From Desulfamplus magnetovallimortis (GTDB lineage: Bacteria > Desulfobacterota > Desulfobacteria > Desulfobacterales > Desulfobacteraceae): a stretch of 64,000 bases of DNA. The stretch is taken from the NCBI RefSeq assembly GCF_900170035.1, contig NZ_LT828543.1, positions 255,438 through 319,437 on the forward strand, read 5' to 3'. Within the stretch, counting starts at the first letter, position 1, and every line of letters starts with the position of its first letter. The notes below the pieces were generated by a model. That model searched no databases. It was given only the letters and a program-made list of their open reading frames with translations, and had not been told where the DNA came from. Positions 1 through 64,000 of the stretch are shown in pieces. The position numbers and the translations under genes were made by a program.

Positions 1-2
1 AA

Positions 3-6890
<6,888 letters not shown>

Positions 6891-7033
6891 TGCTGATCTC
6901 GTTAAAAGTCGAAAATGCCAAAGCCACTATCAATATTTTGAGTTTGACAATGCTAAATAATAGATCTGGTTGATATAAAATGTGCCGTTATTTTCAACCC
7001 ATTCCTTAATTCTACTTTGTTAGCTTTAAAAAA

Positions 7034-7088
7034 GCTCTCAAAACTTTGGGTTCAGTATCAATTATGAATCTTAATAGTCTTTGAGAGC
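7034..7088. other. Inverted repeat downstream of the giant protein gene
   Basis: GCTCTCAAA (7034-7042) is repeated inverted at 7080-7088. No T-run follows it closely. The rest of 6891-7130 shows no gene. It may be a weak 3'-end hairpin of the adhesin mRNA. Confidence 0.3.
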
Positions 7089-7130
7089 AAATATTAAGAC
7101 AATCTACAGTTTCTCAACCTGTTTCTCAAA

Positions 7131-7168
7131 AAAAGACGGGGCTGCTTTATCCACAAGCCCCGTCTTTT
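7131..7168. terminator. Bidirectional intrinsic terminator between convergent genes
   Basis: The arms AAAAGACGGGGCT (7131-7143) and AGCCCCGTCTTTT (7156-7168) pair perfectly around a 12-base loop, with an A-run on the left and a T-run on the right. It lies between the giant protein gene and slyD, which converge, so it can end both transcripts. Confidence 0.85.
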
Positions 7169-7221
7169 CCGAACGCATAGTTTCAACTATCAAATATTAA
7201 GTCACGTTATTCTTTAGATGT

Positions 7222-7764
7222 TCAACACCCGCATCCGCAACTTCCTTTTGAATCAGAACCACAATCGTGTTTATCAGGCCCGCAATCGTGGGAATGAGAG
7301 CCACATCCGCAACCGTGGGCCTGGGGTGGCTCTAAGCCTGTTTCCCTGATGGTAATATCAAATGTCAGGGTTTCACCTGCCAGGAAATGATTTAGATCCA
7401 TTTTTACGGATTCTTCACCGATTTCAGCAACTGTTGCCGGAACCGGTCGCCCTTCAGGATCCTGAAGCTGCAACATCATACCCAATGCTAATGGAATATC
7501 TTCGGGAATATGCTGCCTTGCAAGTTCCACAAAAGCATCTTCGTTTCTCACTCCATAGCCCTCTTCCGGTGGAATATTAACTGTCTTTGATTCCCCTTTT
7601 TTCATTCCAATCACTGCTGAATCAAATCCTCTTATCAGCATCCCCGATCCCACGGTAAATGTCAAAGGAGCCTTGCCTTCAGATGAATCAAAGACTTTTC
7701 CATTTTCAAGCTTGCCTGTGTAGTCAACGGAAATGGTATCCCCTGCATTAATTACGTCAGTCAT
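7222..7764 (-). CDS. slyD: FKBP-type peptidyl-prolyl isomerase, SlyD-like
   Basis: 180 residues from ATG 7764, which is preceded by GAAAGGG at good spacing. The frame stays open further upstream, but that stretch runs through a terminator hairpin and does not look like protein. The N-terminal half is an FKBP domain (VDYTGKLENGKVFDSS, then GSGMLIRGFDSAVIGMKKGE) interrupted by the SlyD insert-in-flap domain (PPEEGYG to about residue 130). The C-terminus is a His/Cys-rich tail (HGCGCGSHSHDCG, ending SCGCGC) that in this family binds nickel and other divalent metals. Role: cytoplasmic prolyl isomerase, chaperone and metal donor. It is a single gene with its own leader containing a promoter and a terminator. 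Confidence 0.93.
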   Translation of the reverse strand: MTDVINAGDTISVDYTGKLENGKVFDSSEGKAPLTFTVGSGMLIRGFDSAVIGMKKGESKTVNIPPEEGYGVRNEDAFVELARQHIPEDIPLALGMMLQLQDPEGRPVPATVAEIGEESVKMDLNHFLAGETLTFDITIRETGLEPPQAHGCGCGSHSHDCGPDKHDCGSDSKGSCGCGC

Positions 7765-7860
7765 ATTAAAAACCCTTTCAGAACCTATATATGCAGCCGG
7801 TTCTGATATCCGGCCGAATCCCCTTGTAAAAACGGCTTGAGGAAAATTCTGCCGGTCATT

Positions 7861-7887
7861 AAAAAAAAAGCCCGATTCCGGCGGGCT
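7861..7887 (-). terminator. Intrinsic terminator inside the slyD leader (possible attenuator)
   Basis: Read on the minus strand, AGCCCG...CGGGCT (stem at 7882-7887 and 7869-7874) is followed by nine T (7861-7869). It lies about 100 bp upstream of the slyD start and directly downstream of a good minus-strand promoter. Confidence 0.7.
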
Positions 7888-7904
7888 GAAAAAGACCAAT
7901 TTTT

Positions 7905-7933
7905 AATATAAGAATAATTTTCGGATTGTCCAA
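7905..7933 (-). promoter_or_regulatory. Sigma-70-type promoter for the slyD leader
   Basis: On the minus strand, TTGGAC (7933-7928), a 17-bp spacer, then TATATT (7910-7905). The start point would fall near 7898, only about 10 nt before the terminator hairpin. Confidence 0.6.
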
Positions 7934-7975
7934 CACGTAATTTTTAATGAATTGTCAGCATGACAACAAAACATG

Positions 7976-8010
7976 TTCTAAAATACTTTCTGGATGATAT
8001 GAAGGATGCC
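7976..8010. repeat. Solo right end of MITE family 1
   Basis: TACTTTCTGGATGATATGAA followed by GGATGCC matches the right end of the complete copies at 48531-48688 and 58337-58442. No left end is recognisable, so it is a truncated relic. The rest of 7934-8214 holds no gene that I can support. Confidence 0.6.
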
Positions 8011-8153
8011 ATAATATCTTACAATTATTGGTAGTGTCCCAAACCTGTGGATAACTCTCTGCCAATGTTTATCGGGAGAGAGGTGCCCTTATCAGATCAA
8101 CGGCTTTGGAACACCACCTAAATATATTTACTGTTCAAACAAAAAAACAAATC

Positions 8154-8206
8154 ATCTAATATCTAATATATGCAATAATAACAAAAACATAAAACAAATA
8201 TTAGAT
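8154..8206. promoter_or_regulatory. Candidate MarR operator (inverted ATCTAATAT sites)
   Basis: ATCTAATAT occurs at 8154-8162 and 8161-8169, with its inverse ATATTAGAT at 8198-8206, ending just upstream of the -35 box of the marR promoter. MarR proteins usually bind such palindromes and repress themselves. The region is very AT-rich, so chance is possible. Confidence 0.35.
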
Positions 8207-8214
8207 TAAAATAG

Positions 8215-8243
8215 TTGACTTTTTACATAGAACACTATATTGT
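8215..8243 (+). promoter_or_regulatory. Sigma-70-type promoter of the marR/NAGGN genes
   Basis: TTGACT (8215-8220), a 17-bp spacer, TATTGT (8238-8243). It lies about 70 bp upstream of the MarR start codon. Confidence 0.65.
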
Positions 8244-8310
8244 TTGAATGTTTCCGGCAAACTTCTCTTTAAAAAGTGCTATTGAAACCTGAAAAATATA
8301 AGGGGCTACA

Positions 8311-8808
8311 TTGAATACAGAACGAACAGAACAGCGCTGCAGAGAACTTCTCGTATCTCTTCGGAAAATCATACAGGCCATTGATATTCATTCGAGAGAT
8401 TTGAATAAAAGCTTTGGGCTGACAGGTCCGCAACTTGTTGTATTACAGGAAATTTCTAATCATGGGCAGATTTCAATTACCCCGCTCTCCAAATGTACCA
8501 GTTTAAGCCAGGCAACTGTCACAGATATCACAAAGAGACTGGAAGCAAAAGGATATATTTCACGAAAACAGAGAAAAGATGACAAAAGGGCTGTTAGTCT
8601 TTTTCTGACAGAAGCAGGAGAAGAGATATTAAATGAGATGCCTCCGCCCTTGCAGGCAACATTCACCAAACGATTTTCCAAAATTGAAAATTGGGAACAG
8701 ATGATGATCTTAAGTGCATTTGAAAGAGTTGTCGCCCTTATGGCTGCCGATGAGCTTGACGCCTCCCCTATTCTGCTGACAGGGCCTATTCAAAAAACCT
8801 TAAAATAA
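8311..8808 (+). CDS. MarR-family transcriptional regulator next to NAGGN genes
   Basis: 165 residues from TTG 8311, with AAGGGG five bases upstream. The winged helix-turn-helix spans about residues 30-115: ISITPLSKCTSLSQATVTDI is the recognition region, followed by the wing KRLEAKGYISRKQRKDDKR. The helical ends form the dimer interface. In Pseudomonas a MarR gene likewise sits beside the peptidase/asnO/ngg set, so this is the likely local regulator of osmolyte synthesis. The ligand or signal is not visible. A promoter and a candidate operator lie just upstream. Confidence 0.85.
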   Translation: MNTERTEQRCRELLVSLRKIIQAIDIHSRDLNKSFGLTGPQLVVLQEISNHGQISITPLSKCTSLSQATVTDITKRLEAKGYISRKQRKDDKRAVSLFLTEAGEEILNEMPPPLQATFTKRFSKIENWEQMMILSAFERVVALMAADELDASPILLTGPIQKTLK

Positions 8809-8819
8809 CAATAATATTA

Positions 8820-8924
8820 GGCATCCTTCATATGAACCAACAGTACTTTACACATTTTTGTGAGAGATTCCCACCACTCAGCGCTTTCTCTCAGGAAAGT
8901 GTAAACTGGGAAATGAAGCATGCC
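8820..8924. mobile_element. MITE family 1 copy with perfect 8-bp target duplication
   Basis: 105 bp beginning GGCATCCTTCAT and ending ATGAAGCATGCC, with inner inverted motifs TTTACAC and GTGTAAA. TAATATTA flanks it exactly on both sides (8812-8819 and 8925-8932). It sits between marR and the M42 peptidase gene. Its last bases supply an in-frame ATG at 8920. Confidence 0.85.
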
Positions 8925-8967
8925 TAATATTATCATAAAAACAATAAAAGTCAGGAAACATCTTGAT

Positions 8968-10086
8968 ATGAATGAATCTTATCTAAAGGAGAAATTGCTT
9001 TCCCTGCTCCAGATTCCAAGCCCTTCAGGTTACACGGATCAAATCGTACACCATGTATGCAGAGAGCTTGAGTCCCTTGATATTTCCTATAACGTTACCC
9101 GAAGAGGAGCGATCAGGGCAACTATTCCAGGAAAGAGCAGCACCCTTGATCGGGCAGTTTGTGTCCATCTGGACACCCTTGGTGCCATGATATCCAGGCT
9201 TAAATCCAATGGAAGGCTGGCAATAATGCCCATCGGCACCTGGTCAAGCAGGTTTGCAGAAGGTGCTCGGGTAACCATTTTCACACAGGAAAAAAAATAC
9301 CGTGGTACCATCCTTCCTCTAAAAGCATCAGGTCATGTTTATAACGATGAAATAGACACACAACCGGTGTCATGGAAGCAGGTCGAAGTAAGGGTGGATG
9401 CCCATTGTTATAACAAATCTGATCTGGAACGGTGCGGCTTTGAAATAGGGGATTATATTGCAATTGATCCCTGCCCGGAAATTGACGTCACCGGCTACAT
9501 CAATTCCCGTCATCTGGATAACAAGGCAGGTGCTGCAGTTCTTCTTTGTGTTGCCAGAAAAATTATTGAAACCAACATAAAACCACCGGTGGACTGCCAT
9601 CTGCTTTTTACCATAAACGAAGAGCTGGGTACCGGAGCAAATGCTGTATTGTATAATGATATTACAGAAATGGTGGTTATAGACAGTGCCATGACCGCGC
9701 CAAATCAGAACTCCACAGAACAGGATACAACTCTTGTAATGATGGATCAGGCAGGGCCCTTTGATTATCATCTGAACAAAAAACTGGCAAAGCTTTGTAA
9801 AGAGAACAACATCGGCTTCAAAAAGGATATCTTTGAATTTTACCGTTCAGACTCAGCCTCTGCCATAGAGGCAGGCAGTGATATCCGCACAGCCCTTGTT
9901 GGCTTTGGAGTTGATGCCTCCCACGGATATGAGCGAACCCATATATCCTCATTGGTAAACACAGGCAAACTAATATTAACTTATATTGAAAGTGAACCAA
10001 CATTTAAAAGGGATGAAAAACAGATGGGCACCATAAAAGGATTCCCCCATCAGCCCACCAGGGCACCAATAAATATTGAAACCTGA
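8968..10086 (+). CDS. M42-family metallopeptidase of the NAGGN osmolyte system
   Basis: 372 residues from ATG 8968 (AGGA at 8953). An in-frame ATG at 8920 would add 16 residues, but it lies inside a MITE, so the later start is preferred. M42/M20-type metal ligands are recognisable: VCVHLDTLGA, SRHLDNKAGAAVL, TINEELGTGAN, MVVIDSAM and DASHGYERTH. The usual dinuclear-metal aminopeptidase fold is expected. It precedes asnO and ngg in one direction, the arrangement of the NAGGN cluster in Pseudomonas and other bacteria. Its job there is probably turnover or trimming of the dipeptide osmolyte or a precursor; that role is inferred from context. Confidence 0.85.
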   Translation: MNESYLKEKLLSLLQIPSPSGYTDQIVHHVCRELESLDISYNVTRRGAIRATIPGKSSTLDRAVCVHLDTLGAMISRLKSNGRLAIMPIGTWSSRFAEGARVTIFTQEKKYRGTILPLKASGHVYNDEIDTQPVSWKQVEVRVDAHCYNKSDLERCGFEIGDYIAIDPCPEIDVTGYINSRHLDNKAGAAVLLCVARKIIETNIKPPVDCHLLFTINEELGTGANAVLYNDITEMVVIDSAMTAPNQNSTEQDTTLVMMDQAGPFDYHLNKKLAKLCKENNIGFKKDIFEFYRSDSASAIEAGSDIRTALVGFGVDASHGYERTHISSLVNTGKLILTYIESEPTFKRDEKQMGTIKGFPHQPTRAPINIET

Positions 10087-10130
10087 TAACTTGTAGGTAA
10101 CAAAACTAAGAATAAAAAAAAGGTGTAAAA

Positions 10131-11903
10131 ATGTGCGGTATATGCGGAGAAATTTTCATTGATAATCACCCGGTTTCCCTTGAATCTGTAAAAAAAATGA
10201 AACAGGTCATGGAAAAAAGAGGGCCTGACAGTGACGGTCTCCATAAAGAAGATTCAATTGTATTTGGGCACAGGCGGCTGAAAATTATTGATCTTAGCGA
10301 AAAATCCAGCCAACCCATGATAGACAGAGAACTTGGCCTATCCATTGTTTTCAATGGTGCCATCTATAACTACCCTGAACTGCGAAAAGTTCTTCAGGAA
10401 AAGGGATATAATTTTACATCCACTGGAGATACGGAAGTTATTTTAAAAGCCTACCATGCCTGGGGAGAGTCATGCGTTAAAAAATTCAACGGCATGTTCG
10501 CCTTTGCCATCTACAACAATAAAGATAAATCTGTATTCCTGGCACGGGACAGGCTCGGCATAAAGCCCCTTTACCATGCCAGGACACCAAATTCCATCCT
10601 GTTTGCTTCCTCTTTGCCAGCCATTGTGGCAACTGATAAAGTTGATTCTGAGATTTCTCCTGAAGCACTTCACTACTACCTGACCTTTCATGCCGTGGTA
10701 CCTGCCCCCAAAACCCTTATAAAAGGTATCGAAAAACTACCACCGGCAACCTGCATGAAAATCGACAAAGATGGTGGCATAAAAGAGAGCCGCTACTGGC
10801 AACTCTCATTTCACAGGGATGCTGAAGAGAAAAAATATAGCTTTGATGACTGGAAAGAGCAGGTAGTTGAAGGCTTTAAACAAGCGGTAAGACGTCGCCT
10901 TGTGGCTGACGTTCCTGTGGGAGTGCTCCTTTCCGGTGGGCTGGACTCAAGCCTTGTGGTGGGGCTTTTGGCTCAATCTGGTCAAAAAAATCTGAAAACC
11001 TTCTCAATAGGCTTTGAGAGCGTGGGAGGCGAAAAGGGTGATGAGTTTCAATATTCGGATATTGTTGCCGATTATTTTGCCACAGATCACAATAAAATTG
11101 AAGTGGATGCAAGACAGGTTCTGCCCAATATGGAAGCGTGTGTAAAAGCAATGAGTGAACCCATGGTCAGCCATGACTGCATTGGTTTCTATCTTTTGAG
11201 TCGGGAAGTGGCAAAACATGTTAAAGTTGTGCAGAGCGGGCAGGGAGCCGATGAGATTTTTGCCGGCTATCACTGGTATCCTCCCATGATGGAAAGCCAC
11301 AATCCTGTAGAAGATTACAGAAAGGTTTTTGGTGACAGAAGCCACGAAGAGTTTCTAAATATCGTTTCTGAAGCCTACAGAGGAGATGATTATAGCACCA
11401 CCTTTATTTCAAACCATTTTGCTCTCCCAGGTGCAAAATCAGCCATTGATAAAACCCTTAGAATGGACTCAACCATTATGTTGGTGGACGATCCTGTGAA
11501 ACGTGTTGATAACATGACCATGGCCTGGAGTCTTGAGGCCAGGGTTCCTTTTCTGGATCATGAATTTGTGGAGCTGTCGGCAAAAATACCATCACACCAT
11601 AAAGTGAGCCATGGCGGAAAACATATCCTCAAAGAGGCGGCAAGAAGAGTTATCCCCAATGAAGTCATTGATCGCCCAAAGGGCTATTTTCCTGTGCCGG
11701 CATTGAAATATCTACAGGGAGAATACCTTGATTTTGTAAAGGAGATTGTTTCGTCACAAGAAGCCAGAAAAAGGGGAATTATAAAGAAAAGCTACATTGA
11801 CAGGCTCCTGGATGCCCCACAGGAACACATAACACCTTTGAAAGGTTCCAAGCTGTGGCAAATTGCTTTACTTGAATACTGGCTGCAACTGAACAGCCTG
11901 TAA
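10131..11903 (+). CDS. asnO: N-acetylglutaminylglutamine amidotransferase (asparagine synthase-like)
   Basis: 590 residues from ATG 10131 (AAGGTG upstream). It starts MCGICGE, so Cys2 is the N-terminal nucleophile of a class II glutamine amidotransferase domain (about residues 2-200, with GHRRLKIIDLS and FNGAIYNY). The asparagine-synthase ATP-pyrophosphatase domain follows, with the PP-loop LLSGGLDSS near residue 268. In the NAGGN pathway this enzyme amidates N-acetylglutaminylglutamine to the final uncharged osmolyte. Its place directly before ngg (11-bp gap) separates it from housekeeping AsnB. Assignment rests on family features plus this pairing. Confidence 0.9.
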   Translation: MCGICGEIFIDNHPVSLESVKKMKQVMEKRGPDSDGLHKEDSIVFGHRRLKIIDLSEKSSQPMIDRELGLSIVFNGAIYNYPELRKVLQEKGYNFTSTGDTEVILKAYHAWGESCVKKFNGMFAFAIYNNKDKSVFLARDRLGIKPLYHARTPNSILFASSLPAIVATDKVDSEISPEALHYYLTFHAVVPAPKTLIKGIEKLPPATCMKIDKDGGIKESRYWQLSFHRDAEEKKYSFDDWKEQVVEGFKQAVRRRLVADVPVGVLLSGGLDSSLVVGLLAQSGQKNLKTFSIGFESVGGEKGDEFQYSDIVADYFATDHNKIEVDARQVLPNMEACVKAMSEPMVSHDCIGFYLLSREVAKHVKVVQSGQGADEIFAGYHWYPPMMESHNPVEDYRKVFGDRSHEEFLNIVSEAYRGDDYSTTFISNHFALPGAKSAIDKTLRMDSTIMLVDDPVKRVDNMTMAWSLEARVPFLDHEFVELSAKIPSHHKVSHGGKHILKEAARRVIPNEVIDRPKGYFPVPALKYLQGEYLDFVKEIVSSQEARKRGIIKKSYIDRLLDAPQEHITPLKGSKLWQIALLEYWLQLNSL

Positions 11904-11914
11904 AGGAGGCTCCC

Positions 11915-13672
11915 ATGAAAAATGCCCGCTCCAAATACAGAATGGAAAAAAACTATGGTCAATCTCTTAGAAACTGGGAACGTATAGACACACCTGAGAC
12001 ACGCTGCATGAAGTCCAATGCATGGGTTGAGATGGGGTGGGGACGCCTGGTGTTTGCCCATACCTTTGACTCCAACCAAAAAATCGTGGAAGCAATGTGT
12101 TCACAGGGGTATGACACCAGAGACATTGCCCTTTATATCATTGACCCCCATGTGGTTATGGCTCTTGCACCGGATAAGCTCTTTCTTGATCCATCCCATA
12201 CATTCAGAATGTGGTCACATGATTACAGACCAAGTAAAAACGTTTCAGATCTCTTTTCCATCCGTCGCCTCTCCACCATCAATGAAGCAGAAGAGACCAA
12301 CCGCATCTATAGTACCTGCCACATGAAGGGAGCTGATCCTGATTTTATCCTGGATAACCGCGCTGAAAAAAAGAGAACTTATCTTGTGGCGAAAACCAAC
12401 TCTGATAATAAAATCGTTGGAACGGTAACAGGTGTAGATCATGTCAGGGCCTTTGATGATCCCGAAAACGGCGCAAGTCTGTGGTCACTTGCTGTTGATC
12501 CCCAGACAGATATTCCAGGTATAGGAATTTCTCTTGTTCGTCATCTTCTGGAGCACTATTTTACAAAAGGACGGGCATTTGTGGATATCTCAGTTATGCA
12601 TGATAACCGGAACGCAATCAAGCTCTATGAAAAACTTGGATTTCAAAGAATTCCGGCCTTTTGTATTAAACGAAAAAATCCCATTAATGAACATCTCTTT
12701 GTTCCGCAATCAGAATCAAATCTGAATCCTTACGCAAGAATTATTGTGGATGAAGCCAGAAAAAGAGGTATATCCACTGATATTCTGGACGAAGAGACAG
12801 CTCTTTTTAACCTTACACTGGGGTGTAAGTCCATTACATGCAGAGAATCTCTTTCTGAAATGACCACAGCAGTTGCCATGACCAAATGCGATAATAAACG
12901 CCTGACCCATGATATTGTAAAAAAAGCCGGAATCAGCCTTCCACGCCAGTGCCTTCATACCAACCATGAAGCTGATCTTGAATTCATGCAAAAAGTAAAA
13001 CGCGTTGTGGTAAAACCGGTAAGAGGGGAGCAGGGAGAGGGGATAAGTGTCGATATTTCCGAGGAAAATGAGTTAAAAAAGGCGATCAAGGAGGCTTTAA
13101 AAATTTGTTCTGAAGTTGCCCTTGAGGAGTATATTGAAGGGGATGATCTTCGTATCATTGTAATTAACCAGGAGGTGGTTGCAGCAGCAGTAAGAAGGCC
13201 TCCTGCAATTACAGGAACAGGAGAACACACCATTGAAACACTCATCCAAAAATATAACCGAAGAAGAATGGCAGCCACACATGGAGAGAGTCAAATTCCA
13301 ATGGACAGTGAGACATTGCGATGCATCAAAACTAAAGGGTATGAATACTGTGACATTCTCCCCAACGGTGAAGTTCTGGTGGTAAGAAAAACCGCTAACC
13401 TTCACACCGGAGGAACCATTCACGATGTCACCGGCAGATTGTCGGAACATCTTAGACATGTTGCAGTCAAGGCAGCAGACGCACTTGATATTCCGGTAAC
13501 AGGACTTGATTTGATAGTAAAGGATGTGGAAGGGCATGAATATGTATTTATTGAGGCCAATGAACGCCCCGGCCTTGCCAACCATGAACCCCAGCCCACG
13601 GCTGAAAAGTTCATTGATTTTCTTTTTCCTGAAACCGCTTTATCCAGAGATATGACAATTAATAAAGATTAG
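11915..13672 (+). CDS. ngg: N-acetylglutaminylglutamine synthetase (GNAT + ATP-grasp)
   Basis: 585 residues from ATG 11915 with a strong AGGAGG. The N-terminal half contains a GNAT acetyltransferase (about 110-245; LWSLAVDPQTDIPGIGISLV, then NAIKLYEKLGFQRIP). The C-terminal half is a cyanophycin-synthetase/glutathione-type ATP-grasp (about 300-575; RVVVKPVRGEQGEGISV, EEYIEGDDLRIIVI, EANERPGLANHEP). The two-domain protein acetylates glutamine and ligates a second glutamine, making the dipeptide that AsnO amidates. It is the last gene of the osmolyte set. NAGGN accumulates in salt-stressed bacteria, matching the K+ uptake genes downstream. Confidence 0.92.
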   Translation: MKNARSKYRMEKNYGQSLRNWERIDTPETRCMKSNAWVEMGWGRLVFAHTFDSNQKIVEAMCSQGYDTRDIALYIIDPHVVMALAPDKLFLDPSHTFRMWSHDYRPSKNVSDLFSIRRLSTINEAEETNRIYSTCHMKGADPDFILDNRAEKKRTYLVAKTNSDNKIVGTVTGVDHVRAFDDPENGASLWSLAVDPQTDIPGIGISLVRHLLEHYFTKGRAFVDISVMHDNRNAIKLYEKLGFQRIPAFCIKRKNPINEHLFVPQSESNLNPYARIIVDEARKRGISTDILDEETALFNLTLGCKSITCRESLSEMTTAVAMTKCDNKRLTHDIVKKAGISLPRQCLHTNHEADLEFMQKVKRVVVKPVRGEQGEGISVDISEENELKKAIKEALKICSEVALEEYIEGDDLRIIVINQEVVAAAVRRPPAITGTGEHTIETLIQKYNRRRMAATHGESQIPMDSETLRCIKTKGYEYCDILPNGEVLVVRKTANLHTGGTIHDVTGRLSEHLRHVAVKAADALDIPVTGLDLIVKDVEGHEYVFIEANERPGLANHEPQPTAEKFIDFLFPETALSRDMTINKD

Positions 13673-13786
13673 TTACTTAGGAATTGATTTTTAATAAATT
13701 TTCCGTTGTGACTGGTAGGGGCACGACAAAGAGAGACCTTACAAGAAAGTTATTTATCTGGAAATATATATCGGAGGAGATTTAAG

Positions 13787-15301
13787 ATTAAACCTATAAT
13801 ACAATCTATTCGATTTAAAATTTTTTTGGTGAGTCTATTGCCAATATTTGGTCTGATCGCAGCAGCTTTTCTCAATCATCAATATCTAAATATTCTGGGA
13901 AATAGTGCAGAACAAATTCTATCAAAAAATTATAAAAGTATCCGTGCTGCACAGGATATGAGAAAGTCTTTTGATGACTCCCGAACTCTTTTACTGGATC
14001 CACTTTCCGCGGGAAAACCTTTGAAGATCATCTCCGGCCAGATCATTGAAGATATTGCTTCAAATTTAATGGTTTGTGAAATGAACATTACAGAAAAAGG
14101 GGAGCTGGAATTAATTGATAGACTACATCAACTTTTTGATAAATACAAAATATTGAGAGAGGAACAAAGTGGTTCTGGTCAGGTTTGGGATAACCGCTTC
14201 TTGTCCATAACCACTGAGGTGATTAATAACATTGATGATCTGGTTGTATTGAATGAAAAAGCGATGGAGAGAGCCGAACACCAAACCCGAATCCTTGCAG
14301 ATCAGGCTCAGGCCAATGCCGCCTTTTTATTTGGCGTGGTCATTGCAGCGATGATTGGTCTCAATTATTTTTTTTCTTATCGAATCGCCAGACCCATTAT
14401 GGTTTTGGCTCACCAGCTTTCAAAAACCAGAGAGGGAAGTGGAATCTATCCCAAGATATCCTTGAAATCCAATGATGAAATAGGATTTCTTGCCCGTTCC
14501 TTCAATCAGCTCTTTAACAGGCTGGAACAGTATGATAATAACAGGGATTACATAATCTCTCAAGAAAAGGAGAAAGTCCGCCGTAGTGAGGAGGCAAAAG
14601 GAAAATTCATTGCAGATATTTCACATCAGCTCAAAACACCTATGACATCATTAAGCATGAGTCTTGGGCTGCTTAAAAGCAGAGGAGAAAAACTGGGCAT
14701 TGAAAAAAGAGATAAATTGCTGCTCACTGCATATAATGATTGTAAACGATTGAATGTATTGATTAACGAGCTGGTTGATATTTCAAGGCTTGAAATAATG
14801 TCCATGCCTCGCCCTAAAGAGACCCTTGATATTAAAATGGTGGTTGATGAATCATTATCCCCGTTGATTGATCAAGCTGAAAAAAAAGGGGTTCAGATAA
14901 AAAAGGAGATACCGGAAAAAATACCCCGGCTTACCATAGATTCGTTTCGATTTCCCTGGGTAATTACCAATTTGGTTGGTAATGCCCTGAGATATACATC
15001 TACCGGCGGACTTATAACTTTAAAGATTTTTCAAAAAGGCTCAAGGGTATATTTTCAGTGCAAAGATACTGGAGACGGCATAAAACCTGAAGTGCTGCCT
15101 CGGATTTTTGACCGGTTTACTCAATTCTCTGAACGGGGAAAGAGTGGGACGATCGGATTGGGTCTGGCAATTGTCAAGGATATCATTGATCAGCACGGTG
15201 GAGATATAACAGTGCAAAGTACACCTGGCAAAGGGACTGAATTTACTTTCTGGGTACCGGGTATAAAGGAGTCAAAAGATGAAGAAAGCATTGATCATTG
15301 A
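13787..15301 (+). CDS. KinB-like membrane sensor histidine kinase, probably with an ATT start
   Basis: 504 residues if translation starts at ATT 13787. GGAGGAGA (13773-13780) is ideally spaced for it, whereas TTG 13826 has no ribosome site and would remove the basic N-terminus before the first membrane helix. Order: TM1 (LLPIFGLIAAAF), a helical periplasmic sensor of about 145 residues with AEQILSKNYKSIRAAQDM, TM2 (about 180-205), HAMP, HisKA (ADISHQLKTPMTSL, His near 281), and HATPase_c (NLVGNALRY, DTGDGIKP, TIGLGLAI). The sensor resembles that of the kinase at 17009. It overlaps the next regulator by 23 bp, forming a KinB/AlgB-like pair. The signal is probably osmotic or envelope stress, by context only. 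Confidence 0.88.
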   Translation: MKPIIQSIRFKIFLVSLLPIFGLIAAAFLNHQYLNILGNSAEQILSKNYKSIRAAQDMRKSFDDSRTLLLDPLSAGKPLKIISGQIIEDIASNLMVCEMNITEKGELELIDRLHQLFDKYKILREEQSGSGQVWDNRFLSITTEVINNIDDLVVLNEKAMERAEHQTRILADQAQANAAFLFGVVIAAMIGLNYFFSYRIARPIMVLAHQLSKTREGSGIYPKISLKSNDEIGFLARSFNQLFNRLEQYDNNRDYIISQEKEKVRRSEEAKGKFIADISHQLKTPMTSLSMSLGLLKSRGEKLGIEKRDKLLLTAYNDCKRLNVLINELVDISRLEIMSMPRPKETLDIKMVVDESLSPLIDQAEKKGVQIKKEIPEKIPRLTIDSFRFPWVITNLVGNALRYTSTGGLITLKIFQKGSRVYFQCKDTGDGIKPEVLPRIFDRFTQFSERGKSGTIGLGLAIVKDIIDQHGGDITVQSTPGKGTEFTFWVPGIKESKDEESIDH

Positions 15302-16598
15302 TGATGACCCCAATATTTTGACAACACTTGAGATCTATCTTGAAGATAAGGATTTTGAGGTGCTGACGGCAGATACAGCACAGGCAGGCCTTGAACTGGT
15401 GCGACAAACAGAACCTGACATAGTATTACTGGATATGAAGCTGCCGGACAAAAGTGGCCTGGAGGTTCTAAGCGAGATAGTCACCAGAACTGTTACCACC
15501 CAGGTATTGATGATCACCGCTTACGCAACTGTGGAGACAGCAGTTAAAGCCGTCAAAATGGGTGCTTTTGATTATCTTCCCAAACCATTTGTTCCGGGAC
15601 AACTTGATCTGGTGCTGGAAAAGCTCCATCGATTCAATCGGATGGAAAAAGAGATTGCTCTGCTGAAGGGGATCTTTTCAGAAGGTGGATTTGTAACCCG
15701 CAGTAAAAAATTGCTCAAGATTTTAAACACATCCCGGCGAGTGGCCGACTCCATCGCCACCATTTTGATCGGAGGCGAAAGCGGAACCGGTAAAAGTTTG
15801 CTGGCAAGGCTGATCCATGACTGGAGTCCCCGATCTTCCGGCCCTTTTGTTATGGTGGATTGTGCCGGTTTTCAGGAAAATCTTCTTGAAAGTGACCTTT
15901 TTGGACATACAAAAGGGGCGTTTACCGGTGCGGTAAAAGATAAAATCGGCAAACTTGATCTGGCCGACAAAGGCACTGCCTTTTTAGATGAGATTTCAGA
16001 GGTTCCCAAATCCATACAGGGGAAGCTGCTTCGCTTCATTCAAGACAAGGAATTTGAAACAATTGGTGACCCCACTCCCAAAACAGTGGATGTCCGCATT
16101 ATTGCGGCAACCAACAGAGATCTTGAATCCATGGTCAAAAACCAGAGCTTTAGAAATGATCTCTACTTCCGTCTGAATGTCATCGAGATCTTTTTACCTC
16201 CCCTCAGAGAAAGACCTGAAGATATTGGCCTGCTGGCTGAAATGCACCTGACCCGATCGGCCAAGCTCAATGGAAAGTCCGTTGAAGGGATCGGCGAAAA
16301 GACAATGAAAATGCTACAGTCGTATCCATGGCCCGGCAATGTCAGGGAGTTGATCAATACCATCGAGAGAGCGGTCATTATCTCTGAGGGGAAGGTTTTG
16401 GATCTTCATGATTTACCTTCCAGTATCCTCAACTACACCCCGGATCATGGCATCGGCATCAAAAGTCTTGGGGAGATTGAAAAAGAGCATATCCAAAAAG
16501 CCATCCTCCACACATCCTCCCTTGAAGAGGCTGCCGGAATCCTTGGAATTGATCCGGCCACATTGTGGCGAAAACGGAAAAAATATCAACTTGATTAA
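15279..16598 (+). CDS. Sigma-54-dependent response regulator, NtrC/AlgB type
   Basis: 439 residues. The receiver domain (about 3-118) has the acidic pair IIDDDP and phospho-Asp in VLLDMKLPDKSG. The AAA+ domain carries Walker A GESGTGKS (near 167), the sigma-54 contact loop GAFTGA (near 213) and the arginine region RNDLYFRLNV. A Fis-type helix-turn-helix closes the protein (EEAAGILGIDPATLWRKRKK). It should activate sigma-54 promoters when phosphorylated by the overlapping kinase. Two sigma-54 promoters with matching upstream inverted repeats lie at 16934 and 22476, each in front of a K+ uptake operon, so these are the likely targets. Confidence 0.92.
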   Translation: MKKALIIDDDPNILTTLEIYLEDKDFEVLTADTAQAGLELVRQTEPDIVLLDMKLPDKSGLEVLSEIVTRTVTTQVLMITAYATVETAVKAVKMGAFDYLPKPFVPGQLDLVLEKLHRFNRMEKEIALLKGIFSEGGFVTRSKKLLKILNTSRRVADSIATILIGGESGTGKSLLARLIHDWSPRSSGPFVMVDCAGFQENLLESDLFGHTKGAFTGAVKDKIGKLDLADKGTAFLDEISEVPKSIQGKLLRFIQDKEFETIGDPTPKTVDVRIIAATNRDLESMVKNQSFRNDLYFRLNVIEIFLPPLRERPEDIGLLAEMHLTRSAKLNGKSVEGIGEKTMKMLQSYPWPGNVRELINTIERAVIISEGKVLDLHDLPSSILNYTPDHGIGIKSLGEIEKEHIQKAILHTSSLEEAAGILGIDPATLWRKRKKYQLD

Positions 16599-16610
16599 AC
16601 CATCATGACA

Positions 16611-16638
16611 GTAGAGACAAGGCATGCCTTGTCTCTAC
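16611..16638. repeat. 28-bp perfect palindrome, copy 1
   Basis: GTAGAGACAAGGCA followed by its exact inverse, 12 bp after the regulator stop codon. An identical copy is at 25542-25569. It could form a 14-bp stem in RNA and act as a 3'-end hairpin, or it may be a REP-like dispersed palindrome. Confidence 0.85.
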
Positions 16639-16805
16639 GACCTTTCTACTCTACGGTGCTACAGTGCCTTCCCCGATTATGAAAATAATGAGGGGTATTT
16701 TCACGGTAACAGAATAATTGCCACCTTCCTTAATCCCTGCCCAACTGCCGCAGATCTTGGAAAATCTCTTCCTGCGTTGGTATCTTCGTTTGTCCAGGTT
16801 ATGAA

Positions 16806-16834
16806 ATTGCAAAATGCAATGCCCCCATATTGCA
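16806..16834 (+). promoter_or_regulatory. Candidate activator site (UAS) for the NtrC-type regulator
   Basis: ATTGCA-AAA-TGCAAT (16806-16820) overlaps TGCAAT-N8-ATTGCA (16815-16834). Spaced palindromes about 100-130 bp upstream of a sigma-54 promoter are typical enhancer sites of NtrC-family activators. The same arrangement occurs at 22351-22378. Confidence 0.65.
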
Positions 16835-16933
16835 GAATTCAAGACAACCACACATCTCCAATACATAACTTTTTATTGTAAAAATTCTCTATCTATTTGT
16901 ATTTAAAAGAAATGTTAATAGATATCTGCTGTA

Positions 16934-16949
16934 TGGTATTGTTTTTGCT
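16934..16949 (+). promoter_or_regulatory. Sigma-54 (-24/-12) promoter of the first K+ operon
   Basis: TGGTATTGTTTTTGCT: GG at 16935-16936 and GC at 16947-16948, separated by exactly 10 bases. It lies about 60 bp upstream of the kinase start. Confidence 0.75.
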
Positions 16950-17008
16950 TTATACCAGGATGCTCAAACGTGTTGTAAATGCTTTGGTGAACTTTAAGGA
17001 TGATTAAT

Positions 17009-18841
17009 ATGACATTGAAAAAGAAAATTCTGATCGGATACGGGGTAGCCTTTCTCCTCATGGGGCTTGTGGTTGCATGGTCGGTCACCAATCTGGTTTC
17101 CCTTGGCAAAGCGTCAGGGGCAATTCTGAGTGAAAACTACAGAAGCATACTTGCCGCCGAAAACATGGTGGACGCACTGGAACGTCAGGATAGTGGAATC
17201 CTTCTGATCTATTTGGGGGATGAGGAAAAAGGAATCTCACAATTTCGTGAAAATGAAGCTATTTTTTTGGAGTGGCTGGTCAGGGCCAAGGATAACATCA
17301 CCATAAAAGGCGAAGCAGATCTGGTTAAGGATATTGAATTGGATTATGCGGCTTATCGGCAATATTTTTCCAGGTGGAGAGATTTTCAGAATAACGAGAA
17401 GCAGCTCTCCTTATCCGAATCATACCATGAATCAGTTTATCCCCTTTTCACAAAGGTGAGGGAGGAATGCATCGACCTGCGTCATCTCAATGAAGAAACC
17501 ATGTACGCTGCCAGCGTGAAAGCCGGAATTGCAGCCAGACGGGCTATTTGGTCAACCTCGCTTGTGGCTGGCTCCGCTTTGATTGTAGCTCTTATTTTTA
17601 GCCTATTTCTCGCGGAAAGGCTTGTACGGCCAATCAGGCGTTTCATGGAAGCATCAAGAAATATTTCAAAAGGTGATTACACTGTTCAGGTGCCGGTGGA
17701 AACAGGCGACGAACTGGGAAAATTGGCTCAAGAGTTCAATGAAATGGCTTCAAAGCTCCTCCGGTATCATGAAATGAATATCGAGCAGATCATCTCCGAA
17801 AAAAACAAGGGTGAAGCTATACTCTCAAGCATTGAAGACGGTTTGGTGGTGTTTGATATCAATCTAAAGGTAACCGGCATCAACCCTGCCGCACGAGAAA
17901 TACTTGGGGTTACGTTGACGGAAACCACCTCATTACGATGTTCGGATATCATACTCGATTCAAAAGTCTGTGATTTGATCAGTGAAACCGTTGAGACCAC
18001 AATCCCCCCGACTCTTCCGGACGAACAACGAATCGTTGTACTGTCATTGGGTAAAAGAACCAGACATTACCTCTTCTCGGTTACCGCTATCCGCGGGATG
18101 GATCACAATCTTTCAGGAATCGTGCTTCTGCTCCGGGATGTCACCCGCTTGAAGGAGGTAGAACAACTCAAAAGTGATTTTGTTATGGCTGCATCCCACG
18201 AGTTGCGGACTCCTCTGACCAGCTTGGGAATGAGTGTCGATCTTTTGCTGGAGCACGCTTCCGGAACACTTGCGGCAAAAGATCAGGAGCTCCTCAAAGC
18301 GGCCCATGAGGAGGTTCATAGAATGAAGGCACTTGTCAATGATTTGCTGGATCTTTCCAAAATTGAGGCCGGCCGGATCGAGATGGAATATGAAATCATT
18401 CAAGTCATCACCCTTTTCGATCATGTTCGAACGGTTTTTAGACATCAGCTTGAAATGAGACCGGTTGAACTGAGCGTTGAGATTCCAGATGATCTGCCGA
18501 GGGTTCGGGCGGATGCGAACAAAATCACATGGGTACTGACGAATCTGGTTTCCAACGCGCTTCGATATGTGGGCAGCGATGGGCACATTCAGCTCAAGGC
18601 CCATAGAATCGGCCCCAATGTCCACCTGTTTGTACAGGACAACGGTCCGGGAATCCCTCAAGAGTATCAGTTGAAAATATTTCAAAAATTTGTGCAGGTT
18701 AAAGGTCAGGAAACCGGAGGCACGGGCCTGGGGCTCGCCATCTGCAAAGAAATTGTACGTGCCCATGGCGGTACTATCTGGGTGGAGTCGTCTCAAGGAA
18801 ACGGCAGCACCTTTACCTTTACCCTGCCGGTAAACGCTTAG
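17009..18841 (+). CDS. PAS-containing KinB-like sensor histidine kinase
   Basis: 610 residues from ATG 17009, eight bases after AAGGA; an ATG at 17000 overlaps that ribosome site and is unlikely. Order: TM1 (about 8-28), a four-helix-type periplasmic sensor with GAILSENYRSILAAENMVDA, TM2 (about 178-200), HAMP, PAS (about 265-370), HisKA (AASHELRTPLTSLG, His near 396), HATPase_c (NLVSNALRY, DNGPGIPQ, GGTGLGLAI). The sensor is clearly related to that of the kinase at 13787. It is the first gene of an operon with a REC-TPR protein, two TrkA proteins and TrkH, so it probably tunes K+ transport. A sigma-54 promoter lies upstream. Confidence 0.9.
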   Translation: MTLKKKILIGYGVAFLLMGLVVAWSVTNLVSLGKASGAILSENYRSILAAENMVDALERQDSGILLIYLGDEEKGISQFRENEAIFLEWLVRAKDNITIKGEADLVKDIELDYAAYRQYFSRWRDFQNNEKQLSLSESYHESVYPLFTKVREECIDLRHLNEETMYAASVKAGIAARRAIWSTSLVAGSALIVALIFSLFLAERLVRPIRRFMEASRNISKGDYTVQVPVETGDELGKLAQEFNEMASKLLRYHEMNIEQIISEKNKGEAILSSIEDGLVVFDINLKVTGINPAAREILGVTLTETTSLRCSDIILDSKVCDLISETVETTIPPTLPDEQRIVVLSLGKRTRHYLFSVTAIRGMDHNLSGIVLLLRDVTRLKEVEQLKSDFVMAASHELRTPLTSLGMSVDLLLEHASGTLAAKDQELLKAAHEEVHRMKALVNDLLDLSKIEAGRIEMEYEIIQVITLFDHVRTVFRHQLEMRPVELSVEIPDDLPRVRADANKITWVLTNLVSNALRYVGSDGHIQLKAHRIGPNVHLFVQDNGPGIPQEYQLKIFQKFVQVKGQETGGTGLGLAICKEIVRAHGGTIWVESSQGNGSTFTFTLPVNA

Positions 18842-18852
18842 GAGAGAAATCA

Positions 18853-19656
18853 ATGGAATCAATAGAAAAAACGAAAAAAACACAGATACTGATCGTTGAT
18901 GATGAAAAAAACATCAGGCTGACCATGTCTCAATCATTGGAGCCCCTTGAAATTCCACTCCAGACGGCCGTGAACGGCGAAGATGCCCTTCTGAAGTTAA
19001 GGGATTTTCAATTTGGGTTGGTGTTTCTGGACTTGAAAATGCCGGGGATCGACGGGATGGAGGTGCTGCGCCGGATCAAGGAGGATTGGCCGAAAATCAG
19101 GGTGGTAATCATTACTGCTCATGGGAGTATCGAATCGGCTGTGGAGGCTATGAAACTGGGTGCAGTGGATTTTATTCAAAAACCTTTCAGCCCGGTTGAG
19201 ATCCGTGATCTGGCGAGCCTGGTTATAGAACGTGAAGCGTTAGACGAAGAAAGCGTGATTGATTACCCCTCTCTTATTGATCTAACAAAACGCCACATTT
19301 CAGACCGCGAATTTGCCACGGCACGTGAAACAGTCAGAAAAGCCATAGCCGCCGACCCTGCACATCCGGAAAGCTACAATCTTCTCGGGGCACTTCTTGA
19401 AATCAAAGGAGACTGGTTAGAAGCCCAGAAGTTCTATCGAGCGGCATTGGATATAGATCCAACATTCAAAGCTGCCTGGGCGAATCTTGAAAGGACAACG
19501 TCCTGGAACAAATTCGGCAAGATTGATCTGGGGCCGGACAAGCAGGAGAAGAAAGAGGAAAAAACGCGCGAAACGGGCACAAGTGAGAGGTACAAGAGAT
19601 GGATACAAGTGAAGGACACAAGTCAGGGGCACAAGTGGGGGGATGATGAAAAATAG
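18853..19656 (+). CDS. Response regulator: receiver plus TPR, no DNA-binding domain
   Basis: 267 residues. The receiver domain (about 10-125) has IVDDEKN, phospho-Asp in GLVFLDLKMPGIDG, and the T...K region (VVIITAHGSIES, DFIQKPFSP). TPR-like helices follow (about 145-225; AIAADPAHPESYNLLGALLE and ALDIDPTFKAAWANLE), then a charged Lys/Glu tail. With no output DNA-binding domain it probably acts through protein contacts, perhaps with the Trk proteins encoded just after it. Its stop overlaps the next start by 14 bp, indicating coupled translation. Confidence 0.85.
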   Translation: MESIEKTKKTQILIVDDEKNIRLTMSQSLEPLEIPLQTAVNGEDALLKLRDFQFGLVFLDLKMPGIDGMEVLRRIKEDWPKIRVVIITAHGSIESAVEAMKLGAVDFIQKPFSPVEIRDLASLVIEREALDEESVIDYPSLIDLTKRHISDREFATARETVRKAIAADPAHPESYNLLGALLEIKGDWLEAQKFYRAALDIDPTFKAAWANLERTTSWNKFGKIDLGPDKQEKKEEKTRETGTSERYKRWIQVKDTSQGHKWGDDEK

Positions 19657-20086
19657 CCGATACATTGTGGTCGTGGGTTGCGGACGGCTCGGGTCCCATC
19701 TTGCGAACTGCCTCAGCCGTGATGGAAACTCGGTTGTGGTGATTGACCGGGTTGAAATGACATTAAACGATTTGTCACCGGATTTCAGCGGATTTAGAAT
19801 CAATGGTGACGCTACCCACATGGCGGTGCTCAAAGAAGCCAAGCTTAAAAATGCCGATGTGTTGATTGCCACGACCCATGAAGACAACGTCAATTTGATG
19901 GTGGCTCAGGTCGCCAAAAAAATCTTCCACGTCCCTCATGTGCTGGCCCGGGTTTTTGATCCTAAGCGGGAGGAGGTCTATGCCCAACTGGGAATTGACA
20001 CCATCTGCCCGACCTCCGTGGCTGCCGGCATGTTTTTACAGGCTGTCGCCAACGGTGGAAAAGGTCAAAACGGAACCTCACCATGA
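19643..20086 (+). CDS. TrkA-type K+ uptake regulatory subunit, N-terminal RCK domain only
   Basis: 147 residues. The nucleotide-binding Rossmann fold is clear: IVVVGCGRLGSHLANCLSRD, the acidic end of strand 2 (VVVID), GDATHMAVLKEAKLKNADV and ATTHEDNVNLMVA. It ends after about one TrkA-N domain and lacks the C-terminal TrkA-C half. It may pair with the full-length TrkA encoded 35 bp downstream. TrkA/RCK proteins bind NAD(H) or ATP on the cytoplasmic face and gate TrkH-type channels. Its stop TGA overlaps an ATG (20083) that opens a 13-codon mini-frame leading to the next gene. Confidence 0.85.
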   Translation: MMKNSRYIVVVGCGRLGSHLANCLSRDGNSVVVIDRVEMTLNDLSPDFSGFRINGDATHMAVLKEAKLKNADVLIATTHEDNVNLMVAQVAKKIFHVPHVLARVFDPKREEVYAQLGIDTICPTSVAAGMFLQAVANGGKGQNGTSP

Positions 20087-20135
20087 AAGTAATCATCAAC
20101 GATCAAAACGGAGCTTCACCATGAAAGTAATCATC
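20063..20135 (+). repeat. 38-bp tandem duplication spanning a trkA start, with a 13-codon mini-ORF
   Basis: TCAAAACGGA plus CACCATGAAAGTAATCATC occurs twice, 38 bp apart (ATGs at 20083 and 20121). The first copy opens MKVIINDQNGASP, whose stop TGA (20122-20124) overlaps the second ATG, the true start of the next trkA. The first ATG itself overlaps the stop of the previous gene, so the three frames are chained by ATGA overlaps. Confidence 0.9.
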
Positions 20136-20783
20136 GTCGGAGGGGGGGAAACCCTGTTTTTTCTTTGTCGCAACTTCACAGCCAGGGGGTATCAGGTTGT
20201 CATTATCAATCGTGAAAAGGATGAATGTATTCAGTTGAGCCGTCAGCTATCCGCAATGGTCGTGTGCGGAGACGGAAGTGACGCAGGGATTCTCAAGGAA
20301 GCCGGAGCAATTGGAGCCGACGCTATATTGGCGATTACCCCAAATGATCAGGATAATCTTGTTGTCTGTCAGTTGGCTTCTCTTAAATTTGGCGTACCAA
20401 AAGCCATAGCTCTGGCCAATGATCCCGACAACACCGAGATATTTGAAAAACTCGGAGTTTCGGCATTCTCGACAACCCAAATCGTTGGCAGCCTGATTGA
20501 GCAACGGGCATCTCTGGAACAGATTCTCAATTTGTTGCCTGTGGGAGAAGGCAGGGTAAATGTGACCGAAATTGTTTTGGGAGCTGACTCTCCTGTGGTT
20601 GGCAAATTGCTCAAGGAGATTAATCTCCCTGAAAACGCACTGATTGCGGTCATTATTCGTGACAATAACCCCATGATCCCACGGGGAGAAAATGACCTTC
20701 AGGAGGGAGACAGAGTGTTGTTAATTAGTTTACCGGAAAATCATGGACCTGTTCTAAAATCGCTAACCGGAGAACAAATGTAA
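20121..20783 (+). CDS. trkA: TrkA-type K+ uptake regulatory subunit, full length
   Basis: 220 residues from ATG 20121. TrkA-N covers about 1-125 (MKVIIVGGGETLFFLCRNF, VVCGDGSDAGILKEAGA, AITPNDQDNLVVCQLA). TrkA-C covers about 135-215 (VNVTEIVLGADSPVVGKLL, PMIPRGENDLQEGDRVLLIS). The glycine motif GGGETLF departs from the usual GxGxxG, so nucleotide affinity could differ from its partner. It gates the TrkH channel encoded 18 bp downstream. The region before ATG 20121 belongs to the preceding gene and a duplicated junction, so longer in-frame starts are rejected. Confidence 0.9.
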   Translation: MKVIIVGGGETLFFLCRNFTARGYQVVIINREKDECIQLSRQLSAMVVCGDGSDAGILKEAGAIGADAILAITPNDQDNLVVCQLASLKFGVPKAIALANDPDNTEIFEKLGVSAFSTTQIVGSLIEQRASLEQILNLLPVGEGRVNVTEIVLGADSPVVGKLLKEINLPENALIAVIIRDNNPMIPRGENDLQEGDRVLLISLPENHGPVLKSLTGEQM

Positions 20784-20801
20784 TATAGAGGAAATAAAAT
20801 T

Positions 20802-22286
20802 TTGCGGGAAAAAGAATATCTCAAAAAACGCTATGCCGCCATATTATCTTCAACAGGTATGATTCTTCTCATCTCCAGCATGGTGATGCTGACTCCGCTT
20901 CTTGTTCTGATACAGAATCCGGAAGAGTCAAAAAATGCTTTATCGTTCTGCCTTCCCTCACTATGTCTCGCCCTTTTGGGAGGAATTCTGTGGCGATTGT
21001 TCAAGTCAGAGTCAAATACAACCCTGTCAGTACAGGAGGGTGGTATTATCGTCCTTGTAAGCTGGCTTACTGTCATTCTGTTTTCTGCCTGGCCTTTTAT
21101 TTCTGTTATGGGGCTTCCATTTTCCAGGGCAATTTTCGAGTCTGTGAGCGGTTGGACAACTGCTGGATTGTCGGTTGTGGATGTCACTGCCGCAGGCCAG
21201 ATGATTTTGTTGTGGCGCAGCATTATCCAACTGGCTGGTGGAGCAGGCCTGGCCATCATAATGATGTCGGCCGTTGTCGGCCCCACAGGAGTTGGCATCT
21301 CCAGTGCCGAGGGCCGAAGCGATCAGCTTGTGCCACATGTCAGGCAGTCGGCCCGTCTTGTCTTGATTATTTATTCAGCCTATGCCATGGCAGGTTTTCT
21401 GGCCTACTTTGCGGCGGGGATGTCGCCCTTTGATGCGGTTAACCATGCTTTCGCAGCTGTTTCCACAGGTGGGTTTTCAACAAAGCCTGACAGTATCGGG
21501 TATTGGAACTCAATCACTGTCGAAGCGGTTACCCTGCCACTCATGCTTCTGGGCAACCTGAGCTTTGTCACTGCCTGGTTCGTTTGGCGTGGCAAATTTT
21601 ATTTTGTTTTTAAAAATGGCGAAGTGCGCATGCAGTCTCTCTTGATGCCATTATCCGCCGCACTTCTATTTATCTTTACGTGCCAAAGCATCTACCCTCA
21701 CATTGGTAAAGCAATGCGTGTTGCACTCTTTGAAACCATTTCGGCATTGACAACAACGGGGTTTTCAACGGTAAGCTATGGCAACTGGAACTCTTTTGGA
21801 GTGTTCCTTCTGATCAGCCTTATGTTGATTGGTGGCGGCACATGCTCCACGGCCGGCGGGATCAAGCAGTTCCGTATTTATATCCTGTTTAAATTGCTGT
21901 TTCTGGATATCAAACGCCACCTTATCCCAAGAACCGCTGTCACGGAGCTTCCGATATGGGAAGGAAACAGGCGTGTTTTTTTGGATGATGCTAAGTTTAG
22001 GCAAATAGCGGTATTTGTTTTCCTTTATATAGCCTCCTATGGATTGGGTGTCATGATTCTGTGTTCCTATGGCTACAATCTGAGCGATTCCCTTTTTGAA
22101 TTTGCTTCCGCACTGGGTACTGTTGGACTTTCCGTGGGGGTAACTTCAGCCGGAATGCCTGACGGTGCTCTCTGGGCGGAAATCTTTGCAATGTTTCTTG
22201 GAAGACTCGAATTTATGGTCATCATAATAAGTTTCCTCAAAATTTATAAAGATATCACACCATCTGGGGGATTCTCCCTTGGATGA
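20802..22286 (+). CDS. trkH: TrkH-family potassium uptake membrane protein
   Basis: 494 residues from TTG 20802, with GAGGAA eight bases upstream. Hydrophobic throughout, with the four K+ pore repeats: SVSGWTTAGLSVVD, AAVSTGGFSTKPDS, ISALTTTGFSTVSYG and SALGTVGLSVGVTS. Size and loop pattern match TrkH/TrkG rather than the shorter KtrB encoded further on. It imports K+ across the inner membrane under control of the TrkA proteins upstream. Last gene of the first sigma-54-controlled operon; the next promoter block begins right after its stop. Confidence 0.93.
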   Translation: MREKEYLKKRYAAILSSTGMILLISSMVMLTPLLVLIQNPEESKNALSFCLPSLCLALLGGILWRLFKSESNTTLSVQEGGIIVLVSWLTVILFSAWPFISVMGLPFSRAIFESVSGWTTAGLSVVDVTAAGQMILLWRSIIQLAGGAGLAIIMMSAVVGPTGVGISSAEGRSDQLVPHVRQSARLVLIIYSAYAMAGFLAYFAAGMSPFDAVNHAFAAVSTGGFSTKPDSIGYWNSITVEAVTLPLMLLGNLSFVTAWFVWRGKFYFVFKNGEVRMQSLLMPLSAALLFIFTCQSIYPHIGKAMRVALFETISALTTTGFSTVSYGNWNSFGVFLLISLMLIGGGTCSTAGGIKQFRIYILFKLLFLDIKRHLIPRTAVTELPIWEGNRRVFLDDAKFRQIAVFVFLYIASYGLGVMILCSYGYNLSDSLFEFASALGTVGLSVGVTSAGMPDGALWAEIFAMFLGRLEFMVIIISFLKIYKDITPSGGFSLG

Positions 22287-22298
22287 CCCCTTTTCTGT

Positions 22299-22378
22299 GC
22301 ATATTTTGATCACTTTGGAAAATGCAACTTCTGGGCATCTTTTGATCGCTTTGCAAAATGCAATGCCGCCATATTGCA
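22299..22378 (+). promoter_or_regulatory. Candidate activator sites (UAS), second K+ operon
   Basis: Two 36-bp tandem segments start at 22299 and 22335 (GCATNTTTTGATC...AAAATGCAA). They are followed by TTGCA-AAA-TGCAA (22351-22363) and TGCAAT-N8-ATTGCA (TGCAAT at 22359-22364, ATTGCA at 22373-22378). The last two match the sites at 16806-16834; the tandem half-sites are extra here. Confidence 0.65.
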
Positions 22379-22475
22379 GAATTCAAGACAACCACACATC
22401 TCCAATACATTACTTTTTATCAAAAACAGCTTATCTATTTGTATTTAATAGAGATATTAATAGATATGAGTTGTA

Positions 22476-22491
22476 TGGCATTCTCTTTGCT
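22476..22491 (+). promoter_or_regulatory. Sigma-54 (-24/-12) promoter of the second K+ operon
   Basis: TGGCATTCTCTTTGCT: GG at 22477-22478 and GC at 22489-22490, 10 bases apart. It is closer to the TGGCAC-N5-TTGC consensus than the copy at 16934 and lies about 70 bp upstream of the next start codon. Confidence 0.8.
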
Positions 22492-22561
22492 TCATATCCT
22501 GATCAACGGATGGGCATCAAAATTGCCTGCCACCACGAATTGGTTAAATGGAGAATACATT

Positions 22562-23140
22562 ATGCCAGGAAAACGACATATTCTAATCTGCTCTCTTTCA
22601 GAAAAACCGGAGAAAGCTATAAAGTCAGCATCCATAACATGGACAAACACTCCTCTGACCTGTTTTCAGCGGGCTGTAACAGAAAAATATACCCACATTG
22701 TTGTCATTCTTCCTGCGGAAAATTCAGATATTTATCACCATGCCATTGAACTTTGCAAGATAATCAAGGCTACACCTCTCACATCTTCTGTTTCTGTGGT
22801 GTTTTTTTTGGAGAAACCTCACAGAAAACTGCTTGATGCCCTTGCTGCCGCAGGAGCAGATGGGGTGGATATCCGCCCTGTGCCCTCTTTGGATCAACCT
22901 GATCAAATGGAGGAGAGGGTAAAAACTCTTTGTTCAGGCAATTCATTTTCTCCCGTACAAACTGTTTTAAAAAGCCTTTGTCCATATCTGTCCGATTTAA
23001 AGGATGACAAAGCTGAGTTTACGGTTTGTGGTGCCTATCGACATCGGATGTTTTTAGGGGGCGAACGATTGAAAAATCTATGTCATTCCAAAAATCATCG
23101 TTATTGCGAATTTTATCAAAACCCCAGGGATTTCAAATGA
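22562..23140 (+). CDS. Degenerate receiver-like protein with a four-cysteine C-terminal domain
   Basis: 192 residues from ATG 22562 (GGAGA at 22550). Longer in-frame starts lie inside the promoter block and are rejected. Residues 5-125 have receiver-like alternation (HILICSLS, HIVVILPAE, VSVVFFLEKPHRKLLDALAAAG) but lack the acidic pair and the phospho-Asp, so it is probably not phosphorylated. The tail carries spaced cysteines (SLCPYL, TVCGAY, NLCHSK, RYCEF), a C-xn-C-xn-C-x7-C arrangement resembling small metal or Fe-S domains common in deltaproteobacterial signalling proteins. Its stop overlaps the ktrB start (ATGA), so it is translationally coupled to K+ transport. Function not known. Confidence 0.7.
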   Translation: MPGKRHILICSLSEKPEKAIKSASITWTNTPLTCFQRAVTEKYTHIVVILPAENSDIYHHAIELCKIIKATPLTSSVSVVFFLEKPHRKLLDALAAAGADGVDIRPVPSLDQPDQMEERVKTLCSGNSFSPVQTVLKSLCPYLSDLKDDKAEFTVCGAYRHRMFLGGERLKNLCHSKNHRYCEFYQNPRDFK

Positions 23141-24498
23141 ATCTACGCCGCCGATTGCTGAAACTTCATCCAGCAGCTCTGGTTTTATCAAGTTTTATGG
23201 CAGCCATTTTTTTGGGAATGTTTCTGCTTAAATTACCCGTTTCAGTGAAAACAGGAATGTTATCATGGATGGATGCACTGTTCACATCCACTTCCGCTGT
23301 CTGTGTGACAGGATTGGTGGTGGTTGACACAGGAACTACCTACTCTCTTTTTGGCCAGATCGTGATTCTCTTTCTCATTCAAATCGGAGGTCTGGGTGTG
23401 ATGACACTCTCTGTGATTCTTTTTCGTGTGATCGGAAAAAGAATCTCTTTTCACCAGCTTATGGCGGTTCAAGATACATTTTTGCACACCCCACAGGAAG
23501 ATATATTCAAGTTGGTAAAACATATTTTTGTGATCACCTTTTTTATTGAACTTGCAGGAACTGTGCTTCTGACTATACATTGGTATGGAGAATTCTCTTT
23601 ATCAAAAGCTTTATATACAGCTCTTTTTCACTCAATTTCAGCATTTTGCAACGCCGGTTTTTCCCTTTTTCCAGACAGCCTCGTCACCTGGAACGGAACT
23701 CTTCTGCTGAACATGACCATATGCACTCTCATCGTTTGTGGAGGAATCGGGTTTTCGGTACTCTATGAGTTCAAGAACTGGATCAAATTGAGAAAAAAGA
23801 AAATATTCAGGTTTACTGTGCATCTGAAAACAGTCCTTTTGACAACCGCTATTCTCATACTGCTTGGTGCAGTGTCGTTCTATTTTCTTGAACAAAAAGG
23901 AGTACTTGCCGGAAAACCCTTAAATCAGAAGATTCTCATCTCTCTTTTCCAGTCGATCACCTGTCGAACTGCCGGTTTCAATACAGTTGATTTGAGCATA
24001 TTGAACGATGCGACGCTGGCCTTGATGATTTTTTTCATGTTCTTTGGGGCATCCCCAGGCTCTTGCGGTGGTGGCGTAAAAACCACGACACTCTCTTTAC
24101 TCATAGCCACAACAGTGGCCAGAATGAAACGAATGAAAAGGGTCAATATGTTTAAAAAAAGTATTCCCCAGGAAACTGTGGATCGATCCGCTACCCTGGT
24201 TTTAATGTCAGTGGCAGTTATCAGTATGGTTCTTTTTTTTATTCTTGTGGGAAATACAGCTCTTGCTGCTCCAGAGAAAGAAGCATTTCTTTCCTATTTG
24301 TTTGAGGTGGTTTCGGCCTTTGGGACAGTGGGCTTGTCACTTGGGATCACACCGGATTTAACCTCATGGGGAAAATTTTGGATAATCTTGACCATGATCA
24401 TCGGCAGGGTCGGTATTCTGACTTTTTCATACATAATTGTAGGAACTCATCCCGACAATGGATTTGAACGTGCCGAAGAGAACATGATGATAGGTTAA
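23137..24498 (+). CDS. ktrB: KtrB/TrkH-family K+ transport membrane subunit
   Basis: 453 residues from ATG 23137 (AGGGA six bases upstream; overlaps the previous stop). Four pore repeats: TSTSAVCVTGLVVVD, SISAFCNAGFSLFPDS, QSITCRTAGFNTVDLS and VSAFGTVGLSLGITPD. Length, the short N-terminus (MNLRRRLLKLHPAA) and the single following RCK subunit fit Ktr-type transporters, usually Na+-linked K+ uptake, rather than Trk. Downstream partner KtrA begins 10 bp after the stop. The operon is predicted to be sigma-54 dependent. Confidence 0.92.
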   Translation: MNLRRRLLKLHPAALVLSSFMAAIFLGMFLLKLPVSVKTGMLSWMDALFTSTSAVCVTGLVVVDTGTTYSLFGQIVILFLIQIGGLGVMTLSVILFRVIGKRISFHQLMAVQDTFLHTPQEDIFKLVKHIFVITFFIELAGTVLLTIHWYGEFSLSKALYTALFHSISAFCNAGFSLFPDSLVTWNGTLLLNMTICTLIVCGGIGFSVLYEFKNWIKLRKKKIFRFTVHLKTVLLTTAILILLGAVSFYFLEQKGVLAGKPLNQKILISLFQSITCRTAGFNTVDLSILNDATLALMIFFMFFGASPGSCGGGVKTTTLSLLIATTVARMKRMKRVNMFKKSIPQETVDRSATLVLMSVAVISMVLFFILVGNTALAAPEKEAFLSYLFEVVSAFGTVGLSLGITPDLTSWGKFWIILTMIIGRVGILTFSYIIVGTHPDNGFERAEENMMIG

Positions 24499-24508
24499 CA
24501 GGAGTCTT

Positions 24509-25168
24509 ATGAAAAAATTTGCAGTGATTGGATTAGGTAATTTCGGATTTTATGCGGCCAAAGCGTTATATGAAGATGGCAACGAAGTCATTGCCATTGA
24601 TATTTCCAAAGCCCGTATTCAGGCTATTGATTCCTTCTGTACGGAAGCAATCTTGCTCGAAGCCACAGATAAAGAGCGTTTGAAGGCACTCGGAATTTCA
24701 TCAATGGATGGGGTTATTGTATCTACAGGTACCAAAATCAGTACCAGCATTATGATCTGTCTTCATTTGCATGAACTCGGGGTAAAAAATATCCTTGTCA
24801 AGGCTCTGGACGATGATCACGGTAAAATCCTTAAAAAGGTAGGAGCAACCCAGATCATCCACCCTGAAAGGGATGTTGCCTTACGAATTTCTCAAAAATT
24901 GTCCAGACCCAATATACTGGATTTCATTCCACTGTCGGAAGGGTTTGACCTCGTCCATATTGAACCTCCCAAAAGTTTTATAGGAAAGAACCTTAAGGAG
25001 CTTAACTTAAGAGCAAAGTACAATGTACATATAATCGCTATAAAAGAACAACTGCCTGAAAAATTTTTTTTGGTTCCCAATGCCAATTTTGTTATTAAAG
25101 AGAGTGATGTGCTTATGATTCTTGGGAAATCAGAGGATATCAAAAGAATAAAATTACTGAAAGGATAG
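24509..25168 (+). CDS. ktrA: KtrA-type K+ channel gating subunit (RCK)
   Basis: 219 residues. TrkA-N (about 1-130): KKFAVIGLGNFGFYAAKALY with a proper GxGxxG, then EVIAIDISKARIQAID, LEATDKERLKAL and VSTGTKISTSIMICL. TrkA-C (about 135-218): DLVHIEPPKSFIGKNLKELN ending DVLMILGKSEDIKRIKLL. It forms a cytoplasmic ring that binds ATP/ADP or NAD(H) and gates KtrB, encoded just upstream. Last gene of the island; a nested MITE follows. Confidence 0.92.
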   Translation: MKKFAVIGLGNFGFYAAKALYEDGNEVIAIDISKARIQAIDSFCTEAILLEATDKERLKALGISSMDGVIVSTGTKISTSIMICLHLHELGVKNILVKALDDDHGKILKKVGATQIIHPERDVALRISQKLSRPNILDFIPLSEGFDLVHIEPPKSFIGKNLKELNLRAKYNVHIIAIKEQLPEKFFLVPNANFVIKESDVLMILGKSEDIKRIKLLKG

Positions 25169-25208
25169 TATCTTTGCCATGCAATGCAAATATTTTCATT
25201 TAAGTACC

Positions 25209-25481
25209 GGCATCCTTCATATCAGCTCAAAAGTAGTTTAGACTTTTCGGAAAATTTTAAACCATGATTGAAAGGATTTAAGGATTAACATGATGAAAAA
25301 TCGGCATGTTTCATTTTCCGGTTTACACTTTCCTGAAGCAGAGTCCTGTTTTTCGGGAAACTCTCCCAAAAAGTGTAAAGTACTTTTGATGCGATATGAA
25401 GCATGTCGAAAAATCAGGATAATCCCTTAATCATAAAAATCATGGTTCAGAAAAAGTGTAAACAGATAAATAAAAGATTCC
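25209..25481. mobile_element. MITE family 1, long form, split by a second MITE
   Basis: Starts GGCATCCTTCATATC and ends AAAAGATTCC. Outside the inner insertion it matches the reverse complement of the copy at 48531-48688. Flanks TAAGTACC (25201-25208) and TAAGTGCC (25482-25489) are a 7/8 target duplication. No gene is supported in 25169-25612. Confidence 0.8.
25303..25407. mobile_element. MITE family 1, short form, nested in another copy
   Basis: 105 bp from GGCATGTTTCAT to ATATGAAGCATGTC, with TTTACACTTT and AAAAAGTGTAAA inverted inside. GAAAAATC flanks it exactly (25295-25302 and 25408-25415). The final C of the usual ATGCC end has drifted to ATGTC. Confidence 0.88.
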
Positions 25482-25541
25482 TAAGTGCCATTATTTTCTA
25501 TTGACTCCCAAGATAAGGCTATGATCTTAAAACATAATGCA

Positions 25542-25569
25542 GTAGAGACAAGGCATGCCTTGTCTCTAC
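25542..25569. repeat. 28-bp perfect palindrome, copy 2
   Basis: Identical to 16611-16638. It lies downstream of ktrA and downstream of the ZraP-like gene on the other strand, so it could serve as a 3' hairpin for either. Confidence 0.85.
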
Positions 25570-25612
25570 AATTCATAATTATTTACACAATTATTTTCAA
25601 CTTTTACATGCA

Positions 25613-26215
25613 CTACTCGGCAACTTTTTCAGAGGATTCTTCTGTTGCATTATCATTCTGGCTCTGGAGTGCAGGGCATTTGGCCATATTTCTTGCCTTG
25701 TATTTTGGGCAATCTACATTTGACTTGCTATACCTTGGGCAGTCAGCATTATTACGATTGCATCCTTTTCCCTTGCCCATTCCCATTTTTCCAAATTTTT
25801 CCATTCCATGAAATCCCATGGGAATGTCAATTTCCGGTGCAATCGCTTTTACAGCAAATGCCATTTCAAGTTTTTTACCCATGATCTCTTTTTTTAGATC
25901 TGCAATCTCATTTACCAATGCTTCGATTTTTGGCCTGTCAGGAGAAGATGCTTCCATAAGAACCCTCACCTGCTCATGCCTGGAAATCATGGATGCCCTT
26001 TTATCGGCTGTTTCATCAATAAATTTCTGCTGTAGAGCTTTTATCTGGGTTTTCTGGTCATCTGTCAACTGTGCCCACTGCTGTCCCATCCCCCTGCCGT
26101 TATGATGTCCTTTGCCATATCCATTTTTTCCGCAACCTTCCCATGCAAATGCTGTTCCCATCATTGAGATAATTGTAAAAAGAGTAGCTATTGCAATTAA
26201 AGTCTGTTTTTTCAT
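25613..26215 (-). CDS. Periplasmic ZraP/Spy-like heavy-metal-stress protein
   Basis: 200 residues from ATG 26215 with AAGGAGA five bases upstream. A signal peptide is clear (MKKQTLIAIATLFTIISMMG to TAFA-W). The mature protein opens with a Gly/His-rich segment (GYGKGHHNGRGMGQQW). A helical LTxxQ region follows (QLTDDQKTQIKALQQKF, then a helix-rich core to about residue 130) as in ZraP, Spy and CpxP. The C-terminus has Cys/Met-rich patches (KGCNRNNADCPRYSKSN, DCPKYKARNMAKCPAL) likely to bind metal. Role: periplasmic chaperone or metal scavenger. A repeat unit sits in its upstream region. No partner two-component genes adjoin it. Confidence 0.8.
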   Translation of the reverse strand: MKKQTLIAIATLFTIISMMGTAFAWEGCGKNGYGKGHHNGRGMGQQWAQLTDDQKTQIKALQQKFIDETADKRASMISRHEQVRVLMEASSPDRPKIEALVNEIADLKKEIMGKKLEMAFAVKAIAPEIDIPMGFHGMEKFGKMGMGKGKGCNRNNADCPRYSKSNVDCPKYKARNMAKCPALQSQNDNATEESSEKVAE

Positions 26216-26288
26216 GTTGTCTCCTTCTGGTCTCTGTAACCATTTTAAAATTTTTCATTCGCTGTGTTTTTAATTTACCCAATTTTTT

Positions 26289-26355
26289 TTACCGTGGAAA
26301 TAGATACATTATTGCCATAGTCGGGGGTGGCCGGACTCCGGCCATGACGGTTTAC
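26289..26355. repeat. Dispersed repeat family 3 (CCGTGGAAATAGATACA ... GCCATGACGG)
   Basis: TTACCGTGGAAATAGATACA, then GGGGGTGGCC and GGCCATGACGGTTTAC. Related units lie at 33916-33979, 47286-47408 (diverged) and twice at 59885-60012. The remainder of 26216-26560 holds no gene I can support. Confidence 0.75.
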
Positions 26356-26560
26356 ATTAATAAAAAGCACAATGTCATGGGTATTTAATTATTTGCTTTC
26401 CCTGTCCAACTTCCCAAAAAAAAGCTCTTTATCATGGAAACAGAGTATATCAAGTAGCGTGCCAAGCTATAATTTATTTTATAAAGCCTTGAATTTTTAA
26501 TATATTTTATTTAACAAAGAAAATATTGCGAATACTCTTCTGGATAATTAAAAAGCAAAG

Positions 26561-26610
26561 TGGGTATTTTATACTCACATGGTGCTATCCATATGGATAT
26601 AAAATACCCA
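26561..26610 (-). terminator. Hairpin at the 3' end of the chemoreceptor gene
   Basis: TGGGTATTTTATA (26561-26573) and its exact inverse (26598-26610) form a 13-bp stem with a 24-base loop. Read on the minus strand it is followed by CTTTGCTTTTTAA. It lies 33 bp after the chemoreceptor stop. Confidence 0.6.
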
Positions 26611-26642
26611 ACTCATTATTTTTGAAAATTATCTGTCAAGCA

Positions 26643-28616
26643 TCAGATCTTGAACTGTTTCAAAATATCTTCTATATGACTGGATATTTTTTCGATTTCA
26701 GAGGCACTGTTCTGAACATCTACACTCTCATTTTCAACACTTGATGAGGCGGAGTTCAGTTCTACGACAGACTCCCCGCTCTTTCGGGTCTGTTCGGTAA
26801 TGATTGCGATACTTTCGGATATCTCCCTGATTCCAATGGTTGCCTCTTGGTAGTTCTGACCGATTTCCACAGTTTTTCGGGATTGTTCATCCACATTATC
26901 TGAAATGGTGGAAATTATGCCATCCATCTCGTGAATAACACCGGAAATCTTTTCGATTCCGGTCATGGATTCCAGGGTTGCTTTTTGGATATTGTCGATC
27001 TTCTCCTTGATATCCTTTGTGGCATCTCCGGTCTGTCCGGCCAAAGCCTTTATTTCACCAGCGACAACTGCAAAACCTTTTCCGGCTTCTCCGGCTCTGG
27101 CGGCCTCTATGGTAGCATTCAATGCCAGCAGATTGGTCTGTTCGGAAATATCATTGATGGTATCGGTTACCTTGTGAATATCATTGACTATTCTACTCAA
27201 AAGCTCCATTTTACCAGAAACATCACGGGCACTTTGGGTTGCATTTTCGCTGATTTCACGAGCGGAAGCGGTCTCTGTTGATATTGCCCGAAGAGAAGTT
27301 GAGAGAAAATCAAACCGTTTGGACATCTCCTCCACATTGGTGGAGGTCTCTTCAATTGCTGCGGCAATGGCATTGACATTTTGGCTGGTCTCTTCGGATG
27401 CCTGTGCCAAATCTCCTGCATTACCCGAAAGTGTAGTTGCGTCACTGTTCATCTGCCCGGAGACTTTACTGAGGGTTTCCGAAGCTGCCTCAAGGACACT
27501 TACATTTTCTTTCAGATTTTTAAATACCTCCTGATTTACTGCAAGACAATGGTTTAGAGTTTGACCAAGATAGCCCATCTCATCTGGTCTGTAAACCCTT
27601 GACCTGACAGTCAAATCACCCTCTGATGCCTCTGTCACTATCTTTGCAAATCGCTTCATACGACTGTTGAGCAAAATCTTGAAAAGAAAGTAAAGCATAA
27701 CCATAGTTATAAAAACAAATCCAATCCCAATTGACGAATAGAGAAAGAGCATATTATGTATTGCAGCTACCTGCTTGGATATATCCTTCTCTACCACAAT
27801 TACTCCTTCAATTTTTCCACTGAAATCTTTTAACGGACCAATAAGGTTAAATATATGCTTTTCATCAATTATACTTTCCACACTTTCAATTTTTCCGTTT
27901 TCCATGACATCGTCAAAAACGGTAAAAAAATCTTCCATATTTGCAACCTGAAAATTCCTGGCAAGCAACTGATATTTTCCTGACTCATCTTTTCCCAAAA
28001 TAGAGGCATTTATGTGATAGAGATTCTGAAGCCTTTCAAGAAAAGTGTCGTTTAGAGAGATGGCAAACTCCACGGAGCCTATGTGATCCTTGCCAGAAAA
28101 TACCGGTGAAAGTCCCCGTATGCCAAAGCCAAATGCACCTCGATCAAGCCCCCTAACGGTTTTCAATTTTTTGTTGGCTGCCACGATTGTAGGTCTGATC
28201 TGGGAAAGGTCATCTCCGAATTTGTCAGGTTTGTGAAGCCGCAGAAAAGATGTGGCCGGTGGCAGATGAAACTGAAACTGATTGATATTTATCTCGCTTT
28301 TGATCTTTTTGTACATTGGAAGCAGCATTGATTTAAGGCCATCCCTGTCCCTATTCTTGAAAAGCTCTTGAACAGTTTCAGTGTCAGCCACCCACACAGC
28401 AAGACCCAAAGCCCTCATGGAGGCATTATCTATATGGTCAATCACCTGGCTGTACTGATGTTCCATCTCTTCCATCAGGGCAGCCTGAAGCTCTTTTTTT
28501 CCGGCATAGTAATCCGTGGTCAGAATACTACCCACAGCAACAACAAAAATTATGATGATAAAAAGCTGAAGTTTGAATTGAATCGTTTTATACCATTTGA
28601 TCTTGATTTTCTGCAT
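26643..28616 (-). CDS. Methyl-accepting chemotaxis protein with double Cache sensor
   Basis: 657 residues from ATG 28616 (GAGGAAAT upstream). TM1 (about 12-35) is followed by a periplasmic sensor of about 250 residues with [20 protein letters not shown] and [20 protein letters not shown], typical of dCache_3. TM2 lies at about 290-315, then HAMP. The cytoplasmic signalling domain has the hairpin tip [20 protein letters not shown] and [20 protein letters not shown]. Binds a periplasmic ligand and signals to CheA/CheW. No che genes lie in the window, so it is an orphan receptor here. Confidence 0.93.
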
Positions 28617-28684
28617 ATTAATTTCCTCTGTTGTTTCTACTTTATTAACCTCTCAAAACCGACAACTATATTAAAATATTATTT

Positions 28685-30655
28685 TCAGCGAACAGGCCAT
28701 TTGATAGTCCAGCAGGCTCCTTTGGCAGATTCCAGATGCCACTCTCCTTCCAGTTGATCCGTCACAAGGGCTTTGACCAGTTTGATGCCAAGGGTATGAT
28801 CTTGTTTCAAATCAATATCATGGGAAAATCCTGGGCCACTGTCACAAATTTTAACAATAATGCAACTTTTTTTATTAATTGATGCTATGATCTCTATTTC
28901 AAGAGGATGCTCATCTGAAACAGCGTATTTCATGGCATTTGTAATAAGTTCCGTGGCAATCAAGCCAAATGGCGCAGCATGATCAAGGCTCAGTACAATA
29001 TCCTGGGCACTAATTCTTATATTGATTGTTTCTCTGGAATTTATATAAACAGGGCAAAGTTGATTTGAAAGGGTTTCAAGGTATTCTTGCATGTTGATTT
29101 GAGACAGTGTTTCGGATTGGTAGAGACTTTCATGAACAATTGCTATGGATTGTATCCGGTTCTGGGAATCCTTAAAAACTGACACCGCATCCTCATCTTT
29201 CAATTTTCCGGATTGAAGTCGCAGCAAACTGGAAATTACCTGCATATTGTTTTTGACACGATGATGTATCTCCCTTAACAGAAGTTCCTTCTCCTCAAGA
29301 GATGACTTTATTTGCTGGACAGCTCTTTTTTTATCTGTAATATCCTCTGCAATGGCAATGACCATAAGTTTGTTTTCGATTTGAAGCGGTGCAAAAGATA
29401 TTCGGCAATCAAAACTTGTACCGTTTTTTCTTATCCATCTGGTTTCAAGATTGCTGTTGGAGCCACTTTTAACCATTTCGCTGACAACTTTTTCAGATTC
29501 ACGTAAAGAATTTTTGTCAGGATATGTGATGTCAGTGGATTTTCCGATCAGCTCCCCATCCTGAAACCCAAGAATTTTATACATTGCAGAGTTACACCAT
29601 GTAATAATCTTTCCTTCACTCAGCCCTATTCCCAGAGGAGATGCATCAAGAATGGTGCGAAGTGTCTTCTCAGAGCTTGTAAGTGCTGCGGTCTTTGTGG
29701 CAACCTGTTCACGAAGATTAAGATTCCAGAACCAGACAAGAGCAGTCAACAGGGCAACAGCGGCGAGAACCGCCACAATATATGGCCACAAAAAGAAAAA
29801 CCATGGAGTCTGCTCTGCTGAAAATGATACTCCAAGCCACTTATGCTGGATTTGAGAGAGCACTCCTTTTTGGCGCGCAAGTTCAATGCCCTTGTTCATG
29901 ATACTAAGCAAAGCGCCGCCAGGCTCTTTCAATCCCATGCAGTTATGCCCAACGTAAAGCGGGGTACCCACTTTTTTAATCTGCTGGGTAAGATTGTTTG
30001 AGAACACATGATAGAGCACAATCTGTTCATCTCCGATCACAGCGTCTGCATCTCCTGAGATCACATTCTCGGTGGCTTCTGCAAAATTCTTAGTGTAGTT
30101 AAAATTACAGTTAATACCATTTAGCTCAAGATACTCTTTGGCATAATCTCCGGCCTGCATTGCAACTACCTTGCCCTTAAGATCTGTAATATCCTTAATA
30201 TCAGGGCGCTGGGCAGAGACAAAAATCGTAGCCGGCACCTCAAACATGGTCTGGGTAAAATCAAAGGTTTTATCCCTTTTATCACTGAAAAAAAAGCTGG
30301 TCAGCACATCTGCCTTTCCGGATAAAACAGCCCTTTGAGCCTCCTGAAAAGAGCTGTCAGTAAACAATGCCTTAAAGCCGAATTCAGTGGCAATCCACCG
30401 AATGAGTTCAATGCACATACCAGTGTGGTCACCATCCTCTCCCACAAATTCAAATGGCGGGTAGTGGGTCTGGCTCATAAATACCAAAGTTCCCTTTTTT
30501 TTCAGATATGCCCTTTCGGCCTTTGTCAACTCTATGGCATAACCTTTTGGGCTGTTACAAACCAGAAAAAAAAGAGTGAAGACAGTCAGATAAAATATGA
30601 GCTGATACCCTGAATCTATAACATAACTTATCTTATTTTTATATTTTTGTACCAC
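28685..30655 (-). CDS. Hybrid-input sensor kinase: SBP_bac_3 + PAS + HisKA_2
   Basis: 656 residues from GTG 30655, with GGAG seven bases upstream; an ATG at 30685 is possible but has no better site. Both starts overlap the 3' end of the upstream response-regulator gene. A signal-anchor segment (YQLIFYLTVFTLFFLVCN) is followed by a periplasmic type-3 solute-binding domain (about 45-275; KKKGTLVFMSQTHYPPFEFV, then VLTSFFFSDKRDKTFDF). A TM helix (WPYIVAVLAAVALLTALVW), a PAS domain (about 335-450), HisKA_2 (LLREIHHRVKNNMQVISSLL) and HATPase_c follow. It likely senses an amino-acid-like ligand and phosphorylates the neighbouring response regulator. Confidence 0.9.
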   Translation of the reverse strand: MVQKYKNKISYVIDSGYQLIFYLTVFTLFFLVCNSPKGYAIELTKAERAYLKKKGTLVFMSQTHYPPFEFVGEDGDHTGMCIELIRWIATEFGFKALFTDSSFQEAQRAVLSGKADVLTSFFFSDKRDKTFDFTQTMFEVPATIFVSAQRPDIKDITDLKGKVVAMQAGDYAKEYLELNGINCNFNYTKNFAEATENVISGDADAVIGDEQIVLYHVFSNNLTQQIKKVGTPLYVGHNCMGLKEPGGALLSIMNKGIELARQKGVLSQIQHKWLGVSFSAEQTPWFFFLWPYIVAVLAAVALLTALVWFWNLNLREQVATKTAALTSSEKTLRTILDASPLGIGLSEGKIITWCNSAMYKILGFQDGELIGKSTDITYPDKNSLRESEKVVSEMVKSGSNSNLETRWIRKNGTSFDCRISFAPLQIENKLMVIAIAEDITDKKRAVQQIKSSLEEKELLLREIHHRVKNNMQVISSLLRLQSGKLKDEDAVSVFKDSQNRIQSIAIVHESLYQSETLSQINMQEYLETLSNQLCPVYINSRETINIRISAQDIVLSLDHAAPFGLIATELITNAMKYAVSDEHPLEIEIIASINKKSCIIVKICDSGPGFSHDIDLKQDHTLGIKLVKALVTDQLEGEWHLESAKGACWTIKWPVR

Positions 30656-31638
30656 TCCTGATCTCCATACAGCCTGCCGGCACATTCAGGACAAATTCCA
30701 TGGCTGAATGTGGCATCCGAATATTTTTGAATATATGCCTCAAGTATATTCCAGTACCCCTTATCATCTCTTATTTTTTTACAACTTGAACAAATAGGTA
30801 TCAATCCACTTAATGTCTTTATATTGTCAAGAGCCTCCTGGAGTTGCTTAACCTTTTTTTTCAGCTCAAATCCAAGTTTTTTTCGTTGTGTGATATCTCG
30901 GTTATTACCCCTTCTTCCCAGATATTTGCCTTCAGGGGAAACAACAGACTGGCAGAGATGTTCTATCCAGATGACTTCACCATCTTTCCGCACAATTTCA
31001 AACTCCAGGGGGTTTTGTTCATCAGTGGAGGATATGTGAGAGTGAAACTCTTCTTTTATCCTCTCCCTCTCATCGCTTTTTAAAATTGTATAGAAAAAAT
31101 CAGGATTTTCGATAAAATTATCAGGAGAATATCCGGTGAGGCGTTCACAGGAGGGTGAACAGTAAAGATAAATACCTTCGGGACTTATCCATGTCTCCCA
31201 GTCATATGTGTAATTGGCAATTGTTTTAAATCGAAGTTCGCTCTCTTTCAGTTTTTTCTCCATACGGGCTTTATAAAGAGAGATCTCAAGTGTATTTTTT
31301 AGGTCTTCATATTTAACAGGTTTTTTCAAAAAGGCGTATGGCCCGGCTTTTTTCGCTTTTTCGATTATGGATTTGTCGGAAAAAGCAGTCAAAAAAATGA
31401 TGGGAATATGTAACTTTTCCGTGATTTCAAGCGCAGCCTCAATGCCGGTCATTTCGCCCTTGAGCTTGATATCCATCAAAATGAAGTCGGGCATTTTTTC
31501 CTGTGCTGCTTTAAAGGCATCTTCGGCATACCGGATAGTTTCCGGTTCCGGTGCGTATCCAAGTTGGCTCAACTGCTCCATGAGATCCATCCCGAAAATG
31601 ATTTCGTCTTCCACAATCAAAATTTTTGCTGGATCCAT
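30628..31638 (-). CDS. Response regulator: REC + PAS + conserved Cys-motif tail
   Basis: 336 residues from ATG 31638. Receiver (about 4-120): ILIVEDEIIFGMDL, phospho-Asp in DFILMDIKLKGEMTG, IFLTAFSD and FLKKPVKYEDL. PAS (about 130-255): TIANYTYDWETWISPEG, RLTGYSPDNF, WIEHLCQSVV. A coiled linker leads to a conserved C-terminal motif, LIPICSSCKKIRDDKGYW through FSHGICPECAGRLYG, whose paired CxxC motifs suggest a zinc or redox site. No DNA-binding domain. It is the upstream partner of the SBP-PAS kinase, whose coding region it overlaps. Confidence 0.9.
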   Translation of the reverse strand: MDPAKILIVEDEIIFGMDLMEQLSQLGYAPEPETIRYAEDAFKAAQEKMPDFILMDIKLKGEMTGIEAALEITEKLHIPIIFLTAFSDKSIIEKAKKAGPYAFLKKPVKYEDLKNTLEISLYKARMEKKLKESELRFKTIANYTYDWETWISPEGIYLYCSPSCERLTGYSPDNFIENPDFFYTILKSDERERIKEEFHSHISSTDEQNPLEFEIVRKDGEVIWIEHLCQSVVSPEGKYLGRRGNNRDITQRKKLGFELKKKVKQLQEALDNIKTLSGLIPICSSCKKIRDDKGYWNILEAYIQKYSDATFSHGICPECAGRLYGDQEWYKNIKIR

Positions 31639-31668
31639 CTCTCGCCCCCTGTTGCATAAAGGTAGGTT

Positions 31669-31842
31669 CTCAAAATCGACATCTTATTGCTTTTTCAGAA
31701 GTTATTGCAGTTGTCTGAACCAGGATAACCAGGATGGATAGGATGCTCAGGATAGATAATCCTGCCTTATCCTGTTAATCTTGGGAATCCTGATTCAGAC
31801 AGTGTTGACAAGGCTTACAAGATCATAGGTGTCGACTTTGAG
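31669..31842. mobile_element. MITE family 2, copy 1 (174 bp)
   Basis: Ends CTCAAAATCGACATCTT and GTCGACTTTGAG are inverted repeats. The interior is rich in CAGGAT/ATCCTG motifs. Flanks TAGGTT and TTGGTT match 5/6. Near-identical copies lie at 34931-35104 (inverted) and 48315-48487. It fills most of the 31639-31951 gap. Confidence 0.85.
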
Positions 31843-31951
31843 TTGGTTATAATAATGAAAAATATTTCCTCAAAGACGACACACATGGTCCTTTGAGGCT
31901 TATCATCACATTTCAAGAGTCGTAAATTTTACAACTATCTTCCATGGCTAT

Positions 31952-33886
31952 TCAAGCTTCTCTTTCCCACTCAATGAGCCAGAGGCTGCCCTCGGTTTCA
32001 ATCAGTTGCAGATCGCCTTCCAGTTGTCCACGTACCAGTTCCCGTACAAGGCGCAGGCCAAGGGTATTGGATTGCTTCCAGTCTATTTTTCTGGGAAATC
32101 CAACTCCGTTATCTGAAATCCGCATACTATAACGATTTTTTTTCATGTTGACTTCAATTGCAAGTTTGCCTTTCATGTCATTGGGGAAAGCATGTTTCAA
32201 GCTGTTTGAGATCAACTCCGTTGCGATAAGTCCACAAGTGACAGCCTCTTCCATGGGAAGAACGATTTCCCCTGCATTTATGGTGATTTCAACATTTTCA
32301 ATATACATTTCCGACAGATGACGGACAAGCTTTTCAAGATAAGCCTGAAAGTCTATTTTTGACAATGTTTCGGACTGATAGAGAATTTCATGGACAAGAG
32401 ACATGGCATGTACCCTGTTTTCAGTTTCCTGAAAAGCGGCAACTGTCTTTACATCGTCTATATTTCTAAGTTGAAGGTGAATGAGACTGGAGATCACCTG
32501 CATATTGTTTTTGACACGATGGTGGATTTCACGAAGAAGAATTTCCTTTTCCTGGAGCGATTTTTTGACCAGTTCCTGCCTGAGTGTCTGATCCTTGATT
32601 CTCTCGCTTGCTTCACCTACCTGCATGGCAATACTCTCCATGGAATATTTCGTGAATTCCTGAAACATTGGTGAGGTGTGGGATGCCACGTTCATACCAC
32701 CTATCACCTTATCTCTGTTTATAATGGGCATCATGGCAAAGGCCTTCATGCCGGAAGCCTTTTTTTTAACTATTTCTTCATCAGACAGATGAAGGTTCGA
32801 AAGAAACTGGCCATAGGTAGAGAAGATTGGCCTGCCTTTCATAATTAGCTGAACCTGTTGAGTGTCGGGCGCATAGTAAAGGCATTCATCTACAAACCAG
32901 TTCGGCAGATTTTTATATCCGGCAAGCCTGAGCCCGCCTTTATCTGGCAAAATTTCGTAAATACCGGCGCAGTTAACTTCATCAATCTGGATAAGCGCCT
33001 CCAGGGCAGCGTCAACCACCTGTTGAAACGTGCTGCTTTTGGCAAGGCGTAATCCCAGATCCCGCTGTACCCTTATCAACCTTTCCGTCTGGTCTTTCAT
33101 GGTAATGTCACGAAGATATTTAACAGCACCTGTGGGCTTACCGTAATTATCAAACATGGGAAACGCATAGAGTTCCATTACCCCGTCAGGAAGATCAGGA
33201 CGTTTGAAAGGAACCCGTTGCATTTCAAGAACTCCACTCTTAAAACTTTTCATAACAGGGCATGAAGGACATAAAATTTCTCTGTTCTGGAAAACCTGAA
33301 AGCATTTTTTTCCAATCAAAGGCATTTCGTGGGAATATAATTGCTGCATTGTTCTGTTTGCAGATAAAATATTCATTTCTGTATCCAGGACATTAATGCC
33401 ATCCTGAATGGAATCAAAGACATTTTCCAGAAACTGCTCCTTTCTTTTCAGCTCATCTTCCATCTCTTTTCGCAATGCCATCTCTTTTTCAAGTTTTATC
33501 AATGTCTTGACATGGGTTTTTTCCATTTTTTCAAGATCGTTGATATCCTGCATAACCACAACTGCACCTGATGGATATGTGTTGGAAATAGGGGTTATGG
33601 AGACACGCATTTTCCGGATTTTCCCATATTTATTCCTGAGCGTCCCTTCATGATGGAGAATAGGGGCTTTTTGCCTTATAGCTCTGTCAACAGGGCAGTT
33701 ATTTAGACAGGTATTGCCCTCATCTCCAAAAAGCTCATAACATTTTTTATCTGTTGCCTCGGTACTGGAGCAGCCGGTCAGTTTTTCAGCCGAAGTATTG
33801 ATAAAAATGAGATTTTTTTCCAGATCACGGACATAAACCTGTTCGCTCATGCTGTTTAAGACAATTTCATGGATTTCGGGGGTCAT
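31952..33886 (-). CDS. Cytoplasmic sensor kinase: two PAS + GAF + HisKA_2
   Basis: 644 residues from ATG 33886, six bases after GAGGAG; an ATG at 33892 abuts the ribosome site. No membrane segment. PAS1 (about 1-115) contains cysteines in GDEGNTCLNNCPVD. PAS2 (about 150-275) has a similar ILCPSCPV. These CxxxC/CxxC spacings recall the PAS cysteines of many deltaproteobacterial kinases. A GAF domain (about 285-430) is followed by HisKA_2 (ILLREIHHRVKNNMQVISSL) and HATPase_c (ITEL-like ATELISNSLKHAF, DNGVGFP). No response regulator adjoins it, although the REC-PAS protein upstream is a possible partner. Confidence 0.88.
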   Translation of the reverse strand: MTPEIHEIVLNSMSEQVYVRDLEKNLIFINTSAEKLTGCSSTEATDKKCYELFGDEGNTCLNNCPVDRAIRQKAPILHHEGTLRNKYGKIRKMRVSITPISNTYPSGAVVVMQDINDLEKMEKTHVKTLIKLEKEMALRKEMEDELKRKEQFLENVFDSIQDGINVLDTEMNILSANRTMQQLYSHEMPLIGKKCFQVFQNREILCPSCPVMKSFKSGVLEMQRVPFKRPDLPDGVMELYAFPMFDNYGKPTGAVKYLRDITMKDQTERLIRVQRDLGLRLAKSSTFQQVVDAALEALIQIDEVNCAGIYEILPDKGGLRLAGYKNLPNWFVDECLYYAPDTQQVQLIMKGRPIFSTYGQFLSNLHLSDEEIVKKKASGMKAFAMMPIINRDKVIGGMNVASHTSPMFQEFTKYSMESIAMQVGEASERIKDQTLRQELVKKSLQEKEILLREIHHRVKNNMQVISSLIHLQLRNIDDVKTVAAFQETENRVHAMSLVHEILYQSETLSKIDFQAYLEKLVRHLSEMYIENVEITINAGEIVLPMEEAVTCGLIATELISNSLKHAFPNDMKGKLAIEVNMKKNRYSMRISDNGVGFPRKIDWKQSNTLGLRLVRELVRGQLEGDLQLIETEGSLWLIEWEREA

Positions 33887-33915
33887 CGACATCTCCTCAA
33901 AAATAAATTGGGTAC

Positions 33916-33979
33916 TTACCGTGGAAATGGATACAATTTTTTATATTAGGGGGTGGCTGAATGGCAGCCATGACCGTTC
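33916..33979. repeat. Dispersed repeat family 3 copy
   Basis: TTACCGTGGAAATGGATACA, GGGGGTGGCTG and GCAGCCATGACCGTT, matching 26289-26355. It sits between the kinase and the cyclase-family gene. Confidence 0.7.
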
Positions 33980-34000
33980 AATAAATGTCACAGCAATGGA

Positions 34001-34642
34001 TTATGCAAGCAGAATCGCCCGAACCGGAGATGCTTCGGCATCCTTGATCTTCAACGGAAGGCATATCAGCGTGTAACTGCCCTGGGGAACATGGGCAAGT
34101 GTTATTCCCTCCAGAATCAAGATATTGTTACGAAGCAATAGATGATGCACTGGAAAACCAGTGTTGCCATATGGTTCAATGGTAATGTAGTCAATGCCCA
34201 CAAGAGGAGTTCTGTTTTCTGCACATATCCGGGCTGCCTCCAGTGTCATGGCTGCATAGGATTCCGTAAATTTGCCAGCGGTGCTTATACCGGTCAGAGA
34301 ATTTCTTGTTTTAAAGAGAATTGCCTCTTCAGGGGAGAAAGAGACATTCTTCAATACACAAGGGGTTATCAGATCACAGGATGTGGCGTCAACCACCCGG
34401 GCAGGCAGAATAAATTGATCCGGTGAAAAAGTGTCAATGGTATCGCCATCTCCCCTGAAATGGGAAGGTGCATCAATGTGGGTTCCGGAATGGGCACTTA
34501 AAACAAGTTTTGAAAGATCAAAACCGTGGGGCTCTATGGATGCAGTCTGATGTTTTGAAAAAGGGGTATCGCCTGGATAATCTATGGATGTCTCTCCAAG
34601 GGAAACCGAAATATCGTAAACCATGCTGAAATTAATTTTCAT
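34001..34642 (-). CDS. Cyclase-family hydrolase (kynurenine formamidase-like)
   Basis: 213 residues from ATG 34642. The family hallmark SAHSGTHIDAPSHF supplies the metal-binding His and Asp residues. YDISVSLGETSIDYPGDTPF at the start and PLVGIDYITIEPYG further on also fit the PF04199 fold. Members hydrolyse amide or lactone-type substrates such as N-formylkynurenine, or act as isatin hydrolases. No tryptophan-degradation gene lies nearby, so the substrate is open. Confidence 0.85.
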   Translation of the reverse strand: MKINFSMVYDISVSLGETSIDYPGDTPFSKHQTASIEPHGFDLSKLVLSAHSGTHIDAPSHFRGDGDTIDTFSPDQFILPARVVDATSCDLITPCVLKNVSFSPEEAILFKTRNSLTGISTAGKFTESYAAMTLEAARICAENRTPLVGIDYITIEPYGNTGFPVHHLLLRNNILILEGITLAHVPQGSYTLICLPLKIKDAEASPVRAILLA

Positions 34643-34776
34643 TTCATAACTCCCGATTGATGGAGGGTCTTTTCAGGGGTTGGTCGTAACGTTGAACACT
34701 GTAGAATTGACGATTGTGGCGAGCATCCGCAATTTACGTTAATGAGCCTGCCATGGCCGTTATAAAAAGTTTCTTC

Positions 34777-34815
34777 AAAAAAGTGTAAACAATGTATGTA
34801 AATATTAAGGATGCC
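34777..34815. repeat. Truncated MITE family 1 right end
   Basis: AAAAAAGTGTAAAC followed at the expected distance by AAGGATGCC; no left end. It lies in a 600-bp gap (34643-35247) that otherwise holds a full MITE family 2 copy and a terminator but no gene. Confidence 0.5.
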
Positions 34816-34930
34816 ATTCAGGAAACTCTTTTATAGTACTGAGTAGCAGATTGTGTACGATCTCCAATCCCCAGAAGAAGTGATTTCACAGAGATATCTT
34901 CATCCAAATCATCCCAATGCAATCTTTATA

Positions 34931-35104
34931 CTAAAAGTCGACATCTATGATCTTGTAAGCCTTGTCAACACTGTCTGAATCAGGATTCCCAAGATTAACA
35001 AGATAAGGCAGGATTATCTATCCTGAGCATCCTATCCATCCTGGTTATCCTGGTTCAGACAACTGCAATAACTTCTGAAAAAGCAATAAGATGTCGATTT
35101 TGAG
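34931..35104. mobile_element. MITE family 2, copy 2 (inverted, 174 bp)
   Basis: Same element as 31669-31842 in the opposite orientation. Ends CTAAAAGTCGACATCTATG and GATGTCGATTTTGAG. TTTATA flanks it exactly on both sides (34925-34930 and 35105-35110). Confidence 0.88.
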
Positions 35105-35192
35105 TTTATATCTGATTATAACCGGCATATTGTAAAATAATCTAATAGTATAGGAAATTCCATGTTATCTCCTGTAAAAACAGGTGGTTTAT

Positions 35193-35214
35193 AAAAAAAG
35201 CGTCCGAAGGACAC
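35193..35214 (-). terminator. Intrinsic terminator of the MBL hydrolase gene
   Basis: On the minus strand GTGTCC-TTC-GGACGC is followed by TTTTTTT. It lies about 35 bp after the stop at 35248. Confidence 0.7.
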
Positions 35215-35247
35215 CAAGATTGTTTAAAAAAATTGCCAAAAACAAAA

Positions 35248-36102
35248 TCAAGCCCTGTTTTCATGATGCCGTATTACGGAACGAACTCCATTGAGCATAC
35301 TTACATTACCAAAACAAAAATATTTGGTAAAGTAATCCTCCTTTAAACGCAACTTCCTGAAAATCTCTTTTTCAAACAATCCCTGTTTCCAGAGAGCTAT
35401 GACTCTTTCATAAAGCTCTTCCAAAAACTCCAGCTTTAATCTAACATGCCCTTTGCCATTTTTTTCCCTGGGATTATGGGCGCAAAGGAGGGTATCAAAA
35501 TCAAGGTTTGCAACTTTTTTGAGAGAATCTATCTGAAATCCAATATCTTCATCTGCTCTGAAAAACCTGATCCTGTCACCCAAATATAGATCACCTGAAA
35601 AGATAATTCCCTTTTCAGGCAGAAAAAAAACAGTATGATCCCTTGAGTGTCCTGGCGTATGTATGGGAATCATAGTGCCAAGAGATGTTTCAATTTTTTC
35701 TGAAAACGGCAATATATCAAGGGGAGTGGTTTTTCCCCATATATATTTCTGGTAAGGAAGTATGGGATACCCATGCTTCATCTTTATGATGCATTGTTCA
35801 TGGCCAAACACTTTTGTTCCAAATTTTTTTTGAATTACAGCAGCATTGCCGGAATGATCTTCATGGTGATGGGTCAGAAAAATCTGCCCTATTTTATTTT
35901 CACGGGCAATATCAACAACCTCTTTAGCCATGTGGGGCTGGGCAGTATCAATCATTACATTACCAAACAGATAGCAGTAAACAGTCATTAAAGGCGGCCC
36001 TGCCACTGACCATCCAAGTTTAAAGCCCTTGATACCACCATTGAATTCATATTTTTTCAAAAGGCGCAATACATTTATCTCCTTTGGAATAGTGGTTTTC
36101 AT
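35248..36102 (-). CDS. Metallo-beta-lactamase-fold hydrolase
   Basis: 284 residues from ATG 36102. The dinuclear-metal motif THHHEDHSGNAAV (HxHxDH) is preceded by VMIDTAQP. Later ligands are HTPGHSRDHTVFF and GDLYLGD, with a final His in LLCAHNPREKNGK. The C-terminal helical extension (about 210-280) resembles the DNA-binding-like tail of LACTB2-type MBL proteins. Probable hydrolysis of a thioester, lactone or nucleic-acid substrate; the exact one is unknown. Single-gene unit with its own terminator. Confidence 0.85.
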   Translation of the reverse strand: MKTTIPKEINVLRLLKKYEFNGGIKGFKLGWSVAGPPLMTVYCYLFGNVMIDTAQPHMAKEVVDIARENKIGQIFLTHHHEDHSGNAAVIQKKFGTKVFGHEQCIIKMKHGYPILPYQKYIWGKTTPLDILPFSEKIETSLGTMIPIHTPGHSRDHTVFFLPEKGIIFSGDLYLGDRIRFFRADEDIGFQIDSLKKVANLDFDTLLCAHNPREKNGKGHVRLKLEFLEELYERVIALWKQGLFEKEIFRKLRLKEDYFTKYFCFGNVSMLNGVRSVIRHHENRA

Positions 36103-36266
36103 TTTTTAAAAAAACAAGCAAATTTTAATATCATACAAAAAAGCTATTTTTAATAGCCCAAAAAACTGTAAATTGAAAGAGTCTGTCGTGGAAAGCCAGA
36201 CAGAAGAGATTTTTTTAAATGGATTAAGCTTCTGTATTATGATAATAATCAAATGATTCCTGAAGA

Positions 36267-39134
36267 TTGATTCAGCAAAATGACCTTAACATAAAAAAAA
36301 CAGATGGTATCGTGGAACAAAATAATTACGATCTCAATAAAGATATTCTGACCATAATAACCCCCTGTGGTCATTTCAGATTTAAGATTTCAGATGCTGA
36401 CCTGCTGAAAAATGCGGACAGAATCGCCGGGATTTTTACCGGTGAGATGGAAAAAGTAAATAAGAAGCTAAAGAACAGCAGGGAGCATTTAAGTCAGTAT
36501 GCCAGATTGTTACTGATCACCTTAAATATTTGCGAACAGCAGATAAAGCTTGAAGACAGGCATATTCAACTTGAAGAAGACCTTGAAAAAATCAGCACAG
36601 AGCAGTCAAAGCCACAGCCGGCTAATGAACACTTGCTGGCTGACCATGGTGAACTCATAGCTGATTATGAAAAGCTTAAGAAAGAGCATGAACTTCTTCG
36701 GGATGAGTATGAAAATATTAAAAGCAGCCATTCAGAGCATATGGAGTTTTACAAAAAGTTCAAAGAAGATCATGGAGAGCTTCAACGTGAATATGCCGAT
36801 CTTGTAAACAGTCATGCAAGAATTCAGGCTGATCTCGTAAATCTTCAGGAAGAACACACAGGGCTTATGGCTGATCATGCAAAGCTGCATGGTGATTATG
36901 CTGACCTTCTGAGCGACCACTCAAGACTTAAGGCAGAAAACACAAATATTCATTCATCAAACCCAATTTCCGTACACTCAGTACAGGGAGAAGATGCAAT
37001 TTCTGATACTGAAGTCACAACACCCGATACTCCTTCAAAATCTGCAACAGCCGGTGCTGTATCAGAAAAACCAACTCCCGACACTTCTTCTGAAATTATA
37101 ACCTCCGATACTGCTTCTGAAATTATAACCTCCGATTCTGCTTCTAAAATTATAACCTCCGATTCTGATACAGAAGCCACAATATTTAATCCTGACAACA
37201 AATTCTTGTCTGAACAAAATGACAAACCTGCTGAAAAGCCTGATGAAAAAAATGTTCCTCAAATTCCGGAGACCTCAGAAATCGAAAATTATAATGGAGC
37301 ATCAGAGGTCATCAACCATAATGAAAGCACAGAGTCCCTTAATCAAAAAGAAAAAGACGACACTGAAAACCTGCAAAACAAAGGTAGCATAACAACACCC
37401 TGCAATGAATCTTCCCTGACAGATATGGAAAACAATGGGAAGTATAATATTGAAACATGCGATGAAGAAACAACTGTGCTGCCTTCCCCTGATGAACAAG
37501 CATCTGTTGTAAATACACACGTTGAAAAAACAGATGCTGAACAAACACATGTTGAACAAACATCTGTTGAACAAACATCTGTTGAACAAATGCCAATTGA
37601 ACCGCCACCTGTTGAACCACCATCTTTTATCATAAATGTTCCTGACAGCAATAAGCATGTCCCCAAGCCTCCATCTCTTTCAGAACCTGGAGAATATCAG
37701 ATTCCTTTACTGAGTTTTCTCAGAAATACCAGCAGCAAAACAGAGGTTGATCAGCAAAAAATCAGAAGGGATGCAGAGCTACTTGAAAAAAAACTTGGTT
37801 ATTTTGGTATCAAAGGGGAAGTTATGGGTGTTTCTCCAGGGCCTGTTATCACAACCTTTGAATACAAACCTGATCCAGGAATTAAAATAAGCAAAATTGT
37901 CAATCTTGCGGATGATCTTGCACTTGCACTAAGTGCATTCAGCATTCGTATAGTGGCCCCGATACCCGGAAAGGATGTAATGGGAATAGAAATTCCCAAT
38001 CTAAAGAAAAGCGTGGTGCCGTTTATTGATATTGTGACAGCGGAGGACTTTGTAAATACAAGCTCCAGAGTCCCGATATGTCTTGGCAAGGATATCATAG
38101 GAAACCCTGTTGTTGTGGAACTTGACAAGATGCCGCATCTTCTTATTGCCGGAGCCACAGGTACAGGAAAAAGTGTTGGCCTCAATGCCATGATCACAAG
38201 TATCCTCTACAAATCATCACCGGACGAAGTTAAGTTCCTGATGATTGACCCCAAACGCATAGAGCTGTCGTTCTACAATGACATCCCCCATCTACTTACA
38301 CCTGTTATTACAGACATGAAAAAAGCCAACATTGCCCTGCAGTGGATGGTAAGAGAGATGGACAGAAGATATAACCTACTTGCTCATTTTCAGGTCAGAA
38401 ACATTGAGCAGTATAATCGAAAAATATCAACAATCGAGCCGCAGTTTGATGACGATGGCGAAGAACTTGAAGCCCTTCCTTTTATTGTTGTTATTATAGA
38501 CGAGCTTGCAGACCTCATGATGACAGCATCAAGGGATATTGAGCTTTCACTCACCCGACTTGCACAGATGGCAAGGGCTGCCGGTATTCACCTGATTCTG
38601 GCAACCCAGAGACCATCTGTGGATGTTCTGACAGGTATCATCAAAGCCAATTTTCCAACCCGTATTTCATTTCAGGTGTCATCCAAAACTGACTCCCGCA
38701 CCATCATAGACTCCAACGGAGCTGAAACCCTTCTTGGTAACGGGGATATGCTGTTTGTTCCGCCAGGAACCGCAAGGCTTACAAGGGTACATGGCACATA
38801 CCTGTCTGAGGATGAGCTTTCAAAAATCACGGCATTCATTAAAAAGCAGAGGAAGCCCAATTACATATTTGATGTCATAACAGAACAGGAACCTGATGAA
38901 ATATCTTCTGATGTCATGGACGACGAATATGATGACAAGTACAATGAAGCCCTGGAGTTTGTTGTCACGACCCGTCAGGCATCCATATCCGGCATCCAGC
39001 GGGCATTGAGGGTTGGGTACAACCGAGCAGCAAGAATAATTGATATAATGGAAAGAAAAGGGATTGTCGGCCCTTCGGATGGCATAAAACCACGCAAGGT
39101 TCTTGTCAACAGCATGGATTTTGACTCAATGTAA
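36267..39134 (+). CDS. ftsK: FtsK/SpoIIIE-family DNA translocase with a soluble, repeat-rich N-terminus
   Basis: 955 residues from TTG 36267; GTG 36312 is an alternative, and neither has a strong ribosome site. Residues 1-230 are coiled coil with heptad-like repeats (LADHGELIADYEKL, FKEDHGELQREYADL). Residues 235-460 are low-complexity with 10-residue repeats near nt 37080-37185 and VEQT repeats near 37540-37600. From about 485 the canonical motor follows: FtsK alpha, Walker A GATGTGKSVGLN, PKRIELSFYNDIPHLL, Walker B VIIDELADLMM, ATQRPSVDVLTG. A gamma winged helix (ALRVGYNRAARIIDIMERKG) closes it. There are no transmembrane helices, unlike standard FtsK, so it resembles soluble SftA-like translocases. 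Function: chromosome segregation at division. Confidence 0.92.
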   Translation: MIQQNDLNIKKTDGIVEQNNYDLNKDILTIITPCGHFRFKISDADLLKNADRIAGIFTGEMEKVNKKLKNSREHLSQYARLLLITLNICEQQIKLEDRHIQLEEDLEKISTEQSKPQPANEHLLADHGELIADYEKLKKEHELLRDEYENIKSSHSEHMEFYKKFKEDHGELQREYADLVNSHARIQADLVNLQEEHTGLMADHAKLHGDYADLLSDHSRLKAENTNIHSSNPISVHSVQGEDAISDTEVTTPDTPSKSATAGAVSEKPTPDTSSEIITSDTASEIITSDSASKIITSDSDTEATIFNPDNKFLSEQNDKPAEKPDEKNVPQIPETSEIENYNGASEVINHNESTESLNQKEKDDTENLQNKGSITTPCNESSLTDMENNGKYNIETCDEETTVLPSPDEQASVVNTHVEKTDAEQTHVEQTSVEQTSVEQMPIEPPPVEPPSFIINVPDSNKHVPKPPSLSEPGEYQIPLLSFLRNTSSKTEVDQQKIRRDAELLEKKLGYFGIKGEVMGVSPGPVITTFEYKPDPGIKISKIVNLADDLALALSAFSIRIVAPIPGKDVMGIEIPNLKKSVVPFIDIVTAEDFVNTSSRVPICLGKDIIGNPVVVELDKMPHLLIAGATGTGKSVGLNAMITSILYKSSPDEVKFLMIDPKRIELSFYNDIPHLLTPVITDMKKANIALQWMVREMDRRYNLLAHFQVRNIEQYNRKISTIEPQFDDDGEELEALPFIVVIIDELADLMMTASRDIELSLTRLAQMARAAGIHLILATQRPSVDVLTGIIKANFPTRISFQVSSKTDSRTIIDSNGAETLLGNGDMLFVPPGTARLTRVHGTYLSEDELSKITAFIKKQRKPNYIFDVITEQEPDEISSDVMDDEYDDKYNEALEFVVTTRQASISGIQRALRVGYNRAARIIDIMERKGIVGPSDGIKPRKVLVNSMDFDSM

Positions 39135-39182
39135 CGTACATGGCGGGATTAGAATCACAAGCGCAGACATATAAAAGCAGCA

Positions 39183-39211
39183 AGCATGGCTCTTGATTTT
39201 TTAGCCATGCT
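39183..39211. terminator. Hairpin between the convergent ftsK and nuclease genes
   Basis: AGCATGGCT (39183-39191) pairs with AGCCATGCT (39203-39211) around an 11-base T-rich loop. No long T-tract follows, so the termination strength is uncertain. Confidence 0.45.
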
Positions 39212-39247
39212 CCTGATTCCGGTTCAGTCTATACTCCTGGATCTGAT

Positions 39248-40081
39248 TTATTCCAGAGGAAGGTTATCAATATCGAATCCTTTCTCTTTTAACAAATTGA
39301 GATAAAACTCTTTTGCTTTAAGAGCCTTTTGAAGCTCCTGCTCTTTTTCATTAACCTCCTGCTCTTTCTCGGCAATCATAGCTTTCCATGTGTTATATTC
39401 CAGTTGGGCATTTATTCTGCTCTGATAAAGCATGTAATTTTTTTGATTTTCTGAAAAATCCTGTAAAGTTTCCATGGCCTGTATCATCTCCTTTGTTTTC
39501 ATTTTCTCGGGCAGATTATCTATATCCTGATTTTCCGCCTGTTTGAAAAAATATAGCCAGCGCTCCTTTTCATTGTGGATTTCCTGACGATCATCAAACA
39601 ATGAGAGCTGAAGCAAATGAATATTCAGATGATCTGTCAGGCAGATCTCATTTGCGGTATCATGAATGCCGAAATTCAGATGATAGGTTCCTACATCCTT
39701 GAAAAGAGGGCTGTCCAGAAGCCAGATAGATATTACGGGTTTGAGTTTGCTGTAATTTTCTGATTTGCCGATCTGCGAATGATACATTGAGCTCCAGTTA
39801 TGCATCATCCTTGAAGCCAATGACGGATAAACGGACAACTGGATTTCCACCTGATACTTAAACTCATTTTGACATTTGGCTTTGATATCCACAATGGAGA
39901 GCTTGTCTGTCATGAACTCCCTGTCATTGTAGGGATTCATGATCACAACATCGGTAATGGTATCCTCGCCTTCAAGACCTGTCACGGCATTTAAAAAATG
40001 AATCAGAAGATTCTTGTTTTTTTCTGATCCAAGCAGTGCTTTGAATACGCAATCGACTATGGGGTTGATTTTATGTTTCAT
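39248..40081 (-). CDS. Rpn-family PD-(D/E)XK nuclease (putative transposase-like)
   Basis: 277 residues from ATG 40081, with AGGAG 13 bases upstream; a TTG at 40105 would add eight residues over that site. The N-terminus is typical: INPIVDCVFKALLGSEKNKN. The PD-(D/E)XK core follows (LSIVDIKAKCQNEFKYQVEI, giving D...E.Q). The middle carries WSSMYHSQIGKSENYSKLKP as in PF12784. The C-terminus is a glutamate/lysine-rich coiled coil. Related Rpn proteins promote RecA-independent recombination in E. coli; whether this one is mobile is not shown, as no terminal repeats flank it. Confidence 0.85.
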   Translation of the reverse strand: MKHKINPIVDCVFKALLGSEKNKNLLIHFLNAVTGLEGEDTITDVVIMNPYNDREFMTDKLSIVDIKAKCQNEFKYQVEIQLSVYPSLASRMMHNWSSMYHSQIGKSENYSKLKPVISIWLLDSPLFKDVGTYHLNFGIHDTANEICLTDHLNIHLLQLSLFDDRQEIHNEKERWLYFFKQAENQDIDNLPEKMKTKEMIQAMETLQDFSENQKNYMLYQSRINAQLEYNTWKAMIAEKEQEVNEKEQELQKALKAKEFYLNLLKEKGFDIDNLPLE

Positions 40082-40379
40082 GGGTGGATGGTTACTCCTG
40101 TTCAATTAAATGGTCATGTCTTGCAGAGGGAGTAATTAACTGAACTTAACGCCCTTTGGGGACTTTTCCTTAAGCACCTGCTTTTGAAGGACAAAAATAA
40201 AAATTCCTATATCGTAAATTTAATCTATCGGGGTTGTAAAATCAAGTTTTTAGGAAACGATTTTTGGGTTCATCAGGCTTGGTGTTAAAAATTGGGTGTA
40301 GTGCCCAAAGCTGTTGAAAAAGTAATTGGATTGAGGTTAGAAATTTTAGTTTAGATACTTTTTCCGACACGATTTGTTG

Positions 40380-42608
40380 TTATAATCCCATACAAAGCCG
40401 ATCTTTTAACCCAGAAAGCCGCATGTCGGTTTTGTTGTTTTTAAGGGCAATTTCAAGGGCCCGGCGGGAACCCACAATAATTACAAGCTCCCTGCCGCGG
40501 GTCATGGCTGTGTAAAGCAGGTTTCTCTGCAAAAGCGGATAGTGCATGGTGGTCATGGCAATAACCACGGCAGAGTATTCAGAACCCTGTGATTTGTGGA
40601 CAGATACAGCATAGGCAAGGGCAAGTTCGTCAAGCTCCAGAAGATCATAGTCAACAAGACGTCCATCATAATTTACAACCAGCCGGTTTTCAGACTTTAT
40701 TACATCCTCAACAACACCGATGTCGCCGTTAAACACCTCTTTTTCGTAGTTGTTTTTAAGGTGCATCACCTTGTCACCGATCTTGAAAAAAACTCCACGG
40801 CTTTCAAGTCCTCCGGGACGATCATTTAATACCTCCTGAAGTTTCTGGTTGAGGTTTATTGTTCCTGCCTCTCCCTTGTGCATGGGGGTGAGAACCTGGA
40901 TGTCATCAACATGAGGAAATGCATTTTTAATGCGGCTGCAGCAGAGATCAGATACAATTCTGACAACTTTGTCTGCATCATTTGCCTCAATAAAATAGAA
41001 CTCAGACAGCCCCTGTTCCTTTGTTCTATTCTCAAGAAGGGGCATCTCCCCCCTTCGAATGGAGTGGGCATTTAAAACAATGGGACTCTCCTCTGCCTGG
41101 CGAAAAATTCGAGTCAACGAAAATGTGGTGACAGCACCACAGTTAATAATATCAGAGAGGACATTGCCAGGCCCCACAGAGGGCAACTGAAATATATCAC
41201 CCACTAAAACAAGGATGGAGTTTACAGGAACGGCACAGACAAGATGGTACATAAGATAGGTGTCCACCATTGAAGCCTCATCCACAACAACAACGTCAGT
41301 ATCAAGGGGATTATCCTGATTTCTGTTAAAAGCATCTGCATCAGGATCATATAGAAGCATTCTGTGAAGAGTGGATGCCTTGCGGTCAGTGACTTCGGAA
41401 AGCCTTCTTGCCGCCCTTCCTGTTGGTGCACTGAGCATCACCTTTTTTTTCAATTTGCGAAATACAGCACAAACTGCCCGGACAAGGGTTGTTTTTCCTG
41501 TGCCTGGCCCGCCTGTAATAACAACAACCCTGTGGCCAAGAATCTGGCGAATAATATCAACCTGCTCTTCAGAGAGTTTCAGGGCAAGTCGTGTAAAAAC
41601 TTCCCTTGTTATTGTCTCTTCATCCAGATTATGTGCAGGAACAGGTACTGAAAGCATGGCCTTTATTTTAAGGGCAATTGTTGTTTCAGCCCTGTGCATT
41701 TTTCGTGAATATATAATATCTTGTAAAGTTTCTTTGTTGAGTTGATTTTTTGAGTCAAAAGATACATATACTTCAACAAGGGCTTCCGGCTCAATAATTT
41801 TTTTTGCTTCAATCACAATCTCCTTTCCCGCTTTCAAGGCATCGAGAGCTTCCTGTACAGTTTCCTCGTCAGTACCTGTAAGCTGCATACAACGCTGTAT
41901 AATATCCCTTTTTTCAGCATAAGCATGGCCATCGGATTCATTTTGAATAAGAAGATATAGAATAGAAGCCTTTATTCTTTCAGGGTCATTTCGCTCAACA
42001 CCATTTTGCAGGGCAATGGTGTCTGCCACATTAAAACCTGCTTCAGGAATATCCCTTGAAAGACGATATGGCTTCTCCTTGAGTATTTTAAGGGCACCTT
42101 TGCCATAATAGTTTAATATTGCAGAAGCATGGGTTATGCCTATGCCTTTTTCCTGGAGAAACTGCATCACCTTTCTTACGGCATGGTGTTTGTCCCAGGC
42201 GCTGGAGATTGCCATAAGCTTGTTTTTGCCGATGCCTTCAATCTCCATGAGGCGTTCAGGCTCATTTTCAATTATTTCAAGGGTTGCAGCCTTGAAATGC
42301 TCAACAATTCGCCTTGCCATGGATTTTCCAATACCTTGAATAATGCCTGAAGCCAGATATTTACGTATCCCTGAGACAGTGTCAGGAAGGGTCACCGCAA
42401 ATGACTCAACCTTGAACTGCTCGCCATATTTTGCGTGGGAAACCCATTTTCCTGTGAGTTTAAGGTTTTCCCCTTCTGTAACTCCTGCAAGATGGCCAAC
42501 TATGGTGACAGCCTCCTTGCTTTCCGGAATCTTAAGGCGGGCAATGGTGTAGTGGTTATCTTCATTCCTGAATGTAATTTTCTGGAGGGTACCGTTGATT
42601 GTAATCAT
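40380..42608 (-). CDS. recD2: RecD2-type (RecD/TraA) ATP-dependent DNA helicase
   Basis: 742 residues from ATG 42608. The N-terminal OB-like domain (about 1-75; RNEDNHYTIARLKIPES) and helix-hairpin-helix region (GIGKSMARRIVEHF, EGIGKNKLMAISSAW) are the RecD2-specific extension. SF1B motor motifs: Walker A ITGGPGTGKTTLVRAV (near 355), SAPTGRAARRL, Walker B VVVDEASMVD, VGDIFQLPSVGPGNVL, and motif VI region AYAVSVHKSQGSEYSAVVI. A 5'-3' helicase acting in repair and recombination without RecBC. Overlaps gmhB by 4 bp (ATGA), so the two are co-translated. Confidence 0.95.
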   Translation of the reverse strand: MITINGTLQKITFRNEDNHYTIARLKIPESKEAVTIVGHLAGVTEGENLKLTGKWVSHAKYGEQFKVESFAVTLPDTVSGIRKYLASGIIQGIGKSMARRIVEHFKAATLEIIENEPERLMEIEGIGKNKLMAISSAWDKHHAVRKVMQFLQEKGIGITHASAILNYYGKGALKILKEKPYRLSRDIPEAGFNVADTIALQNGVERNDPERIKASILYLLIQNESDGHAYAEKRDIIQRCMQLTGTDEETVQEALDALKAGKEIVIEAKKIIEPEALVEVYVSFDSKNQLNKETLQDIIYSRKMHRAETTIALKIKAMLSVPVPAHNLDEETITREVFTRLALKLSEEQVDIIRQILGHRVVVITGGPGTGKTTLVRAVCAVFRKLKKKVMLSAPTGRAARRLSEVTDRKASTLHRMLLYDPDADAFNRNQDNPLDTDVVVVDEASMVDTYLMYHLVCAVPVNSILVLVGDIFQLPSVGPGNVLSDIINCGAVTTFSLTRIFRQAEESPIVLNAHSIRRGEMPLLENRTKEQGLSEFYFIEANDADKVVRIVSDLCCSRIKNAFPHVDDIQVLTPMHKGEAGTINLNQKLQEVLNDRPGGLESRGVFFKIGDKVMHLKNNYEKEVFNGDIGVVEDVIKSENRLVVNYDGRLVDYDLLELDELALAYAVSVHKSQGSEYSAVVIAMTTMHYPLLQRNLLYTAMTRGRELVIIVGSRRALEIALKNNKTDMRLSGLKDRLCMGL

Positions 42609-43324
42609 CTGGATTGAAAATCCTGTCCGGACAGTTTTGATATATCGGGTACCTTTGAGAGGCAGGATGGGTTAGAGCGTTTTGACGCACTGAGTTGGTT
42701 AGACACATTGAACTGTTCAGACATAGTGAATTCGTCAGACACACAGGATTGGTAAGACATATTGGACAGGTCAGGCAAATGAGCGATGATCCATTGTGCC
42801 GCTTCCATGAGATCTGCTGCCATCATGTCAGGTGGAGTTCCCTTCTTTTCAAGGGCTGTCATGGATTTTTGGCCATTTCCGGTTAGAACCAGAACCGCAG
42901 CAGCGCACCCTGCTTTACGGGCGCATTCAATATCCTTTACACTGTCTCCCACCATAACAGAAAAGGATAGATTAATTCCATGCTTTTCAACAGCCTGAAA
43001 AATCATGCCGGGCAGGGGTTTTCGGCAAAGACATGCATCATCAGGCGTATGGGGGCAGTAAAAAATATCGTTGATGCGACCTCCTGCCCTGGTAACTCCC
43101 TCTTTCATCTTTGCAAAAATTATATCAAGTTCACCTTTGGTAATCATACCCCGCCCAACGGCTGACTGGTTGGTGATAACAAAAACATCGCATCCGGCTT
43201 CTGTTAAAAGAGCTATGGCATCGGTACTTCCAGGAATAAAATGAAATTCATTTTCACTCTTGATATAATCAGGAGAGTCAATGTTGATAACACCATCTCT
43301 GTCAAGAAATACAGCAAAACCCAT
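42605..43324 (-). CDS. gmhB: D-glycero-D-manno-heptose-1,7-bisphosphate phosphatase with extra tail
   Basis: 239 residues. HAD nucleophile FLDRDGVINID, ITNQSAVGRG, the zinc loop CPHTPDDACLCRKP and GDSVKDIECARKAG identify a GmhB/histidinol-phosphatase-type HAD. It removes the 7-phosphate (or the 1-phosphate in other variants) in ADP-heptose synthesis for lipopolysaccharide. The catalytic domain ends near residue 185. About 50 further Ser/Asn-rich residues with irregular SNxS/MSxQF repeats follow, which standard GmhB lacks and which run into the recD2 start. No other heptose genes lie in the window. Confidence 0.9.
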   Translation of the reverse strand: MGFAVFLDRDGVINIDSPDYIKSENEFHFIPGSTDAIALLTEAGCDVFVITNQSAVGRGMITKGELDIIFAKMKEGVTRAGGRINDIFYCPHTPDDACLCRKPLPGMIFQAVEKHGINLSFSVMVGDSVKDIECARKAGCAAAVLVLTGNGQKSMTALEKKGTPPDMMAADLMEAAQWIIAHLPDLSNMSYQSCVSDEFTMSEQFNVSNQLSASKRSNPSCLSKVPDISKLSGQDFQSR

Positions 43325-43334
43325 TTTTTGTCAC

Positions 43335-44105
43335 TTACTCCGCTACAGTAAAGGCATTTGCTTCACCTGCCCTTAACATCCTTTTTCTGAACTCCTCGGC
43401 ATCGTTGAGATTGTCAAATTTTCCAACTCTTACCCTGTAAAACAGGTTGGTATCATCCCTGAATTCAGTAATATGTGCGTTGCCGTAGCGGCTGTATTTG
43501 GTTCGCTGATTTTCTGCGTTGCTTTTGACAGTAAAAGCCCCCACCTGTACAGTGAAATTCCCTTTCCAGTAGTCAATGGGAGTATAGGCAACTTCATGGG
43601 AACCACCTGAAGCAACAGATGCCTTGCCAAGAGCCTCTATTTTCACCCTTGCTGTTCCTGGTTTTGCAACCCCGAGAAGCTGGGCGGCCTTATAGGAAAG
43701 ATCAATGATACGGCCCCTGACAAAGGGACCGCGGTCATTTATCCTTACATCCAGTCTCTTCCCATTATCAAGATTATGGACCCTTACCCATGTATCCATG
43801 GGAAGGGTCTTGTGGGCAGCAGATACTTTGTACATGTCATAAACTTCACCATTTGAGGTTCTTCTGCCATGAAATTTCTTACCATACCAGGAAGCAAGAC
43901 CTTTTTGTGAAAATCCCCTCGCACTTTTAAGTGGATGATAGCGTTTACCCAGAACCGTATATGGTTTTGAGGTTGCAGGGGCTCTAGAACTGCTTTTTCC
44001 GTTATCCGGCTCAGGTGAAGGCGTTGCTGCACAGCTTGCAATCAGAAGAATCATGCCAGCACTGATGATTAATTTAGCTTTCTGTACTGTACTGTAAAGA
44101 GTCAT
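43335..44105 (-). CDS. rlpA: RlpA-like septal ring lipoprotein with SPOR domain
   Basis: 256 residues. An N-terminal lipobox (MILLIASCAATP) gives a lipidated cysteine. The double-psi beta-barrel (about 70-160) contains GLASWYGKKFHGRRTSNGEV and the catalytic Asp region LDVRINDRGPFV. A SPOR domain closes the protein (about 180-255; FTVQVGAFTVKSNAENQRTK and LFYRVRVGKFDNLNDAEEF). RlpA cleaves denuded glycan strands at the septum. Its ATG lies 6 bp after the lon stop, so it is likely in the same transcript as lon. Confidence 0.92.
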   Translation of the reverse strand: MTLYSTVQKAKLIISAGMILLIASCAATPSPEPDNGKSSSRAPATSKPYTVLGKRYHPLKSARGFSQKGLASWYGKKFHGRRTSNGEVYDMYKVSAAHKTLPMDTWVRVHNLDNGKRLDVRINDRGPFVRGRIIDLSYKAAQLLGVAKPGTARVKIEALGKASVASGGSHEVAYTPIDYWKGNFTVQVGAFTVKSNAENQRTKYSRYGNAHITEFRDDTNLFYRVRVGKFDNLNDAEEFRKRMLRAGEANAFTVAE

Positions 44106-44111
44106 CAGAAG

Positions 44112-46595
44112 TTATACTTTCGGAGATACGGAAGCACTTTTTTCCTCTTCTTCCTGGTTTTTGCAAGGTTCTGAAGGTTCAGATGATTTTCTATTATTAC
44201 CATTGTTTCCATTATTGCCTGATTTTTCAATTTTCCTGAAATTTTTAAGATCCAGAGCATTTTTCACCACAACATCCATTTTATCGGTAAAGGTGAAAGT
44301 CATTGCATCTTTTATATTATCAGGGATGTCCTCCATATCCTTTTCATTCCATTTTGGCAGGATAAGCTCTGTAATGCCGGCTCTGTTTGCTGCAATGACC
44401 TTCTCCTTGATGCCACCAACAGGCAGAACTTCTCCCCTCAGGGTGATTTCTCCTGTCATGGCAAGCTTCTTTTTTACCACCTGTCCTGTTACAAGGGATG
44501 CAAGGGCAGTCAGCATGGTAACACCTGCTGATGGCCCATCTTTTGGAATGGCTCCTGCCGGAACATGTATATGGATCTCATGGTTCTCAAAAAACTCCGG
44601 CTCAATGTTAAATGTGGAGGCATTACCCCTCAGATAACTCATGGCGGTTCTTGCAGACTCTTTCATGACATCCCCAAGCTGGCCTGTAAGGATAAGGCCC
44701 TTGGAACCTTTCATTGCTGTGGCTTCAACAAATAGAATATCACCTCCCACAGGCGTCCATGCAAGACCGACAACTACCCCGGGAACAGTTATGTTTGCAC
44801 CATTCTCCTGCATGTTACGCACAGGCCCAAGGTATGCATGAAGTTCTTTTTTGCCAATGGAGACCATCTCTGCCTCCTCCTCGGCAATTTTGCTTGCAAC
44901 ACCACGGCACACAGTACCGATCTCCCGTTCAAGATTTCTTAGGCCAGACTCCCTTGTATAACCTGAAATAATCTCTTTTACAGCACCCTGGGTAAACCTT
45001 ATATTACTGGTTTTAAGGCCATTTGCCTCTCTCTGGCGTGGAATAAGATAGCGTGTTGCAATTTTAAGTTTTTCTTCCTCGGTATATCCTGTAAGCTCAA
45101 GCACCTCCATTCTGTCACGAAGGGGTGCGGGAATGGTATGGAGTACATTTGCGGTGGTGAGAAAAATTACATCCCTTAAGTCAAATGGAACATCAAGGTA
45201 GTGATCGGTGAAAGAGTCATTCTGTTCAGGATCAAGCACCTCAAGAAGTGCAGAGGATGGGTCTCCGTGATATGAAGAGCTTACCTTGTCAATTTCGTCA
45301 AGCATAAAAACAGGATTATTGGTGCCAGCCCTTCGTATCTCCTGAATAATCCTTCCGGGCAAAGCACCAACATAGGTGCGTCTGTGTCCCCGGATTTCAG
45401 CTTCATCCCTTATACCGCCAAGTGCTATTCTTACAAATTTTCGGCCAAGTGCCCTGGCAATGGAACGTCCAAGAGATGTCTTTCCTGTACCGGGAGGTCC
45501 AAAAAAACATAGAATGGGGCCTTTGGAATCTTTTTTAAGCTTTCTTACTGCAAGGTACTCAAGAACTCTTTTTTTAGGTTTTTCAAGACCATAATGATCC
45601 TGATCAAGAATCTTTCTGGCCTCTTTAATATCAAGTTTATCTTCTGATTTTTTGTTCCATGGCAGGGATGTCAGCCAGTCAAGGTAGCTTGATGATACCA
45701 CATATTCAGATGATGACGGGTGCATACGCGAAAGACGCTTTAACTCCCTGTCTGCCTCTTTTGCCGCAGCTTCCGGCAACTCCTCTGACTTGATTTTCTG
45801 ACGATACTCTTCAATTTCAACACTTTCATCATCAGTCTCCCCAAGCTCTTCTCTTATGGTTTTCAACTGTTGCCGCAGATAGTACTCCCGTTGCCTTTTA
45901 TCCATATCCTCTTTGACCTGACTCTGGATCTTTGAACCCATTTCAAGGATCTCCAACTGATCATTCACAAGGCGGGTAACTTTCTTCAAACGAGCCTTTA
46001 CATCCATCATCTCAATGACATTCTGCTTTTCCAGAATCGGTGCATTTATTGTGGACGCCACCATATCAGCAAGGATATCAGGCTCCTGTATGGATTTGAC
46101 CATTGCTGCGATCTCGGCAGGCAGACCAGGGGAGAGATGTACAATCTTTTCGTACTGATCAACAATGTTTGACATAAGAGCCAGAGTCTCTTTGTCATTT
46201 GTAATATTAGTGCTTTCAAGCACCTCAATTCTGGCCTGGAGATATGGTTTACCGTCAATATACTCTTTGACCTCGAAACGGCTTAAACCTTGTATCAGAA
46301 GCTGGGCACGATTCTCTTCCATTTTTGCCATTTTCAAGATTACGGCAACTGTCCCCACAGTATAAAGGTCTCCTGAGGAATGCTTGGAGCCAATATCTGA
46401 GCGTTTTGACAAAAGAAGACCAAGTATTCTGTTGCCGGCCATGCACTCATCAATCAGTTCAATGGCTTCCTTCTGCATGATCACAAGGGGAAGCACCATT
46501 TTGGGAAACAGATTTGTATCAACAATGGGAAGAAGTGGAAGGATCTCCGGTATATGATCGGGACTGACATTTACTGAAGTCTGAATTTCGTTCAT
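44112..46595 (-). CDS. lon: ATP-dependent protease Lon
   Basis: 827 residues from ATG 46595 (AGGAAA upstream). LAN substrate-binding domain (about 15-210; LPLLPIVDTNLFPKMVLPLV), coiled region, AAA+ module with Walker A FFGPPGTGKTSLGRS and Walker B NPVFMLDEIDKV. The protease domain has the Ser-Lys dyad: Ser in PKDGPSAGVTML, Lys in VLPVGGIKEKVIAANRAG. The C-terminal tail (from about 790) is unusual: GNNGNNGNN followed by an acidic Ser/Glu stretch. Degrades misfolded and regulatory proteins in the cytoplasm. Hsp20 lies just upstream in the same direction. Confidence 0.97.
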   Translation of the reverse strand: MNEIQTSVNVSPDHIPEILPLLPIVDTNLFPKMVLPLVIMQKEAIELIDECMAGNRILGLLLSKRSDIGSKHSSGDLYTVGTVAVILKMAKMEENRAQLLIQGLSRFEVKEYIDGKPYLQARIEVLESTNITNDKETLALMSNIVDQYEKIVHLSPGLPAEIAAMVKSIQEPDILADMVASTINAPILEKQNVIEMMDVKARLKKVTRLVNDQLEILEMGSKIQSQVKEDMDKRQREYYLRQQLKTIREELGETDDESVEIEEYRQKIKSEELPEAAAKEADRELKRLSRMHPSSSEYVVSSSYLDWLTSLPWNKKSEDKLDIKEARKILDQDHYGLEKPKKRVLEYLAVRKLKKDSKGPILCFFGPPGTGKTSLGRSIARALGRKFVRIALGGIRDEAEIRGHRRTYVGALPGRIIQEIRRAGTNNPVFMLDEIDKVSSSYHGDPSSALLEVLDPEQNDSFTDHYLDVPFDLRDVIFLTTANVLHTIPAPLRDRMEVLELTGYTEEEKLKIATRYLIPRQREANGLKTSNIRFTQGAVKEIISGYTRESGLRNLEREIGTVCRGVASKIAEEEAEMVSIGKKELHAYLGPVRNMQENGANITVPGVVVGLAWTPVGGDILFVEATAMKGSKGLILTGQLGDVMKESARTAMSYLRGNASTFNIEPEFFENHEIHIHVPAGAIPKDGPSAGVTMLTALASLVTGQVVKKKLAMTGEITLRGEVLPVGGIKEKVIAANRAGITELILPKWNEKDMEDIPDNIKDAMTFTFTDKMDVVVKNALDLKNFRKIEKSGNNGNNGNNRKSSEPSEPCKNQEEEEKSASVSPKV

Positions 46596-46626
46596 GGAAA
46601 TTTCCTAATATACTTGTTCTTTTTTT

Positions 46627-46731
46627 GGCATGTTTCATTTCCAGTTTAACACTTTCAAGAGCGATATTCTCTTTATTATGGGATTTTTCCCGAAAAGTGT
46701 AGAGTATTTTAAGGGATATATGAAAAATGCC
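46627..46731. mobile_element. MITE family 1, short form, between hsp20 and lon
   Basis: Starts GGCATGTTTCATTTCC, ends ATATATGAAAAATGCC, with TTTAACACTTT and AAAAGTGTAGA inverted inside. The flanks are both T-rich (TCTTTTTT / TCTTTTTC), so the target duplication is only approximate. Confidence 0.75.
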
Positions 46732-46787
46732 TCTTTTTCTTGAAATATGGAGTTCCAGATAACGACTCCGGCTTTTGAAAATAGTGG

Positions 46788-47225
46788 TTAAGATAGTTCA
46801 ATTTTCTGTGGTTTTTGAACCGGAATCTTGGCCATGGTCAACTCAAGAAAACCGTTATTAAAGGATGCTGTTACATGATCCGTATTAATCAGGGATGGCA
46901 GATACAAAATTCTTTCAAACGGGCCAAACTGAATCTCTGCAAGCCTGTAGGTAGCAGGAGCATTGGGTGGTGTCCGGCACCTGTTTCCGGAAATCTTAAC
47001 AGCCTTGTTGGTTACTTCAATTGAGATATCTTCTTTTTCAACACCTGCTATTTCGGCCTGAATAATAATCTCCTCTCTGGTTTCAAAGATATCCATCTGG
47101 GGTTTCCAGATCCTTTTAGTAAGGCAGAACATGGGGTTCATGGATTGAAACATGTCGTGGGCATGTTTGGCTCCCTTTGAAGATCGATCAAAATCCTCGC
47201 TGAAATGTATTTCAATATATTCCAT
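46788..47225 (-). CDS. Small heat-shock protein, Hsp20/alpha-crystallin family
   Basis: 145 residues from ATG 47225 (AGGAG eight bases upstream). The alpha-crystallin domain covers about 38-130: WKPQMDIFETREEIIIQAEI, AGVEKEDISIEV, then NNGFLELTMAKIP. The C-terminal tail lacks a clear IxI motif (it ends IPVQKPQKIELS, with IEL). ATP-independent holdase in the cytoplasm. A sigma-70-like promoter overlapping a strict inverted repeat lies just upstream, hinting at repressor control. Confidence 0.93.
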   Translation of the reverse strand: MEYIEIHFSEDFDRSSKGAKHAHDMFQSMNPMFCLTKRIWKPQMDIFETREEIIIQAEIAGVEKEDISIEVTNKAVKISGNRCRTPPNAPATYRLAEIQFGPFERILYLPSLINTDHVTASFNNGFLELTMAKIPVQKPQKIELS

Positions 47226-47246
47226 ATAGAAAACTCCTGATGCCGC

Positions 47247-47283
47247 ATTATATAGTACGAGATAGCGAATACAAAGCTATCTC
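47247..47283 (-). promoter_or_regulatory. hsp20 promoter overlapped by an 8-bp inverted repeat (9-bp spacer)
   Basis: On the minus strand, TTGTAT (47274-47269), 16 bp, TATAAT (47252-47247). GAGATAGC (47259-47266) and GCTATCTC (47276-47283) flank 9 bp and straddle the -35. The spacing equals that of the CIRCE operator but the sequence differs. Confidence 0.55.
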
Positions 47284-47285
47284 CG

Positions 47286-47408
47286 TTTACCATGAAAATG
47301 CAATTCCTAACTATTCATTTTTCAAACTGAATAATCTTTAACTTGAAAATTCCCCTCATGATTTTCATGGTCCGGGGATGACCGTTGTATTCGGCCATGA
47401 AGGTTTAT
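47286..47408. repeat. Diverged dispersed repeat family 3 copy
   Basis: TTTACCATGAAAAT, then TTTTCATGGTCCGGGGATGA and GGCCATGAAGGTTTA, resembling the units at 59885-60012. It lies between hsp20 and the toxin-antitoxin pair. Confidence 0.45.
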
Positions 47409-47419
47409 GCCGGAAATTG

Positions 47420-47605
47420 TTATTGTTTTTTTGACTGGTTTGATGTGAATTTGATTTGCCATTTTTTAAATTTTATAAGTGCATCTATGTTTATTTCTTT
47501 AACAGATTTTTCAACTAATTCTTTGTGAAGTTCATTTCTTATCTCATGCAACTCCCATAGCATAATATCTTCGTTTTTATTATAACTATTTTTATATGTT
47601 TCCAT
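47420..47605 (-). CDS. Putative antitoxin of a PIN-toxin pair
   Basis: 61 residues from ATG 47605, with GGGGG eight bases upstream; a TTG at 47620 overlaps that site. It is small, charged and mostly helical. The core DIMLWELHEIRNELHKELVE resembles the xxExRxExxxK helix of antitoxins that accompany COG2402-type PIN toxins. The start overlaps the last 14 bp of the toxin gene, the usual coupled arrangement. No DNA-binding domain is visible. Assignment rests mostly on size and context. Confidence 0.6.
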   Translation of the reverse strand: METYKNSYNKNEDIMLWELHEIRNELHKELVEKSVKEINIDALIKFKKWQIKFTSNQSKKQ

Positions 47606-48086
47606 ATTTAGAACCCCCAAATATTTGCAACGAGCCTATTTCAATGTCTGTATAGTTATTGTTTCTATTAATTTCGTGTATTTTTCTTATAGGATTAATG
47701 CTGACAATATGTTTAAAATTCCATGATGCCAATGCATCAATATCGTTTATTACAGCGATTGCGATATGGTAAGCATCTTCCGGTTCTGATTTTGGAATTG
47801 CCCCCTTATTCATGTATTCAATTGCCAAATTTTTTGAATCTTCAGACAGTTCAAGAATTTTAATATCATGATTGACTACAAGTTCGCTGATATTATTCTT
47901 TTTTATTTCATTTTTTATTTTTTCAATCTCTTCAATAGTTATAACAGATATGAAAAGTTCATAAAATATGGAGTCATTTTCAAACCATTTTTGAGTGATT
48001 AATTGTCTTAAAGGTTTGGAAGTGTCGTAAAACGCACTTGGAATCGAAGTATCAAGATACAATCTAATTCTATTTTCTTCGTTCAT
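47592..48086 (-). CDS. PIN-domain ribonuclease toxin (VapC-like)
   Basis: 164 residues from ATG 48086. It starts RLYLDTSIPSAFYD, giving the first PIN acidic residue. VITIEEIEKI supplies the conserved Glu and SEPEDAYHIAIAVINDIDAL the later acidic cluster. A typical end is ALASWNFKHIVSINPIRKI. Members cleave tRNA or other RNA when not bound by antitoxin. The toxin precedes its antitoxin, the reverse of classical vapBC. Base composition is more AT-rich than nearby lon or hsp20, consistent with acquisition. Repeats lie on both sides. Confidence 0.82.
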   Translation of the reverse strand: MNEENRIRLYLDTSIPSAFYDTSKPLRQLITQKWFENDSIFYELFISVITIEEIEKIKNEIKKNNISELVVNHDIKILELSEDSKNLAIEYMNKGAIPKSEPEDAYHIAIAVINDIDALASWNFKHIVSINPIRKIHEINRNNNYTDIEIGSLQIFGGSKYGNI

Positions 48087-48314
48087 GGTAACTCCTCAAT
48101 AGTCATAATTTCTCAAATTTGCCATCATCAAAGTTTTAGTTTTTCCTGGTCCGCTTTTAGGCAGTGGCAATGATTGAAAAACAGATGACCATTAACGGTA
48201 AGATACCACTGGGTTTATCAGTTGTAAAGTATCAATTCCCGTATTTTTTTTTAATAAACTCCCCGTCTTTTAAGTCTCTTAAAGACTTTCATGCTTCATT
48301 ATGGCAGATGGTTA

Positions 48315-48487
48315 CTCAAAATCGACATCTTATTACTTTTTCAGAAGTTCTTGCAGTTGTCTGAACCAGGAACCAGGATGGATAGGATGCTCAGGATAGA
48401 TAATCCTGCCTTATCTTTGTTAATCTTGGGAATCCTGATTCTGACAGTGCTGACAAGGCTTACAAGATCATAGGTATCGACTTTGAG
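48315..48487. mobile_element. MITE family 2, copy 3 (173 bp)
   Basis: Same orientation as 31669-31842. TGGTTA flanks it exactly (48309-48314 and 48488-48493). The gap 48087-48988 holds this element, a long MITE family 1, an inverted-repeat arm and a terminator, but no gene I can support. Confidence 0.88.
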
Positions 48488-48530
48488 TGGTTATGTCATG
48501 GTCGTTTTTATAAGAAAGTCCCCGTATTTC

Positions 48531-48688
48531 GGCATCTTTCATTTATCGGTTTACACTTTTCTGAACCATGATTTTCATGATTAAGGGATTTTCTTGATTA
48601 TTCATCATGTTAATCCTTAAATCCTTTAATCATGGTTCAAAATTTTCCGAAAAGTGTAAACTACTTTTGAGCTGATATGAAGGATGCC
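48531..48688. mobile_element. MITE family 1, long form (158 bp), perfect 8-bp target duplication
   Basis: Starts GGCATCTTTCAT, ends ATATGAAGGATGCC. Inner inverted motifs are TTTACACTTTTC / GAAAAGTGTAAA and GAACCATGATT / AATCATGGTTC, so the whole element folds into a long hairpin. CGTATTTC lies on both sides (48523-48530 and 48689-48696). Confidence 0.9.
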
Positions 48689-48739
48689 CGTATTTCAAAG
48701 TTTTTTTCAGGGCTTTCATGCTTCGTTGTGGCAAGATGG

Positions 48740-48838
48740 GTTTGCCATGGCCGTTATATGAAAGTCTCCGTAACAGCCTGTTTTAAAAACGACTTTCATC
48801 TCTTCGATTGTGGCGGTCATCAGCCATGTACGTTATAA
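48740..48838. repeat. Left arm of inverted repeats flanking the AOR gene
   Basis: About 100 bp whose reverse complement recurs at about 50847-50945. A 38-bp stretch (48800-48837, CTCTTCGATTGTGGCGG...) is identical to the inverse of 50848-50885. A 19-bp stretch (48764-48782) is identical to the inverse of 50824-50842. Confidence 0.85.
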
Positions 48839-48872
48839 GCAATTCCCCGAACAAAGAAAATAACAAATCAAA

Positions 48873-48919
48873 AAGGCATGATTCCGGGCTCTTTAGGGCA
48901 AAGAGGGAAACCATGCCTT
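48873..48919 (-). terminator. Intrinsic terminator downstream of AOR
   Basis: On the minus strand, AAGGCATGGTTTCC...GGAATCATGCCTT forms an imperfect stem with an inner CTCTTT/AAAGAG pairing, followed by TTTTGATTTG. It lies about 70 bp beyond the AOR stop. Confidence 0.6.
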
Positions 48920-48988
48920 GATTGGAAAGAAAAAGCTCTCTTCCAGATTATATTTTTATTTTGATATTTCTTTCAAAATCAGACAATT

Positions 48989-50716
48989 TTAGAAATTCAG
49001 TGTCTCCTGAAGATCTTCAATGGAAAAATCCCATTCAGAATTATGTGGCGGAAAGGGGCCGTTGAACATTTCCGGAAGCTGATCATCCAGTTTTGTAAAG
49101 CCTGCCCTTCTATTAAATTCTTTTTCATCATTTAAAATAGATTGCCCAAGAGCCACCACATCATCTGGAGTCAACTTCAGTCCATACCTTGCATTGAGCA
49201 TATCCACAATTGTCTGTACGCCATCCTCGTTATCAAGCACGGCAAAAGCAACAAAGAGACAAAGGCCTGCAGCATCAATGGATGCAGTTGCTATCTGAAG
49301 GTTTCTGGAAAGCTCTACATTTCCTTCCTTTTTCAAAGGATCAATATCACCTCCGACCTTGAGAATATTTGCAGTTACCCCATATCCTGCGGTATGATCT
49401 GCGCCCATGGGTGACGTGGCATATGTCACGCCAACACCCTTGACAGCCCTTGGGTCATATGCAGGAAGTCCCTGTCTTTTTACAACAGGCACACGATCCA
49501 CACCCAGTGCATCGCCAACAAACACGGCACCATTGCCCAGAATCTTGCCATTTCCGCTTCCTTTTCCAACCTCTTTAAGAAGAGCAATTGAACCAGGGCC
49601 GTCTCCCCATTCAACAAGGCCGCCTTCCATTGCAACTCCAAGTGCTACTCCTGTCTCTATGGTATCCAAACCAAAATCATCGCACAATCTGTCCAGCATG
49701 GCAATGTCGTCAATATCTTTTATTGTGGTGTGGGCACCAAAAGCCCAGAGTGTTTCATATTCAAAGCCTGAAGTCAGTTGCTTTCCATTTTTGTCATTAT
49801 AGACCTGGGAACATTTAATTATACATCCTGGATGACATCCCTCGGATACAATCCCGCCTCTGGCTTCAATATTTTCCACCATCTTTTCTCCGCTTATATC
49901 CTGGGCATGATCAAATCGGCCTGATCGGAAATTTTTGGTAGGAAGTGCTCCTGCCTCGTTGATGACATTGACAAGAACCGCTGTGCCAAGCCCCGGCAAT
50001 CCCTGACCTGTTACAGGATGGGCATTGAGCATCTCCACCCATCTCTTGTTTGCAACCTTAAAAGCTTCTGGATCTGCAAGGGAAAGGCGTTCACATCCCT
50101 TGTCATCCACCACAATTGCCTTGATTTTTTTGGAGCCCATGACAGCGCCTAAACCGCCTCTTCCCACAGCTCTTCCAGGAGTTCCCTTGAGGTCAGCCTG
50201 CTGGATACTTGCAGCTTTAAGGCGCTGTTCACCTGCCTGTCCAATGCTCATGACACCTGTGTTCTTACCATATTTTGCCCAAAGTTTTTCAATGGTTTCA
50301 TAGTTGCCAAGTCCCACATATTCATCAGCCGGCAAAATTTCAACCTCATCTTTATTGATAACAATCATGCTGAAATCGTCGTCATCCGGCTTACCCTCCA
50401 GCACCACTGCGCTTATTTGAAGCCTTGCAAGTTTCTGGGAAACAAATCCACCGGAATTGCTCTCTTTGATACCACCTGTGAGCGGGGATTTTGCACCAAC
50501 AGAGAGTCTTCCTGAATTAGCTGCCGGTGAACCGCTCAAAAGCCCCGGCGCAATCACAAGTTTATTGGCTGGCCCAAGTGGATGACATGTAGCTGGTACC
50601 TCGTTGAGAACCATCCTTGATGTCAAAGCTCTTCCCCCAAGTCCGGCAAGGCTTTCCGGTGTCTCTTCAAAGGTAAATGTTTTTGTTTCAGTGTTAATTC
50701 TCAATATTTTTGCCAT
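48989..50716 (-). CDS. Aldehyde:ferredoxin oxidoreductase (tungsten-type)
   Basis: 575 residues from ATG 50716 (GGGAGAAA upstream). N-terminal tungstopterin domain: LAGLGGRALTSRMVLNEV, LVIAPGLLSGSPAANSGR, SVGAKSPLTGGIKESNSGG. The [4Fe-4S] ligands are near residue 300 in EGCHPGCIIKC (Cx3Cx3C) plus Cys in DAAGLCLFVAF. The enzyme oxidises aldehydes to acids, reducing ferredoxin, in anaerobes; it needs W-bis-pterin. Slightly short for the family (about 600), with no obvious break. It stands alone between about 100-bp inverted repeats, with its own terminator. Substrate range is not deducible. Confidence 0.92.
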   Translation of the reverse strand: MAKILRINTETKTFTFEETPESLAGLGGRALTSRMVLNEVPATCHPLGPANKLVIAPGLLSGSPAANSGRLSVGAKSPLTGGIKESNSGGFVSQKLARLQISAVVLEGKPDDDDFSMIVINKDEVEILPADEYVGLGNYETIEKLWAKYGKNTGVMSIGQAGEQRLKAASIQQADLKGTPGRAVGRGGLGAVMGSKKIKAIVVDDKGCERLSLADPEAFKVANKRWVEMLNAHPVTGQGLPGLGTAVLVNVINEAGALPTKNFRSGRFDHAQDISGEKMVENIEARGGIVSEGCHPGCIIKCSQVYNDKNGKQLTSGFEYETLWAFGAHTTIKDIDDIAMLDRLCDDFGLDTIETGVALGVAMEGGLVEWGDGPGSIALLKEVGKGSGNGKILGNGAVFVGDALGVDRVPVVKRQGLPAYDPRAVKGVGVTYATSPMGADHTAGYGVTANILKVGGDIDPLKKEGNVELSRNLQIATASIDAAGLCLFVAFAVLDNEDGVQTIVDMLNARYGLKLTPDDVVALGQSILNDEKEFNRRAGFTKLDDQLPEMFNGPFPPHNSEWDFSIEDLQETLNF

Positions 50717-50823
50717 TACATTTCTCCCTGATTTAAAAAATCATTTTTATCTTAAATACTTTCCTGCCGAAGTTGTTCCCTTGCGGACATGTATCACCTC
50801 CCTTGCCCAACACTGATATTAAA

Positions 50824-50945
50824 AACAGGCTGTTACGGAGACTTTTATATAACGTACATGGCTGATGACCGCCACAATCGAAGAGTTGAAAGTCTTTATT
50901 AAAACAGCTATTTACTGAGACTTTCATATAAACGTACATGGCAGA
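50824..50945. repeat. Right arm of inverted repeats flanking the AOR gene
   Basis: Inverse of 48740-48838 with small gaps, plus an additional copy of the GTAACAGCCTGTT segment at its AOR-proximal end. The unit itself is periodic (CATGTACGTTATA and AAAGTCTC motifs recur). Confidence 0.85.
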
Positions 50946-50972
50946 TCCATCTGCCTCAACGAACGTTGAAAC

Positions 50973-51030
50973 GTAGAGGCGGATTCCATATCTCCGTCCC
51001 AAATGGGGCATAAATGGATTCTGCCCCTAC
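50973..51030. other. Large imperfect hairpin in the AOR-glgC gap
   Basis: GTAGAGGCGGATTCCAT (from 50973) is nearly inverse to ATGGATTCTGCCCCTAC (ending 51030). It may be a REP-like element; a GTAGGGGC fragment occurs also near 13717. The remaining sequence of 50717-51194 shows no gene. Confidence 0.55.
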
Positions 51031-51194
51031 AGTTTCATAGAAAGTCATTAAAAAAACAATGCAGGGATACATTTAATAAACATAGAGGAAAAAATACAAC
51101 CAGAAACGACAAGAACATACATTTGAGGCATTATAAAAAAGAAAAAAAATTCTGTAAAGGGTGGGAGTGATTTTTCCCAGCACATTTACATTTC

Positions 51195-51224
51195 TTGACA
51201 TCTGCCTTCCAAAGGCTTTAAAAT
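51195..51224 (+). promoter_or_regulatory. Sigma-70-type promoter of glgC-glgA
   Basis: TTGACA (51195-51200), an 18-bp spacer and TAAAAT (51219-51224), about 50 bp before the glgC start. Confidence 0.6.
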
Positions 51225-51274
51225 GTTTTAATAAAAGCCATATGAATAAATTCTTTCGCAAAAGGGGGTAAATT

Positions 51275-52507
51275 GTGTCAGGTATTCTTTCCATGATTCT
51301 CGCAGGAGGTGAAGGCACCCGTCTCTTTCCATTCACAAGTCTCAGGGCAAAACCGGCTGTTCCCTTTGGTGGAGGCTACAGGATAATTGATTTTGTCCTT
51401 AATAACTTTGTCAATTCAGATCTGCTCCAGATTTTTGTTCTGACACAGTTCAAATCCCATTCTCTTATGAAACATTTAAGTCAGGCATGGCGTATCACAG
51501 GCCTGACAGGTCGCTTCATTGACCCTATACCTGCCCAGATGCGCACAGGAAAACACTGGTACAAAGGAACAGCAGATGCCATCTACCAGAACATCAATCT
51601 TATTGACAGCCATGATCCGGAAATTGTCTGTGTGTTTGGTGGAGATCACATATATAAAATGGATGTCAGACAGATGATTGACTACCACAGAAGCAAGAGT
51701 GCCGAACTTACAGTTGCTGCCATTCCTGTTCCGGTTGAAGAGGCTTACAAGTTCGGTATTATTGAGGTGGATGAGAGCGGCAAAATGGTTGGCTTTGAGG
51801 AAAAACCTGAAAAAAACCCCAAAACAATACCCAATCGCCCCACCCATGTCCTTGCATCCATGGGCAACTATGTCTTTGATGCAGATTCCCTTGTTAACTA
51901 TCTCCAGATAGATGCTGAAGACGAAAACTCCATGCACGATTTTGGCCATAACATCATCCCCATGCTTGTACCGGGAGGGAAGGTTTATGTTTATGATTTC
52001 TCCACCAACGAAATCAGGGGAGAACCTGAAAACTCAAAGGGCTACTGGCGGGATGTGGGAACACTTGACGCATATTACGAAGCCAATATGGATCTTATAT
52101 CAGTGACTCCTCCCTTTGATCTTTATAACCGCTACTGGCCACTCAGAAGCTATCATCCACCTGTGCCCCCTGCCAAATTTGTACATGACTATAAAAACAG
52201 AACAGGCCATGCAATAAATTCAGCTATTTCAGCCGGATGCATACTAAGCGGAGCAGAGGTTAATCAGAGCATTCTTGGACATAGGGTTCATATACACAGC
52301 CACTCATATATTGAAAAATCGGTATTTATGGGAAACACAGATGTCGGTAAAGGATGCCGCATCAAAAAAGCCATATTTGACCAGGAGGTTGTGGTGGCCG
52401 ACGGTACTGTCATAGGAGAAAATCTGGATGAAGACAAAAAACGTTTTCACGTATCTGATGGAGGAGTTGTGGTAATCCCCAAAGGAGCAAGGGTGGGATT
52501 TAACTGA
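51275..52507 (+). CDS. glgC: Glucose-1-phosphate adenylyltransferase
   Basis: 410 residues from GTG 51275 with AAGGGGG seven bases upstream. The nucleotidyltransferase signature is clear: ILAGGEGTRLFPFTSLRAKP, AVPFGGGYRIIDFVLNNFVN, GTADAIYQNINLI, FGGDHIYKMD and GFEEKPEKNPKT. A left-handed beta-helix C-terminus follows (about 300-400; SAISAGCILSGAEVNQSILG). It makes ADP-glucose from glucose-1-phosphate and ATP, the committed step of glycogen synthesis. Overlaps glgA by one base, so the two are coupled. It lies immediately beside the GAK-like cluster but on the opposite strand. Confidence 0.95.
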   Translation: MSGILSMILAGGEGTRLFPFTSLRAKPAVPFGGGYRIIDFVLNNFVNSDLLQIFVLTQFKSHSLMKHLSQAWRITGLTGRFIDPIPAQMRTGKHWYKGTADAIYQNINLIDSHDPEIVCVFGGDHIYKMDVRQMIDYHRSKSAELTVAAIPVPVEEAYKFGIIEVDESGKMVGFEEKPEKNPKTIPNRPTHVLASMGNYVFDADSLVNYLQIDAEDENSMHDFGHNIIPMLVPGGKVYVYDFSTNEIRGEPENSKGYWRDVGTLDAYYEANMDLISVTPPFDLYNRYWPLRSYHPPVPPAKFVHDYKNRTGHAINSAISAGCILSGAEVNQSILGHRVHIHSHSYIEKSVFMGNTDVGKGCRIKKAIFDQEVVVADGTVIGENLDEDKKRFHVSDGGVVVIPKGARVGFN

Positions 52508-53967
52508 TGAAAATATTAATGATAACCTCGGAGATGGATGGAATCATAAAAACAGGGGGACTTGCAGATTTTGCAGCCGCCCTGCCGAAAGCACTTATTA
52601 ATCTGGGGCATGAAGTGAGAATCATAATGCCAAAGTACAAAAACGGAATATTTCCCGTGCCTTCCATTTCCGATTCCCTCTACTTTAACCTGAATCATAA
52701 AGATAGCTATGGTTCTCTTGTTCACCATATTCAATCAGATAATATTCCTGTAATGCTTGTGGAGCATCATGATTTTTTCAGTCGTGACGGGATTTATGAT
52801 GATGGAACTTACGCATATCCTGACAACCCGCTTCGCTATGCCTTTTTATGCAAAGCAGCACTTGAGTATTGCCTTCATGAGAAGTGGATACCTGATATCA
52901 TCCACGGAAACGACTGGCATACAGCCCTTGCTCCCTATTATCTCAAGGAACATTATCACCACCGTCCTGAATTAAAAAATACCAAAACAGTTCTTACCAT
53001 TCACAATGGTGAACATCAGGGAAAAGCCGGAAAAGAGTGGCTTGAGCCACTCGGAATTCCTCCCTGGCATTTCACAAGTGATATAATTGAAGAGTACGGA
53101 ATCCTGAACCTGCTAAAATGCGGTATCATGTACGCAGATGCAATTAATGCTGTAAGCCACGGTTATTACGGCGAACTTCTTCAACCTGACACCTCTCATG
53201 ATAACCTGTGGCAATATTTGCACAAAAGGCAAAGCAGTTTCAGCGGAATTTTGAACGGATGCGACTATACAATGTGGAATCCTGCAAGTGACAAATATAT
53301 CCCATACCATTTTTCTGCACAGGTGATGAGAGGAAAAGAATTTTGTAAAAAAGCCCTTCAACGCAGAATGGGATTGCCAGAAAATAAAAATCTGCCTGTT
53401 TTCGGTCTTGTGGCAAGACTCTCCAAACAAAAAGGTTTTGACTACCTCATACCTGCTCTTGAAAGGCTTCTATACGAAAGGCCACCTCTACAACTTGCAA
53501 TGCTTGGTTCCGGAGAGGCGCATTACGCTTCAAGGCTGCATTATCTTCAACAGCATCATCCCGGAACAATGAGCTTTGTCAATGGTTATGACAATGAGCT
53601 GTCTCACCTTATTGAAGCCGGAGCTGACTTTTTCATTATGCCCTCCCTTTTTGAACCATGTGGTTTAAATCAACTTTACAGCATGGCATATGGAACTCTT
53701 CCTGTTATACGGGAGACAGGTGGATTAAAAGATACTGTTAATATTCTTGAAAAAGGGCATGGGAATATTGACAAAGCCACTGGGATTGGTTTTAAAAATC
53801 CTGACAATGAAAGCTGCTATGAATGCCTGAAACAAGCTGTTTCTCTCTACCTACATAACAAGGATCTCTACCGTCAAATCCAGCAGCAGGCAATGATGCA
53901 GAAATTCACATGGGAAGATAGTGCCAAAGGGTATGAAAGTCTTTATTATCAAACTGTTAACTCTTAA
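52507..53967 (+). CDS. glgA: Glycogen synthase (GT5, ADP-glucose dependent)
   Basis: 486 residues. N-terminal starch-synthase domain with KTGGLADFAAALPKALINLG, where Lys is the ADP-glucose-binding residue of the KxGGL motif, and IIHGNDWHTALAPYYL. The C-terminal GT-B domain has GLVARLSKQKGFDYLIPALE and the donor-site region MPSLFEPCGLNQLYSMAYGT. It extends alpha-1,4-glucan using ADP-glucose from GlgC. No branching enzyme or phosphorylase lies in the window. It converges with the radical SAM gene at 54006 with only a 38-bp gap and no clear terminator. Confidence 0.95.
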   Translation: MKILMITSEMDGIIKTGGLADFAAALPKALINLGHEVRIIMPKYKNGIFPVPSISDSLYFNLNHKDSYGSLVHHIQSDNIPVMLVEHHDFFSRDGIYDDGTYAYPDNPLRYAFLCKAALEYCLHEKWIPDIIHGNDWHTALAPYYLKEHYHHRPELKNTKTVLTIHNGEHQGKAGKEWLEPLGIPPWHFTSDIIEEYGILNLLKCGIMYADAINAVSHGYYGELLQPDTSHDNLWQYLHKRQSSFSGILNGCDYTMWNPASDKYIPYHFSAQVMRGKEFCKKALQRRMGLPENKNLPVFGLVARLSKQKGFDYLIPALERLLYERPPLQLAMLGSGEAHYASRLHYLQQHHPGTMSFVNGYDNELSHLIEAGADFFIMPSLFEPCGLNQLYSMAYGTLPVIRETGGLKDTVNILEKGHGNIDKATGIGFKNPDNESCYECLKQAVSLYLHNKDLYRQIQQQAMMQKFTWEDSAKGYESLYYQTVNS

Positions 53968-54005
53968 ATCCAGAAAATTATAATGCCCGCATACCTTTTT
54001 TACCG

Positions 54006-55265
54006 TTAAAAAAAATCACATTTTTGATAATATCTCAAATCAGAAAAGAGATACTTTATCATTTCTGGATCTTCATGAAAGCGTTTCAACAGACTTAAAG
54101 GGTGGTTCAACATTTCCATAAATGGCCCAAAAAGTTCCGAAGGATCACGAAAACATTCCCAGTCACATCGCCTGCAAAATGTTTTTTTATTAATAACACT
54201 CTTCATATTCAATGTCTGATATTTCCCCATATTCTCACTGCCCCGATAACCACAGGGATAAGTGTTTCCATCTCTGGAATCAACAAAAAAGAAGCTGTGA
54301 CCACCAAGACACGGATAAGATGAATAACAGTTTCCCTGCCTTGTATATTGCTTTATCAGGGCATGAAGAGAGCTTAATGGAGAAAAAATTCTGATCTGCT
54401 TTCGATATCCCGGGATTGTCTCCATCAGTGCCTGAAACAGTATAACTTTTTCCTCTCTGCTGAATGAGACAAGAGTATCTCTGGAAGTTGCGGAATAGAC
54501 AGCTTCTCTATTATCTTCCATACTCATTGGATAACAAGCGTTTACAATGGTAAACCCCAGATCAACAACAAACCTGTAAAATTGGGAAAATGCCTCACAG
54601 GCAGCATGATGGAAAGCATCTCTATTTTGGGACAAAAGCATAAGAGGGCTTTCCCCTCTTCCCATGTATCGGTTGATGCCCAGATTTGCAGAAGGGTAGA
54701 TCCCCGCTGACTCAAATATGGGCAAAGCCTGTTCTATGCCCTTGATAACACCTGGCAATCCCCTCATTCTTTCATGGCGGTTTGGGGATGCCGAATCGAT
54801 GCTTATCCAGAAGTTCCTAAGACCGCTTTTGGCCAATTTTTCTGCAAGTGGATAGACCCGCTTTTTGAAATTATCTTCATCGCCGGTGAAACGAAGAAGA
54901 AATCCGTTTGTACCGGTTCGAATAAAAGGAATGCCGGCTCTGTGGGCGTGACGAATCATCTCAAAAAGCTCCTCAGCCATAAGAAAGGGCTCTCCACCGG
55001 TAAAAGAGATTGCTTTCACCCGATTTTCTGCGGCACGGTCAATAATGGCCTTTACATAATCCAGAGACATTCTGGTGCGTGGAAAACGATTTGTTACTCG
55101 CATCCCACACTGCCCGCATGTGGCGTTGCAGGCATCCGTTATCTGAAGCACCAGTTGACCTGGATAAATGGTCGGAAATATGGCTGAAATAGCGTCATGC
55201 GCAAACTTTTGCATTGGGAACATATCCTTGAGTGTCATTTTTCTGAGAGTCTGTTTTTTTGACAT
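54006..55265 (-). CDS. Radical SAM protein with Cys-rich C-terminal (SPASM-like) region
   Basis: 419 residues from ATG 55265, overlapping the upstream gene by 71 bp; ATGs at 55238, 55223 or 55214 would shorten the overlap. The cluster motif is CNATCGQC (Cx3Cx2C, residues 46-53) in QITDACNATCGQCGMRV. AISFTGGEPFLMAEELFEMI gives the GGEP motif. The C-terminal part has further cysteines (SYPCLGGHSFFFV, NTYPCGYRG, TFCRRCDWECFRDP), typical of an auxiliary-cluster domain. It may modify a peptide or sugar product of the adjacent cluster. Its membership in that cluster is inferred from the overlap; the substrate is unknown. Confidence 0.82.
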   Translation of the reverse strand: MSKKQTLRKMTLKDMFPMQKFAHDAISAIFPTIYPGQLVLQITDACNATCGQCGMRVTNRFPRTRMSLDYVKAIIDRAAENRVKAISFTGGEPFLMAEELFEMIRHAHRAGIPFIRTGTNGFLLRFTGDEDNFKKRVYPLAEKLAKSGLRNFWISIDSASPNRHERMRGLPGVIKGIEQALPIFESAGIYPSANLGINRYMGRGESPLMLLSQNRDAFHHAACEAFSQFYRFVVDLGFTIVNACYPMSMEDNREAVYSATSRDTLVSFSREEKVILFQALMETIPGYRKQIRIFSPLSSLHALIKQYTRQGNCYSSYPCLGGHSFFFVDSRDGNTYPCGYRGSENMGKYQTLNMKSVINKKTFCRRCDWECFRDPSELFGPFMEMLNHPLSLLKRFHEDPEMIKYLFSDLRYYQKCDFF

Positions 55266-58209
55266 CCCTTTGTTCTGACGGGCTTTTTAAAGAGCCAAAG
55301 CGAGTAAAGGATGCTCCTTTTCCATTCGAAGCAGATGCAGATAAGGATAGATGTCCGGCGGATATTGATGTTGCAGAATAAACTGAAGAAGGTATTGATA
55401 CTGCATGCCCAACATGCCGGCGGCGCATATGCGTTTCCTGAGCAGGGGATAGAATATCCAGGTTTTTGAGAAACCTGATCAGGAAAGTATCATTTACATT
55501 CTGGACAGATACTGAATTTTTGCTGTCATTCAGGATATCATCCAAAGCAGCATCCCAGGAAAAATAATCCTTTACGTATTCTCTGGCCTTATCTGAAATT
55601 GCCTGTGCCTTTTCAGGCATCTTTTCCTTTAATCTGATGAGAGTGTCAATACGATGAACCCATTGTTCCATCTGGTTCCAGGGCAGCACAAAACCTGTTA
55701 CACCATCCTGCATGATCTCCTGGGGGCCACCAACATCAGTCACAAGCACCGGAAGACCGCATGCTTGGGCTTCCACAATCACCATGCCAAAAGTATCTGT
55801 GGTACTTGGAAAAACAAACAGATCAGAGCAGGTATAATATTTCATGAGTTCTTCAGTTGATAAACGCCCTGTAAAGAAGATGCGGTTTTGCACATGGACT
55901 TTGTTTTTCCGATGTTCAGAGAAGAGATTACTTTGATTGGCATTGTTTTGACCGGAATTGTTTTGGCCGGAATTGTTTTGTCCGGAATTATTTTGACTGA
56001 AATTATTTTGACTGAAATTATTTTGATTGGAATTATTTTGATTGGAATTATTTTGATTGGAATTATTTTGACCGAAATTATTTTGACTGGAATTATTGTT
56101 ATTGGCATTGCTTTTAACAGAATTATTTTGACTAAAAAAATCGTTTAAAGCAGATTTTTGGGATGAATTCTCTTCCTCCACCATGAGGTATGATTTCAAC
56201 TCCTCAAGATCTGGCCCGTCACCGCAAATGACCAGATTGACATCTGAATGAAGCTTTTTCACATCCTTATAAATATCTGCAAGAAAATGGATTCGTTTGT
56301 CCTTGCTGACCCGCCCTGCCCACATAAGAGTATAACCGGAAGGAATTGATTTGCTTTTGAGAAATCGCATCTTCTCCTCCTGAGAATAATCAGGTGTATC
56401 AATCTCAAAACCTCTCTTGAGAACCTTCATTTTTTCCCGTTTATACCCTTCTGTTTCAAGAATTTTAATATACTCTGCCGTGGGGACCCGAATAGTATCA
56501 GCACAACCATAAAACCAGCTAATATATCTATGAACAAAAGATGAAATCCCCTCATCATTAAAAATATATTCTGCCTGGTAAGCGAAATCGGTGTGGTATA
56601 TCGCACTGCATGGAATTCCCAGAAGCTGTGACATTAAAAGCCCTATAAGCCCCACAGGACCAGGAGTAGATATAATTATCTTTTCAGGTCTGTATTTATA
56701 AATATTTTCAACAGCATTGAGAATAGAGGGGATTCTCAATGTATATGAGTTATAAAATTCCGGTGTATGCGAAAAAATGTCCGGCAGATTAATTGTGTTG
56801 GAACTCAAAATATGGGAACGACTCTCCGGCAGGCATACCACAAACCTTATCTGTGAACCACGCTCCTCAAAACTTTTCATGTAGTTTTTCAAATTGATGG
56901 AAACTCCGTTGAGATCATCAATGGTATCTGTAAACCAGAGTGTCCTCTTCTGTTCCTCTCCCTTACAAGGAATATAGCGCTCCTTGAGTTCCGCAATAAG
57001 ATCCCGATCCATATAAAGATGTTTCAATGATGAAAAAAAAGGAATGGAGATAAACATGAGAGGCAGTGAAGAGGATATATTTTTGAAGAGCTTTCCGGCA
57101 TCTCCTTTGGAAAAATCTTTGATCAACGATTCACACAACATTACAATATAACCATCCAGCAAGGTGGCCATGTTCTGGTAAATGCGCTCCATGCGGGCTT
57201 CCACATCCATATCTTCATTCTGTGCCCATGCCTGTACATCATCGAAAAAACGTAGAAGGAGTTTGTCTTTAACATCCTTGCCACGTTTTATTTTCCAGCG
57301 TGTCACCCAGTTTTTCAAACCGTTTTCTCTGTTTCCATTGAAAACCAGGGCATTTATAAGCTCCCTTATGCCGGAAACATTGTGGTTATCTTTCCGGCTG
57401 GAAAAGTCACAGAATATTTTATAAATTGAAAAGGCAAAGGATTTGTAATCGTTACAACGCCCTGAACAGGATGTCCTTTTTTCGCGTATGGCGTTAATCA
57501 ATGCCTCTTTACCGAAAAAATACTCCTTCTTTTCATCTTCAGGGATGACCGATGAAGTAAATGTCTGACCAATAAAAAGTGTTGCATGATCATCTGAACC
57601 ACCAGTAATGCCTTTACGCCAGGGCTCTTCGCTCAATGGATTGATACCATGCCTTGCAATAAGTATATCAATTTTTTCCCGTGTCAGATTCTCAAGCACC
57701 TTCTGCCAAATTTCGTTATAAAGCCTGTTTCTGGAACCATTTAGACCTTCAAAAACATCAAACATGAGGATAAGTTTTTCCAGTGTATCCATGTCCAGTT
57801 TTTTATTGACACTGTAAGTGGCATGGGCAACGGAATGAGCCAGATTTTCAGAAAAAAGGTAATCTCGGAGGGTGTAGATATTTTTCCGGAGCTGTTCAAT
57901 TTCTGTGAACTGTTCCGGCGTGATATCATAAATAAGAATATGAATCTTGCATTTATTTTCAGGAAAATAGGTAGTTGCTTCAACGCTTAGAAAAGTATCT
58001 TCGGGGTATTTGGCCATAAGCTCCAACCCACCTTCGATGGTGTTGTGATCCGTTACCGTTACATAAGTCATTTCTTGCTCTTTTGCCTTTGCATAAAGAG
58101 TGTCAATATCGGTATAGGATTCTCTTGCACCTACTCGTTGCAGAAACCATTCCGAAGGCCGTTTGGAGGCCATGGAGTGAACATGAAGATCAGCACTAAT
58201 TATTGTCAT
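55195..58209 (-). CDS. PHP-domain / glycosyltransferase family 4 fusion with Asn-rich insert
   Basis: 1004 residues from ATG 58209. The PHP metal-dependent phosphoesterase domain covers about 1-230: ISADLHVHSMASKRP, VTVTDHNTIEGGLEL, LSVEATTYF, SVAHATYS and TGGSDDHATLFIG give the His/Asp/Glu ligands. A helical linker (about 240-410) leads to a GT-B glycosyltransferase (about 415-910): KIIISTPGPVGLIGLL, AGRVSKDKRIHFLADIYKDV, VICGDGPDLEEL and FPSTTDTFGMVIVEAQACGL. An Asn/Gln/Ser repeat tract (about residues 690-760) is inserted in the C-terminal GT lobe. PHP-GT fusions accompany GAK-type genes. Predicted to build and edit or dephosphorylate a glycan; inference. Confidence 0.88.
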   Translation of the reverse strand: MTIISADLHVHSMASKRPSEWFLQRVGARESYTDIDTLYAKAKEQEMTYVTVTDHNTIEGGLELMAKYPEDTFLSVEATTYFPENKCKIHILIYDITPEQFTEIEQLRKNIYTLRDYLFSENLAHSVAHATYSVNKKLDMDTLEKLILMFDVFEGLNGSRNRLYNEIWQKVLENLTREKIDILIARHGINPLSEEPWRKGITGGSDDHATLFIGQTFTSSVIPEDEKKEYFFGKEALINAIREKRTSCSGRCNDYKSFAFSIYKIFCDFSSRKDNHNVSGIRELINALVFNGNRENGLKNWVTRWKIKRGKDVKDKLLLRFFDDVQAWAQNEDMDVEARMERIYQNMATLLDGYIVMLCESLIKDFSKGDAGKLFKNISSSLPLMFISIPFFSSLKHLYMDRDLIAELKERYIPCKGEEQKRTLWFTDTIDDLNGVSINLKNYMKSFEERGSQIRFVVCLPESRSHILSSNTINLPDIFSHTPEFYNSYTLRIPSILNAVENIYKYRPEKIIISTPGPVGLIGLLMSQLLGIPCSAIYHTDFAYQAEYIFNDEGISSFVHRYISWFYGCADTIRVPTAEYIKILETEGYKREKMKVLKRGFEIDTPDYSQEEKMRFLKSKSIPSGYTLMWAGRVSKDKRIHFLADIYKDVKKLHSDVNLVICGDGPDLEELKSYLMVEEENSSQKSALNDFFSQNNSVKSNANNNNSSQNNFGQNNSNQNNSNQNNSNQNNFSQNNFSQNNSGQNNSGQNNSGQNNANQSNLFSEHRKNKVHVQNRIFFTGRLSTEELMKYYTCSDLFVFPSTTDTFGMVIVEAQACGLPVLVTDVGGPQEIMQDGVTGFVLPWNQMEQWVHRIDTLIRLKEKMPEKAQAISDKAREYVKDYFSWDAALDDILNDSKNSVSVQNVNDTFLIRFLKNLDILSPAQETHMRRRHVGHAVSIPSSVYSATSISAGHLSLSASASNGKGASFTRFGSLKSPSEQRDVKKTDSQKNDTQGYVPNAKVCA
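55925..56130 (-). repeat. 15-bp coding tandem repeats (NNSNQ/NNFSQ/NNSGQ)
   Basis: On the plus strand, near-identical 15-bp units GGAATTATTTTGATT (or variants beginning GAAATT) repeat about a dozen times. The unit encodes five residues, so gain or loss keeps the frame. The tract splits the glycosyltransferase fold between GDGPDLEEL and FFTGRLSTEEL. Confidence 0.93.
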
Positions 58210-58336
58210 TTCCTTAATCCTTAAATATTCGAGGTTAATATTATGATTCTAATAACCCCTTTTTATAAGAATATGATTAAGGGAATGTTTAAAAATGATT
58301 TAAAAATCTAAATTTAAAAAAAAATATTACCTATAG

Positions 58337-58442
58337 GGCATGTTTCATTTCCCGTTTTACACTTTTCGGGACACCATGCCCATTTATCGGGATTCTCCAT
58401 AAAAAAAGTGTAAACTACTTTTGGGATGATATGAAAGATGCC
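58337..58442. mobile_element. MITE family 1, short form, inside the GAK-like cluster
   Basis: 106 bp from GGCATGTTTCATTTCCC to ATATGAAAGATGCC, with TTTACACTTTTC and AAAAAAAGTGTAAA inside. Flanks ACCTATAG and GCCTATAG are a 7/8 target duplication (58329-58336 and 58443-58450). The 353-bp gap 58210-58562 holds nothing else I can support. Confidence 0.85.
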
Positions 58443-58562
58443 GCCTATAGAGTATAATTCTACTTTTTTAACTTTTGACAGTTGGCATTTTGATATTTTT
58501 TAAACAACTATTCAAACTTCAAGGTGTTTTCTACCAACAATCAAACCTTTAACGAATAAACA

Positions 58563-59882
58563 CTACGTAAGAGACAAAAGCAATGACACAAGAGCCTTTG
58601 GATCAATGTACGGCGATGTTTCAGATGTGATAAGAGGCATATCAATAACTTCTATTCCCATCTTCTTCAACGCACATTTATCGATTTTTCCTTCATATTC
58701 TCCATTTTTGCTATCAATTATAACATAATTTAGCAGATCACAAACAGCCGGCTTTATGTTATTACTGTAACTCATTTCATAACGACCTGCAAAGAGTCTA
58801 TAAGGTCCGGCAATGCCTTTACGACGAGTAATCATGGAAGAAATATTGCCTTGCATAATGCTTTCATTCATGTCAACGTGGCCATTTCTGACGAGATAAT
58901 AAACCAAGACATAAATCTGATCCATAAGTGTCATGCCAAAGGTTTCCGGGTCACTTTTCCCGGTGCTGGGAATATAGACCTTGGGTACTGGTAGATTACT
59001 GATGGCTTTGCCTACACCCTCTGGAAGCAGATTGGCAATAAGACTTGAGTAAAAACTGCCCATGGGGTAACAGACAAGATCCGCCTCATTTATGAGATTG
59101 GCTATTTTATTCCGAACGGGAATAATAACAGGTTCTGGATTATCAAGATTTCGGCACATCCAAAGATTTATTATTTTACTCTCCAGCGGTTTTTCCTCTT
59201 TTCCCGTAAGAATGTGTTGACCTATTTTGATGCTACCATTTTCAAGTTCAGCCGCAATATGAAGGTCCTTGTTGATGACAGGACGCACAACCCCACGAAC
59301 CTGAACCAGTTTGGAGAAAATGTAGATAATTACATCAAAGTTTCGCCGGTTTTCAAGATATCCTGCTGTCAAAATCAGGTTGCCGATGCTGGCTTTACGC
59401 AAACTGAAACTATCTGCCATGAACTCCTTAAAAAAACGGAGATGCTGGCGGATGATTTTTCTCATGGGATCGGGAATATCCGCCACCAAGGTATGCTTTC
59501 CCCTGATCATGGAGTCAAGCTCTTCCATGAGCTCTTTTTTTTGGGCATCCTCGGGAAATCTGTGGGCAAATAGCCGATAAATCTCATGATGACCGTGGAG
59601 GCTCTGATCTGCAAGTGCCAACAGGCGATTTCTTACGTCCCCGATGGCCGGCATCTCAAATGCTTTTCTGAGCAGCGCAGAGCTTCCCCCTGAATCAAAC
59701 GGGGTGATTATATGAATGGAGTTGTGGGTATATTGAATCAATTCCTGGCATGAACTTCTTAAGGCTGTGCCACCACTGAAAAAAAGGACTTTGGGTCCCA
59801 GTTCAGGAACCCGTTTCAGTCTGGCAAGTTTTACGGAATCAGGAAGTGTTATGGTACGGGTTACTTTTAGCTTCATTGTCAT
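58563..59882 (-). CDS. CofD-related protein of a GAK-type system
   Basis: 439 residues from ATG 59882 (another ATG at 59876); no good ribosome site is visible because repeats abut the start. CofD/YvcK-type Rossmann features: KVLFFSGGTALRSSCQELIQ, HIITPFDSGGSSALLRKAF, PAIGDVRNRLLALAD, LVCYPMGSFYSSLIANLLP and KVYIPSTGKSDPETFG. CofD transfers phospholactate to F420 precursors, and YvcK is a UDP-sugar-binding regulator; this longer, diverged member fits the CofD-related protein found with ATP-grasp and HprK-related kinases. Substrate unknown. Transcribed with the HprK-like gene upstream, although 121 bp of repeats lie between. Confidence 0.82.
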   Translation of the reverse strand: MTMKLKVTRTITLPDSVKLARLKRVPELGPKVLFFSGGTALRSSCQELIQYTHNSIHIITPFDSGGSSALLRKAFEMPAIGDVRNRLLALADQSLHGHHEIYRLFAHRFPEDAQKKELMEELDSMIRGKHTLVADIPDPMRKIIRQHLRFFKEFMADSFSLRKASIGNLILTAGYLENRRNFDVIIYIFSKLVQVRGVVRPVINKDLHIAAELENGSIKIGQHILTGKEEKPLESKIINLWMCRNLDNPEPVIIPVRNKIANLINEADLVCYPMGSFYSSLIANLLPEGVGKAISNLPVPKVYIPSTGKSDPETFGMTLMDQIYVLVYYLVRNGHVDMNESIMQGNISSMITRRKGIAGPYRLFAGRYEMSYSNNIKPAVCDLLNYVIIDSKNGEYEGKIDKCALKKMGIEVIDMPLITSETSPYIDPKALVSLLLSLT

Positions 59883-59884
59883 GT

Positions 59885-60012
59885 TAAACGATCATGGCTG
59901 GAAGTCAGCCACCCCCGAATATGAAAATTTGTATCTATTTTCATGGTAAACGGACATGGCGAACGTTTTGCCGCCCCCGTGCATGGAAACAATGTATCTA
60001 TTTTCACGATAA
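59885..60012. repeat. Two tandem units of dispersed repeat family 3 between GAK-like genes
   Basis: ATCATGGCTGG...GTATCTATTTTCATGGTAAA and GGACATGGCG...GTATCTATTTTCACGATAA are two inverse-oriented units relative to 26289. The second supplies the stop codon region of the HprK-like gene (60004). Confidence 0.75.
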
Positions 60013-61317
60013 TGAACCGGTTTCAAGAAAATGGATATATATTTCCGCAGCTTTTTCAAAATCAACACCTCCACTGAATTCAATGACGGTGCAGTTGGAT
60101 AGATAATCAGCATAGACATCCGGTGTTGGCTCCGGCATTTTGCAATGACTGTCCGGCATAAAAAAAAGCCCTGTGGATTTCATAAATGCAGGCAGAAGAT
60201 CCATTCTTTCCCGAGGCTTTACAATCTCTACTTTAAGTGGCTCATCTGTGTGTTTCCAATCCAATATAGCGAGTGCATGCATGGGAGCTTCAAGGACAAA
60301 TTTATCCGGCCCAAAACATTCGTCGATGGAGGCATCAAATTTGTGTTCAAGCTCCCACAGCTCCTCTTTGGGAAGGGAAGAAAAGAGCCTGATCTCCTCA
60401 TCACTCATGATCTGAAGCAGGTTGGGATTATTCAAAATGGTGCCAGGATTTATTCGCGGCAGCTTTGCAACACCGAACATGGTCATTTTGGATGAATTAT
60501 CGTCATGCATGATTCCTTTAGATGCATTATCTCCATGCATGATTTCTTTAGATGCATTATCGGCATTTTCCCTTTTGCGTATCATCAGCCGGTCATTGCT
60601 GATAAATGTTGTTCCTCTGTTCATCATATGCAGGGCAAAGGTGGATTTTCCTGCACCTGAAAATCCTGCAACAGCAGCTCCTTTTCCCTTCCAGGCAACA
60701 GCCGCAGCGTGGCCAAGAAGTGCGCCGTTGCAAAGCTCCCACTCAATATAGCGGTTGTTAATAAAATTGATAACCTGATTACTATTTTCAAGGCATGGGC
60801 CGATGGCAAGGTGCTCTTCCCTGCCAAAGAAAAAATGCATACCGGTCAGCCTTTTTCTGACAATACGTCCATCTGAAAAATCAGCATACTCTTCCTTGAT
60901 CTTTCTCTTTCCCGGATCAGGCTGTTTAATGGTGAAAGGGATGTCAAGCTCAAGAACCGGAGCCTCATGAGCTGATATGCTAATATCAACTGTCTCTTCA
61001 ATATCAATTCCTGACTCTTCAGTAGGAAACGGAATCACAAAATTATCAAAATAGCGGTTGAGTTCATTGAGTAGCGACTCATCGTTAACCTTTACCCTGA
61101 TATGACAACTTGCAAATTTTAACAGAATCTCAAAATTTGCCGGAAACTCTTTCCGATACTCACAGATATATCCATAAATTTCTTGGCTATTCTCATTTAA
61201 AGCCTCTGTAGCGCTGATGCCGGAGCTTCTGTTTTGATGAGCGTCTCCTTGAATATTGCTCCCCTCTTTTAGAGTGCCGGAGATACAAGTGTCGTTGTAC
61301 TGCATATTCTCTTTCAT
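60004..61317 (-). CDS. HprK-related kinase (type B) of a GAK-type system
   Basis: 437 residues from ATG 61317, overlapping the ATP-grasp stop by 4 bp. A Walker A P-loop AVAGFSGAGKSTFALHMM (residues 218-226 core) is followed by GTTFISNDRLMI, the HprK-like acidic region. The N-terminal half (about 40-200) lacks a known domain. HPr kinases phosphorylate serine on a carrier protein; here the target is unknown, because no HPr-like protein lies in the window. A 10-residue repeat (DNASKEIMHG) sits at about 248-277. Gene order with ATP-grasp and CofD-related neighbours supports the GAK assignment. Confidence 0.83.
   Translation of the reverse strand: MKENMQYNDTCISGTLKEGSNIQGDAHQNRSSGISATEALNENSQEIYGYICEYRKEFPANFEILLKFASCHIRVKVNDESLLNELNRYFDNFVIPFPTEESGIDIEETVDISISAHEAPVLELDIPFTIKQPDPGKRKIKEEYADFSDGRIVRKRLTGMHFFFGREEHLAIGPCLENSNQVINFINNRYIEWELCNGALLGHAAAVAWKGKGAAVAGFSGAGKSTFALHMMNRGTTFISNDRLMIRKRENADNASKEIMHGDNASKGIMHDDNSSKMTMFGVAKLPRINPGTILNNPNLLQIMSDEEIRLFSSLPKEELWELEHKFDASIDECFGPDKFVLEAPMHALAILDWKHTDEPLKVEIVKPRERMDLLPAFMKSTGLFFMPDSHCKMPEPTPDVYADYLSNCTVIEFSGGVDFEKAAEIYIHFLETGSLS
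60491..60568 (-). repeat. 30-bp coding tandem repeat in the HprK-related gene
   Basis: GCATTATCNNCATGCATGAT followed by TTCTTTAGAT-like bases repeats at 30-bp steps (plus strand), encoding DNASKEIMHG, DNASKGIMHD and DNSSKMTMFG. In frame; lies just after the P-loop region. Confidence 0.85.
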
Positions 61318-62192
61318 GGCTGTTCCACCTTTTTTAATACATAATCCACATAAAGCTCTGCCGCATCCATACCGCAGGCGGTCTGAATACCCTTGAATCC
61401 CCCAAAAGCCGAAACTTCAAAGATCACAGGGCCTTCTTCGGTTTCAGCCACATCTACACAGGTAAAATCAAGTCCGAACAATGCCTGGGCTTTTCGGGCA
61501 AGTTCAATGGTGGAATTGGTAGGGGTAAAGGCTTTATACTTACCGCCGGATCTGGTGGTGGTGTTCCAGGAAGATCCGTCATTGCATCTGGCATATGTTG
61601 TCAGATACTCTCCTCCGAGAAAGACAACACCAAGATCCTGTCCTCCAAGCTCCATTTTTTTCTGTATATACATGATGCCATGCTCCTGTGTGAATCGCTC
61701 GACATCTTCTCTTAAAGCCTCGCTGGGGCGCATCACCACCATTCCTCGAGCCTTAGAGGAAAACATGGGTTTGAATACCGCCTCACCATAGCTTTCAACC
61801 GCCTTTATGGCAGCCTCAATATTTTCTGTAATGGTGGTGGGGGGCATGGGTATCCCTCCATTGTTAAGGGTAACCGTACAACTTAGGCGATCCAGAACCC
61901 GCATTATTTTAAATGGGTTGGAGTAAATTTTAAGGCCCCTTTCATGGAGGAATCTCAGCATCTCAAGGCGATCCAGAAGTGCCGGAGAGTAATGAGTGCC
62001 AGCCTTTTTAACGATCAGGGCATCAAGTTTTGACAAGTCAGTATCACCAAACCAGGCGCTGCCTGTCTCAAGATCCAAAGATATCTCACTTAAAGGGATT
62101 AACTCTCTGTAGCCTGTTTTTCGATCAACCGTGTCTGCAAGCATTTCAGATGACCACCCGCCCGGGGTGCCGATTATGCCAATTTTTGTCAT
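61314..62192 (-). CDS. ATP-grasp enzyme of a GAK-type system
   Basis: 292 residues from ATG 62192 (GGAG eight bases upstream). RimK/ATP-grasp layout: N-terminal Rossmann part (TKIGIIGTPGGWSSEMLADT), then MRVLDRLSCTVTLNNGGIPM, the ATP-binding Lys in GEAVFKPMFSSKARGMVVM, IMYIQKKMELGGQDLGVVF, and the metal site FTCVDVAETEEGPVIFEVSAF with GGFKGIQTACG. Such enzymes join a carboxylate to an amine or thiol through an acyl-phosphate. Product unknown. It overlaps the HprK-related start by 4 bp, so they are made together. Confidence 0.87.
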   Translation of the reverse strand: MTKIGIIGTPGGWSSEMLADTVDRKTGYRELIPLSEISLDLETGSAWFGDTDLSKLDALIVKKAGTHYSPALLDRLEMLRFLHERGLKIYSNPFKIMRVLDRLSCTVTLNNGGIPMPPTTITENIEAAIKAVESYGEAVFKPMFSSKARGMVVMRPSEALREDVERFTQEHGIMYIQKKMELGGQDLGVVFLGGEYLTTYARCNDGSSWNTTTRSGGKYKAFTPTNSTIELARKAQALFGLDFTCVDVAETEEGPVIFEVSAFGGFKGIQTACGMDAAELYVDYVLKKVEQP

Positions 62193-62233
62193 TCAGGAAA
62201 CTCCATTACTTTAAAAATTATATTAACATTTTA

Positions 62234-62315
62234 GGCATCCTTCATTGCCCGATTTGCACTTTATGAAACATGATTCCCATTTATGGGGTATCTCCATCAA
62301 AAAGGTGTAAAGGAC
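62234..62315. repeat. Truncated MITE family 1 copy between cluster genes
   Basis: Begins GGCATCCTTCATTGCCCG; inner GTTT-like GATTTGCACTTT and AAAAAGGTGTAAA motifs are kept. The right end is missing where the coding sequence of the PhoU-APH gene ends (stop at 62316). Confidence 0.65.
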
Positions 62316-63950
62316 TCAATAGAGAAGAATTGCAGGTGGAACAGAAAATGTCTCCCAGGGTTTCCCCTCATGTGCGATAACCCGTTCCATGAGAAAATGT
62401 GCACGGCTGCACATATTTTTTGCAAATTCATACTGAAGCTCGAACCGGGTGGATGTAAAAAATGATCTGGCCAGCGCCAGTGCCATTCTAACCTCAAAGG
62501 TAGTGTCATTTAGTTCTGCGGCAAAGCGCTTAAAGGTACTGAAAAAGAAAAGTGTGGTTCTGTTAAGTCGCTCCCTGAAGTCAGGATCAAAAACCGGCAT
62601 TCTGAAATTGGAGACCAGAAAAACCGATGCATCTTGAACATAGTCACCCTGCCTTGAACGATAGAGATCAATATAATTGATCTTCTGTTCTTCATGGTTG
62701 TAAACAATATTGTTGGTGTTGAAGTCGCCATGGATAAAAACAGAAAAAGGTGCTAAAAGAGACTCTTCAATTTTCTGACACCTGCTGATCAGATTTTCAG
62801 TAGCACAAACAGTAAACGTATTGATGTTAAATGATGGCCTGAAAAATTCCGGATGAACCCGCTTTATTGCACCAAGGCGGGCGCTGAGCTGTTTCATGCA
62901 GTCTGTCTTTAAAGTCATTTCATTTCTGGTTTTTTCCCAGATCTCAATAATGGTATGTTCAAGGATAAAAATTACATTGCTTACAACTTCAGCATCCTCT
63001 GTCAAAATAATCTGATCCAGGGTACATCCGGAAAGAAATTCCACCAGCATGGAAGCAGTCTCATACTTTTCATAATACCCGAACACCCTTGGGGCAAGGC
63101 CGGGAAAGAGGCTTTCCCAATAACAGATATTCTCATGCTCTTTCTTTATTTTCTTAATGCCACCTTCCTTGAAAATTCCCTGGGCCTTAAAGCCTGACGG
63201 TTTTTTACGGCTAACCTTGCTGATGCGGCATCCTGACCGTGAACCCCAGATGGATGCAAAATCAATGTCGTTGAGGGTTCCATCAAAACCCGATTCCGAC
63301 AGGGTCTTTTCAAGTGCCTCAAACTGCCTGATCTTTATACGATCTCCAATAATCCCAAAAAGCAAAGCCTCTCCTATATTCAGGATGGAGTCGCCGATTC
63401 GCTCAAGATATCTGAAAATAAAAATGGTGGTGATTAGATCTGTGACGCCCTCCCCTTGTTTTAAATCTTCAAGAAGTATCTTGAAGTTTTCTTCCCACAT
63501 TCGATCAAGTTCAAATTCGGCCTTGCAGATATGAAGAGCACCTGTAAGATCATTATCATCATAGACCCGTGTAATGGAGGAGAGGCTCTTCTGGATAATC
63601 GTGAACATGGTTTTGTAATCATACTGCTGAAGAAATGCGTTGCTGGTGAGATAGCGGGTTTGTCGGGTAATATTGACACAAAAGTCTGCAATTCTTTCAA
63701 GATTGACACAGATGATATGTACAGCCCTTATCCGGTTAATGATCTCCTGATTAATAGATGGTTTCAGTGTGGCAATTCTGGAAAAACAGGCATTTTCAAT
63801 GGTGGTTTTAAGATTGTCAATATAGTCGTCCTTGGCACCTATTTTTTCAAGGACTTCAAGGTTGAAATCTGATAACAGACCATAGGTCAGCTTGATCTGG
63901 TTTTCCGTTTCAATGGCAAGAAATTTGAAATTTCCGAGAATATCTTTCAT
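62316..63950 (-). CDS. PhoU-like / aminoglycoside-phosphotransferase-like fusion protein
   Basis: 544 residues from ATG 63950; the ribosome site is weak. Residues 1-220 are helical with PhoU-type repeats (INRIRAVHIICVNLERIADF, then TTIFIFRYLERIGDSILNIG, the E/D-rich metal-binding helices). Residues about 250-540 form an APH/choline-kinase-type domain with the catalytic loop FSVFIHGDFNTNNIVYN and metal Asp in INYIDLYRSRQGDY. The sequence suggests phosphate-linked sensing joined to a small-molecule kinase. It lies first in the visible leftward cluster before ATP-grasp, HprK-related and CofD-related genes. Target substrate unknown. Confidence 0.85.
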   Translation of the reverse strand: MKDILGNFKFLAIETENQIKLTYGLLSDFNLEVLEKIGAKDDYIDNLKTTIENACFSRIATLKPSINQEIINRIRAVHIICVNLERIADFCVNITRQTRYLTSNAFLQQYDYKTMFTIIQKSLSSITRVYDDNDLTGALHICKAEFELDRMWEENFKILLEDLKQGEGVTDLITTIFIFRYLERIGDSILNIGEALLFGIIGDRIKIRQFEALEKTLSESGFDGTLNDIDFASIWGSRSGCRISKVSRKKPSGFKAQGIFKEGGIKKIKKEHENICYWESLFPGLAPRVFGYYEKYETASMLVEFLSGCTLDQIILTEDAEVVSNVIFILEHTIIEIWEKTRNEMTLKTDCMKQLSARLGAIKRVHPEFFRPSFNINTFTVCATENLISRCQKIEESLLAPFSVFIHGDFNTNNIVYNHEEQKINYIDLYRSRQGDYVQDASVFLVSNFRMPVFDPDFRERLNRTTLFFFSTFKRFAAELNDTTFEVRMALALARSFFTSTRFELQYEFAKNMCSRAHFLMERVIAHEGKPWETFSVPPAILLY

Positions 63951-64000
63951 GGATGCACTCTTAATTTCCCGATGTGGTCATTTGAACCATTATGAACGAA

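Follow-up and report, generated by a model that had tools for sequence, protein, structure and literature searches.

At sigma54-dependent promoters in general, enhancer sites for activators of the NtrC family lie upstream of a -24/-12 element. Promoter propagation, or the transfer of noncoding DNA, which Matus-Garcia in 2012 and Oren in 2014 reportedly described, is said to place homologous promoter DNA before non-homologous genes. Control of K+ uptake by a sigma54-dependent response regulator is known from Desulfovibrio vulgaris, in which, according to the main texts of two papers, DVU3334 regulates the kdp operon (PMC3333781, PMC4641369); in neither main text does a word start with Trk, TTGCA or TGCAA. 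Among the matches listed in the literature on this system or on duplicated promoters, no description of such a Trk K+ regulon under a sigma54 activator was recognised.

The way in which acquired genes join an existing regulatory circuit is mostly deduced from completed networks. At the locus described here, which lies in a 64-kb stretch of DNA from Desulfamplus magnetovallimortis (the whole of which is called the window), a regulator, its putative site, and apparently imported and displaced genes are seen together, and among its relatives are loci without the five-gene cassette, without the second promoter, or with other inserts.

The repeated block and its surroundings

The features of the locus are the following, with proteins assigned by Pfam unless noted otherwise.

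13826-15301, + strand: HK0, sensor histidine kinase (HAMP, HisKA, HATPase); overlaps the activator gene
15279-16598, + strand: NtrC-family sigma54 activator (Response_reg, Sigma54_activat, AAA lid, HTH_8; GAFTGA loop)
16599-16711, no strand: dispersed repeat, palindromic, after the activator stop and before copy 1; outside the duplicated block
16807-16961, + strand: copy 1 of the predicted enhancer-promoter block (by alignment)
16807-16819, + strand: copy 1, site 1, TTGCAAAATGCAA
16830-16842, + strand: copy 1, site 2, TTGCAGAATTCAA, beginning 23 bp after site 1
16934-16949, + strand: copy 1, -24/-12 element, TGGTATTGTTTTTGCT
16961-22286, + strand: five-gene cassette, apparently of other ancestry (Pfam, nucleotide identity, trees)
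17009-18841 (reading frame from 17000), + strand: HK1, HAMP-PAS kinase, cassette gene 1
18853-19656, + strand: receiver-TPR protein, cassette gene 2
19643-20086, + strand: TrkA_N protein, cassette gene 3
20121-20783, + strand: TrkA (TrkA1), cassette gene 4
20802-22286, + strand: TrkH1, cassette gene 5
22304-22327, + strand: partial tandem copy of 22340-22363 (22/24 nt), read from the sequence
22351-22503, + strand: copy 2 of the block, with sites at 22351 and 22374 and the -24/-12 element TGGCATTCTCTTTGCT at 22476-22491
22562-23140, + strand: degR, 192 aa, first gene behind copy 2; no significant family match
23137-24498, + strand: TrkH2, Trk-family K+ uptake protein (also TIGR00933, above its cut-off)
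24509-25168, + strand: TrkA2 (TrkA_N, TrkA_C)

An earlier note on this DNA had claimed that a block of about 150 bp, limited on the left by ATTGCA-type sites and on the right by a GG-N10-GC promoter, is duplicated in front of two different K+ operons. Alignment of 16807-16961 with 22351-22503 bore this out, with 128 of 148 positions identical in the BLAST core (86%, two gap positions, E 7.7e-46), the same limits in both copies, and a Trk K+ operon, as judged by Pfam, behind each of them. Over 155 aligned columns the copies differ at 23. The local alignment score of 107 compares with a best score of 20 in 500 shuffles and of 38 among 2,982 random pairs of equal-size window pieces. The divergence is uneven, as two differences fall within the first 70 columns and 21 within the last 85 (Fisher p 8e-5); the left part is 97% identical and the right part much less so, a patchiness that fits partial gene conversion or unequal constraint.

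Two full copies of the block were found in the organism's own genome (a 6.68-Mb draft of 108 contigs, 97.3% complete). A third comparable copy was not found there, the next match being a 41-nt piece with an E value of 0.05, and the scan for further, promoterless copies, which the earlier note had named as the check for a dispersed repeat, detected none of the block. With two copies found, the block does not behave as a dispersed repeat or mobile promoter, and many copies were found only of the neighbouring segment 16599-16711, for which 84 matches are listed in the same genome, the query itself and both strands of the palindrome included. When 86 genomes of the family were searched at the DNA level, the block gave matches in eight, which outside its own genome were only pieces of less than 50 nt. 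The dispersed palindrome around GTAGAGACAAGGCATGCCTTGTCTCTAC occurs also at about 25533-25569. At 16599-16711 it stands between the activator stop and copy 1, whereas many relatives have their first site no more than 10 bp from the stop.

Within each copy, the inverted-repeat sites TTGCAN3TGCAA and TTGCAN3TTCAA are placed 23 bp apart and are followed by TGGYAY-N5-TTGCT, the distance from site 1 to the promoter being 121 bp in copy 1 and 119 bp in copy 2. Exactly two matches to TGGYAY-N5-TTGCW exist on both strands of the 64-kb window, and these are copies 1 and 2. A -24/-12 GG-N10-GC element together with paired upstream sites is present in both, and each copy is predicted to be a complete sigma54-type enhancer-promoter. 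Copy 2 is preceded by a further, degenerate site, TTGGAAAATGCAA, in the partial tandem copy at 22304-22327; copy 1 has no such third site.

The protein encoded directly upstream combines the receiver, the sigma54-interacting AAA+ domain with GAFTGA and the Fis-type HTH that characterize the NtrC family, and we infer from sequence that this activator (15279-16598) is the most likely regulator of both copies. Its helix region LGIDPATLWRKRKKY is nearly unchanged among the orthologues, and the best activator match has 71% identity. A scan of named genomes gave six hits with identities of 35-53%. At E 1e-150 the activator was not detected in the nine other genomes of the genus, several of which are incomplete. 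A relative of HK0 adjoins the activator in 25 of 35 fetched loci.

The genes behind the two copies are non-orthologous, as the earlier note had it: 118 of 410 residues are identical between TrkH1 and TrkH2 (29%) and 50 of 212 between TrkA1 and TrkA2 (24%), and the first genes and the gene order differ. A 38-nt direct repeat (89%; 20060-20097 and 20098-20135) runs from the end of the TrkA_N gene into the start of TrkA and includes a second ATGAAAGTAATCATC. The description of 22562-23140 as a degenerate receiver was not established. The degR product has no significant match in Pfam or NCBIfam, its hit to PleD among PDB profiles is sub-threshold (E 0.04), and none of 19 members of its family matched Response_reg at E 1; a single-sequence structure model had a mean pLDDT of 50, too poor for structure searching. 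The family occurs in 29 of the 291 genomes of the order sample. Eight residues are invariant in an alignment of 19 members (the window sequence and 18 of 35 distinct sequences, some of them partial), including four C-terminal cysteines (C140, C156, C174, C182), a pattern that suggests a bound metal or Fe-S cluster beside the K+ transporters. At locus L081 (G353:C18), a degR-like gene is situated about 3 kb upstream of the kinase-activator pair and not downstream.

Recurrence of the element in related loci

The surroundings of the activator were compared across 27 non-window loci in which its orthologue, or a relative with 43-45% identity, precedes K+ genes. At least one site and a -24/-12 element (score cut-off 12, set by the author) were found behind the activator in 26 of these, with the 23-bp site pair in 18 and a single recognised site in eight. 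Neither site nor promoter was detected at L107 alone, in which TrkH2-TrkA2 lie behind the activator. This locus (G307:C69) carries a kinase-activator piece at both contig ends, in opposite orientation and with equal scores, and is possibly an assembly artefact. At L077, L081 and L109, where the activator is present and these K+ genes are not adjacent, no such site was found in the 243-400 nt behind it. Among the 18 paired loci, the first site and the -24 element are 104-107 bp apart in 17 and 94 bp apart in L079. Most of the 43-45% activator relatives (LGIDQATLWRRRK) carry the first site at most 40 nt from the activator stop. In pairwise alignments of more than 100 columns, the two window copies are 85% alike and resemble the elements of relatives at 61-78%. 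The gene order in many relatives is kinase-activator-promoter-degR-TrkH2-TrkA2, and in others the five-gene cassette stands between promoter and degR.

A strict composite pattern matched 21 of 389 genomes, once in each of 20 and twice in the window's genome alone, with no match in a reversed control; it misses single-site elements, the first copy in G024 and both copies in G061. Paired sites alone, with one mismatch allowed, were detected in 40 of 291 and 12 of 86 genomes, and because such loose matches occur at many other places and a few also in the reversed control, the strict pattern alone is used as evidence. Among 14 chosen genomes, and again with one mismatch allowed, 11 have the paired sites at a single place, G000 and G013 have them at two, and G046 has none. 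A looser pattern of one site plus promoter was found in all 26 chosen genomes, several of which have multiple places (for example four in G013, three in G312, and two each in G061, G073, G270 and G157); the extra places looked at were the two of G061 and the cassette locus of G257. A third looser match in the window's own genome, C1:463514, was dropped; it overlaps the start of a reading frame on the opposite strand and lacks the site pair. A site in G013 (C1:3871807) lies between genes that by reading are antiporter-like and proC-like, and no clear -24/-12 element was seen there.

Ancestry of the cassette and origin of the two copies

Nucleotide similarity between the window and G061 consists of a single piece (16974-22243, 83%), and that to G073 extends from 16961 to 22254 (82%); both fall off at both ends. 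With G029, the similarity is about 68% in either flank and rises to 76-77% within the cassette. A tree of the cassette proteins HK1, TrkA_N, TrkA1 and TrkH1, without the receiver-TPR protein (15 of 24 records, fewer than half of the columns being filled for G237 and G031), grouped the window with G061, G073 and G237 with support of 99/98, and a grouping with G029, a pair named after the identities had been seen, was rejected (AU p 0.0076). The flank tree of TrkH2 and TrkA2 (21 of 24 records, with G237 again less than half filled) placed the window with G029, G024 and G013 (100/100), and G061, G073 and G237 in another part. G024 and G013 are absent from the cassette tree because both lack the cassette, a second TrkH2/TrkA2 pair in L091 was excluded, and the trees leave out other fetched loci, for instance the cassette in L195. 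The ancestry of the locus is thus mosaic, the two trees conflicting as is expected of horizontal acquisition, and the five-gene, 5.3-kb cassette appears to come from a lineage other than that of its flanks. Copy 1 ends (16961) 0-13 nt before the start of the cassette similarity and so matches its edge. Copy 2 begins 65 nt past the TrkH1 stop and 97-108 nt past the end of the similarity and is therefore not flush with that edge.

In the reading that we prefer, with a probability of roughly 0.7, an imported K+ cassette is flanked on either side by the resident control element, and a single activator drives both units. The repeated block would then be the full control element of a sigma54 K+ regulon, comprising two enhancer sites and a -24/-12 promoter. 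HK0 would relay a signal by phosphorylating the activator, which in this form would occupy the TTGCAN3T(G/T)CAA pair and, some 120 bp further downstream, open sigma54 RNA polymerase. Since the element occurs on both sides, the imported cassette would be read from copy 1 and the displaced degR-TrkH2-TrkA2 from copy 2, with the duplication presumably having arisen upon insertion or exchange of the cassette. To judge from position, degR-TrkH2-TrkA2 is likely the older target, as it lies directly behind the activator's promoter in many relatives, and what is new here is probably the five-gene cassette between two promoter copies, not the promoter of the degR operon. Of the regulon growth proposed in the earlier note, two operons under one activator are probable, and the arrival of a stray promoter before an unrelated operon probably did not take place.

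Comparable rearrangements were encountered in other genomes. In G024, a segment of 483 columns (89%) occurs twice in the re-oriented L175 (5686-6140 and 15113-15594), the two occurrences being separated by other genes that span about 9 kb; the segment contains the promoter and the start of a divergent gene that by reading is antiporter-like, and the first promoter copy is shorter by 23 bp, which is one site interval. In G061, a segment of 461 columns (86%) occurs in two copies about 11 kb apart; it covers the related activator's promoter and the beginning of the PAS kinase, and part of the activator gene (117 columns, 89%) is likewise repeated. The repeat ends in both genomes differ from those in the window, and they are thus taken as independent duplications. 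Comparison with G046 revealed that G033 has no cassette at this position, its promoter 1 running directly into the degR leader. These cases indicate that the locus gains and loses DNA at this promoter, and together with the promoter at the second position in G031 they mean that the window's arrangement, called rare in the earlier note, is not unique. At 10405-10779 of L092 (G013), cassette and degR are missing, and behind the promoter come 96 residues of the PAS kinase and then TrkH2-TrkA2.

Copy 2 may have come with the cassette, may have been copied later, or may be an older promoter homogenised by conversion. The last of these leads to an account that overlaps with the preferred one and is regarded as somewhat unlikely, in which each operon had an old promoter of its own and gene conversion made the two alike, with no recent duplication. 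It draws on 14 non-window gaps between TrkH1 and degR (two L090 gaps of more than 2000 nt having been skipped in the survey). One of them, in G031, holds a paired-site promoter with a distance of 116, closer to the window's values than the distances at the other paired-site loci are, so that copy 2 may predate the cassette exchange; the gap in G046 has a site without a promoter (best score 11.7), that in G357 a lone site, and the patchy identity of the window copies is what partial conversion would leave. However, 13 of the 14 gaps lack a paired-site promoter, and the G031 element, at 69-72%, is no closer to the window copies than those of other relatives. Recent copying of copy 2 from copy 1, with the cassette already present and its ancestry reflecting an exchange-prone locus, likewise overlaps with the preferred reading and is considered unlikely. 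It would agree with G029, among the nearest genomes by flanks, which has the cassette at the same place with one promoter only and no copy 2, and which implies that import and duplication may be separate events, but sits less well with the close match of copy 1 to the cassette edge and with the promoter copies of G024 and G061, which also flank inserted DNA.

Duplication of a whole operon, followed by divergence of the genes while selection held the promoters alike, would explain why TrkH and TrkA proteins are encoded in both operons. It was rejected as very improbable in view of the low TrkH and TrkA identities and the different first genes and gene order; moreover, across the order the two operons have separate sets of relatives, and the left spacer outside the sites matches between the copies (two differences in 44) and not with relatives. 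Still less credence is given to a dispersed or mobile repeat whose letters resemble a promoter by chance: one such repeat does lie directly upstream of copy 1, but the block itself is limited to two copies in the genome, and its sites and promoter, unlike the rest of it, are found again downstream of the same activator in further families of the order.

The preferred reading of a resident element on both sides of an imported cassette admits a bolder extension, which we hold to be doubtful: the promoter may serve as a landing pad, at which homologous recombination brings in cassettes and leaves a promoter on each side, so that new and displaced genes both come under the resident activator in a single step. 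If true, the locus would amount to an integrase-less, integron-like site that at least three lineages have reused (the window, G024, and G061 with its related activator).

Comparison with known systems

The locus resembles the general class of sigma54/NtrC systems in its -24/-12 element, its upstream inverted-repeat sites, and the adjacent activator with receiver, AAA+ domain and Fis-type HTH, but it differs in having Trk K+ uptake as its putative target and in carrying the element twice, around a cassette of apparently other ancestry. With promoter propagation it shares homologous promoter DNA before non-homologous genes; in contrast, the copies here are two in number, local, and tied to a cassette and to their own likely activator. 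As far as the main texts describe DVU3334, both systems place K+ uptake under an adjacent activator in a sigma54-dependent two-component arrangement, which for the window is predicted, whereas the target is Kdp in D. vulgaris and Trk here, and the likeness is one of description (PMC3333781, PMC4641369). What the locus outlines is probably a regulon for Trk K+ uptake, governed by a sigma54 activator through a highly specific double site.
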